Source of the DNA: a virus
DNA length: 37,537 nt
Reading direction: 5' to 3' (one strand)
IMG/VR virus record: IMGVR_UViG_3300025118_000057
Location: 1 to 37,537 of that record
The notes beneath the pieces were generated by a model, which had not been told where the DNA came from, made no database searches, and was given only the letters and a program-made list of their open reading frames with translations. Every line of letters starts with the position of its first letter. Position 1 is the stretch's first letter. Made by a program: the position numbers and the translations under genes. This document shows, piece by piece, positions 1 to 37,537 of this stretch.

Positions 1-762
1 GAAGAGGGCTCCTGGGACTCCTCAGCGGCGAAGAAGCGCATCTCAGAGTGGGCAGGGGACGACTGGGGCAAGTACCGCAAGGGCTTTGCGTGGTTTAGCC
101 CCGAGGATGACGACACCAAGGGTGGTTACAAGCTCCCGCACCACGACATCAAGAGTGGTGAGATGGTGACCGTCAAAGAGGGTGTCATCGCGGCAGGTAA
201 TGCCTTGATGGGATCGCGAGGGGGAGTTGATATCCCCGAAGAAGATGTAACTGCGGTAAAGGCTCACTTGGCCAAACATTACCGTCAGTTCAACCTCACC
301 CCGCCATGGGAGAGGGAACAATCCACCGATGGTGGGAAGGAGAAAAAGGCAATGGAGCTTGAAAAAGCAATGGTTGAGCTGGAAAGCACTAAGGCTCAGC
401 TAACATCAGAAAAAGAAAAGGTCGAAACGCTAAATAAGCGTTGTATGGACCTTGAGGAAGAGCGCAATGAGTACCGCAAGCAAGCGGACACTCTTCGCGT
501 GAGCGCGGTCGAGAAGACCTTGGATGACTTGGTTGGCGTGAAGATCGCTCCTACGGAGAAGGACACGCTCATTAAGTTGGCCACCCAGTCCCCTGAGTTG
601 TTTGAAGAACACCTCAAGGCGATTGAGTCGCGACCCGATATGAACATTCTCAAGAACGTCTCTGAGGACGTAATTGGCGAAGACCCCACCCCGAAAGCTC
701 TCCCGGTCGGCAACGACAGCGGTGCTGAGTTTGAAGCCCTTGTTAAGCAACTCGGTGCCTAG
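1..762 (+). CDS. Prohead protease/scaffold-type protein, C-terminal part (5' truncated by window edge)
   Basis: The frame is open from base 1, so the gene starts outside the window; the ATG at 163 is internal. The visible 253 residues have two parts. The first ~100 residues carry a motif set (WDSSAAKKRI, YKLPHHDI, then an RGG and a Pro-Pro-Trp) that I associate with the region following phage prohead peptidases. From about residue 110 there is a long Glu/Lys-rich coiled coil, typical of capsid scaffolds. Position directly upstream of decoration and capsid genes fits a protease-scaffold fusion acting inside the procapsid. The catalytic part would lie off the left edge, so protease activity is inferred only. 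Confidence 0.7.
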   Translation, partial: EEGSWDSSAAKKRISEWAGDDWGKYRKGFAWFSPEDDDTKGGYKLPHHDIKSGEMVTVKEGVIAAGNALMGSRGGVDIPEEDVTAVKAHLAKHYRQFNLTPPWEREQSTDGGKEKKAMELEKAMVELESTKAQLTSEKEKVETLNKRCMDLEEERNEYRKQADTLRVSAVEKTLDDLVGVKIAPTEKDTLIKLATQSPELFEEHLKAIESRPDMNILKNVSEDVIGEDPTPKALPVGNDSGAEFEALVKQLGA

Positions 763-778
763 AAAGGTATAGAACAGA

Positions 779-1213
779 ATGAGTACCGCAACTCGTAAAC
801 TAAATTACGCAACGATTGGTAACTATGACGTTACCGCTGGCCAGACCGTTACTGTCGGTTTTGCCGTAACCATGGACAGTGACACCACTGTTCGCAACGC
901 AGCCGGTGGTATTGACAACGACCTCATCGTTGGCGTGGCTCACACGGGCGGCGTCAGCACTGTCGCTGGCGATGCGAACGTGGACGTGTTCCTGTTTGCT
1001 CCGGTTGTCCCTGTCGTCGTGGGAGCTGGTGGAACGGCTACCCGTGGCACCAAGGCCATCTGGAATGCAGCTGGTAACGGCTTCACGAACGCGGCTGCCG
1101 CTAACCCCGGTGGAGCGAACGATGAGCAGTCCTATGGTGTTTTCCTTCAGTCGGGAACGGCTGGAGATATCGTTGGCATGATGATGGGCATGACTTACCG
1201 TCAGATCACCTGA
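779..1213 (+). CDS. Capsid decoration/head-stabilising protein (DUF2190-like)
   Basis: This 144-residue protein is rich in Gly, Ala, Val and Thr with predicted short beta strands, and contains the phrases DNDLIVGVAH and GTKAIWNAAGNGFTNA. Small proteins of this composition directly before the major capsid gene are usually decoration proteins that bind the outside of the shell. An AAAGG ribosome-binding site lies about 11 bases before the ATG. It sits between the scaffold gene and the capsid gene with short gaps, so it is part of the head operon. The family assignment rests on size, composition and place. Confidence 0.6.
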   Translation: MSTATRKLNYATIGNYDVTAGQTVTVGFAVTMDSDTTVRNAAGGIDNDLIVGVAHTGGVSTVAGDANVDVFLFAPVVPVVVGAGGTATRGTKAIWNAAGNGFTNAAAANPGGANDEQSYGVFLQSGTAGDIVGMMMGMTYRQIT

Positions 1214-1234
1214 TTACCGAGAGGATTAAATACA

Positions 1235-2413
1235 ATGTCTAAACAAATTCAATTGACCGACCAGGACATGGCAGAGGTCGCTCGCTTGAGTGCTCTCGGC
1301 AATGTCACTCACTCTGATATCGTTAAAAGCAACACGCGCGCCCTCAAGCGTCGCGGTATCATCACGCAGTCTGAGAAGTACGAAGACTACATCTTGTCTG
1401 TTGATGAGGCTCGCCGTACTGGTGATCCTCGTGTCTTGCGTGCCTGGGGAAGTGCCAACTTGGCACTCAAAGACATCGCCCCTGGCGTTGTTCACCAGAA
1501 CGCTACTCTTAGCAACCTGAGCGTCCAGTACGCGAACGAGATGTACATTGGCGAAGAGCTGATGCCCATCTTGCAGGTGGCCAAGCAGTCTGACGTTTAC
1601 TACAGCTATGGTCAAAGCGACCGGCTTCAGTACCCGGATGACGAGATGGGAAGTCGTGGCCAAGCCAACGAGATCCAAGAGAGTCGTTCGACCAGCACCT
1701 ATGTGTGTCGTCCTTACGGTTACTCCAACTTCGTTTCGCGGATGACGCTGACGAACGAGGATGCGCCTCTTGACGAGATGCTCGACTTGGTTGAGGCGAT
1801 TGCCGAAGGCTTGTCGTTCCGTCGCGAACAGCGCATTGCTGGTGTTCTCACGACTGGTGCGAACTACGGTGCCAACACGGCGGCCATTGGTGCTGCTAAC
1901 CGTTGGGATACCGTGACTGGCGGCGACCCGATTGCTGACATTCAGACCGCAACCGCTGCCATCTGGCAGGGGCGTGGGCCGAGTGACCTCATCGGCTTCT
2001 GTTCGCTGGACGTGTATCAGGTTCTGAGTCGCCACCCGGCGATTCTTGACTTGTTCAAGTACAACGGCAGTGCCCCTGGTCTTGCTACCCCCGACATGAT
2101 CGCTCGATTCTTCGACATCGACCGACTCCTTGTTGGTAAGGCTCGCCAGGATCCCAACGTTGAAGGTCAGACCGCGCTTCCGTACACCCGCATCTGGGGC
2201 GATGTCTTCGGCATCGTTCGTGTTGCTCGTCGCGCAAGCGTCCGCAACGCTGTCTTCGGTTACACCTTCCGTCATGGCTCCATCCAGACGGCAGTGGACT
2301 ACGACTCGCTCAAGGGCCACGGCGGTGGATACACCGCTCAGGTCAGCGTGAGTGAGGTTCACCAAGTGGTGGCTTCGCCCACTGGTTACTTGATTACTAC
2401 CCCAATCAACTAA
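1235..2413 (+). CDS. Major capsid protein
   Basis: A 392-residue protein of HK97-like capsid size. It forms the icosahedral shell. The N-terminal ~60 residues are charged and helical; the middle holds IGEELMPILQVAKQSDVYY, a typical capsid entry into the beta-rich core, and the C-terminal half has the RIWGDVFGIVRVARRASVRNAVFGY stretch (read in two pieces) resembling the A-domain strands of marine and environmental myovirus capsids. A GAGAGGA ribosome-binding site precedes the ATG. It follows scaffold and decoration genes and precedes connector genes, the standard head order. There is a long antisense open frame over it, which I treat as a coding shadow. Confidence 0.88.
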   Translation: MSKQIQLTDQDMAEVARLSALGNVTHSDIVKSNTRALKRRGIITQSEKYEDYILSVDEARRTGDPRVLRAWGSANLALKDIAPGVVHQNATLSNLSVQYANEMYIGEELMPILQVAKQSDVYYSYGQSDRLQYPDDEMGSRGQANEIQESRSTSTYVCRPYGYSNFVSRMTLTNEDAPLDEMLDLVEAIAEGLSFRREQRIAGVLTTGANYGANTAAIGAANRWDTVTGGDPIADIQTATAAIWQGRGPSDLIGFCSLDVYQVLSRHPAILDLFKYNGSAPGLATPDMIARFFDIDRLLVGKARQDPNVEGQTALPYTRIWGDVFGIVRVARRASVRNAVFGYTFRHGSIQTAVDYDSLKGHGGGYTAQVSVSEVHQVVASPTGYLITTPIN

Positions 2414-2415
2414 TC

Positions 2416-2667
2416 ATGGCAAAGCGACGCTCAAGACGTAGTGTGGACACCGGGCGGGCGGTCACCTCCCCCGACCGGAAGCCCGTTGTTCGCCCTGCGT
2501 CTGAGCGTTATGTGAGGTGGCGCAATGAAACCGGTCGCTCTGTTGAGGGTGAGATCGGAGGCGTAAAGATCGAGGGTTGGACCCCCGGCTTAACGCGCAG
2601 TGTGCCAGAGGGCTTGAGCGGCGACGCTGAAGCCGTTGGTCTTACTCGAAAGGGATATGCTCAGTAA
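2416..2667 (+). CDS. Small basic protein of the head module, function unknown
   Basis: This 83-residue protein starts two bases after the capsid gene stops and ends overlapping the next start (AATGG junction at 2667), so it is very likely translated with them. The first 40 residues are strongly basic (RRSRR, RKPVVRPASERYVRWR); the rest is acidic to neutral. I do not recognise a family. The basic tail could contact packaged DNA or the capsid interior, but this is a guess from composition. No clear ribosome-binding site is seen, consistent with coupling. Confidence 0.65.
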   Translation: MAKRRSRRSVDTGRAVTSPDRKPVVRPASERYVRWRNETGRSVEGEIGGVKIEGWTPGLTRSVPEGLSGDAEAVGLTRKGYAQ

Positions 2668-3134
2668 TGGCGTACATTACGCTGAGTGACCTTGAGGACC
2701 GCATCACGCAGGCGGTTGTTACCCAGATTCTGGATGACAATGTAGATGGTACGCCTGATGAAAACCCTCTGCTGAGGTTTATTGCTGATGCGGAGAGTTA
2801 CGTAGAGGGGTTTTTGCGAGGCAACTACGATATTGCTGTCTTGCGAACCCAGGGGCTAAGTGCCCCGAACGAGGTGAAGCGGCTGTGCTTAGATGTTGCA
2901 GTGGCCCACCTGTATGATCGTCACCCCGAGTATATTCGTGCGGATGGCCGTCAGCTATTAGAGCGAGCGCGCAGGGACTTGATTGACCTGCGCAAGGGCG
3001 TAACCCGGTTAGATATCGTGGGTAGCCCGGAGCCGGCGGCCAACCAGGGTGGTGTCGTCAGAAGCGGTGATCCAGATAGCATCGCTCCGGTGGATAAGTT
3101 TTTCAATGACCCTGACAGCTTCGGGATATTCTAA
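2667..3134 (+). CDS. Head-tail connector, DUF1320 (Mu gp36-like)
   Basis: The 155-residue protein begins with YITLSDLEDRITQAVVTQILDD and continues with a helix bundle containing ADAESYVEGFLRGNY, DVAVAHLYDRH and RRDLIDLRKGV. This pattern (an N-terminal 'L-D-L-x-x-R-I', a 'A-E-S-Y-V' helix and an 'A-x-x-L-Y-x-R-x' helix) matches the DUF1320/gp36 adaptor family of Mu-like phages, which sits at the neck ring between portal and tail. Its place just after the capsid gene agrees with Mu order. The C-terminal ~35 residues are Gly/Asp-rich and probably flexible. Confidence 0.8.
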   Translation: MAYITLSDLEDRITQAVVTQILDDNVDGTPDENPLLRFIADAESYVEGFLRGNYDIAVLRTQGLSAPNEVKRLCLDVAVAHLYDRHPEYIRADGRQLLERARRDLIDLRKGVTRLDIVGSPEPAANQGGVVRSGDPDSIAPVDKFFNDPDSFGIF

Positions 3135-3395
3135 ATGCCTAAAGGTAATGCAAGCGCAAGAACGGTTCTCCACGGCGCATACGATGCGTCTTCAGTTACT
3201 CCTGGCGCGGCTATTCTCGCTGATGGTCCCACGCGGGCTCTCTGGATCGGAGGAGCGGGCAATGTTGAGGTAACAATGCTCGGCGGCACGACGATTACGT
3301 TCGTTGGTGTCGGGGCGGGCACGATGCTCGATGCGCAGGTTAGTCATGTTCTAGCCGGTTCGACCACTGCAACGGACATCCTGGCACTGTACTAA
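3135..3395 (+). CDS. Head spike base protein, RCAP_Rcc01079-like
   Basis: The 86-residue protein shows the layout of the RCAP_Rcc01079 'spike base' family: an N-terminal segment, then GPTRALWIGGAGNVEVTML, GGTTITFVGVGAGT and a C-terminal HVLAGSTTATDILALY. In the Rhodobacter capsulatus gene transfer agent, members of this gene pair build spikes on the capsid that help bind capsular polysaccharide. The gene starts one base after the connector stops and is followed three bases later by a large lectin-like gene, a good partner for a spike base. Function on this phage is inferred from the family and the neighbour. Confidence 0.72.
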   Translation: MPKGNASARTVLHGAYDASSVTPGAAILADGPTRALWIGGAGNVEVTMLGGTTITFVGVGAGTMLDAQVSHVLAGSTTATDILALY

Positions 3396-3398
3396 GAC

Positions 3399-5654
3399 AT
3401 GAGAGGGATTATCGTTGGGCTAGGGCTCGCGCAGGGCTCCGAGGAAGGCGGCACTCCCCCTGTCCCCTATTCCAATACGAAGTCTTGTACGGTTGACGGA
3501 ATCGACGAATACTTCGATTGCGGCTCGCCAGCCGCGTTTGGTGGCGTCAATCAGCCGTTCTCGGCGTCAGTATGGTTCAGGAGCGAAACGAACACGGCGT
3601 GCGACTTGTTCGGCAAGTGGGGCGGCCTAGGTCCGCGCGACTGGGTGATCTACATGAGCGCGGGCCGAGTCTATGCGTACATGCAGACTTCAGTCGGGCT
3701 CTCGAACGCGGTTACAGCTCAGACGTATAACGACGGAGCGTGGCACCTCGCGACGATCACGTGGGACAGCTCTAATATTACGGTCGATGTTGACGGTGGC
3801 GCAGACCGAGTGAGTACGGCGGCAGCGACGCGGCTCTCCACGGCAGGAAGCCGCACATACCTTGGCGCTCGCGATAACGGTTCCGGCGGTTATGTCTCAA
3901 GCACGATGGTAGCAGGGAACCTGGAAGAGGCGTCGTTTTGGAGCAAAGGCTTGTCGGCAGCCGAGTGCATTGAGATCTACAACAGTGGGGTTCCCATGGA
4001 CTTGGCATCCCACTCTGCTGCTGCGAATCTTGTGAGTTGGTACCGGATGGGTGACGCAAGTGGCGACAGCGCCGAATCATCCGACCCGTCAGCTCGGATC
4101 AAAGATGTAAAGAGTGGGAACGACGCAACTCCCAAGAACACTGACATTGCGGACATCGTAACTGAGATACCTCCCACGTTTAACCGCCTGTCACTGCTCA
4201 CCGATGGCGTCGATGAGTACGCAGAGCTGGCAGCCGCCTCGGTCACCGGTTGCGAGTTCGACTTCAACCAGCCCTGGTCAGTCTCGGCTTGGGTGAAGAG
4301 CAGCTTTGGCGGGGCTAGCGCCGGCTACGTTGCGTCGAAGATCAGGGGAGCGCCGCACTATATGGGGTGGGCGGTTGGTTTCTACAACGGAAACCCGTTC
4401 TGCTTCTTCAGTCACTCGGTTCTTCACGGGGCATATGCGCAATCCTACGTTGACCAGTATATGTGTACCGGTGCGTGGAAGCACGTCGTGTGGACTTACG
4501 ACGGATCTGGCACGCTAGCGGGCGGCATGAAGATGTACGTGAACGGCACAGACACCTACCCGCAAGGGCAGGTCACAACGTCTTATATTGATACCATCGG
4601 AGGCAACAGCACTCTCGGCGGTGCGACCGCTCCGCTACGCCTTGGCGCGGCAAGCTACGGCGAATACTTCGATGGCTCGTTTGACGAGGTGAGCATCTGG
4701 AGCAAAGAGCTTTCCGCTGTTGAAGTAGACACAATGTACAACAGTGGCAAGCCCACTGACCTAACAGGTTCTGCTGATCTGGACGCTTACTACCGATGTG
4801 GTGAGGCCGCTGGAGATTCGGCAACAGGAACGATTCACGACCTGAGCGGCAACGCGAACAACCTGGCTGCCAACAACATGGAAGCGGCTGACATGCAGTC
4901 GGTGACGCCAAGGCCGTATTGGAACCTCCTGTCGATTGGCTTTGATGGCGTGGATGAGCGTCTGTACAGCTCACCAGCCAGCAATGCCCCGCTTTACGAC
5001 ACGGGCGACCCGTTCAGCGTGTCGTGCTGGTTCAAGACGTCAACTGGAACATATGGCGCGCTTGTAGCTAAAGAGTCAAGCCACCCAACATATGTCGGGT
5101 GGTGCTTATTTATGCACCCAGGCGGCATTATGCGGGTTGAGCTTTCCGCAGGAGCCGGGACGTATGTCGATGTCTGGACAACGGCATCAGGCTGGAACGA
5201 CGGCAACTGGCACCACGTTCTGATGACGTATTCGGGGGGCGGGGTAGCCGCTTCGGTTACGGTCTATGTTGATGGCGCTATTGAGGCAACCGCGACGCTG
5301 AGCGACACTCTTGGTGGTGGCTCGATTCTGACCTCGGACCCGCTTACCATCGGGTGTCGAGGTGACACTGCCCTGGGTGCCTGGTTACCGTACAACGGGC
5401 GCGTTGACGAAGTGAGTCTCTACAACACCACACTTACCGCAGCTAACGCCGTAGAACTCTACAACAACGGCAAGCCGAGGGACGCTCAAACTCTGACTAC
5501 GGAGAGCTACATTGACGCCTACTATCGCTGCGGAGACGACACGTTTGACGCGAAAGCTGGCGGTCAAGCTACAGTGTTTGATAAAACAGTTAACGATTAT
5601 GATCTTTGGCAAGCTAATATGGAGCAAGCCGACTTCGACTTGGATGTACCATGA
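3399..5654 (+). CDS. Large adhesin with three LamG-like (concanavalin A-like) domains, probable head spike
   Basis: The 751-residue protein has three internal repeats of a LamG-like beta-sandwich at about residues 28-200, 262-455 and 510-700. Each repeat opens with 'DGxDEY/R', has a 'FSxSxWFK' strand, a 'WHHVxxTY' strand, a 'YVDG/YVNG' turn and closes with 'GxxDEVSxWSKELSAxEVxxxYNSGKP'. After each comes a short 'YYRCG...D' linker block. Such domains usually bind sugars. It lies in the head gene block straight after a spike-base gene, rather than with tail fibres, so a capsid spike is more likely than a tail fibre. A two-LamG relative lies at 26358-27881. No enzyme motif is visible. Confidence 0.8.
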   Translation: MRGIIVGLGLAQGSEEGGTPPVPYSNTKSCTVDGIDEYFDCGSPAAFGGVNQPFSASVWFRSETNTACDLFGKWGGLGPRDWVIYMSAGRVYAYMQTSVGLSNAVTAQTYNDGAWHLATITWDSSNITVDVDGGADRVSTAAATRLSTAGSRTYLGARDNGSGGYVSSTMVAGNLEEASFWSKGLSAAECIEIYNSGVPMDLASHSAAANLVSWYRMGDASGDSAESSDPSARIKDVKSGNDATPKNTDIADIVTEIPPTFNRLSLLTDGVDEYAELAAASVTGCEFDFNQPWSVSAWVKSSFGGASAGYVASKIRGAPHYMGWAVGFYNGNPFCFFSHSVLHGAYAQSYVDQYMCTGAWKHVVWTYDGSGTLAGGMKMYVNGTDTYPQGQVTTSYIDTIGGNSTLGGATAPLRLGAASYGEYFDGSFDEVSIWSKELSAVEVDTMYNSGKPTDLTGSADLDAYYRCGEAAGDSATGTIHDLSGNANNLAANNMEAADMQSVTPRPYWNLLSIGFDGVDERLYSSPASNAPLYDTGDPFSVSCWFKTSTGTYGALVAKESSHPTYVGWCLFMHPGGIMRVELSAGAGTYVDVWTTASGWNDGNWHHVLMTYSGGGVAASVTVYVDGAIEATATLSDTLGGGSILTSDPLTIGCRGDTALGAWLPYNGRVDEVSLYNTTLTAANAVELYNNGKPRDAQTLTTESYIDAYYRCGDDTFDAKAGGQATVFDKTVNDYDLWQANMEQADFDLDVP

Positions 5655-5893
5655 GCGCACTCACCTATTGTATTGTTGATTTTCCCGCAACTGCTGAGCA
5701 GTACGATGCGGCCATTGAAACCGCAGAAAGTGTTCGCAAGAGCCTTGACGAGAGCCAGTGTGTTCTCAAGTGGAGTGGCGACACCCCGTCTGCCTTCGAC
5801 GGGCTTACCACGTTCACTCACGCGGAGATTCTCACCGTAATGCATACGGCCGAGTGGTCATCTCCAGACCCTCACCCTCCAGGTGGTGAGTAG
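5651..5893 (+). CDS. Small acidic protein, function unknown
   Basis: This 80-residue protein starts with an ATGA overlap onto the adhesin stop and ends overlapping the next GTG start, so it is embedded in the operon. It contains AEQYDAAIETAESVRKSLDESQCVLKW (read as two helices) followed by FTHAEILTVMHTAEW. I do not recognise it. Small proteins directly following spike or fibre genes are sometimes chaperones for them, and this one would fit that place, but the sequence gives no direct proof. Confidence 0.65.
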   Translation: MSALTYCIVDFPATAEQYDAAIETAESVRKSLDESQCVLKWSGDTPSAFDGLTTFTHAEILTVMHTAEWSSPDPHPPGGE

Positions 5894-6252
5894 TGGCACA
5901 AACGTACAATATCCACGTCGATCAGGGCTCTACGTACACCCTGACGGTTAGCTATGTAGACTCTACTGGGGCTGCGCTAAGCCTAGCCGGTTACAATGCG
6001 AGGATGCAGGTTCGCGCAACAGTTGGTGCCACGTCTACTCTCGCGTCCTTTACGAGCCCCGCTGGTGGTCTTCTCATTGAGCCCAGTGGTGTAGTTGGCA
6101 CCGTTCAGCTGACAATCACATCTGCACAAACAGCAGCCTATGTGTTCACAAATGGTGTTTATGACCTTGAGATCTTTGACGCTCTTGCAACCCCTACGGT
6201 TGTGAGGCTCATTCAGGGACGGTTCGTTGTTAATCCGGAGGTGACGCGATGA
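5893..6252 (+). CDS. Beta-rich phage structural protein (Ig/BppU-N-like fold suspected)
   Basis: The 119-residue protein starts at a GTG that overlaps the previous stop (GAGTAGTGG junction). It opens with YNIHVDQGSTYTLTVSY, continues 'LSLAGYNARMQVR' and ends with 'GVYDLEIFDA' and 'GRFVVNPEVTR'. This alternation of 'dQGsty' and 'GrfvvnpeVTR' is common in small phage proteins with a beta-sandwich fold that resemble the N-terminal part of baseplate BppU. Its place before the neck genes suggests a virion part. The exact role is unknown. Confidence 0.65.
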   Translation: MAQTYNIHVDQGSTYTLTVSYVDSTGAALSLAGYNARMQVRATVGATSTLASFTSPAGGLLIEPSGVVGTVQLTITSAQTAAYVFTNGVYDLEIFDALATPTVVRLIQGRFVVNPEVTR

Positions 6253-6377
6253 CAGTCACAGTGGTTTACTCGTTACCTGTTGTCACCGTTGTTCAAGAGG
6301 TTAATTCAGTCACTCCGGTTTCGAGCAAGCGGGCTTCAGTTCTTTCTGAACACACCGTGACGGTAGTGGGTGGTTAA
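6249..6377 (+). CDS. 42-residue Val/Thr-rich micro-protein
   Basis: A short frame begins with ATGA overlap on the preceding gene and ends one base before the next start, exactly filling the interval, which is the main evidence that it is real. The product reads MTVTVVYSLPVVTVV at the start and HTVTVVGG at the end, with two beta-prone Val/Thr segments around a polar middle. It has no signal peptide or clear membrane helix. It could be a small virion part related to its beta-rich neighbour. Function unknown. Confidence 0.55.
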   Translation: MTVTVVYSLPVVTVVQEVNSVTPVSSKRASVLSEHTVTVVGG

Positions 6378-7166
6378 TTGCCCTCCGAGGCTTCAGCCGT
6401 TGGTGCGTTAGACCTACCCGTCCCCGCTGGCGCTGTAGGGGAAACTCTGGCAGATCCTGTAGTTGACGCGGTTTTAGATTTTGCCAGTTTTTATATTAAA
6501 GATGCCCTCGACCCGAAGCTGAAGAATATTCTGCCAAGTGGAACGATGGTAGACGCGGTACCGAGTGCTAATCGGTTTGCCTTCGACCCATTGGAGCCGC
6601 AGGGACTGCACGTTAAGCTACCCGTCCCGTGTCTGTTCGTGTGGTGGCAGGGTGCTAGTCATGTCATGAAGATGACAACCATCTACAATTACCGCGTTCG
6701 TAAGCTGCACCTTCTTTATGTTTTCCCTGAACTTCCCAAGACATCTGAGATGCGAAGACGTGTTGGACTTATCGGGGCGGTTGATGCAGCTATGCACAAG
6801 ATGAGCAAGCGTCAGATAAACACTTCGTATGCGTATAAGACTAATCCCGAGGGAATGGGCATAGCCCAGGCTATTGCTCCAGTCGATGTTGTTGGCTGGG
6901 AGTACGATGGCGGGTCACCTGGGCGTTTTGGTATTGACGAAGGCCCAGGTGCCGACCGGAGAGTTAAAAAGAAGTCTGGGCGTGACTACCCGGCGCTCAA
7001 AGGTACTTTTACGGTTCAAGAGCGCGTGCAGCCAATGACAATGGTTGACCCTGATGATGTACTTCACGATAGCAACCTGATCATCAATGGGGCCGGGGAA
7101 GGCTCTGTGGCGACCTTTATTATGAACCGCACGCTTACCGCCCCTGATGGTACTGAGGAACTATAA
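6378..7166 (+). CDS. Neck/tail-completion candidate protein, family not recognised
   Basis: The first in-frame start is a TTG directly after the preceding stop; no better upstream start exists, and the next Met codons would remove the N-terminal 50 residues. The 262-residue product has a mixed alpha/beta look, with LHVKLPVPCLFVWWQGASH and YRVRKLHLLYVFPELP strands followed by a helix (RRRVGLIGAVDAAMHKM). It stands where Mu-like phages place the tail terminator (gp37), upstream of the sheath, and a similar 'strand-helix' mix occurs in terminators, but I cannot confirm homology. Role inferred from position. Confidence 0.6.
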   Translation: MPSEASAVGALDLPVPAGAVGETLADPVVDAVLDFASFYIKDALDPKLKNILPSGTMVDAVPSANRFAFDPLEPQGLHVKLPVPCLFVWWQGASHVMKMTTIYNYRVRKLHLLYVFPELPKTSEMRRRVGLIGAVDAAMHKMSKRQINTSYAYKTNPEGMGIAQAIAPVDVVGWEYDGGSPGRFGIDEGPGADRRVKKKSGRDYPALKGTFTVQERVQPMTMVDPDDVLHDSNLIINGAGEGSVATFIMNRTLTAPDGTEEL

Positions 7167-7681
7167 TGGCGAACCCGAGACGAGCATCTACCATCAGAGT
7201 TAGCAAGGCCAAGATGGAGGCTGACCTTGGCCCTATGGTCACGCACTACAATACGCCCCTGGACACACCGATGGTGTACCAGTGGTTGGTGGGTGACACG
7301 TCTGCGATTGACAACCTGACCGTGCTCGGCCACCAGGGAGGCACAGCGGGACGGTGGAAGCTGGTAAGGAATCCGACTCTTGGAGCGGATCTCACAGACG
7401 CCGACCAGAGCCTGACAGTGGGAGAAAACTTCTTTCGAGTCCTTCCAGCAGCAACGCCACTAACGGCGTCCAGGGCTAAAACCCTTTCTGCTACCAACGC
7501 TGCTAGTGGAGACATTATCCACATCTTGAGACTTGGCCTCGGCGCGTTTACGATGACGATTGATAATGGCGGCCCAGCCGCTGGTACAATCTACACGTTG
7601 CCATCAGGCCAATCTTGGTGGGCTAAGGCGTATTTTAACGGCACTAACTGGGTGGCACATTCAGCCGGTCAGATGCCGTAA
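7166..7681 (+). CDS. Phage structural protein with C-terminal beta domain, function unknown
   Basis: A 171-residue protein overlapping the previous gene by one base (TAATGG junction). The N-terminal 35 residues are charged; the C-terminal ~90 residues resemble the small beta domains that end many fibre proteins, with ASGDIIHILRLG, 'FTMTIDNGGPAAGTIYTL' and a closing 'YFNGTNWVAHSAG'. The pair of fibre-like proteins at 22607-23841 end in the same way ('FNGTSSLWEVV', 'FDAIAGEWTVE'). This hints at a surface protein, perhaps a neck or whisker component. Confidence 0.6.
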   Translation: MANPRRASTIRVSKAKMEADLGPMVTHYNTPLDTPMVYQWLVGDTSAIDNLTVLGHQGGTAGRWKLVRNPTLGADLTDADQSLTVGENFFRVLPAATPLTASRAKTLSATNAASGDIIHILRLGLGAFTMTIDNGGPAAGTIYTLPSGQSWWAKAYFNGTNWVAHSAGQMP

Positions 7682-7690
7682 GGAGCAAGT

Positions 7691-8020
7691 ATGAAAAGGT
7701 TTATGATTCTTGAAGGAGTGAAGGGGTCGCTTGTGACAGATCCCTTTGCCGGCGATGCCCTTCGCTATGTCGGGCAGGCCAAGAAGTCTTACGAAGAGTG
7801 TCAGGCAGCATCCTGCTTTGCAGAGTGCTTTGTTCCTGAAAAGGCGGTCAAAGAATACCACCCATACTTAGTGAAAGCTGTATCCCGAGGCTCACTGAAA
7901 CAAATCGGGGATTTCATCTACGCTGAGTCTGCTGATGAAGCGCTTGCGTCGATTTCATCTAAACCAAAACCAAAGTCTAAAAAGACTGAAACTTCTTCAA
8001 AGGAAAAGGGTAACGAGTAA
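7691..8020 (+). CDS. Small protein upstream of the sheath (positional match to Mu gp38)
   Basis: The 109-residue protein has a good AAGGAG ribosome-binding site six bases before its ATG. It begins with 'FMILEGVKGSLVTDPFAGDALRYVG', which recalls the 'V-x-D-P-x-x-G' core of the DUF2635/gp38 family found just before the sheath gene in Mu-like phages, but it is about 45 residues longer and ends in a Lys/Ser-rich tail (KPKPKSKKTETSSKEK). It overlaps the sheath start by one base. The match is loose, so treat the family as a suggestion. Confidence 0.6.
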   Translation: MKRFMILEGVKGSLVTDPFAGDALRYVGQAKKSYEECQAASCFAECFVPEKAVKEYHPYLVKAVSRGSLKQIGDFIYAESADEALASISSKPKPKSKKTETSSKEKGNE

Positions 8021-9609
8021 TGGCACTTACTGGAATCGACCCTAACGATCCAATCCCGGCAACCAGACGAGAGCTGATTTTTGGCGCTGGCATTTCAAGC
8101 CAAGGTCCGAATCGCGAGGTTGTACTTTACGGAAACCGTGATCAGATTAACCCCCCATCAAACCCTGAAACGCTCGATACGCTGGGCACTTACATCGCTG
8201 ATGACTCAGACGCTAAAGCTCGCTTTGGTCCTCGATCTGAGCTTTATCAGATGTACAAGAAGTACACTGCGGTTGACAGCGGAGCTACCATCTATGGCGT
8301 AGCTGTTACAGAAAGCGTTGGCGCTCAAGCGGTGTCAACGTTGACTCTAGCAACTAATGCAAACGCATCGTCAACGCTAAAGATTACAATTGTGGGAGTT
8401 GACATTCTCGTGGGTGTTGCCGCTGGCGATACACCCACTGTAGTTGCAACAGCTGCCGCGTCAGCAATCAATGCGGCTGAGGGTGCAACGCTTCCGGTGC
8501 GTGCGGGAGCAGTTGCTGGCGTTATAACCATTACCGCAGCCAACCGGGGGTTGCGTGGCAACTTCATTATTGGGCGGCTTGCAGCCCCGAATGAGCAGGG
8601 TTTGCGCGCTTCGTTCACGAAGCCCTGCCTAATGACCGTCACCAAGGCGATTACCGCAGCGGGCGCTACGGCTGATGACGGGGCAGCGGCGATTGCCTCG
8701 GTGGCAAACAGTGAGATCTACTATCAAGTGTCTCCTTGGCAACAAAGCGCCATGTTGAACAGCGTTGGCAACACCGTAGTAATCTCTGATACTGACACCC
8801 AAAACGGGGAGCTTGGGGCGATGATTCGCACGCAAGCACTCCCAATCAACGGCAAAGAGCAGTGCATGATCACGGCATTTGTCGATGACCAAGCGGCAGC
8901 CACAACGATTGCAACTACGCTAAATAGCGTCCGAGCCTTTATGTTCCGAGCGGAGCGTAACGACTGGACACCGGCAATGCTGGCTGCTCAAAACGCTGCT
9001 GTCGTGCGCAGCCAGCAAGTGAGCCAGCCGGCTGCCAACTTCGCGGGTTATCAGAGTTCTGACAGGGCTGTGTATCAGGTTCTCGCGCCGTTTAGCGTCA
9101 ACGACCGGCCTACCACGGTCGAAATTCGCGCCGACCTCAACAACGGCGTATCGCCAATTGCCTTCCGACCGGATGGCAAGGCGTACTTGGTGAGGTTCAT
9201 TACAACCAAGTGCCGAAACGACGCAAACGACCCGGACTATCGGGCTCGCCCAGGGCATATCACAAGCGTTGTGGACTTCTCATGGAACCTCGTGAAGCAA
9301 CGCTGGGAGAGCTTAAAGCAGCCCTTCGTTGCGGATGACGCAGCAGAGGGTCAGGCCCCACAGGCACGAACGACGACCCCGAATCTCGTCAAGGGAATGA
9401 TGGGGCAGGTTATCGATGACCTGACTAGTTCCACGCCACTTGGACAGTACCAAGGCCCGATTTTGGCTCCCGATAAAGTCGCGGAGATGAAGAAGAGCAT
9501 TGTTGCTACGAAGATGACGGCTGGCATCGCGGTCAGCGTTGACTTTTACTCGGTGGAGCACCTTTACAAGGGCGAGTTCACCATTCAGGAGACGGGAGCA
9601 GCATACTAA
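8020..9609 (+). CDS. Contractile tail sheath protein (Mu gpL-like)
   Basis: The 529-residue product has the length and layout of Mu-type sheaths. The start (PATRRELIFGAGISSQGPNR) is the strand that links sheath rings, residues ~105-200 hold the inserted domain with 'LKITIVGVDILVGVAAGDTPTVVATAAASAINA' (seen in pieces), and the end has 'YQGPILAPDKVAEMKKSIVATK' and 'VDFYSVEHLYKGEFTIQETGAAY', the C-terminal linker arm. It forms the contracting outer tube that drives the tail tube through the envelope. The tube gene follows with a one-base overlap, the standard order. Confidence 0.9.
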   Translation: MALTGIDPNDPIPATRRELIFGAGISSQGPNREVVLYGNRDQINPPSNPETLDTLGTYIADDSDAKARFGPRSELYQMYKKYTAVDSGATIYGVAVTESVGAQAVSTLTLATNANASSTLKITIVGVDILVGVAAGDTPTVVATAAASAINAAEGATLPVRAGAVAGVITITAANRGLRGNFIIGRLAAPNEQGLRASFTKPCLMTVTKAITAAGATADDGAAAIASVANSEIYYQVSPWQQSAMLNSVGNTVVISDTDTQNGELGAMIRTQALPINGKEQCMITAFVDDQAAATTIATTLNSVRAFMFRAERNDWTPAMLAAQNAAVVRSQQVSQPAANFAGYQSSDRAVYQVLAPFSVNDRPTTVEIRADLNNGVSPIAFRPDGKAYLVRFITTKCRNDANDPDYRARPGHITSVVDFSWNLVKQRWESLKQPFVADDAAEGQAPQARTTTPNLVKGMMGQVIDDLTSSTPLGQYQGPILAPDKVAEMKKSIVATKMTAGIAVSVDFYSVEHLYKGEFTIQETGAAY

Positions 9610-9992
9610 TGGCACTCTATTCTCAGATGTACTTGTACATCGACGACATTTTGCTTTGCGAAAATACAACTATCGAAACGTCGCTTGAGTCAGACATTCA
9701 AGATGTTATGACCATCCAGGGCGGGAAGGACGGATGGAAGGGCATTACCCCCAGTCCCGTCATGAGAACAGTTACAGCAAACAACGTCATACCAAGAACT
9801 GGTACTGAAATTGACTTTGAAAGCCTCATGTTAAACAACACTGAGATTCAAGTGACAATTCAGGAAAATGGCGGCTCTGGAAAAAAGATGGTTTCCAAGG
9901 GGTATATTACCAATGTCCCCCGGTCTGCCGGAGTCGGTCAGACGGTGACCATTTCGTTCACGTTTCGAGGGACACCAGGGATCTTTGAGTAG
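9609..9992 (+). CDS. Tail tube protein, copy 1
   Basis: This 127-residue protein follows the sheath and has the size of Mu gpM-type tube proteins, which stack as hexamers inside the sheath. Key stretches are MYLYIDDILLCENTTIETSL, MRTVTANNVIP, 'IQVTIQENGGSGKKMVSKGYIT' and 'RSAGVGQTVTISFTFRG'. The next gene is a clear paralogue with the same motif order. Having two tube-like genes in a row is unusual, so one may be the tube and the other a tube cap or initiator. Confidence 0.8.
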   Translation: MALYSQMYLYIDDILLCENTTIETSLESDIQDVMTIQGGKDGWKGITPSPVMRTVTANNVIPRTGTEIDFESLMLNNTEIQVTIQENGGSGKKMVSKGYITNVPRSAGVGQTVTISFTFRGTPGIFE

Positions 9993-9995
9993 AAA

Positions 9996-10373
9996 GTGGC
10001 CATTTACAACAACATCTACGTTGTTCTAAATGGTTCCGTCTTGGCAGAGGCGGTCACCGTTGAGACATCTCTCGAACGTGCGACTGCGGAAGTGTTTTCC
10101 GTCGTCAACGGGTTCGAGGGTGTTACAACGGGACCGCTGGTTCGCCGTGTCAGCGTGAGCAACGTGATACCGCCTCTTGGGTCGATGTATCCTGAGTTTG
10201 AAAATATGATGGCCACCAACGAGAAGGTGGAACTGATGCTTCAAGAGGGCAGCTCTGGGCGCACGATGGTTGTGAGGGGTTTTATTACGGCGGTGAGTCG
10301 CAGCGCTGGAGTAGGGCAAAACTCAGAGCTGTCTTTTGAGTTTGTTGGGGGGGCAGCTACCGCCTTTGCATAA
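9996..10373 (+). CDS. Tail tube protein paralogue, copy 2
   Basis: A GTG start four bases after the previous stop gives a 125-residue protein aligned with the preceding gene along its whole length: 'VETSLE', 'RRVSVSNVIP', 'MLQEGSSGRTMVVRGFITAVSRSAGVGQ' and 'LSFEF' match 'IETSLE', 'MRTVTANNVIP', 'IQENGGSGKKMVSKGYITNVPRSAGVGQ' and 'ISFTF'. The two are clearly a tandem duplication that has diverged, including different surface charges. Which one builds the tube body cannot be told from the sequence. Confidence 0.78.
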   Translation: MAIYNNIYVVLNGSVLAEAVTVETSLERATAEVFSVVNGFEGVTTGPLVRRVSVSNVIPPLGSMYPEFENMMATNEKVELMLQEGSSGRTMVVRGFITAVSRSAGVGQNSELSFEFVGGAATAFA

Positions 10374-10397
10374 GGATCTGGTAGGTTCTTCTAATCG

Positions 10398-10961
10398 GTG
10401 AAACCTCCCAAAGACATAAAGCCGGAGGTTCTTTTTCGCCTATTGGCCTCCAGGGCGGCTCCTTCTCGCAAAATAAATCACCAGCTTGACTTCCTAAAGA
10501 AGTTTGAGTTGGTGGCGGTAGCGTTGCCTTCTCATGATGTCGCTGTCGCTCTCGATGAGGGGGATGTGCTGGAGCTGGCTTCCAGGTCTATCTATTGCGA
10601 TGGGGAGCTTGCATTCCGAAGCTCTAGTGAGCTTGGCTTGATGGGCTCAATGGAGTGTGATTCCATCATGGAGGCTTGGGGTGAGGCGTTTGCTGTAATA
10701 TGCCCTTCCATTATCAGCGCCGATGCCTCTCATTGGAAACGAGCACTGCGTGAGGGTGTGGAGCATCCGTCGAATTTTTCTGTTGTACTTGCCATGAGTG
10801 AGTGTTGTGATGTGGCGGTTGGGTCCACGCTTGTGAGGACTCCTCGTCCAGATCGTTATTATGGCATGCCGGTAGCCGATCTCACGGACGGTCAACGTAT
10901 GGCGTTTACGGCAGCAACCAATTTTGTAAATGAGCAAATCGAAGCAGCAACCAAAGAGTAA
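10398..10961 (+). CDS. Tail assembly chaperone candidate, upstream partner
   Basis: A GTG start gives 187 residues: a basic N-terminal 35, then a mixed domain with 'VAVALDEGDVLELASRSIYCDGELAFRSSSELG' (in pieces) and helices. It lies between the tube genes and the tape measure, the place of gpG/gp41-type chaperones that bind the tape measure before the tube assembles. The following gene overlaps its end by 32 bases in the +1 frame. Unlike lambda G/GT, a stop codon sits just before the second start, so this is coupled translation rather than a long frameshift fusion. Confidence 0.55.
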   Translation: MKPPKDIKPEVLFRLLASRAAPSRKINHQLDFLKKFELVAVALPSHDVAVALDEGDVLELASRSIYCDGELAFRSSSELGLMGSMECDSIMEAWGEAFAVICPSIISADASHWKRALREGVEHPSNFSVVLAMSECCDVAVGSTLVRTPRPDRYYGMPVADLTDGQRMAFTAATNFVNEQIEAATKE

Positions 10962-11631
10962 ATTAGCCCTGGCCATCGAGCAGCGTGAGCGGAAAGTTCA
11001 CGAGTTCGATGTTCGGGGCTTTTTTGGTTTAGGTGACAAGGAAATTGCCAAGGTTGGGATCAGGGTTAACACGAAGTCCGAGGAAGACTTCTCGATTGTT
11101 GCTGCGCACAAGTATGCCAAGGCTGTTAGCGAGGGGATTGAAGAGGCGAAGTCAGATTTAGACCTCCTCAACGATGGCAAAGCGATTGAAGCCCTCTATC
11201 GTGCCTGTAGAGAGGTTAACGCCGAAGCTGAAGGCGATGGTGACAGACACCGGCTTGCAGCTTTCCCTGGCCCAAAGTGGATGCGGGAAAACCTGACGAC
11301 TGATCAGATCGCCACACTCCTTAACCTTTATCATGAGGTGCGAAGGCGGCATGCCCCGACTTCTTGGAGCTTAGATGTTGAAGACATCATGATGTACGCG
11401 CGAGCGGCATCTAAATCTTCCCACACCGATGCGCCCGACTACTTCTTGGGCGAAAAGTCTCCAGAGTGGATGATTCAGGCTTTTATTATACTAAGCAATA
11501 AGTTCTTTGGTTTGGTTGACACAATAGGAGAGGATAGCTTTACAGAGTTTTACTCTCTAAAGGAGGAGTATCTTCATGACCTACAAGGTGAGGATGGCGC
11601 AGAGGAGCCTGAAGCAGGTGAGGAAACTTAA
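10930..11631 (+). CDS. Tail assembly chaperone candidate, downstream partner
   Basis: This 233-residue acidic protein starts inside the preceding gene. It has a basic start (SKSKQQPKSK), a helical middle with 'EDFSIVAAHKYAKAVSEGIEEAKSDLDLLND', a conserved-looking 'AAFPGPKWMRENLTTDQIATLLNLYHEV' and a very acidic end (GEDGAEEPEAGEET). Helical acidic proteins right before the tape measure usually protect that protein during tail assembly. The Pro-Gly-Pro-x-W-Met motif suggests a defined family I cannot name. Its end overlaps the next gene by 56 bases. Confidence 0.55.
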   Translation: MSKSKQQPKSKLALAIEQRERKVHEFDVRGFFGLGDKEIAKVGIRVNTKSEEDFSIVAAHKYAKAVSEGIEEAKSDLDLLNDGKAIEALYRACREVNAEAEGDGDRHRLAAFPGPKWMRENLTTDQIATLLNLYHEVRRRHAPTSWSLDVEDIMMYARAASKSSHTDAPDYFLGEKSPEWMIQAFIILSNKFFGLVDTIGEDSFTEFYSLKEEYLHDLQGEDGAEEPEAGEET

Positions 11632-11962
11632 TCAGCGAGTTGCCGCGCGTGCCCAGGGGCTTGCCCACTGGATGTACGAGGCGGGCGTGCTTGCTGCCAA
11701 TACAGAGAGAGACACCCACAGGTACACTAACCGAACTGGGTTCTTGGAGCTTACCACTGGGGCTGAGATTGTTGCCAGCACCCCTAATTTCAGCATGATT
11801 CTTGTTCAGATGCAGCAGGACTATGCCACCTACATTGTAGACGACTACGCAGGCCAGCGCGGTAAGTTGAGTTATTTTCGAGATCACATGGATGAGTTAG
11901 AGTCATTCTTCAATGAAGAGTTGCCAACGCATCTTCACACTGTCGTACCGGCCGCACTGTAA
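11576..11962 (+). CDS. HK97-gp10-like tail completion protein candidate
   Basis: The ATG at 11576 has a strong AAGGAGG ribosome-binding site inside the end of the previous gene, which supports a real start despite the 56-base overlap. The 128-residue product starts with a basic helix (RMAQRSLKQVRKLNQRVAAR), then 'YMYEAGVLAANTERDTHRYTNRTGFLE'-like text and 'QQDYATYIVDDYAGQRGKLSYFRDHM'. The 'apyrTG-L' and 'YA-xY-v' pattern is that of HK97 gp10-type proteins at the head-tail junction. The place between chaperones and tape measure is unusual for that family. Confidence 0.6.
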   Translation: MTYKVRMAQRSLKQVRKLNQRVAARAQGLAHWMYEAGVLAANTERDTHRYTNRTGFLELTTGAEIVASTPNFSMILVQMQQDYATYIVDDYAGQRGKLSYFRDHMDELESFFNEELPTHLHTVVPAAL

Positions 11963-14427
11963 TGCCTAATATTACCTACACCTTTTCGGCACAGAATGTC
12001 CAAAATGTCACTGGAGCATTTCAGACGATAAACACGGCGGCGGCAGCCTCTGCCGCAAAGGTAAAGGGTACGGATGCTCAGAAGGCTACTTCTGCTCAAC
12101 AGTCATCAACTAAGCGGAAAGTCGCCGCAAAGTCATCCGCAGCTGAGTCATTGAAGGGTGTTAAGTTAGAGATCCGTGGCATAAAGAAGCTGCAAAGAGC
12201 TTTGAAAGAGCTTATTGCGGCCCAAACGAGGCGTGGCACTAGCGCCAAGACCGCATCCGAAAAAGCCGCTGCTTCCGCAAAAAAAGAGGCGGCGGCGCTA
12301 AAGCGCCTCGAAGTGGCGAATAAGAGGGCGCAGGCCGCATCAAATCGTCGCGCCATGGGTCGGCTGCGCAGTTTTTCCGGTGGCACAGGGCTCATGGGCC
12401 TTGGGGCTACGGGGATGATGCTGGGTGGAATGGTGGGCGGCGCTGCCGTTCGTTCGGCTGTCCAGCTGGAGACAGCCGTTGCTGAGCTTGCTGTTAAGGG
12501 GCGACGTCCGGGCCAGTCGGCAAATGTCGGCAGCTTGATGAGGCGCGTGCAGGGTACTGCCCTCGCTAACCCTGGGGTGAAGTCTATAGATTTGACCAAG
12601 GGGATGATGGCTTACGTTAGCAAGACGGGCGACCTTCCTGGGGCCAAGAGGTATCTGGATACGTTTGCCACGGTGGGGGGCGGCACAGGGACAAACATGG
12701 AAGACCTTGGTCGCGTCATGGCTGAGATGAAGATTAAGATGGGTATCTCTGATCCGAGGGAGATGATGACCGGCCTGTCCATGATGGCTGTAGCGGGAAA
12801 ACGCAACCGCATTGAGCTGTCAGACCTCGCCAAATACTTGCCGAAGATGGCATCGTCGATGACAAGGTTCAGCGGTAGGACTGGATTTGATGCCGTAAAG
12901 TCTTTGGCTGGCCTTATTCAGGTTGGTGCTGAAGGGTCAGGAACGGCGGCTGGCGCTGCCACCTCGATGGAGCGCGCATACGCTAACGTAGCGCAAGCCC
13001 AGCACACCGGAAAGCTATCGGCCCTTGGAATCAAAGCCTTCAGGACAGGGAGCAAGAGTAAGTTTCGTGATTTTGAAGACATCCTGGCAGACATTCTTTA
13101 CACCACAGATAACCGCCTAACGGGAGATGCTATTGATGCCCAGGGGCGTCCAATCAAAAAGAAAAATCGCAAGGTTGCTCTTATGGACATCTTCAAGCAG
13201 CGCGGCATTCGGTATGTGAGCGGTTTTTCTCGCAAGTGGGACGAGCTGTCGTCTGGTGCAGATCGAGGGGGGCAAAAGAGGACGATTGACGAAACTAGGT
13301 CTGCTTTTATGGATTTCATCCAAACACTAAAGCAGGGAACCAATTCGGTTAGCGAAATCGCTGAAGACCACAGAATAAAGCAGCAGCTAACTGGTGCGAA
13401 ACTAACCGCTGCATGGGAAGAGGTTACACTCATAGCAAGCAAAACCCTGCTTCCCGTACTTCAGGGCTTCGTTGGTGATCCAACGAAGATTCAGGGGATG
13501 ATGTTGGCGCTTACAGGCATGTTTGAGGTTTTTGCAGGCTTAGGTAAAACAGTCGGATTCGTAGCAGAGCAGTTTGGTTTTCTTGCAGGTGAAATAAAGA
13601 AAAGCCTCCACGGGAACAGAGATGCCGACAAGCTCGCTGAGCTAACCCCTGAGCTAAAAGAAAACCTTAGAAGGCAGAAGGAAATAAGGGCCGGCTTCAA
13701 GGGGTCTGGGTGGACAACACCTGAACTTGAGGGTTTAACGGCCAAAGAAAAAGTTATTCGCGGCAAAATGGAAGAGGCAAAGTACGGTCGATTTGGACAC
13801 GTCCCCGGCATTACAGAGCTTATAAGAGATAAAGCCGGTAAGGTTCAAGTAGGCGAGTCGGGTGCCCCCGGCATGGTGCAGGCGAGGGCGTTCGGCAAGC
13901 GCACGCTCATCGACAAGCTTGTTGGTTTTGGGGTTACCGAGGAGGCGGCACTGGCCATTGCGAATGAGGCCACGACCACCGATATGCCCATACATGAGGC
14001 GGTGAGTGGAAAAGAAGGTCCATACGGTGACCTTATAGCGAAACATATAATGCCAAAGACAGGTATCCTTGGGGGTATTAGTTCAGGGTTCACTGACGCC
14101 TCTTTCGGAAAAAGGGGAAAACGGAAACAATTTAACAATCTTATCCGTGGATACATGGAGTCGCTTGCTAATACGCGCGGGCGCATGGCGAGCGATCCAG
14201 ATCAACTTGGCACTCCCATGGGAATGAGGCATGGCCAGATGACCTATCTCGGTTCAGAGGGTCAAATCGTTGGGGCTAAGTTCACAGTGGCAAATGCGAA
14301 CATCGGCGTACCAGGCACACTGGTTGTTAGCGCAGACACCGTTCAGATAAAAGGTGCCGGAGGCGGCTCGCCGGCGCACCCTGGTCAGCCTGATCAGCCT
14401 CCAAATTGGGTTGAGCAACCCCTCTAA
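11962..14427 (+). CDS. Tail tape measure protein
   Basis: The 821-residue protein has a basic, Ala/Lys-rich helical start (residues ~20-130, many KKEAAALKRLEVANKRAQ-like runs), then a Gly/Ala-rich membrane-active stretch (GGTGLMGLGATGMMLGGMVGGAAV at ~145-170, given here as motif) and a TP901-like core with 'YVSKTGDLPGAKRYLDTFATVGG'. It is the largest tail gene and lies between chaperones and hub, both typical. Known scaling of about 0.15 nm per residue would give a tail near 120 nm. The C-terminal end has a beta segment and a Pro-rich tail, unlike the usual helical end. Confidence 0.85.
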   Translation: MPNITYTFSAQNVQNVTGAFQTINTAAAASAAKVKGTDAQKATSAQQSSTKRKVAAKSSAAESLKGVKLEIRGIKKLQRALKELIAAQTRRGTSAKTASEKAAASAKKEAAALKRLEVANKRAQAASNRRAMGRLRSFSGGTGLMGLGATGMMLGGMVGGAAVRSAVQLETAVAELAVKGRRPGQSANVGSLMRRVQGTALANPGVKSIDLTKGMMAYVSKTGDLPGAKRYLDTFATVGGGTGTNMEDLGRVMAEMKIKMGISDPREMMTGLSMMAVAGKRNRIELSDLAKYLPKMASSMTRFSGRTGFDAVKSLAGLIQVGAEGSGTAAGAATSMERAYANVAQAQHTGKLSALGIKAFRTGSKSKFRDFEDILADILYTTDNRLTGDAIDAQGRPIKKKNRKVALMDIFKQRGIRYVSGFSRKWDELSSGADRGGQKRTIDETRSAFMDFIQTLKQGTNSVSEIAEDHRIKQQLTGAKLTAAWEEVTLIASKTLLPVLQGFVGDPTKIQGMMLALTGMFEVFAGLGKTVGFVAEQFGFLAGEIKKSLHGNRDADKLAELTPELKENLRRQKEIRAGFKGSGWTTPELEGLTAKEKVIRGKMEEAKYGRFGHVPGITELIRDKAGKVQVGESGAPGMVQARAFGKRTLIDKLVGFGVTEEAALAIANEATTTDMPIHEAVSGKEGPYGDLIAKHIMPKTGILGGISSGFTDASFGKRGKRKQFNNLIRGYMESLANTRGRMASDPDQLGTPMGMRHGQMTYLGSEGQIVGAKFTVANANIGVPGTLVVSADTVQIKGAGGGSPAHPGQPDQPPNWVEQPL

Positions 14428-14439
14428 ACAAAACTTACT

Positions 14440-15378
14440 ATGGCACTCAAGCATTCTATCATTGGGCAGTTACCAAAGATGACATGGCGTGGCCTTGAGT
14501 CGCCACCCTATGATTCAGCGTCAATCTCCGGCAGCTTCTCTCTAGCGGAGCATCGATATCCATATATAAACGGGGCGTCTCACGACAATGTGGGTGCCGA
14601 TCCCGTTCCCATGAAATTTAGGCTTCACTTTCTATCCAACTTGGGGCCTGACTATTTCCCCAAGTTGTTTACGGAATGGTTTAATGCCGTTGCCGTAGAC
14701 GGCACGAAGGGTAAGTTGCAGCATCCAGTCTATGGGTTGACATGGGCTATGGTTAAAGACTGGAGCGTTGACGTCAGTGCCGACAGGGACTCAGGGGCGA
14801 TAATGGAAGTCTCTTTTATAGAGACATTGCCAGATCCGTCAGTTGGGAGCGATATGTTTATCGAACTAGACATAGCTGGCATGAAAGCTGCGGCAGAAGC
14901 TATAGATATAGATTACTCAAAACTGAAACTTCCGTGGCCCGATGGGGTAGGGGAAACAAGCCTCTTGGATATGGTCAAAAAGATTGATGGTATGGCTACG
15001 CAGGCACGGGCTACTGTTGAGGGCTACCTCAACCAGTCTTTGGGTACTATCGAAGCGGTTATGAATAGCGCAGAGTCATTTGGCGACAACGCAAAGTGGG
15101 CGCTGGGCGGCAATCTGATTACTCTATGGAATGGAGTGAAAGACCTGGGCGACAAGGCGGGTGTTAAAACCAGGGTCACAGCCAAGTACGCTGTGAAGAG
15201 CGATACGAACCTTGATCGTGTTTCAGAGGCCACTGGCAATACGGTGGGAGAGCTGATCGGTCTTAACGAGTCGCTGCTGGACAGCCCCAAGATCAAGAAG
15301 GGGAGTGTGGTGACTTATTATACTGACAAAGAGTTCAACTCTTTCTTGGACGACGCAAGCGATTCGTTAGGGGTCTAA
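14440..15378 (+). CDS. Baseplate hub protein, Mu N-like (DNA circulation family) with C-terminal LysM
   Basis: The 312-residue protein has two parts. Residues 10-125 (LPKMTWRGLESPPYDSASIS, 'SLAEHRYPYINGA', 'YGLTWAMVKDWSV', 'EVSFIET') match the N-terminal domain of Mu gpN, once called a DNA circularisation protein and now seen as part of the baseplate hub. Residues ~248-294 (KYAVKSDTNLDRVSEATGNT, then 'LIGLN' and 'IKKGSVVTYY') form a LysM-like module that could bind peptidoglycan or make contact in the hub. The middle is helical. The gene order tape measure, N, P is that of Mu. Confidence 0.82.
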   Translation: MALKHSIIGQLPKMTWRGLESPPYDSASISGSFSLAEHRYPYINGASHDNVGADPVPMKFRLHFLSNLGPDYFPKLFTEWFNAVAVDGTKGKLQHPVYGLTWAMVKDWSVDVSADRDSGAIMEVSFIETLPDPSVGSDMFIELDIAGMKAAAEAIDIDYSKLKLPWPDGVGETSLLDMVKKIDGMATQARATVEGYLNQSLGTIEAVMNSAESFGDNAKWALGGNLITLWNGVKDLGDKAGVKTRVTAKYAVKSDTNLDRVSEATGNTVGELIGLNESLLDSPKIKKGSVVTYYTDKEFNSFLDDASDSLGV

Positions 15379-15379
15379 G

Positions 15380-16759
15380 ATGGGTGTTGATTCCCAGGGA
15401 CTATCTCTACGGATTTACTTCCCCACCTCTGGCAAAAAGCAAGCGGTTGAGGTCTGGACTGACTTTTCTCTTTCAGAAGGTTTTTTGGATCCACTCGGCT
15501 CCTTCTCCTTCACACTGTATCCAACTCCAGAGAACTTCGAGCTGATGAGAGAACGTTTTGCCAAAGGGCAGAGCGCGCGACTAGAGGTCGGGGGCCAGCC
15601 GCAAATGACAGGGGTCGTAACAACCCAGACGATCTCGATGAGTCGTCGCGGCACCTCGATAAGGGTTGATATGAAGAGTATGCTTGCAGCCCCTTATGAA
15701 GCAAGCGTGAGCCCAACTTACACCCTTAGTTCCAAGTCGGATATTCCCATATCGCAGCTCATCATGGTCTTGATGGCTCCGTATTTTTATTCGAGTGAGA
15801 GGACAGATCTTCTGTCTTTGACGTCCAACGTAGGAACTGACCTGCTTGCCCGCAGCGGGCTTCCAGCTGGCAAATACATGATGCCAGCGCCAGTCCCAAT
15901 TACAACACTGAAAGCTCGTCAGCTAAAAGCAAAGCGGGGGGAAACTGTATACTCTTTTATCTCTCGCATTATATCTCGAATGGGGTTCATTCTAAAAACA
16001 GACGCTTACGGCGGCTTACTTTTAGATGTTCCGCTTTACGGCTTGCCGCCAATGTACACCCTTGCGGACGCTGGTGGGAGCGGAGGTGACGATGCAACAG
16101 ATCTCATGTTGGACGGCATCACTGTCATCGACTCAAATGACAGACAGTTTAGCGAGGTTGTTGTTAGCGGACAGGCACTGATGAGGAAGCCGTCTGGGAA
16201 GGGGAAGGCCGTTAATCCTCTTAAAGGTGGCAAAACGCCGCCAAAGCCTGGTCCGGTTAGAGCTAACAAGCCGATTGGCGGCGTGAGGGTGGCTGGGGCT
16301 GTTGATGTTTACAGCGATGACTACGCCAACACGAATAATTGGAAGGCCATTCCTGCCGGCAAAAAAAGGATGGTGTTCCCCTATAAGTCGGTTGCATATA
16401 AGAGCCTTGAGCGCGGTAGGCACCACTATTCGAGCAACCAGTGGCAACCATATAAGCCGAAGTATGTTGAGGACAAGATGTCCCGCGATAGTGCGAGGTG
16501 TGAGGTTTTTGCAGAACTTCTTTTGGGACTAAAGAGCCCAGGCGGCTTTAAGATAACGTGTTCCGTTGCTGGTTTTCAGGCAAAAACTGGAGCCCTATGG
16601 ACGCCAAATACGGTGGTGAGAGTGAAGATCGATAAGCTGAACATTGACGAAGATATGTGGATTTTTGCACGCGAATTTACGGCAAGTCGCGGGAGGGGTC
16701 AGATCACCAAGCTCACCCTATTGCCGATGGGTGCTTTGGTTCTTGGGGGCTTAGGGTAG
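15380..16759 (+). CDS. Baseplate hub protein, Mu P/gp44-like
   Basis: The 459-residue protein begins 'LSLRIYFPTSGKKQAVEVWTDFSLSEGF' and continues 'PLGSFSFTL', 'RLEVGGQPQMTGVVTTQTISMSRRGTSIRVDMKSM', 'RGETVYSFISRIISRMGFILKTD', all strongly recalling the gp44/gpP family with its gp27-like barrels that form the trimeric hub below the tail tube. A Lys/Gly/Pro-rich loop at ~275-300 interrupts the second half. It follows the N-like gene by one base and its stop overlaps the propeller gene start by one base. Confidence 0.8.
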   Translation: MGVDSQGLSLRIYFPTSGKKQAVEVWTDFSLSEGFLDPLGSFSFTLYPTPENFELMRERFAKGQSARLEVGGQPQMTGVVTTQTISMSRRGTSIRVDMKSMLAAPYEASVSPTYTLSSKSDIPISQLIMVLMAPYFYSSERTDLLSLTSNVGTDLLARSGLPAGKYMMPAPVPITTLKARQLKAKRGETVYSFISRIISRMGFILKTDAYGGLLLDVPLYGLPPMYTLADAGGSGGDDATDLMLDGITVIDSNDRQFSEVVVSGQALMRKPSGKGKAVNPLKGGKTPPKPGPVRANKPIGGVRVAGAVDVYSDDYANTNNWKAIPAGKKRMVFPYKSVAYKSLERGRHHYSSNQWQPYKPKYVEDKMSRDSARCEVFAELLLGLKSPGGFKITCSVAGFQAKTGALWTPNTVVRVKIDKLNIDEDMWIFAREFTASRGRGQITKLTLLPMGALVLGGLG

Positions 16760-18132
16760 TGATTATCTCGACATATTCTCAGTTCAGAACTAACTTTTCA
16801 AGCGGCGCTTACCCTATCGAGCCTGACGGGCTGCGCCAATGGCCCGCTGCTGAGGTTCGTAGGGCCGGTTCAGGCTTTGGTGATACAGGTAGCACCCTCA
16901 TCAACATCCCAAAGCCGCCACGCAACTATGCGCCGCTAAGCATTAGCTGCAACAACTTCCTCCCAGACGCCGTTCCGTTCACATCAGAGTACCAGTGGTT
17001 TAGCAGCAGCCGCACCCAAGACCCTGGCTCATTTGCGCTCATGCCCAACACGGCTACTCTGAGATTTGTGTCTATTGTAGGGGGAGAGATCCTTGACACG
17101 GTGGATGGCGGCACAACGTGGACGAAGAAAACTAACCCAACAGCATCAGCAGCCGGGTTTCAGAGCGTGTCATCGCCCTCAACGACTCATCGGTGGGCAG
17201 TGGGGGGCGATGGGATAATAATCGCTAGCCAAACCAGCGGGCAAACGTGGCAGACCCAAACCAGCGGGACAGCAAACGACCTCAACAGCGTTGATTTTAT
17301 TGACAATTCCGAGGGGTGGGCAGCTGGCGCTGGGAATGTCGTGTTGTACACAAGTAACGGGGGTACTACTTGGGCATCGGTTGCAACGGGAGCCGTTTGG
17401 GATATCTCAGCGATTAGTTTTCTCAGTGGCGGCCGTGGCATCGTGGCGGGGGATGCGGGCAATACTCTCTGGACGTCAAATGGCGGTGTAACCTGGAACA
17501 GCGTTCCCCTCGGAATCGTAACAGCCGTTAATGATATAGACCTTTTGCCAACAGCTGTTGGCTGGGCCGTCTCGGAACAGGGATATATATTCAAGACATC
17601 GAATGCTGGCTCAACGTATTCTCAACAGTTTAGCGGGGGTACGCCGAACTCGCTGAGGGGCGTTTGCGCGGTGAGCAGCAGTACCGCTTACGTTGTCGGT
17701 GAGAACGGCTACATTATAAAAACCAGCGATGGCGGTACAACATGGTCCGTTCAGACGAGCGGGGTAACGGCTACGCTCATCGACGTTAAGTTTGTCAGTG
17801 CGTTGATGGGGTGGGTATGCGGATACGATTACGAGACAAACTCAGCTGTCATTCTTTACACTTCTGATGGCGGGGCGACTTGGGAAGTTCAGTCAGGTCG
17901 CTCTAATGTTGCGCCCCTTGGGATTGACTCTCCTCGTGTGAACATGGGAGCGCTGAGTTTTAGTGGCTCCATTACGCTTGCTATAAACTCAATCAACCCC
18001 CCGTCTACTCCCCTGACTCCAGAGGCGGTCGCAACAACATTCAAGAACTGCCACCTTTATGTTCAGCGTCTTTCTGACAGTGCGATTCAGTGGGTTGACT
18101 TGCTGCGTGCAATGGTGGCTAATACGGGGTAG
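16759..18132 (+). CDS. Seven-repeat Asp-box beta-propeller protein (Ycf48/BNR-like) in the baseplate block
   Basis: I take the GTG at 16759, overlapping the hub stop (TAGTG), giving 457 residues; earlier starts would run deep into the hub gene. Residues ~113-375 carry seven Asp-box-type turns about 43 residues apart: DTVDGGTTW, ASQTSGQTW, YTSNGGTTW, WTSNGGVTW, KTSNAGSTY, KTSDGGTTW and YTSDGGATW, each preceded by a 'GWAxGxxGxI' strand. This is the Ycf48/HCF136 and sialidase-type seven-bladed propeller layout. The first ~110 and last ~75 residues are different and may anchor it in the baseplate. No sialidase active-site set (Arg triad, Tyr) is apparent, so binding rather than catalysis is likely. 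Confidence 0.8.
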   Translation: MIISTYSQFRTNFSSGAYPIEPDGLRQWPAAEVRRAGSGFGDTGSTLINIPKPPRNYAPLSISCNNFLPDAVPFTSEYQWFSSSRTQDPGSFALMPNTATLRFVSIVGGEILDTVDGGTTWTKKTNPTASAAGFQSVSSPSTTHRWAVGGDGIIIASQTSGQTWQTQTSGTANDLNSVDFIDNSEGWAAGAGNVVLYTSNGGTTWASVATGAVWDISAISFLSGGRGIVAGDAGNTLWTSNGGVTWNSVPLGIVTAVNDIDLLPTAVGWAVSEQGYIFKTSNAGSTYSQQFSGGTPNSLRGVCAVSSSTAYVVGENGYIIKTSDGGTTWSVQTSGVTATLIDVKFVSALMGWVCGYDYETNSAVILYTSDGGATWEVQSGRSNVAPLGIDSPRVNMGALSFSGSITLAINSINPPSTPLTPEAVATTFKNCHLYVQRLSDSAIQWVDLLRAMVANTG

Positions 18133-18134
18133 AT

Positions 18135-18848
18135 ATGGCAAGAGATAGTGAATGGTCTTATTCCGATCTTTTGGTTTCATCTGTTGAAGATGGTCGGATA
18201 ACAGTAACGCTTGGCGACAATCGGTACGACGAGGGTGAAACCGAAGGGGTAATAGCCGATTGCCAGAGTGTTGGTGGTCCGGACGGCTTTTACTCAGTCC
18301 CTGCTGTTGCCGATGAGAACGGATCTCCACAGGCGTTCTCCCACACCATTGGTAACGAAAGTTTTGTTTTTGGAACCTGGGATAACAGGTCAATTGCCAA
18401 TTGCGGGAGTTTGAAGCCGGGTGATCGGGCTATTGTTACCACTGGGCCAACCAGGTTGCTTGTTAAGGACTCTTCAGATTCCATTAACATGGTGACCAAG
18501 GCGGCCGACTTGCCTGAAGAGAAAGATGCGACTACTGGCGCGGTCTTGACAGACATGGGCATCTCTCTTGTTGGGGACAACAACGGAGAGTCAAATATCA
18601 GCCTTACCCTAGGAACATCGATTATCCAAATAACTAAAGATAAGATATTGTTGTCAGCCGGGGGCACTCAGCTCGTCATCGACAAGAAGGGGGTAGCCAT
18701 TCACGGAGACAACTTTATGTGCAACACGGGCGGTGGAAACCTCGGCGTTTTGGGGCCTGGAGCAGCGCCTCCAGTTGGGGCGATGTCGGTGCTTATGGGA
18801 CCAATGGGTCAAGCGGGTGTGGCATCGATTAAGTGGACCGTATCATGA
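18135..18848 (+). CDS. Baseplate spike protein, Mu gp45-like
   Basis: The 237-residue protein starts with a small OB-like barrel region ('SSVEDGRITVTLGDNRYDEGETEGVIADCQS') and ends with a beta-helix-like stretch ('TLGTSIIQITKDKILLSAGGTQLVIDKKGVAIHGD') followed by a Gly-rich tip. This barrel plus beta-helix order is that of gp45/gpV membrane-piercing spikes. It lies between the hub and the gp46-like wedge, as in Mu, with the propeller gene inserted before it. The tip lacks an obvious HxH iron motif in what I can see. Confidence 0.75.
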   Translation: MARDSEWSYSDLLVSSVEDGRITVTLGDNRYDEGETEGVIADCQSVGGPDGFYSVPAVADENGSPQAFSHTIGNESFVFGTWDNRSIANCGSLKPGDRAIVTTGPTRLLVKDSSDSINMVTKAADLPEEKDATTGAVLTDMGISLVGDNNGESNISLTLGTSIIQITKDKILLSAGGTQLVIDKKGVAIHGDNFMCNTGGGNLGVLGPGAAPPVGAMSVLMGPMGQAGVASIKWTVS

Positions 18849-19174
18849 GCGCGTGCTCAATACCTTCGTTTGAGCTTCCGTCGCTCCCTTCTATTCCGAT
18901 CCCTCCGCTTCCAGATTTACCGGAGTTGCCGTTGCCCCCTTTCCCCGATCTCGGCATACCCATAAAGATTCCATCGTTTTCCTTGCCGTCGCTCCCTTCT
19001 ATTCCGATCCCTCCGCTTCCAGATTTGCCGGAGTTGCCTCTTCCGCCTTTTCCAGATCTTGGGATTCCCATAAAGATTCCATCGTTTTCTCTTCCACCAT
19101 TTCCCTCTATTCCGATCCCTCCGCTTCCAGATTTACCGGAGTTGCCATCGATCCCCCTTTGCCCCCTGGACTAA
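18845..19174 (+). CDS. Proline-rich 36-residue repeat protein next to the spike
   Basis: I place the start at the ATG 18845 (ATGA overlap with the spike stop), giving 109 residues; an earlier start 12 bases upstream is possible. Almost the whole protein is a repeat of PSLPSIPIPPLPDLPELP plus LPPFPDLGIPIKIPSFSL: two full 36-residue units and one partial. Pro occurs about every third residue with Leu/Ile/Asp/Glu between, which suggests an extended polyproline-type rod. Its coupling to the spike gene suggests it acts at the spike tip or baseplate. I know no family with proven function that matches. Confidence 0.7.
   Translation: MSACSIPSFELPSLPSIPIPPLPDLPELPLPPFPDLGIPIKIPSFSLPSLPSIPIPPLPDLPELPLPPFPDLGIPIKIPSFSLPPFPSIPIPPLPDLPELPSIPLCPLD
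18878..19146 (+). repeat. 108-bp in-gene tandem repeat (2.5 copies)
   Basis: Units start at 18878, 18986 and 19094, exactly 108 bases apart. The block CTATTCCGATCCCTCCGCTT is identical in all three copies, while third-codon positions differ elsewhere (for example ttaccggag versus ttgccggag), so the protein sequence is more conserved than the DNA. This shows selection on the repeat peptide rather than a fresh duplication. Confidence 0.9.
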
Positions 19175-19178
19175 CGAA

Positions 19179-19508
19179 ATGGCGCTTTTAGCAGGAACAG
19201 TTGCACTGACGCCAGACGGCACCGCTATAACCTCTGGGTTAGCAGGCGCTATCTACGACCAGTTCGTAAACAATTATCACACAGACCACGCCGGCACCGG
19301 GGAGGTAATGCCGACTGGGGCAGAGTCATATCCAATCAAAAAAGGATATATGGTTCTGGCAAACAACCTGGCAACTGCGATTGTGACTTACGTGACAGCT
19401 AACGCGCAGGTTAGCACCTCGGTTTCGGTGGTCAACGTTTCTGGCGTTACATCTGGCACTAGCAGCTCTGGCCCAGGCTCAGGGACAGGGACAGGTACGA
19501 TTCTATGA
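19179..19508 (+). CDS. Small baseplate-region protein with Gly/Ser-rich tail, function unknown
   Basis: The 109-residue protein has a helical start ('GTAITSGLAGAIYDQFVNNYHTDHAGTGEVMP' in part), a middle that looks membrane-neutral, and a Ser/Thr/Gly-rich tail (SSGPGSGTGTGT). Similar small proteins with an 'AItsgLagaIYd' helix occur in baseplate blocks of environmental myoviruses. It is coupled to the following wedge gene by a four-base overlap (ATGA at 19505). Role unknown, probably a virion part. Confidence 0.6.
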   Translation: MALLAGTVALTPDGTAITSGLAGAIYDQFVNNYHTDHAGTGEVMPTGAESYPIKKGYMVLANNLATAIVTYVTANAQVSTSVSVVNVSGVTSGTSSSGPGSGTGTGTIL

Positions 19509-19903
19509 CCTACTCCACTGGGCCGTATTCTAAGTTTACCTCCCTGCCGGTGCCCCCAAGACCGGAAGTCCACTCTTCGCGCAAGATTAACTTCACCACT
19601 AAGCAGTATGAGATTGATACAGTTACAGGTGGCTTCTTGGGGATGCCTTCAGTTGCTCAGCGAGTAGCGATGCTTGTTAGTTTTGAGGTAAAAGACGCTA
19701 AGTTCATCACGCCTCCAGAGAATGAGAAAACCAAAGATTCTATTGTTGAGGCTCTAAAGGAGCTGACAGATTCTGATCCTCCTGCAATCAAGTTGACGTC
19801 CGTGGAGGTGGGGAGCGATTCCGCTGGCACTGCCTACAGGCGAATTATCTACACTGACCTTCTGGAAGGTACAGGAATAGACCAAACCGTACAGCTAAAG
19901 TGA
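19505..19903 (+). CDS. Baseplate wedge protein, gp46/gp25-like
   Basis: The 132-residue protein has the gp25/gpW lysozyme-like wedge pattern: 'YEIDTVTGGFLGMPSVAQRVAMLVSFEV' (the 'G-G-x-x-x-x-x-x-x-Q-R' signature), a helix 'DSIVEALKEL', and a C-terminal strand pair 'KLTSVEVGSDSAGTAYRRIIYTDLL'. These proteins nucleate the wedge and sheath in contractile tails. It sits immediately before baseplate J, the usual partner. The N-terminal 40 residues are extended and Pro-rich. Confidence 0.72.
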   Translation: MTYSTGPYSKFTSLPVPPRPEVHSSRKINFTTKQYEIDTVTGGFLGMPSVAQRVAMLVSFEVKDAKFITPPENEKTKDSIVEALKELTDSDPPAIKLTSVEVGSDSAGTAYRRIIYTDLLEGTGIDQTVQLK

Positions 19904-19907
19904 TTTT

Positions 19908-21443
19908 ATGGCACTCCCCACAGTAGGCAATGTTTCATACCCCACCCCGGATGAGATCCTAAACCAACTCCTTTCCGATATTCGCTACCAGTACGCTCGC
20001 ATTGGGGTTGACGTAAACGTTTCTCGGGGTAGCGAAATTTATATACGCTCCAAGGCGTTGGCTAGTCGGGTATCGATTGCGATTGCAAACAATCAGATAT
20101 CGTTATCAAAGCTATCTCCGCTAACTTCAACTGGGGATACCCTATCGGAGCTGGCTGGCGTCTATGGCATATCTAGGCGAGCCGCCACGGCAGCGGCTGG
20201 CAATGTGATTGTTACGGTTATTGGCGGTGGAACCGTGACAATTCCAGCCGGCTTCGCCTGCACATCCCCGGACGGCATTCAGTATCAAACCTCAGTTTCC
20301 TCTACAGTGCTAAACGGCGAGGCTGTTGCTGTGGCAGCCGTATCCTTTGGCAAAAACACTGACCAAGCGGGCCTTACTGTTCTGACTTGGGATAATGCGT
20401 CTATCGGCAACCTTGGTCAAAACTGCACTGTTGATAGTGGTGGAATAGACGGTGGCGCTGATGAGGACGACGACGATACTCTTAGGGCACGTCTCGTTGA
20501 AAGACTGAGCTATCCAGCTGAGGGAGGCAACTGGGCTCAAGTGAAGCAGTTAGCCGAAAAGTCCTCGGCGGCGGTCCAGTCCGCTTTCATATATACTGCT
20601 GTACGCGGCCCAGGGAGTTACGATGTGGCACTGTCGAAGGTGGGTACAGACCGTCAGCTCAGCTTGTCAAATGTGAACACCGTGGCAGCGGCCATACTTG
20701 CTGAAATGCCCGGTAGCGCCGACTTAAATTGCACCTCGGTGGCACCGGAATATGTAGATGCGATTATAGATGCGCGCCTACCTCTCCCCGTAAATGCTGG
20801 AGGTGTTGGCGACGGCTGGAGAGATGCTACCCCGTGGCCAAGCATCAGTGAGGCTCCGGGTGTCTATGCGCAGGTCACAAGTGTTGCCAACCTCCTTACG
20901 GTAAGTCAGATTACCGTAGATTCTACCTCTGCTGACCCACCAAAGGCTGGTGACAGGTTTGGAATTTGGAATCCGGGGGGAGGTGCCAATGGGGACGGTG
21001 AGATGGCAGAATTTGCCATTCTTGCGGTGGGTGGCGGCTCTGGAGCTTACGTAATCACTATTGATACTGCTCAGTCCGACGCTATCAACTTTATTACAAC
21101 GGGGATGTATTGCTCAGCGGGGGCTTCGAGCTTAAAAGCCTACAGCGCAGCTTTCCTGGCAGCCGTTCAGGGTCTTGGCCCTGGTGAAAAAACAGGCAAT
21201 ACGGACATCCTCCCCCGTGGCGGCAGAAAGCCCGGTCCTGACATTAGTTACCCGACAACACTGTCGTCTCTAACATTGGCATCTGTAACCAATACTTATG
21301 GTGAGGTTATGAGCCTCAGTTTTGCGGCTCGATTTGCAACAGGAACAGCCACCCCGCTAAGCTCTCCCAGCTTACCTTCTACAACGGCTGATCCTCCCAA
21401 TGTTCTCGTTTTGAAGAACCTGTCATTCAGGAGACTTATCTGA
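19908..21443 (+). CDS. Baseplate J-like protein (Mu gp47-like)
   Basis: The 511-residue protein has the classical J layout: helical start 'PTPDEILNQLLSDIRYQYARIGVDVNVSRGSEIYIRSKALA', 'TGDTLSELAGVYGISRRAATAA', a small beta insert 'GTVTIPAGFACTSPDGIQYQT', and the signature 'GGIDGGADEDDDDTLRARLVERLSYPAEGGNWAQVKQLA'. It forms the wedge frame of the baseplate. An insert at ~310-390 is Gly-rich. Order gp46, gp47, gp48 matches Mu, though one extra gene (21445-21951) intervenes before gp48. Confidence 0.88.
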   Translation: MALPTVGNVSYPTPDEILNQLLSDIRYQYARIGVDVNVSRGSEIYIRSKALASRVSIAIANNQISLSKLSPLTSTGDTLSELAGVYGISRRAATAAAGNVIVTVIGGGTVTIPAGFACTSPDGIQYQTSVSSTVLNGEAVAVAAVSFGKNTDQAGLTVLTWDNASIGNLGQNCTVDSGGIDGGADEDDDDTLRARLVERLSYPAEGGNWAQVKQLAEKSSAAVQSAFIYTAVRGPGSYDVALSKVGTDRQLSLSNVNTVAAAILAEMPGSADLNCTSVAPEYVDAIIDARLPLPVNAGGVGDGWRDATPWPSISEAPGVYAQVTSVANLLTVSQITVDSTSADPPKAGDRFGIWNPGGGANGDGEMAEFAILAVGGGSGAYVITIDTAQSDAINFITTGMYCSAGASSLKAYSAAFLAAVQGLGPGEKTGNTDILPRGGRKPGPDISYPTTLSSLTLASVTNTYGEVMSLSFAARFATGTATPLSSPSLPSTTADPPNVLVLKNLSFRRLI

Positions 21444-21444
21444 A

Positions 21445-21951
21445 ATGGACCCTAAGACTTTAGGCAGCTATGGCGGCCCTAAGATTGACGCCCTGCCGGT
21501 TTCCAACCCGGAGACGCAAGTGGCAGCATCCGAGATGAATCGGTATCTGGAAGACATGGCGCAGGCGACTAGAACCGTCCTGCGGGCAGCCGTGACCTTC
21601 CCCACTGATGCAGCTGCGGCTCCTCTAACAATCCCCCCAGGCAGCATCACCAACCGGAGTGTTTGGGGTAGCGGAGGGGCGCAGAAACCGGTGGTCACGA
21701 AGACCGGGGTCGGGCTGTACACCATAACTTACCCGGCTACTTTTACCGATGCGCTATCAACAGTGGAAACTGTTGCGTTCTTTGCCGGCCATGTAAGCTG
21801 CATGAGTACCAACTCCGGCGACATCCTGACAGCTCGAACTCTTACCGTTGCCGCCAACGTGGTGACAATCGGAGTATACGCTTCTGGCGCACTGGCTGAC
21901 GTTGGGAATGTTTCCGCTGCCGTGTTCCCTGTCACAGTCTGGTTGCTCTAA
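21445..21951 (+). CDS. Baseplate/fibre-region protein, function unknown
   Basis: The 168-residue protein has an N-terminal segment with the motif 'VSNPETQVAASEMNRYLEDMAQATRTVLRA', common in proteins that attach to the baseplate by a short helix, then a beta-rich domain 'VVTKTGVGLYTITYPATF' and 'TARTLTVAANVVTIGVYASGALADVGNVS' ending in a strand. This is like small fibre or plug proteins. It is an extra gene between the J-like and gp48-like genes compared with Mu. It ends overlapping the next start by one base. Confidence 0.62.
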   Translation: MDPKTLGSYGGPKIDALPVSNPETQVAASEMNRYLEDMAQATRTVLRAAVTFPTDAAAAPLTIPPGSITNRSVWGSGGAQKPVVTKTGVGLYTITYPATFTDALSTVETVAFFAGHVSCMSTNSGDILTARTLTVAANVVTIGVYASGALADVGNVSAAVFPVTVWLL

Positions 21952-22610
21952 TGGCTATTGGGCTTGGAGCAACTAACCCGATTCCATTTTATATGGGCGG
22001 GGGAGACTCGTTTGTTGAGGATGAGCAGCAGGTCATCTTGAGCACGATGCAGCCGGCTCTCGATCCAGACTCATCTACGGGGAACTACGCGGAGGCTTAT
22101 GGTGAGGCCATTGCCATTGCCATGATCTGGGCCGTAAACAAAAGGCTTGCCAACCAGGCGGTTCCTGAGCGGATGATGGAAAACCTTACCGTCTGGGAGG
22201 AGGCTTGCGGAATGAGGCCCACGGTGGATGAGTTTGACATCACCCGAAGGGCTAGGCTGAGCGCAAAGTTTAGGGCGACATCCAACAATGCACTTGGTGA
22301 CATCTCGGCGGCTGCCAGCAAGTTGCTAGGAAGTAACTTTGTAGCGCTTCACAAAACCGATCCAACTGACTGGATAACCTATTGGCCGGGAATTAACCCA
22401 GGTCCACCAGGGCTTGAATGGTCAAGCAACCGAGCGAAGGTATCGGTTCAAATGGATGAAAGCAACCTTGACAATAAGGAGCTTGCCTCAAAACAACAAT
22501 CTCTGGTGAACCAACTAGACGGGATGATTCCGTCGTGGATGAGTTTTCAGGTCGGTGTTGGCGTGTCCTTTTTGGCAGGTGTTGGTATTGTAGGAAAGAC
22601 AATCGTATGA
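21951..22610 (+). CDS. Baseplate protein, Mu gp48-like (DUF2313)
   Basis: The 219-residue protein has the DUF2313/YmfQ-type start: an acidic loop, then 'AEAYGEAIAIAMIWAVNKRLANQAVPERMMENLTVWEEACG', followed by 'DEFDITRRARLSAKFRATSNNALGDISAAASKLLG'. In Mu this gene follows gp47 and its product links baseplate to tail fibres. The C-terminal ~40 residues are hydrophobic (VGVGVSFLAGVGIVGKTIV), which is unusual for the family and may be a later addition. It overlaps the next gene by four bases. Confidence 0.75.
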   Translation: MAIGLGATNPIPFYMGGGDSFVEDEQQVILSTMQPALDPDSSTGNYAEAYGEAIAIAMIWAVNKRLANQAVPERMMENLTVWEEACGMRPTVDEFDITRRARLSAKFRATSNNALGDISAAASKLLGSNFVALHKTDPTDWITYWPGINPGPPGLEWSSNRAKVSVQMDESNLDNKELASKQQSLVNQLDGMIPSWMSFQVGVGVSFLAGVGIVGKTIV

Positions 22611-23224
22611 CGTTTCCAATTCAAAAACCGGGTGGCTGGACGGACAACCTTGATACCATTACGGGTCAGCAGATCACGAACATTGATGTCAACTTGCACC
22701 GGGCTTTAGATGGTACCTCCGGTGGCTCTTACACTCCAGCTGCGCCCATAGTTGTTGGGGGGACAGGGGGACTCGACATTCAAAATGGTGTCAGCACAAC
22801 GATGACTGGCCCCATTACGCTTCAGGGCGCAGGGGCGCACATTCTGTATAGAATCGACCGCACATCGATTATCCCCACGGCGGCCCCCTGGTCAGGAACA
22901 ATAGACACATCCAGTGATATCTACCTCGTTGGAGCGCCGTGCGTAAACACGGTATCGGTGGGCATTAACATCACAAACGGTGCGATGGAGATCCCCACGG
23001 AGGGGCAAAGGCTTGTTATCCGAAAGTATCCAGACATTGTTAACGACACTACGGCCCTAACGCTTCATCAGGACACGTGGGCTGGAACCCAAATTCTATC
23101 TCTCCCGCCACTCAACACGTTGGCTGCTCCAGCGGGCAACGGGTATGTAGATGCTGAGCTTGTGTTCAATGGAACATCTAGCTTGTGGGAAGTTGTCCGC
23201 TGTCACTCTCAGTGTACGCCATGA
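22607..23224 (+). CDS. Fibre-like protein, paralogue A
   Basis: I choose the ATG at 22607 (ATGA overlap with the gp48-like stop), giving 205 residues; a start 72 bases earlier would only read through the previous gene. It opens 'MTFPIQKPGGWTDNLDTITGQQI', has 'LDGTSGGSYTPAAPIVVGGTGGLDIQNG' and ends 'AELVFNGTSSLWEVV'. The next gene has the same architecture from the first residue on. Such proteins form trimeric fibre tips or collars. No chaperone or enzyme motif is seen. Confidence 0.68.
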   Translation: MTFPIQKPGGWTDNLDTITGQQITNIDVNLHRALDGTSGGSYTPAAPIVVGGTGGLDIQNGVSTTMTGPITLQGAGAHILYRIDRTSIIPTAAPWSGTIDTSSDIYLVGAPCVNTVSVGINITNGAMEIPTEGQRLVIRKYPDIVNDTTALTLHQDTWAGTQILSLPPLNTLAAPAGNGYVDAELVFNGTSSLWEVVRCHSQCTP

Positions 23225-23841
23225 CGTTTCCACTTGTAAAACCAGCTGGTTGGACGGATGGCGTTGATCCGATCACAGCTTCGGAGATGTCCACGCTGGA
23301 CGCAAACCTTGCCTCTGCGATAGATGGCCACTCGGGCGGATCATACGCGCCATCTGCCGCTCTCCAGATAGGCGGCTCTGGCCTGGAGATAAGCAATTGC
23401 GCAGCCCATCAGGTTCGTGGAAATTACTCACTCAACCATGCCAAGGCGGCCATCAAGTACCGGGTTGACCGGACAACCGTGAACCCGGCAACGGCGACAG
23501 AATACCGAATCGACACATCTAATGATATTTACATCACATCGGGGCCTGCAACAGTTGCCCTGGTGAAGGTTGCGCTCAACGTTTCAGCGGATGGCTATGT
23601 TGCCCCAGCTGACGGGGCACGTATTATCTTTCGGAAGCACGTAAACATCCCTGGCCCACAGACAGACCTGATGACGATTGATATTTACAACGATGACACC
23701 GCCGCATCATCTTTGCTTGCCAGCTTTGTTGGCCTTTCGCTTATTGGGGCGGCAAACCCTTACATTACGGCAACGTTTTTGTTTGATGCCATTGCTGGAG
23801 AATGGACTGTAGAGAGCGCTGAACAGCGCGTACAGATGTGA
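23221..23841 (+). CDS. Fibre-like protein, paralogue B
   Basis: The ATG at 23221 overlaps the stop of paralogue A (ATGA), giving 206 residues. It matches A at the start ('MTFPLVKPAGWTDGVDPITASEM' against 'MTFPIQKPGGWTDNLDTITGQQI'), in the middle ('AIDGHSGGSYAPSAALQIGGSG', 'IKYRVDRTTV') and at the end ('FDAIAGEWTVE'). The pair is a tandem duplication. Divergence is spread over the length, so they probably now have separate roles, perhaps making a hetero-complex. Confidence 0.68.
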   Translation: MTFPLVKPAGWTDGVDPITASEMSTLDANLASAIDGHSGGSYAPSAALQIGGSGLEISNCAAHQVRGNYSLNHAKAAIKYRVDRTTVNPATATEYRIDTSNDIYITSGPATVALVKVALNVSADGYVAPADGARIIFRKHVNIPGPQTDLMTIDIYNDDTAASSLLASFVGLSLIGAANPYITATFLFDAIAGEWTVESAEQRVQM

Positions 23842-23844
23842 GAT

Positions 23845-25122
23845 ATGAGCGTTGATTGTATCCCCCAGTATCCGGTCGCCTCTGAGGAACTAACCCTTTC
23901 GCTGTCTGCGGCGACTGGTACAAAGTTTGGCTTTGAGCTGACGAGCGCCCCCTCTACCAGCACTCTAACCAACGGGCTCTTGTTCATCGATAAGCCCGTT
24001 GGTTACTCTTACCCAGCGTCCCCCCTCCTGGGTGCTTCGGAAAAGGTTCTGTCCTCAACGTTCACCCCGGATGTGGCGGGTGAATACACCTTTAAGGCAT
24101 ACGATATGCGTGAGGTGGTTGGGACGCCTGCCTTTGGTGGCGACCCAAGTGGGGAGACTCGCTATGAGTTGCTGGGGACTCAGACGGGCACTGTCAAGGT
24201 GGGTGCCCTTATGGAGCTTCCCATTGCAACGACTGATGGGAATGGTGGAACTCTTCAGCTGCGCGTTGTTGGTGAATACATTAGGGGCGCATCTTTTGTT
24301 GATCATCTTACAGAGACTGGAAGGCTGGCAGCTTTGCAGGATGACGTTGTGACATCACTGGCTAATGTAGTTGGCAAGTCGATTGATGATGCTTCGACTG
24401 ACTTTCTTCCCGCATTAAAAGAGCTGAGAGACAAGTATAACGGCGAACCTCTGGTGAAAACTTCGGTGGGGGCAACCTCTGGGCACAGGGCAAGGGGAGG
24501 CAATGGCCGCGTTCATTTTGCCCCAGATACTGTGAATGTTCTCAATGCTGGGATCCCGTTCTCGCTAAAGTTTGCGGTAAAGCTGGTGAACGACCTGCGA
24601 GAAAAACTATTGGGCCACCTAGAGGACTCCATGAAGTACGCGGTACCGGCAGCGGTTGCCGCGCCGTATAACCAATGGGACTCTTTCTGGCACTTCACCG
24701 CTGAGGACCAGACGAACTCCACCTCTCCTGTTTACACCACGGTTGGAAGCGCAAGGGGAACTCCTGGGGCAGACACCACTACAACCCCCATCGTTGACTC
24801 GGCCATCGACCTTCCTACTGCGACAGTTCTTCTCTGTGAGCTTCGGTGGCGAGTGTTTGATCGCCACATTCGGCTTGGGCACGGCCCGGCGTCAGACCAC
24901 CCTTGGTTAAGTCAGGACATGTCATCTGCTCCTCATATCAACTTCCAGCCAGAGCTGAGTCACGATGAGTTAGATCAAACGGGCAAGTCTCCAATCGACC
25001 ATATTATTATAGATTATTTGGATACCATGGTCCGCATGGACCCGAACTTCACCCCGCCAGCTGCCGAGGGCGCTGGCATGACCAACATGGCCCACAAGTA
25101 CGGCTTCGTTATTAAGAGCTAA
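23845..25122 (+). CDS. Large fibre-region protein, function unknown
   Basis: The 425-residue protein has an N-terminal beta-sandwich-like part (residues 1-150, with 'TGKFGFELTSAPS'-type and 'FTPDVAGEYTFKAYDMREV' strands, like a PKD/Ig domain), a helical middle ('AALQDDVVTSLANVVGKSIDDASTDFLPALKELRDKYNGE') and a His-rich C-terminal part ('RVFDRHIRLGHGPASDHPWLSQDMSSAPHINFQPELSHDELDQTGKSPIDHIIIDYLDTMVRMD'; given as motif landmarks). I recognise no family. The His/Asp-rich part could bind metal. Confidence 0.62.
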   Translation: MSVDCIPQYPVASEELTLSLSAATGTKFGFELTSAPSTSTLTNGLLFIDKPVGYSYPASPLLGASEKVLSSTFTPDVAGEYTFKAYDMREVVGTPAFGGDPSGETRYELLGTQTGTVKVGALMELPIATTDGNGGTLQLRVVGEYIRGASFVDHLTETGRLAALQDDVVTSLANVVGKSIDDASTDFLPALKELRDKYNGEPLVKTSVGATSGHRARGGNGRVHFAPDTVNVLNAGIPFSLKFAVKLVNDLREKLLGHLEDSMKYAVPAAVAAPYNQWDSFWHFTAEDQTNSTSPVYTTVGSARGTPGADTTTTPIVDSAIDLPTATVLLCELRWRVFDRHIRLGHGPASDHPWLSQDMSSAPHINFQPELSHDELDQTGKSPIDHIIIDYLDTMVRMDPNFTPPAAEGAGMTNMAHKYGFVIKS

Positions 25123-25125
25123 GTT

Positions 25126-26361
25126 ATGGCATCACCAGCATTCAAGATCAACGGGAGCGCAACGCCTGCCTCAGTGGCTTCGGGGGGAGCTGTCACAGCA
25201 GTCCTAGACAGCATCGACGGGGTGGTAACCGTGGCGTGGTCGATCATCCGCACTGACGATACGTCAGCCACGACAGATTATACGTTGGTGCAAAGCGGGT
25301 CTGTCGGCCAGCAGTGCGCAACGACGGCACTAACAGACGGGAAGTCGGCAGCCCTTCAGTGCATTGTCAACGGAGGGATAGACCCACAAACGGGGCTCCC
25401 CTCAAGCACGATGACGGCCGTCGCGAAGTTCTACGTGCCCACAGCGACCGGCTACATGGTCCTCAACGCGGGGGAGTTCACAGACGGCAACAACGAATCT
25501 AGCTCCACCTTCGGAGCCGTCCTTCCGGTAAATTCATCCATCCGAGAGGCAGGGCTCGCCGGCCCCCCATCGGGAGCTGCTGGCGGTCAACTATCTGGTA
25601 CCTACCCAAACCCAAGTGTTGCTGGTCTAACAGAAACGTCTGGCCCAACAGCTCTTGCGTTGGGAGCAGTCGCTGACACTGAGTTCTTGGTCCGCTCCGG
25701 CGCAACTATCGTTGGATCTGCCGGACCTGCGCCAAGTGGAGCTGCTGGCGGTCAGCTCTCGGGAACATATCCCAACCCAGCAGTCGCTGGTTTAACAGAA
25801 ACGTCTGGCCCAACAGCTCTTGCGTTGGGAGCAGTCGCTGACACTGAGTTTCTGGTTCGCTCCGGCGCAACCATCGTGGGGTCTGCTGGACCTGCTCCAA
25901 GCGGCGCTGCCGGTGGCCAGCTCTCGGGGACGTACCCCAACCCAGCCGTGGCAGGGTTCACGGAGACATCCGGTCCAACCGCTTTGACAGTAGGAGCGAT
26001 TGCTGACGGTCAAACCGTCATGCGCAGCGGAGCCACCTTCATCGGCTCGTCGTTGATTACGATCACCCCTGTCGTCACTACGTTCACAACGAATTGCACG
26101 CTCGGGAGTGTCTTCTATATGACCATGACTGGTGGCGCGGATACCCTCGCCAACCCGACAGGGCTACAGAACGGCTCCACTTATGTTTGGGTTATTGAGC
26201 AGAACGGCGCAGGCGTTGGAACGCTGGCCTACGGCGCACTCTTCAAGTGGCCAGGCGGCACCGCGCACACCGTGACGGCTGTGGTCAGTGCCATCGATAT
26301 TGTTTCAGCCGTGTGCCGTGGCGGAAACCTTTACGCAGTAGGGAATGCGAACTTCTCATGA
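25126..26361 (+). CDS. Tail fibre protein with three 55-residue repeats
   Basis: The 411-residue protein has a beta-sandwich start (residues ~5-120, Ig-like with 'VVTVAWSIIRTDD'), then three tandem units that each contain GAAGGQLSGTYPNP and 'TETSGPTALALGAVADTEFLVRSGATIVG', and a beta end ('TTFTTNCTLGSVFYMTMTGGADTLANPTG'). 'G-G-x-L-x-G-T-Y-P-N-P' is a well known repeat of phage tail fibres and gives a collagen-like shaft. It lies at the fibre end of the structural operon. It probably extends from the baseplate and positions the LamG protein that follows. Confidence 0.8.
   Translation: MASPAFKINGSATPASVASGGAVTAVLDSIDGVVTVAWSIIRTDDTSATTDYTLVQSGSVGQQCATTALTDGKSAALQCIVNGGIDPQTGLPSSTMTAVAKFYVPTATGYMVLNAGEFTDGNNESSSTFGAVLPVNSSIREAGLAGPPSGAAGGQLSGTYPNPSVAGLTETSGPTALALGAVADTEFLVRSGATIVGSAGPAPSGAAGGQLSGTYPNPAVAGLTETSGPTALALGAVADTEFLVRSGATIVGSAGPAPSGAAGGQLSGTYPNPAVAGFTETSGPTALTVGAIADGQTVMRSGATFIGSSLITITPVVTTFTTNCTLGSVFYMTMTGGADTLANPTGLQNGSTYVWVIEQNGAGVGTLAYGALFKWPGGTAHTVTAVVSAIDIVSAVCRGGNLYAVGNANFS
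25567..26052 (+). repeat. 165-bp in-gene tandem repeat (three copies)
   Basis: Units begin at 25567, 25732 and 25897, each 165 bases (55 residues). Units one and two are nearly identical in DNA over long runs (the stretch from 'acagaaacgtctggcccaac' through 'cgctgacactgagtt' is shared), whereas unit three has diverged. This points to a recent duplication or gene conversion of the first two units, a common way for fibre length to change. Confidence 0.88.
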
Positions 26362-27881
26362 GCCCCCTACCTCACCCCGTTGGGCTTCTCGCCTCGTCCG
26401 CTGCCGCCCCCGCGTGGGCTAACGACTACTCTGGCTGGTTCGACGCGGGAGACGATTATCTCGAAGGCAGCACTACGCTTCTCAACTTCGATTCCACTGA
26501 CTCTTGGTCTGTAAACCTCTGGTGCCGCACGGACACTATATCGCAGAATGCGTACCTGGTATCGAAGATCGACGCGGCTGGAGTTAACGCTGGTTGGGGC
26601 GTGGGAATATATCAAGATCGGCCGATCATGGTCTTCATCCACGATCTGGGAGCCGGCTGGCAAGTCGAGCGCGGGGCAGCGCCGTCCACGGGCTACTTGT
26701 CGAACGATTGCTGGCACATGCTCACCTACACTTACGACGGCTCGGAAGACGTGACTGGAATGAAGATGTACGTCGATGGCGTAGAGGTGGGCTCCTACAC
26801 TAACTATGCGAACAACATCCAGAGCCCATCAACGAGCACAGGCGCGCTACTGGTCGGCAGTGAAGTCATAGCCAAGGGCTCGTCGTTCTACGGTGGATAC
26901 CTGGATGAGATTAGCGTCTACAATACTGAGCTGAGCGCTGGTAACGTTACAACCTTGTTCAACCTTCAGGATTATGCGCAGGGCAAAGCATACGACATCA
27001 GCGCTTTTGCCGGCATTCAAAGCTATTGGCAGATGGGCGATCACGCGAGCGACAGCTTCGCGGCGGGGGGCACAATCCACGACACGGCAGGTAGCAACAA
27101 TTTGACTTGCCGGAACACCGTCGTGGGCAACAAAAACACGTCGAACAGTTCCGAGTGGTCCAAACTCGTCAGTCTTGAGCTTGACGGCGTTGACGATTAC
27201 GCGAGCGCGCAAGCCCCCATGGTGATTGATCACAACACCGCATTCTCGATCTCGGCGTGGTTTAAGACCGGCGCTCCAAGCTACGCATGTATTCTCAGCA
27301 AGCAAGTCAATTGGGGAACGTATCGCGGCTGGAACCTATTTCTGCACAGCACGGGTGAGCTTCGACTTGAGATGACCAGCAGCGGCGCAAACTATCTCGA
27401 CGTTTATACCCTCGGCAATCAATACAACGATAGCGACTGGCATCACGTGCTTTGCACGTGTGATGGGACAGGGACAGCCGCCGGCATCACAATGTACGTT
27501 GACGGCGCGTCTGTCGCGCTCACTACGCTGAGCAACAACCTATCTGGCAACACGCTGCTTAATTCCGAAAACGTGCAGCTAGGGGCTCGCGGCAGCTTCC
27601 TTGCTGACATGTACTTCCCCGGCAACATCGACGAAGTGAGCGTCTACTCAGCTGCACTCACGGCCGGCGACGTCACGGCGATCTACAACGGCGGAACTCC
27701 TGTTGACATCTCGGCGCTCGCAGCAAGCTGGGCGCACATTCATACATGGTGGCGTCTTGGCGAGGGTCAGAACGACACCGGCAGAACGCCTGGGAAGATC
27801 GCAGCGGGTGGGACTCCGGCAAACTATCTACAGTGTTCAAATATTGCGAACGACCAGTTCGTCAATGATACTCCACCATGA
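26358..27881 (+). CDS. Adhesin with two LamG-like domains, fibre end
   Basis: I choose the ATG at 26358 (ATGA overlap with the fibre stop), 507 residues. Two LamG-like domains occupy about residues 25-215 and 270-470, each with 'WSVNLWCRTDT'/'FSISAWFKTG' strands, 'WHMLTYTYDG'/'WHHVLCTCDG', 'MYVDG' and a closing 'DEISVYNTELSA'/'DEVSVYSAALTA'. They resemble the three domains in the gene at 3399-5654, so the phage carries five such lectin-like domains on two proteins. Its place after the fibre suggests it is a receptor-binding tip. No catalytic motif seen. Confidence 0.8.
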   Translation: MSPLPHPVGLLASSAAAPAWANDYSGWFDAGDDYLEGSTTLLNFDSTDSWSVNLWCRTDTISQNAYLVSKIDAAGVNAGWGVGIYQDRPIMVFIHDLGAGWQVERGAAPSTGYLSNDCWHMLTYTYDGSEDVTGMKMYVDGVEVGSYTNYANNIQSPSTSTGALLVGSEVIAKGSSFYGGYLDEISVYNTELSAGNVTTLFNLQDYAQGKAYDISAFAGIQSYWQMGDHASDSFAAGGTIHDTAGSNNLTCRNTVVGNKNTSNSSEWSKLVSLELDGVDDYASAQAPMVIDHNTAFSISAWFKTGAPSYACILSKQVNWGTYRGWNLFLHSTGELRLEMTSSGANYLDVYTLGNQYNDSDWHHVLCTCDGTGTAAGITMYVDGASVALTTLSNNLSGNTLLNSENVQLGARGSFLADMYFPGNIDEVSVYSAALTAGDVTAIYNGGTPVDISALAASWAHIHTWWRLGEGQNDTGRTPGKIAAGGTPANYLQCSNIANDQFVNDTPP

Positions 27882-27896
27882 GCTGGTTAAGAAAAA

Positions 27897-28250
27897 ATGA
27901 GCGATGTTCTTTCACAACTGGGTTTGGCGGGGGCCATAATCTCAGCAACGATTATTTTGTTGCGTGAGATTAGAAAAAACCAAGCACCACACATACCGCC
28001 ACCGCCTGTGCTTCCGCACGTCGATACGTCGCCCAAGCAGACGATTAAGCCAGCTTCGGCAAATGGGCGCGTCCAGAGGCTAGAGGACAGGACAGAGAGC
28101 AGGTTCGAGCGTATTGAGGGTAAAATACAAGCTCAAACAGTCCAGCTCGACTGCATGACGAAAGAGCAATTTCAGACACGCTCGCTCGTAGAGCGCCAAG
28201 GTGGTAAACTTGATGCAATACTTGAAGTATTGAAGCACAAAAAGGATTGA
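27897..28250 (+). CDS. Membrane-anchored coiled-coil protein, lysis region (spanin or holin accessory)
   Basis: The 117-residue protein has one N-terminal membrane helix (residues ~5-23, 'QLGLAGAIISATIILLREI'), a Pro-rich linker (APHIPPPPVLP) and a coiled coil ('RVQRLEDRTESRFERIEGKIQAQTVQLDCM') that ends in a basic tail. One membrane segment plus periplasmic-type coiled coil is the shape of inner-membrane spanins, but holin-associated proteins can look alike. It begins the lysis block and is followed by a holin-like gene and a lipoprotein gene. Confidence 0.65.
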   Translation: MSDVLSQLGLAGAIISATIILLREIRKNQAPHIPPPPVLPHVDTSPKQTIKPASANGRVQRLEDRTESRFERIEGKIQAQTVQLDCMTKEQFQTRSLVERQGGKLDAILEVLKHKKD

Positions 28251-28254
28251 GAAG

Positions 28255-28434
28255 ATGAAACCGTTTTACAAGTCTCGTAAGTTTTGGACAGCCATTATCA
28301 CTGCCACGTGTACTGTGATCGCTTATTACAAGAACCCAGATCTAGCTAAGATGCTGGCCGCTGTCGGAGCCACCCTCATCGGTGGCTTTGGGCTAGAAGA
28401 CCACGGAAAAGCTAAAGCATCCCTTGGTGAGTGA
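28255..28434 (+). CDS. Holin-like small membrane protein (59 residues)
   Basis: A 59-residue frame starts at an ATG with GAG/GGA signals just upstream and fits the gap between two lysis genes. The product starts 'MKPFYKSRKFWTAIITATCT' and ends with 'AAVGATLIGGFGLEDHGKAKAS'. The 'SRKFW-x-A-x-I' start, two hydrophobic helices and 'G-x-G-x-x-D' end are a common small phage holin pattern. It would make the pores that let the endolysin reach the cell wall. Short length keeps this at moderate confidence. Confidence 0.68.
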   Translation: MKPFYKSRKFWTAIITATCTVIAYYKNPDLAKMLAAVGATLIGGFGLEDHGKAKASLGE

Positions 28435-28444
28435 GGAGATAGAG

Positions 28445-28873
28445 GTGTCAATCGTGTTTCTGCGTATGGGTAAGATCATCCTTCTTGTCGGCTTGATGCT
28501 CATTGTGGCGGGGTGCCTCCCGTCGCAGCTGAAGACAGCTACACTTACCGCAAACTCGATTGCCACCTTTGCCGATGCCACACATGACGTGCTTGCGTTT
28601 CAATACAAGAGCGAGCAGGAAGAATGTGTTCAGTCGGCAACCAAAAAAGAAGAGGCCATCTTCTGCGTCTCCGATGTTCGCAAGAAGTACAAGCCAGCCT
28701 GGGACTACTACAAGAGGCTAAGGCGAGCGTGGATACTGCTGGGCTCAGCAATCCAGGCTGCGAAGATAATGAAAGACCCCAACGACCCAAGGCTAATCCC
28801 GGCACTTGCAGAGGTTGTTAAAGCACAAGAGGGGTTCAAGGATGTTACTGAAGCGCTGGAGGTGGCACAATGA
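28445..28873 (+). CDS. Lipoprotein, lysis region (outer-membrane spanin candidate)
   Basis: The frame is open from a TTG at 28424, but I prefer the GTG at 28445, six bases after a GAGGAG ribosome-binding site; an ATG at 28466 is another option. The product has a short signal peptide ending in the lipobox 'LMLIVAGC' so it should be lipid-anchored, which points to a Gram-negative host. The ~120-residue mature part is helical and charged ('KKYKPAWDYYKRLRRAWILLGSAIQAAKIM'). It is longer than typical Rz1-type spanins. Confidence 0.72.
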   Translation: MSIVFLRMGKIILLVGLMLIVAGCLPSQLKTATLTANSIATFADATHDVLAFQYKSEQEECVQSATKKEEAIFCVSDVRKKYKPAWDYYKRLRRAWILLGSAIQAAKIMKDPNDPRLIPALAEVVKAQEGFKDVTEALEVAQ

Positions 28874-29067
28874 ATCCGCTTGGATGGGTAACCCTGTTTG
28901 CAAACTTCGCAGGTGTTGCGAAAGATCTTGTTGACCAGTTTGCAGAAAAACATCCTGAGCTTAGAGCTGAGCCAAAAGAGCCAAAAGACGCTCAAATAGA
29001 TAATGTGATTGATGAGATGATCCAGTCGAAGTTCCCGAAAGAAGATTCGACAGATCACGAAAGTTGA
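28870..29067 (+). CDS. Small lysis-region protein, function unknown
   Basis: The 65-residue protein starts with an ATGA overlap on the lipoprotein stop. It has a mildly hydrophobic start ('NPLGWVTLFANFAGVAKDLVDQF') and a charged, Lys/Glu/Asp-rich tail. The N-terminal part is too polar to be a clear membrane helix, but could be an amphipathic helix. It may help the holin or spanins. No family recognised. Confidence 0.6.
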   Translation: MNPLGWVTLFANFAGVAKDLVDQFAEKHPELRAEPKEPKDAQIDNVIDEMIQSKFPKEDSTDHES

Positions 29068-29104
29068 CACAGAACGCTAAAGTACGACAAACTGCCGAAC
29101 CTAT

Positions 29105-29641
29105 ATGGTTCGTAGCATTGCGGTAATTGCTTGGGCGATTGGATTAAGCCAACCGTCACTTCCTCAGACCACCAAGACTTCTTATGCGAAGGTGGTCAAA
29201 GAGGTTTCTAAGAAGCACAAGATAGATCCATTCACAATCGTGGCCATTGGGTGGCACGAGAGTAGGTGGCGCTCGGTTGTCTCAAAGGACGGCGAGGACT
29301 ACGGGATTATGCAGATCCGAGCGCGGTACTCCAAGGGGTGCCGTAAAGACCTCAAGTCGAAGTCTTGCGCTCAAGCGAAGGCAAGACTGCTCAATCCGCA
29401 CTACAACATTCGACGTGCCGCGAACCACATCAACGAATGGAGAAAGACATGTCGGAAACTGACTCGGCGGCCAGCGTTATTTCATCGGTGGCTTCACGGC
29501 TACGGCGGGATGGGAAACCTGAAGAGGGGGATCATATGCGGCCAGAAGAAGAGGCGGGGCAAGTGGCGCGACTTACCAAAACGGAAGTTGCTGCTACGAA
29601 TCATGAACTATCGCAAAATGCTCATCCGCAAACAGCCGTGA
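29105..29641 (+). CDS. Secreted lytic transglycosylase (SLT-type lysozyme fold)
   Basis: The 178-residue protein has an N-terminal hydrophobic stretch (residues 3-20) that may act as a signal peptide. The catalytic core shows Glu52 in 'GWHESRW', followed by 'DYGIMQIRARY' at 66-75 and 'NPHYNIRRAANHI' at 97-109, the three motifs of SLT transglycosylases. It cleaves the glycan strands of peptidoglycan. It lies between lysis proteins and the amidase, so it is a second muralytic enzyme. The C-terminal third is very basic (KKRRGKWRDLPKRKLLLR). Its end is overlapped by the next gene in another frame. Confidence 0.82.
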   Translation: MVRSIAVIAWAIGLSQPSLPQTTKTSYAKVVKEVSKKHKIDPFTIVAIGWHESRWRSVVSKDGEDYGIMQIRARYSKGCRKDLKSKSCAQAKARLLNPHYNIRRAANHINEWRKTCRKLTRRPALFHRWLHGYGGMGNLKRGIICGQKKRRGKWRDLPKRKLLLRIMNYRKMLIRKQP

Positions 29642-29850
29642 AGCCTAGCTGGGGCTCCAATGCCAGCTTGCCACTGAGCGAAGTTGAGCGAGCCATCCTG
29701 CGCAGGGTGCAGGTGATGGGTGACGCGGTTGGGAAACAAGATGTACCACCCGATATCGTTGACTTCATGAGTCGAGCAAAGGTTGTATTCCTCGACCACA
29801 ACAACCAGCGGGTTTCTTTTTCTCGCGTGGTGATAGCTTGGGAGGAATGA
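29449..29850 (+). CDS. Overlapping small protein, function unknown
   Basis: I place the start at ATG 29449 (GGAG six bases upstream), inside the transglycosylase gene and out of frame with it; 133 residues. An ATG at 29536 with a strong GAGGGGG site is an alternative and would shorten the overlap to 106 bases. The part beyond the overlap ('LPLSEVERAILRRVQVMGDAVGKQDVPPDIVDFMSRAKVVFLDHNNQRVSFSRVVIAWEE', landmarks only) looks like a compact helical-beta domain, supporting a real gene. No family recognised. Confidence 0.58.
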   Translation: MSETDSAASVISSVASRLRRDGKPEEGDHMRPEEEAGQVARLTKTEVAATNHELSQNAHPQTAVKPSWGSNASLPLSEVERAILRRVQVMGDAVGKQDVPPDIVDFMSRAKVVFLDHNNQRVSFSRVVIAWEE

Positions 29851-29853
29851 GCA

Positions 29854-30270
29854 ATGGATGAGATTGTTATGTCAGTTGCGTCCTTCATGATGGGCGTTTC
29901 AGCGTTCCTTGTCTCAAGGTACCTTTATGGCCACTTTGCCACAGCTGGTCTGCCGAAAGACATGATGCAGTGGCACGCGGAGGTTGAGCATGCCTGCTGC
30001 GAGGTCATTCGAGCCCGGATCTACGTGGCAGAGTGCGAGAAGCGGCTCATGGACCTATCGGGCACCGTGCCAGCCGACTTTAACGCAACCCTGTTTGCTG
30101 CTCCTGAGCTTGCTAAGATTACTGAGGATGCTCTAGTTCGACGAGCCGAGGCCGATGGCGTCTTCCCAGAAAGACGGTTTGACGACGTTAAGCCACTGCC
30201 AGATAACGTGGTTACTGTTGATAATCACGAGTGGGTAGCTGGCCAGTTGCTCAAGAAAGTAGGATCATGA
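29854..30270 (+). CDS. Single-pass membrane protein, lysis region
   Basis: The 138-residue protein has one N-terminal membrane helix (residues ~3-26, 'IVMSVASFMMGVSAFLVSRYLYG') and a ~110-residue cytoplasmic or periplasmic helical domain with 'EVEHACCEVIRARIYVAECEKRLMDL'. Three Cys residues lie in the helix region. The membrane anchor next to the amidase suggests a role in holin timing or in spanin action. It overlaps the amidase start with ATGA. Confidence 0.6.
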   Translation: MDEIVMSVASFMMGVSAFLVSRYLYGHFATAGLPKDMMQWHAEVEHACCEVIRARIYVAECEKRLMDLSGTVPADFNATLFAAPELAKITEDALVRRAEADGVFPERRFDDVKPLPDNVVTVDNHEWVAGQLLKKVGS

Positions 30271-31832
30271 AGGGCAGCGTTTTCATTAAAGCTCTACCTA
30301 AAGAAGCGGGGCAAGACAGGGAAGATGCCATTCTCCAAGCCGTTAACGCGGGGCATGCCATCGTGTGCTTCACGCCGCTGGAAATTTCAGAGGGAGGACA
30401 CACTCTTCGCCTGGATGTCGCTATGGATGCGGTTAAGATCGGAGAGCAAGGGGATTGCGTCAGGGTCGCAGCCAATTCGCTTACGCAGCAAAAGATTGCC
30501 GATCATCTCGGGTGCCTACTTCCGACTGCTAAGATCTGCGACCTCATCTGGAAGCGAGTCTTAGACGGCAACGGGGTCAAGCTCACTCCACACACCCAAA
30601 CTCCTGATAGCCACATGTCTGATACGAACAGATTCGTGGAACACAGTGAGGCCATCGACAAGCAGCGCGACGGCAGGTGTGGACTTCTGTGGCCAGTCGG
30701 CAAGGTATTTGCGCTCAGCAAGAAGGTAACCCCAGGTAAGTGCGCGAATTATGGTTGGCATGTCACGAGTGGTAGCAAGTTCTCAGGTGTGACCCCAGGT
30801 GTCATAGTGCTACAGCCCCTAGCCACAGCACACTCGGATACATTCACGGACTACAGCCAGCTGTGTGGCGGTCTGGTGAAAAAGGTATGTTACTTGGATG
30901 GTGAAGAAACCGATCTTGCTCAGGTACTAAAAGACCCAAGTTTGTGCAAACTGGTTAGTACAGAAGGTCCACTAGATGCCTTTATGTACCGGAAGTCGCC
31001 AAAGCCAGAAGAGCCCGTCACTCCAGATACTCCCGATTGGCGCTCACCGCTCAAGAAGGGGATGCAGGGAAGCGATGTTGCTCGAATGCAGGCGCTTCTC
31101 ATCTCGGCTGGATATGGCCTTGACCCCTACGGTGCAGATGGCGACTTCGGCAACTTGACCGAGATGAAAGTAAAAGACTTTCAAGCGAACGAGGGCTTGG
31201 TTGTCGATGGCATTGTAGGCTCTAAGACGATGGCAGCTCTTCAGGGAGCACCAGAAACGATGCCGTCACCCCCACCAAGTGGAACCGGTGACGATACGAT
31301 ATCCGACTTGGTTGATGTGTTTATCGAAGCGCGCAACTACACGAAAGTATCAAGAACTGATATCCGAGGAGTTGTTTGCCACAGCACCGAATCTGGACCC
31401 GATAGCGCACTCGCTGTCAGCCGCTGGTTCTCAGGTCCGTCTGCCCCAAAGGCAAGCGCTCACTTTGTTATTGACCGCAACAACACCGTCCAGTGCGTTC
31501 CAATCCCAGCAGTTGCCTGGGCAGCTCCGGGGGCAAATCGCCACTTCGTTCAGATCGAGCATTGCGGATATGCAATGAAGAGCAAGTGGCTGGAAGAGGA
31601 GTCAGAAACCCTGCACCGGAGCGCCAAAGTGATCGCTGCGATCTGCCGAGAGTACGACATCCCAGTTGAGTTCCTAAACGAAGCCGACCTGAAGGCCGGT
31701 AAAAAAGGGATCACTACTCACTACCGAGTGACCAACGCATTCAAGAAAAGTACCCACGTAGACCCCGGTGGCCCCGAAGACAGGAACTGGCCGCTTTCTG
31801 AGTTCCTTGACATGATTAGAACGTACCTTTAA
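30267..31832 (+). CDS. Endolysin: unknown N-terminal domain + peptidoglycan-binding domain + N-acetylmuramoyl-L-alanine amidase
   Basis: The ATG at 30267 overlaps the previous stop (ATGA), 521 residues. The C-terminal amidase_2 domain (~350-521) has His372 ('VVCHSTES'), 'VQIEHCG' with Glu431, His485 ('THYRV') and 'HVDPGG' at 497-502, the zinc ligand pattern of this family, which cuts the amide bond between muramic acid and peptide. Residues ~257-327 form a PG_binding_1 repeat ('GSDVARMQALL', 'DGDFGNLTEMKVKDFQ', 'DGIVGSKTMAAL'). The first ~240 residues are a separate domain with 'IADHLGCLLPTAKICDLIW', 'NYGWH', 'TDYSQ' and 'LVSTEGPL', unlike any lysin domain I know. It is the last rightward late gene before a terminator. 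Confidence 0.88.
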   Translation: MKGSVFIKALPKEAGQDREDAILQAVNAGHAIVCFTPLEISEGGHTLRLDVAMDAVKIGEQGDCVRVAANSLTQQKIADHLGCLLPTAKICDLIWKRVLDGNGVKLTPHTQTPDSHMSDTNRFVEHSEAIDKQRDGRCGLLWPVGKVFALSKKVTPGKCANYGWHVTSGSKFSGVTPGVIVLQPLATAHSDTFTDYSQLCGGLVKKVCYLDGEETDLAQVLKDPSLCKLVSTEGPLDAFMYRKSPKPEEPVTPDTPDWRSPLKKGMQGSDVARMQALLISAGYGLDPYGADGDFGNLTEMKVKDFQANEGLVVDGIVGSKTMAALQGAPETMPSPPPSGTGDDTISDLVDVFIEARNYTKVSRTDIRGVVCHSTESGPDSALAVSRWFSGPSAPKASAHFVIDRNNTVQCVPIPAVAWAAPGANRHFVQIEHCGYAMKSKWLEEESETLHRSAKVIAAICREYDIPVEFLNEADLKAGKKGITTHYRVTNAFKKSTHVDPGGPEDRNWPLSEFLDMIRTYL

Positions 31833-31852
31833 AATCTACGTCCCCCTATAGA

Positions 31853-31884
31853 GTCCGTGCGGATTTCCCGTGCGGGCTTTTTTT
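31853..31884 (+). terminator. Rho-independent terminator ending the late operon
   Basis: A 10-bp stem (GTCCGTGCGG / CCGTGCGGGC, with G-T pairs) around an ATTTC loop is followed by seven T residues, 20 bases after the amidase stop. The T run includes the complement of the TAA stop of the leftward gene ending at 31883, so the two converging transcription units share these bases. It should stop the rightward late transcript. Confidence 0.88.
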
Positions 31885-32122
31885 ATTCCATGGGGTCGAG
31901 CAAAACTTCGTTAGCGCCATATAGTTCCACAATGCGATTCACAACCGTATGCAGTTCGTCAACCATATCTTCAAGGTTGGTTGCTGGCAGCCAGGTGGGA
32001 ACAATGGCAATAAAAATCTGACGCCTCATTTCTGCGGCCAGGTTCTCCTTGGCTCTAATCTTCTCCATCTCAATCCGGTGGCGGGCGCCAATGGTTTCTT
32101 GTCTCATCTCTGTTTCTTTCAT
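31883..32122 (-). CDS. Small charged helical protein, function unknown
   Basis: The last gene of the leftward operon, 79 residues. It begins with a charged helix ('ETEMRQETIGARHRIEMEKIRAKENLAAEMRRQ') and goes on to a second helix ('NLEDMVDELHTVVNRIVELYGANEVLL'). No ribosome-binding site stands out. Its stop codon lies within the T run of the late terminator. No family recognised. Confidence 0.55.
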   Translation of the reverse strand: MKETEMRQETIGARHRIEMEKIRAKENLAAEMRRQIFIAIVPTWLPATNLEDMVDELHTVVNRIVELYGANEVLLDPME

Positions 32123-32144
32123 GGTCTTTCAGCCAGCCTCGTTC

Positions 32145-32435
32145 CTACAGGTCGCCAAAGTCGAGCTGATGAGTCTCGCTCTTATTCGGTTCGCTCTTAT
32201 TCGGCATCGACTCTAGGTCAACAATAAGCAGGTCCTTTGGGATATACCTGCCGCCAGTGGTCTTGCAGCTTGTGCATTCTAGGGCTGGGCGCACTATCCC
32301 ATTTGACATTGTTTCTTTGACAGCTATGCAGTCGCGGCTTGAGCAGTTCGGACATGTCCGGTGCTTGCCAAACCATATCCTACGCTTCAAAACGCGAACG
32401 GTATCGGCGTCTAGGTCATCTCTGTTCGCAATCAT
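32145..32435 (-). CDS. Zinc-ribbon small protein
   Basis: I choose the ATG at 32435; upstream in-frame TTG and GTG starts exist next to a GAGGAGG site, so the start is uncertain. The ~96-residue product has 'CPNCSSRDC' followed ~25 residues later by 'ECTSCKTTGG', a four-Cys zinc ribbon that may bind DNA, RNA or protein. The C-terminal end carries a short duplication (NKSEPNKSE) from a 15-base tandem repeat. Operon context suggests an early phage regulator or accessory. Confidence 0.6.
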   Translation of the reverse strand: MIANRDDLDADTVRVLKRRIWFGKHRTCPNCSSRDCIAVKETMSNGIVRPALECTSCKTTGGRYIPKDLLIVDLESMPNKSEPNKSETHQLDFGDL

Positions 32436-32655
32436 AGCAATCACTCGCCTCCTCAAAAATTAACTGTTCTTTTTCTACCCACCACTGCCTAGCCCAGACA
32501 TACGACTTCTGGCCACGTGCAAGTTCGTCACCATCCTTGATGACGCTGCGTGGAACCCAGATCCAATCGCCGTCATCGCCTTTGAGCATGACGGCTTTTT
32601 TTGTAGCTTGTATGACATCCCATAGGCCACACGGGATGTAGTCACTTCGACTCAC
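32416..32655 (-). CDS. Small Trp-rich protein, function unknown
   Basis: The 79-residue protein has six Trp residues, including 'DWIWVPRSVIKDGDEL' and 'YVWARQWWVEKEQ', and a C-terminal 'CYDC'. Similar 'IxVPxSxI-D' strands occur in small phage proteins found with SSBs and recombination genes. It overlaps the preceding leftward gene's stop by ATGA. Function unknown; the Cys pair at the end might bind a metal with a partner. Confidence 0.6.
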   Translation of the reverse strand: MSRSDYIPCGLWDVIQATKKAVMLKGDDGDWIWVPRSVIKDGDELARGQKSYVWARQWWVEKEQLIFEEASDCYDCEQR

Positions 32656-32819
32656 AAGCTAAACATTATCACGACAACCAGAACAAGCCCGAAGCCCAGC
32701 ACGATACCGTTCATGGTTTCTTTCAGCAGATGCTTCACCTGTAACTCCCTCTTCCATTCTTCATTGCTGAACCTCCAGTGTTTCCGTGGCGATGTTGACC
32801 AGCTAAGGTCTTCGCTCAT
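32652..32819 (-). CDS. Small C-tail membrane protein
   Basis: I choose the ATG at 32819, which overlaps the upstream stop as ATGA; an earlier start 21 bases further up is less likely. The 55-residue product has a polar N-terminal half ('SWSTSPRKHWRFSNEEWKRELQ') and ends in a membrane helix ('NGIVLGFGLVLVVVIMFSL') placed at the very C-terminus, like a tail-anchored protein. It may act at the inner membrane early in infection. Confidence 0.6.
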   Translation of the reverse strand: MSEDLSWSTSPRKHWRFSNEEWKRELQVKHLLKETMNGIVLGFGLVLVVVIMFSL

Positions 32820-33010
32820 TTCGCCACCTTCAGCTCCCACGTTCCATTTGCCCTGTCAGCCCGCGCCATCGCAGCGTCCAGTTCCGCTTCCGCGTCAACG
32901 AAGTCACAGTACGCTTCCCAATATCGCTGGCTCCCAGGGCATTCAGCTTCTATGGCTTTCAACTCTCTGAACCTTTTGGATCTCTCTTCTGCCGCTTCAA
33001 TCAACCTCAT
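32816..33010 (-). CDS. Small helical protein, function unknown
   Basis: The ATG at 33010 gives 64 residues; a TTG start five codons earlier is possible. The product is mainly one or two charged helices ('RLIEAAEERSKRFRELKAIEAECPG' and 'EAYCDFVDAEAELDAAMARADRA') and ends in 'WELKVAK'. It overlaps the next gene downstream by ATGA and the gene upstream by 14 bases, so it belongs to the operon. No family recognised. Confidence 0.55.
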   Translation of the reverse strand: MRLIEAAEERSKRFRELKAIEAECPGSQRYWEAYCDFVDAEAELDAAMARADRANGTWELKVAK

Positions 33011-33314
33011 AGCCCCAGTTCTCAACTACTTTCCGACACTCTTTGCAGATCGGCTGCTTCGTGGGAGACGGCCTTTCAGGAAGCTCACCACCACAGGCGG
33101 TGAGATATATAATCTTACCATCTGGTGAATATTCGATTCTCATTAGGTAGTGAGACTCTTGGCCGAACTCAATCTCACAGAGAGGAAGGGCTAGGGTTGC
33201 AAGGAACTCGAACGGGACGACTCCCCCGAAGCGTACAGCGCCGTACAGTAGCCGGTCAATTAAGACTGAGACTGCACGACGCTGCCCATTGCTCTCTCTA
33301 CTTCCCGAGCGCAT
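32997..33314 (-). CDS. Small protein with CxxC end, function unknown
   Basis: The start is uncertain: ATG 33314 overlaps the end of the upstream gene by 17 bases (105 residues), whereas an upstream ATG at 33362 would overlap by 65. The product contains a basic start, a hydrophobic stretch 'FEFLATLALPLCEIEFGQESHYLMRIEY' and a C-terminal 'CGGEL...CKECRKVVENWGYE' with three Cys that may hold zinc. No ribosome-binding site is obvious, so coupling to the upstream gene is likely. Confidence 0.55.
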   Translation of the reverse strand: MRSGSRESNGQRRAVSVLIDRLLYGAVRFGGVVPFEFLATLALPLCEIEFGQESHYLMRIEYSPDGKIIYLTACGGELPERPSPTKQPICKECRKVVENWGYEVD

Positions 33315-33702
33315 TGCTAGCGAGCTTGCTTGCCCGCTCGGCTTCTTCTTTGCTTGTTGCATATCGAGTGTTCCTTCGCTCTCCAGCCTGAAACACCTTC
33401 CCGTTGCCCTTCAAGGAGGCAATGGCTTTTTTGACAGCTGCCCGTGGGAGCCGCGTCATATCTGCCACTTCGGTAATGGTAACGCCAGACATGCTATCAA
33501 CAGCTTTGTATACCAAGTCCTGCGGATCTCCGGAGCGCAAAGGTTGCCTTTTTGGTTTACCGTTCGCTTTCCGTATTGATGGGTGAGAAATGACAGGCTT
33601 CGTGACTAACGATGCAGGGTCACGGTTCAGCACAAGTGAGATGAGATCTTCGTCGCTTTTTGCGCGAATAACATCAGCCAGTTCTTTTTTAATTGTATTC
33701 AT
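33298..33702 (-). CDS. Winged-helix DNA-binding protein
   Basis: The 134-residue protein has a good TAGGAGA ribosome-binding site before its ATG. Residues ~62-115 have a winged-helix layout: 'LVYKAVDSMSGVTITEVADMTRLPRAAVKKAIASLKGNGKVFQAGERRNTRYA', seen here as helix 'YKAVDSM', turn 'ITEVADMT', recognition helix 'RAAVKKAIASLKGNG' and wing 'KVFQAGERRNTRY'. It probably binds DNA and may regulate part of the early operon or join in recombination. It is placed right after the SSB gene with a nine-base gap. Confidence 0.68.
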   Translation of the reverse strand: MNTIKKELADVIRAKSDEDLISLVLNRDPASLVTKPVISHPSIRKANGKPKRQPLRSGDPQDLVYKAVDSMSGVTITEVADMTRLPRAAVKKAIASLKGNGKVFQAGERRNTRYATSKEEAERASKLASNALGK

Positions 33703-33711
33703 AACAGTCTC

Positions 33712-34176
33712 CTAAAATGGAATCTCATCGTCATCGGGAGTTTCAGCATGCCCAGCTTGAGCTGGAACCTGCTCTTGTAGCTTCATTGTGCGCCCTCGCA
33801 TTTTTTCGGCAAAAGACGCTTTGTCCCCGTCTCCCATGGAGTTTTTTGTTTTGGGTCCAGTGAGCGGGTTGACCCACTGAACTCGCTGCGTTGTTACCCC
33901 TTGGTAGGTGTCGTTATCGATTGTCAGTCTAACCTCGGAGCTTCCGAGCCCCGAAAGAACCGAGACATCGCCACCATCCCACCCGGCGTCCAGTAGCGCC
34001 TTGAGAGTGCGATCAGCCGTTTTCTCCGAAAAGTATCCCCACCATGTGATGAACTTTCCTGAGTCTGGACCTTCGAGAAGTTCAAACCTGACGGCAACTT
34101 GCTCATTACCATTTGTTGAGTATCCCAACTCTCCGTCGAGCGCCTTTGCTCGAAATTTACCAACCGTATAATTCAT
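33712..34176 (-). CDS. Single-stranded DNA-binding protein-like (DUF669-type), with DDDEIPF tail
   Basis: The 154-residue protein has an OB-like start ('YTVGKFRAKALDGELGYSTNGNEQVAVRFELLEGPDSGKFITWWGYFSEKTAD', landmarks only), a linker, and an acidic end 'DDDEIPF' that closely matches the DDDIPF tail of bacterial SSB proteins, which bind partner enzymes. DUF669-type phage proteins with this form bind single-stranded DNA. Its start overlaps the ATPase stop by one base (TAATG), and the nuclease lies two genes up, completing a recombination set. Confidence 0.75.
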   Translation of the reverse strand: MNYTVGKFRAKALDGELGYSTNGNEQVAVRFELLEGPDSGKFITWWGYFSEKTADRTLKALLDAGWDGGDVSVLSGLGSSEVRLTIDNDTYQGVTTQRVQWVNPLTGPKTKNSMGDGDKASFAEKMRGRTMKLQEQVPAQAGHAETPDDDEIPF

Positions 34177-35066
34177 TACTCAATTTTTCCTTTCATCCAA
34201 TTCACAAGAATGGCCATTTTGGCCTTGTCTTTTCCTTCTCTGGCTTTCTTGAAGCCGGCCTCAATAGTGGCCTTGAGGCTTTCGTCTTCTATTTGCCCAA
34301 GGAGCGTTTCGTAACGCTCCCCAAGATCCTCCTGACCTTTGCTCAGCGCAGCGTCAAGTTCGGACCATGATAGGGGCATTTTTGAGGGCAAGCCCTGCCG
34401 GTTCTTTGCGTCGTAAGCAGCTCGTCTTTCGGTATAGATAACCCGAGCGCCATTGTCGATTCCCTTGACTCTGCCAGCAGTCTCCCTGGTGAACGTCTCG
34501 TAATTGGCAAAAAGAACACAGTCGGCCCATTCGCGAACTAGGGCAGCTGCCTTCTTTTCCATCTTCATTTCGTAGCGGTCATAATCGTCGCCCTGCGGGT
34601 TTTTAAATAACTTGATCACGCTATGGCCCAAGAGGATGATCCTCATGCTCCGCTGTTTCCGGAGGGCATCTAGCTTGTGCAAGAACACGCGCCACTGGTC
34701 AACTGCCGTGACGTACCCCTTGTGATAGCCGTAATCCTCAATATTGGACTTACCGTCCCGCTTACACACAAAGTCCCAACAAAGCGGCTCTGCCCAATCA
34801 ATGGTGTCCAGAACAAATGTTTCATAGTCGTGGCTTTCGTGGATAAGAGTTTCTACTGCTCCAAGAATATCTTCCCACCCCGAAGGCTCAGGAAACCGAC
34901 TAACGTCAAGCCTCGCTGTGCCATCTTCCGAGCCAAGGAAAATTGGCTTTGGCGCTTCTCCCGCAGTGGAACTCTTGCCTATGCCGTCAGGTCCGAAAAG
35001 TACAATTCGATCAGGGAGAGAGAGTTTCCCACCCACAACGTTCTTCAAACTCATTCTATTGCTCAT
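34176..35066 (-). CDS. RecA/Sak4-like phage ATPase (AAA_24 type)
   Basis: The 296-residue protein has a Walker A motif 'GPDGIGKSS' (25-33), a 'FVLDTID' Walker B motif (84-90) and a sensor-like 'IILLGHSVIK' at ~145. 'PIFLGSEDGTARLDV' after the P-loop and 'KNPQGDDYDRYEMKM' are typical of the phage AAA_24/Sak4 group, which promote annealing of single strands in phage recombination. It is coupled to the nuclease by ATGA and to the SSB-like gene by TAATG. It needs ATP; the partner is probably the SSB-like product. Confidence 0.82.
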   Translation of the reverse strand: MSNRMSLKNVVGGKLSLPDRIVLFGPDGIGKSSTAGEAPKPIFLGSEDGTARLDVSRFPEPSGWEDILGAVETLIHESHDYETFVLDTIDWAEPLCWDFVCKRDGKSNIEDYGYHKGYVTAVDQWRVFLHKLDALRKQRSMRIILLGHSVIKLFKNPQGDDYDRYEMKMEKKAAALVREWADCVLFANYETFTRETAGRVKGIDNGARVIYTERRAAYDAKNRQGLPSKMPLSWSELDAALSKGQEDLGERYETLLGQIEDESLKATIEAGFKKAREGKDKAKMAILVNWMKGKIE

Positions 35067-35986
35067 GACAATTCCTCGTGTTGCGCACCCTTCTTCATAA
35101 ACCTAGCGTCGTTGCTAGGATCGCTAACCCCGGTACAAGCGTCAAAAAACTCGCATTCCCGGTTGTACATCATGCACGAGTCGCTGTTCCGGGGGTAACG
35201 ACTCGTCTGCATGGACCCCTTAATCATGTGAGCTTGCTGATAGAGATCGTGCTGTGCCTCTAGTAGCTCATGCTCCAAGCGGACCACAGTACCCCGTTGG
35301 TAATACTTGTCCGGATTATCCGCGATGTGAGCCCTAAGTCTTTCTCTGTAAGCCTCTGGCTCCTCATCTGACTCGTGCTGACTTTTCCAAAGTTTTCCGT
35401 CAGCTTTGTACTTTCTCTTTTCCTCCGGCGTAGCCTTAAAGGGCTTAACCTTTGGTTTTCCAATCACATCGTACATGCACTCTGTGACGCCCTCGGCAAT
35501 CAAGTAATTACTAACCTGAGTGTCGAGCACAAGTCGCCTCCAGTACGGACTACCCGGAGATATGTCAGCAGAACTTGTCTTGTGCTCGACAATGAGAGAG
35601 AACAGTCTTACATCCACTTTCCCGTTGAGTCTGAATCCGTGCATCGCGTGGCCCGTATCGGGATTTTTTATTGGCACGGAAAACTCTTTCTCCACCTCCT
35701 GAACAAACTCCCTTTCGGGAGAGTCCAACCACCTTATGTCGTATCCCCTCAAAAGCTCCTGGGCTTTCACTGCCTCAAACTCGTCCAACGCATGAGCGGC
35801 GAGGGTTGCTAAGATCTCCTCCATCGGAGCCTTTGACCACCAAGCGTTCAGACCGAGGTGAACAAGAGTTCCGAACCTTAATGCCTCTGGCTTGTCGATC
35901 AAAGAGTAAAGATCGACGTAGCGATGTTTGTATAGTCTTGCGCAAGTACGATATGCGCGAGAAGAAGAAGTTGTGATAATCTTCAT
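35063..35986 (-). CDS. PD-(D/E)XK nuclease, RecB/Cas4-like, with four candidate Fe-S cysteines
   Basis: The 307-residue protein has the nuclease core: His43 ('GTLVHLGLN'), Asp125 ('NGKVDVRLF'), Glu134 and Lys136 ('IVEHKTSS') and 'DTQVSNYLI' (Gln157, Tyr161), the QxxxY motif. Cys15 near the start and Cys271, Cys278 and Cys284 near the end ('CMMYNRECEFFDAC') match the AddB/Cas4 type iron-sulfur cluster layout. It should resect DNA ends to make single strands for the ATPase and SSB. A 65-residue insert at ~180-240 is charged. It is preceded by a hairpin holding its ribosome-binding site. Confidence 0.85.
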   Translation of the reverse strand: MKIITTSSSRAYRTCARLYKHRYVDLYSLIDKPEALRFGTLVHLGLNAWWSKAPMEEILATLAAHALDEFEAVKAQELLRGYDIRWLDSPEREFVQEVEKEFSVPIKNPDTGHAMHGFRLNGKVDVRLFSLIVEHKTSSADISPGSPYWRRLVLDTQVSNYLIAEGVTECMYDVIGKPKVKPFKATPEEKRKYKADGKLWKSQHESDEEPEAYRERLRAHIADNPDKYYQRGTVVRLEHELLEAQHDLYQQAHMIKGSMQTSRYPRNSDSCMMYNRECEFFDACTGVSDPSNDARFMKKGAQHEELS

Positions 35987-35988
35987 TG

Positions 35989-36009
35989 TTGACCACCTCC
36001 ACTGGTCAA
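35989..36009 (-). promoter_or_regulatory. Inverted repeat holding the nuclease ribosome-binding site
   Basis: A perfect 7-bp inverted repeat (TTGACCA / TGGTCAA) flanks a 7-base loop that contains the GGAGG ribosome-binding site (loop GTGGAGG on the leftward strand), three bases before the nuclease start codon at 35986. In RNA it would form a hairpin with the site in its loop; in DNA it is a symmetric site of operator size. Either use is possible. Confidence 0.6.
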
Positions 36010-36034
36010 GCCCTGCTTATGCGGGGCTTTTTTT
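36009..36034 (+). terminator. Rightward rho-independent terminator inside the leftward operon
   Basis: An 8-bp stem (AGCCCTGC / GCGGGGCT, one G-T pair) with a TTAT loop is followed by seven T residues on the plus strand. The leftward strand lacks a T run after the hairpin, so it should act only on rightward transcripts, although no rightward gene lies between the late terminator and here. Its 3' half closely resembles that of the late terminator, and its T run includes the stop codon complement of the HTH gene. Confidence 0.7.
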
Positions 36035-36293
36035 ATTTCAAAGCTCCACGCTGATACCTACCAAAGCCCCGCTGCTGTATTCCCGCATCGTGCAGCCTGC
36101 CCCTCTCTTTAACGATGGCATCAGCTAGCTCTTCGTCAGACTTAACTAGCCGCAGTAACGTGTGGTAGTGGCAACCCAACCTCTTTGCAGTGTTTCGCAT
36201 GTTGCCATTGCATTCCGAGAACACTTCTAACACATGCTCACGGGCAGCCTCCGGGTCATATAAAAACCGAACCTTTATGTTTGTAATCGCCAT
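36033..36293 (-). CDS. HTH regulator (Fis-type helix-turn-helix), first gene of leftward operon
   Basis: The 86-residue protein has a helix-turn-helix in the middle ('FSECNGNMRNTAKRLGCHYHTLLRLVKSDEELADAI', with 'NTAKRLGCHYHTLLRL' as turn and recognition helix), as in Fis-type or NtrC C-terminal domains. No ribosome-binding site lies before its ATG, and the promoter -10 box at 36300-36305 puts the transcription start at or next to the start codon, so it is probably translated from a leaderless RNA. It likely controls the divergent region. Confidence 0.72.
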   Translation of the reverse strand: MAITNIKVRFLYDPEAAREHVLEVFSECNGNMRNTAKRLGCHYHTLLRLVKSDEELADAIVKERGRLHDAGIQQRGFGRYQRGALK

Positions 36294-36299
36294 AAGAGA

Positions 36300-36328
36300 A
36301 TCCTAATCACCGCAGTAATACATGTCAA
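36300..36328 (-). promoter_or_regulatory. Leftward sigma70-type promoter for the recombination operon
   Basis: On the leftward strand there is TTGACA (36328-36323), a 17-base spacer and TAGGAT (36305-36300). The -35 box is perfect and the -10 box fits TAnnnT. The expected transcription start is about six or seven bases further, at 36293-36294, which is the first base of the HTH start codon. Confidence 0.75.
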
Positions 36329-36340
36329 CTGCATTTTCAG

Positions 36341-36363
36341 GTTGCCATACGTTGCCATACGTT
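36341..36363. repeat. Tandem 10-bp repeat between the divergent promoters
   Basis: GTTGCCATAC occurs twice in direct tandem, followed by GTT, at 36341-36363. It lies upstream of both promoters, between the two -35 boxes. Such repeats are typical operator or iteron sites. The HTH protein at 36033-36293 is the nearest candidate binder, but this is inference. Confidence 0.7.
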
Positions 36364-36398
36364 CCTTCATGGTTTTTAATAAAAGTTTGTTTACCCCG

Positions 36399-36427
36399 TT
36401 GACACACCTGTGAGTTGGATATAGGTT
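36399..36427 (+). promoter_or_regulatory. Rightward sigma70-type promoter for the right-hand early genes
   Basis: TTGACA (36399-36404), a 17-base spacer and TAGGTT (36422-36427) form a promoter similar to the leftward one. A TATAGG reading two bases earlier gives a 15-base spacer, which is less likely. The transcript would start near 36434, leaving a short leader with the AAGGGAG ribosome-binding site of the gene at 36448. Confidence 0.7.
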
Positions 36428-36447
36428 CTCTTGTGAAGGGAGTGGAG

Positions 36448-36774
36448 ATGAGCAACAATGTACCTGACGACTGGTATACGTTTTACAGTTCGTGCGAAGA
36501 TTGCAACAAGATCGTTCACGCCAGCGAGGGTGAGTGTGAGTGCCGACTGAGCAACCCGAAGTATAGTAACCGGCCATGGCTTGAAGACAGTGGTTACGAG
36601 TTCTATTATGACGAGTGGACAAAGGTGGTGAGCCAGTGTGAGCACGTTGCTCGAAGAGATCACTCCGATGGTGCGATTAAAGCTGGCCAGCGCTACAGCG
36701 TAATGCGGACCCGAGTGGTGAATGACGAAACTGGAAAGAGCACTCATCACACATCGAAAAGGGTGGTGCAGTGA
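36448..36774 (+). CDS. Cys-rich small early protein
   Basis: The ATG at 36448 lies five bases after AAGGGAG, so I prefer it over an upstream TTG. The 108-residue protein has 'CEDCNKIVHASEGECECRLSN', with four or five Cys spaced for zinc binding, then 'WLEDSGYEFYYDEWTKVVSQCEHVARRDHSDGA'. As the first gene from a strong early promoter it is a good candidate for a host-interaction or regulatory protein. No family recognised. Confidence 0.68.
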   Translation: MSNNVPDDWYTFYSSCEDCNKIVHASEGECECRLSNPKYSNRPWLEDSGYEFYYDEWTKVVSQCEHVARRDHSDGAIKAGQRYSVMRTRVVNDETGKSTHHTSKRVVQ

Positions 36775-37040
36775 AGTCACCCATTGCTCGACTGTCAGCC
36801 GTCACTAGGGTTTTTAAGATCGCAAAACGTGTTGGCGCAACTGATGTTGCTGGGCCAAGCGGCCTGTCGTCACGAGCGCTCCAGCAGGCGAGGCTTTTGG
36901 CGATGGATGCGAACGCTCTGAGGGATGATGTGGACGACGCCACGATTGCTGGATTGGAAGCTGGTCGAGGTGGCTGGAGCTGCAATTTGTTAGATGTCAC
37001 GGTGCCCGAGGTGGGTGCTGTTAAACAGGGAGAGAAGTAG
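36771..37040 (+). CDS. Small basic early protein, function unknown
   Basis: The GTG start overlaps the previous stop as GTGA; 89 residues. The first ~30 residues are basic ('IARLSAVTRVFKIAKRVG'), followed by 'SSRALQQARLLAMDANALRDDVDDA', probably helical, and a Gly-rich region with one Cys. Possibly a small DNA-binding or adaptor protein. No family recognised. Confidence 0.6.
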   Translation: MKSPIARLSAVTRVFKIAKRVGATDVAGPSGLSSRALQQARLLAMDANALRDDVDDATIAGLEAGRGGWSCNLLDVTVPEVGAVKQGEK

Positions 37041-37042
37041 GC

Positions 37043-37177
37043 ATGGGAGCGAAGAAGGAATTAGAAAGAAAGCTGGAGAAGGATGTGAAGGAGAAGGATG
37101 TGAAGGTGTCTGTCCGCGTCCCAATTATTGGGGTGTCTGACTTGGTTGTGTGCAACAGAAGTAACTGGTTCAAGTAA
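37043..37177 (+). CDS. 44-residue protein, apparent truncated copy of the next gene
   Basis: A short frame starts two bases after the previous stop. The product begins with a Lys/Glu-rich part and a perfect EKDVK duplication, then 'VSVRVPIIGVSDLVVCNRSNW', which aligns with 'HQVRIPIAGISELVTHNWNEKA' in the next gene, and stops shortly after. It looks like a duplicated N-terminal piece of that gene, kept or decaying. It could be a small regulator of the full-length protein. Confidence 0.58.
   Translation: MGAKKELERKLEKDVKEKDVKVSVRVPIIGVSDLVVCNRSNWFK
37076..37105 (+). repeat. Perfect 15-bp tandem repeat
   Basis: GAGAAGGATGTGAAG occurs twice in direct tandem and codes for EKDVK-EKDVK in the 44-residue gene. 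Exact identity suggests a recent slippage event. Confidence 0.85.
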
Positions 37178-37188
37178 GGGAAAAGAAA

Positions 37189-37537
37189 ATGGCAACACGA
37201 AAAAAGACTGCGAAGAAGACTGCGAAGAAAGCGACATTGAAGGCTCTACCTCCGATGGATTACAGCAAGCCACAGAAGGTGGAGATCCCGGCAATCGGGC
37301 TCCATCAAGTGCGGATTCCTATCGCTGGCATCAGCGAGTTGGTCACGCACAACTGGAACGAGAAGGCGAAGGGACAGATGCGAGCGAAGCAACAGGGTCA
37401 AGCTAAGCTCAAGAAGGATCCAAAGGTTCCAGAAGAGTGTTTTGAGGGAGCGAAGTACCTGGACGAGGAAGGTAACGACTGCGTTAAAGCGTCGTTTTTC
37501 AAGGCGGCCATGGTAGGTGCTGGTCGGTTTATGGATG
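37189..37537 (+). CDS. Early phage protein with basic tail (3' end cut by the window)
   Basis: The gene runs off the right edge; 116 residues are visible. It starts with a histone-like basic tail ('RKKTAKKTAKKATLKAL') and continues 'HQVRIPIAGISELVTHNWNEKAKGQM', 'DPKVPEECFEGAKYLDEEGN' and 'VKASFFKAAMVGAGRFMD'. The set 'V-x-I-x-G-x-S-x-L-V-x-x-x', 'DPxxxxxxxxxY' and 'FKAAMVxAxRxxx' is shared by many uncharacterised phage early proteins found near recombination genes. Function unknown. Confidence 0.7.
   Translation, partial: MATRKKTAKKTAKKATLKALPPMDYSKPQKVEIPAIGLHQVRIPIAGISELVTHNWNEKAKGQMRAKQQGQAKLKKDPKVPEECFEGAKYLDEEGNDCVKASFFKAAMVGAGRFMD

What the first reader, a model, noticed from the sequence alone, without database searches (positions are those of the whole stretch)
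16759..18132. Seven-bladed Asp-box propeller (Ycf48/BNR-like) inserted between baseplate hub and spike
Seven Asp-box turns about 43 residues apart match a seven-bladed propeller such as the photosystem II factor Ycf48/HCF136 or sialidases. The gene is fused by overlap to the hub gene and lies right before the spike, in the core of the baseplate. Propellers are not standard at this site in Mu-like phages. It could be a receptor-binding or baseplate-locking part captured from bacterial DNA, or a glycan-binding domain.
Basis: partly seen in the sequence, partly recalled or inferred. Interest (0 to 1): 0.75.

Follow-up and report, generated by a model that had tools for sequence, protein, structure and literature searches.

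The report
Propeller domain inserted in baseplate protein
In a small group of uncultured contractile-tailed phages, a whole seven-bladed propeller domain has been inserted into one loop of a small, previously undescribed baseplate protein encoded between the hub and the spike, most likely giving the tail tip an extra cell-surface-binding module.

Summary
The propeller is real. ORF 16759-18132 has seven Asp-boxes 41-46 residues apart, a PSII_BNR match at E=4.5e-23, and a seven-bladed predicted fold closest to Ycf48. The reading "a propeller gene inserted between hub and spike" is not right. Relatives at the same slot carry a short 152-161 aa gene. Its two halves match the two flanks of the window protein: a profile built from the short forms alone finds the window protein at E=2.6e-22, in two pieces that skip the propeller. 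So the slot holds an undescribed baseplate protein ("cap"; no Pfam, PHROG or PDB match), and the propeller (about 285 aa) is a domain inserted between two segments that look like the strands of a hairpin. Propeller-bearing phages form one clade on a baseplate-J tree (100/100), nested among propeller-less ones, which fits one gain. Other members have a different insert in another loop. In two members the cap gene sits next to the fibre genes instead. The propeller diverges faster than its scaffold and lacks sialidase residues. Best mechanism: the cap core anchors in the baseplate and displays the propeller as a non-enzymatic adhesion module, like CBMs in "evolved Dits". The architecture is shown; the adhesion function is inferred.

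The parts
16759..18132 (+). Cap-propeller gene, 457 aa, GTG start overlapping the hub stop by 1 base
   Evidence: start codon supported by ATG at the same codon in L002/L003
16759..17031 (+). N-terminal half of the ancestral baseplate 'cap' core (TYSQFR...WP...YQWFSSSRT)
   Evidence: matches positions 1-86 of a profile built only from the short homologues, iE 1.9e-10; hhalign 3.5e-9
17068..17928 (+). Inserted seven-bladed Asp-box (Ycf48/PSII_BNR-type) beta-propeller; Asp-boxes start at 17098, 17227, 17350, 17473, 17596, 17722, 17860
   Evidence: absent from short homologues
17947..18129 (+). C-terminal half of the cap core (SFSGSITL...FKNCHLYVQRLSDSAIQWVDLL)
   Evidence: matches the C-terminal part of the short-form profile, iE 4.8e-10; hhalign 1.2e-10
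15380..16759 (+). Baseplate hub, gpP/gp44-like
   Evidence: Pfam NMB1110-like_C 2.2e-12, GpP_4th 9.1e-8; phrog_177 baseplate hub 6.2e-27
18135..18848 (+). Putative central spike
   Evidence: position and conservation only (74% identical in L002); no family match
18845..19174 (+). Proline-rich triple-repeat protein directly after the spike, conserved in most relatives read
14440..15378 (+). Hub-associated (circularisation/LysM-type) tail protein
   Evidence: phrog_184 baseplate hub 1.3e-11

Best explanation
The gene encodes a two-domain baseplate protein. A core of about 155 residues (N-terminal ~90 plus C-terminal ~60) belongs to a conserved single-copy baseplate family and anchors the protein in the tail tip. 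A seven-bladed propeller of about 285 residues is inserted between two core segments that look like the strands of a hairpin. Shown by sequence: the core family, its conserved slot, the clean insertion, and a pattern that fits a single gain. Inferred: the insertion site faces outwards, the propeller is displayed around the hub/spike of the contractile tail, and it binds a host surface glycan or protein non-enzymatically as an accessory adhesion module. That is the way carbohydrate-binding modules inserted in 'evolved Dits' work.
For: A profile of short homologues alone (L014, L015, L016, L022, L023, L031) finds the window protein at E 2.6e-22 in two collinear pieces that skip the propeller; L002 and L033 behave the same. 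The alignment shows a clean insertion between '..YDWYLSQRTD..QY' and 'SFSGS..L'. All members except L029 and L034 lie between hub and spike. Propeller-bearing records form one clade, 100/100 on the J tree and 99/98 on the core tree. Whole-record searches find the cap family in 11 of 12 records, at one place each, and the propeller only in the three propeller-bearing records. L032 carries a different insert in the first loop, so the core tolerates inserts at more than one site. In L029 and L034 the cap gene sits next to the fibre genes. The propeller diverges faster than its scaffold: window against L033 31% versus 53/57%, against L002 52% versus 66/77%. Between L002 and L003, 21 of 22 amino-acid changes fall in the propeller (Fisher p=4e-4). 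Precedents: phi11 Gp45 and phiKZ gp131C baseplate propellers (PMC4901313); evolved Dits (PMC9692632); Vp4 Gp119, a CBM-bearing baseplate wedge that binds cells (PMC11406892).
Against: No binding data and no virion data. The propeller is under purifying selection (dN/dS 0.13), not hypervariable. The phage has other candidate adhesins (LamG proteins). The fold and position of the core in the baseplate are unknown: the core has pLDDT below 50 and no PDB or Pfam match. Outward orientation is therefore an inference.
Confidence: 0.62

Rival explanations
1. The propeller is a structural reinforcement: a rigid disc that fills or locks the space between hub, spike and wedge and stabilises the baseplate, with no ligand on the cell.
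For: It lies in the hub-spike operon and at one place per record. In A-1(L) small gp16 monomers fill the gap between hub and wedge (PMC10966104). Propeller selection is purifying, dN/dS 0.13 against 0.07-0.12 in neighbouring tail genes.
Against: Relatives dispense with it. A different insert in another loop of L032, and relocation next to fibre genes in L029 and L034, fit an exposed, variable module better. The propeller diverges faster than the scaffold it would be packed with.
Confidence: 0.25
2. It is a glycan-degrading enzyme (sialidase- or GH74-like) that clears capsule or exopolysaccharide at the tail tip.
For: Asp-box propellers include sialidases and xyloglucanases. The four-member profile weakly matches GH74 xyloglucanases (1.9e-5), and one Foldseek hit is a putative BNR glycosyl hydrolase (3b7f).
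Against: Across four propeller-bearing proteins no propeller Arg is invariant, the only invariant acids are in Asp-boxes, and no RIP motif is present. There is no match to a sialidase family.
Confidence: 0.06
3. A whole bacterial propeller gene was captured and placed between hub and spike.
For: The propeller domain resembles bacterial YCF48-related proteins, and MW202476 has hub followed directly by spike.
Against: Both flanks of the window gene are homologous to one short gene in the same slot in relatives. Only the domain was gained.
Confidence: 0.03
4. An assembly factor like Ycf48 that helps build the tail but is not in the virion.
For: The fold is closest to Ycf48, an assembly factor.
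Against: The core is a conserved single-copy baseplate-operon gene, and Ycf48 similarity is at the domain level only: 90 bits against an equivalog cut-off of 326.
Confidence: 0.04

Closest known systems
Ycf48/HCF136 (Pfam PF14870 PSII_BNR)
   Same: Seven-bladed Asp-box propeller; Ycf48 chains have the lowest Foldseek E-values and are the best PDB sequence hits
   Different: Here it is a domain inserted in a phage baseplate protein; far below the Ycf48 equivalog cut-off; no photosystem context
'Evolved Dit' distal tail proteins with CBM insertions (lactococcal and Lactobacillus siphophages)
   Same: A conserved tail-tip protein with a carbohydrate-binding module inserted in a loop of its core (PMC9692632)
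   Different: A different core family in a contractile-tailed phage; the insert is a propeller, not a CBM; binding not shown
phiKZ gp131 C-terminal seven-bladed propeller and phi11 Gp45 five-bladed propeller
   Same: Propellers at the baseplate; phi11 Gp45 is a receptor-binding protein (PMC4901313)
   Different: Those sit in fibre/RBP proteins at the baseplate periphery, not in a small hub-spike protein
Vibrio phage VP2/VP5 'outer capsid' protein and cyanophage 'baseplate wedge initiator' proteins with Asp-box stretches
   Same: Asp-box propeller matches in tail-region phage proteins
   Different: Different scaffold proteins and positions; marginal sequence similarity (E 2e-4 to about 1)
Vp4 Gp119 baseplate wedge with CBM folds
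   Same: A myophage baseplate component enlarged by carbohydrate-binding folds; binds host cells (PMC11406892)
   Different: A wedge protein, with CBM folds rather than a propeller

Membership tests
PSII_BNR / Ycf48-type Asp-box propeller (domain level) | Match above the Pfam gathering score | tested here: met
   82.4 bits against 27; L002 80.0; L033 37.6
PSII_BNR / Ycf48-type Asp-box propeller (domain level) | Seven blades, each with an Asp-box | tested here: met
   Seven motifs, spacing 41-46; seven-bladed model, TM 0.65-0.71 to Ycf48; some boxes are degenerate in L002 and L033
Ycf48 photosystem II assembly factor (orthologue) | Passes the Ycf48 equivalog cut-off | tested here: not met
   PRK13684 90.2 bits against 326
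Ycf48 photosystem II assembly factor (orthologue) | Stand-alone lumenal protein or lipoprotein in a phototroph | tested here: not met
   The propeller is internal to a phage baseplate protein
Sialidase (GH33/34 type) | Conserved arginine triad and catalytic acid in the propeller | tested here: not met
   No invariant Arg in the propeller among four members; invariant acids only in Asp-boxes
Sialidase (GH33/34 type) | Sialidase family profile match | tested here: not met
   No sialidase family for the window protein, L002 or L033
Evolved Dit | Core is a Dit/distal tail protein | tested here: not met
   No Pfam Dit match for the core or the whole protein
Evolved Dit | Binding domain inserted in a loop of the core | tested here: inconclusive
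   Insertion of a domain in the core is shown by alignment and split profile match; that the insert binds anything is not tested
New hub-spike 'cap' baseplate family | Shared N core (YxxFRxxF ... YLSQRT) and C core (YxxRxSDxxIQ) | tested here: met
New hub-spike 'cap' baseplate family | Is a virion structural protein | not testable with these tools
   Only genomic context; needs mass spectrometry or cryo-EM

The most novel reading that the evidence does not exclude
The cap family is a new modular socket of contractile tails. A small hub-spike protein accepts unrelated domains at at least two loop sites (propeller in the window clade; other inserts in L032 and L034) and can move between the hub-spike slot and the fibre cluster, so that phages change tail-tip specificity by domain insertion without touching hub, spike or wedges.
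Probability: 0.35. Interest if true: 0.65.

Novelty: new variant of a known kind. Interest (0 to 1): 0.52.

Why it matters
It gives a natural experiment with both states preserved: the same baseplate protein with and without a propeller, at the same place, with clean junctions and a supported tree. That makes the role of baseplate propellers, which is open for phiKZ gp131C (PMC4901313), testable by removing one domain. It also names a baseplate protein family with no match in Pfam, PHROGs or the PDB here, and extends the 'evolved Dit' principle of tail-tip proteins gaining binding modules to a contractile-tail hub-spike protein.

Tried and rejected
Whole-gene capture was rejected after short homologues were found in the same slot. 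Sialidase or GH activity was rejected on missing conserved residues. Searches of the flanks alone in INPHARED gave nothing, and both scans of bacterial/archaeal genome contigs gave nothing, so the host is unknown. tblastn of the short forms in INPHARED gave only sub-threshold hits, to a Dolichospermum phage and to a Methanoculleus virus tape measure, treated as chance. I first read L029 and L034 as lacking the cap gene; a profile search found it downstream next to the fibre genes, and only MW202476 lacks it in its whole record. The full-length AlphaFold model was weak (pLDDT 53; core below 50), so the fold of the core is not claimed. Pfam hits of the core to LtfC and others (E about 0.1) were not used.

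Full report
OBSERVATION. The ORF at 16759-18132 (457 aa) starts with GTG, overlapping the stop of the gpP-like hub gene by one base, and ends three bases before the spike gene. Relatives start with ATG at the same codon. It holds seven Asp-box turns with spacings of 41-46 residues, against a mean of 0.34 and a maximum of 3 in 2000 shuffles. It matches PSII_BNR at E=4.5e-23 and Ycf48 crystal structures at 1e-16. The propeller part alone folds with pLDDT 78 and pTM 0.81. Its Foldseek hits with the lowest E-values are Ycf48 chains (TM 0.65-0.71), and the highest TM-score in the listed top 50 is the designed seven-bladed propeller 7bid (0.76/0.81).

CONTEXT. The window is an IMG/VR viral contig with a contractile-tail operon: sheath (phrog_165), two tail-tube-like genes, tape measure, hub-associated protein, hub, cap-propeller, spike, proline-rich protein, gp25-like, baseplate J, gp48-like, then candidate fibres (the tube genes match weakly, E 6e-4 and 3.5e-3; the gp25-like and fibre labels rest on position). 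Two contigs, L002 and L003, are collinear across the tail module, and the propeller protein is 57% identical in both.

WHAT IS REALLY THERE. Searching with the hub and with baseplate J reached more distant relatives. In L014-L020, L022, L023 and L031 the gene between hub and spike is only 152-161 aa. Its beginning and end align with the beginning and end of the window protein. Profile-profile comparison gave 3.5e-9 for the N flank and 1.2e-10 for the C flank, each a single-pair E-value. A profile built from the short forms alone, searched against 1235 open frames, found the window protein at E=2.6e-22 as two pieces: profile 1-86 on residues just before the propeller and 116-157 just after it. 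L033 scored 3.3e-25 and L002 2.6e-21, with the same split. The multiple alignment shows the junctions: a short form (L023) reads '..YDIYLSQRTDDTASQYFTLTEVSGKSGTWTL..', while the window reads '..YQWFSSSRTQDPGSFALMP [propeller] ALSFSGSITL..'. The pattern suggests the tip of a beta-hairpin; that secondary structure is inferred, since the core was not modelled confidently.

HISTORY. On an IQ-TREE phylogeny of baseplate J, a gene independent of the trait, the propeller-bearing records (window, L002, L033) are one clade (100/100). Their neighbour is L032, whose cap lacks a propeller, and other propeller-less forms lie outside. A tree of the cap core agrees (99/98). One gain in the ancestor of the clade is the simplest reading; the root is not fixed by a reliable outgroup. 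Whole-record searches find the cap family at one place in 11 of 12 records, and the propeller family only in L002, L003 and L033. MW202476, a distant phage with the same tail order, has hub followed directly by spike and no cap.

THE CORE TOLERATES OTHER CHANGES. L032 has a different insert of about 80 residues in the first loop of the core, after 'WQSFRAAF'. L034 also has an insert near the start. In L029 and L034 the cap gene is not between hub and spike but follows the gp48-like gene (directly in L029, further downstream in L034) and precedes the fibre genes. These points fit a protein with exposed loops that belongs functionally with the adsorption parts, but they do not prove it.

RATES. 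The propeller diverges faster than its own scaffold: window against L033 31% (propeller), 53% (N core), 57% (C core); window against L002 52%, 66% and 77%. Between the close pair L002 and L003, 21 of 22 amino-acid differences lie in the propeller (Fisher p=4e-4), with dN/dS 0.13 there, 0 in the N core and 0.04 in the C core; neighbouring tail genes have 0.07-0.12. All is purifying selection; there is no sign of positive selection.

FUNCTION. An enzyme is unlikely: across four members no Arg is invariant in the propeller and the only invariant acids are in Asp-boxes. Known phage propellers at tail tips are receptor-binding (phi11 Gp45) or suspected to be (phiKZ gp131C) (PMC4901313). The closest functional analogue for the architecture is the 'evolved Dit', a tail-tip protein with a carbohydrate-binding module inserted in a loop (PMC9692632). 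In myophages a CBM-bearing baseplate wedge, Vp4 Gp119, binds cells (PMC11406892). I therefore favour an accessory adhesion module on a baseplate core (0.62), with a structural role as the main rival (0.25).

LIMITS. Effective sequence numbers are small (two to four lineages per form). The core fold, the host and the presence in virions are unknown. The propeller's donor cannot be traced; bacterial YCF48-related proteins are the nearest outside hits, at about 25% identity.

Noticed in passing
window 18845-19174 (TRF array 18875-19146): Proline-rich protein directly after the spike, where a PAAR tip gene would be expected: a 36-residue unit repeated about 2.5-3 times. Homologues in L002, L014, L022, L023, L032 and L033 also have a Cys within about 6 residues of the start and end in CPLD. 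Candidate spike tip of unknown kind; no convincing family match.
   Followed up: partly
window 9609-9992 and 9996-10373: Two tandem tail-tube-like paralogues after the sheath, both kept in L002 and L003 (cross-identity 35-44%, orthologues 65-71%); weak phrog_1407 major tail protein matches.
   Followed up: partly
window 3399-5654 and 26247-27881: Two LamG/concanavalin-like lectin proteins; the first (751 aa, three domain matches) is encoded between the major head protein and the tail genes, so it may decorate head or neck.
   Followed up: no
window 22607-23224 and 23221-23841: Tandem paralogues of about 205 aa after the gp48-like gene, also paired in L002, L015 and L016; they look like short fibre proteins with a shared N-terminal motif; the first has no family match.
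   Followed up: no
window 25573-25946: A 165-bp unit repeated 2.3 times inside ORF 25126-26361, a candidate repeat fibre.
   Followed up: no
L009 (Synechococcus phage DSL-LC03), and OQ504982/OQ504983: Annotated 'baseplate wedge initiator' proteins of cyanophages show Asp-box stretches; DSL-LC03 has a weak PSII_BNR match just under cut-off, so baseplate propellers may be more widespread.
   Followed up: partly
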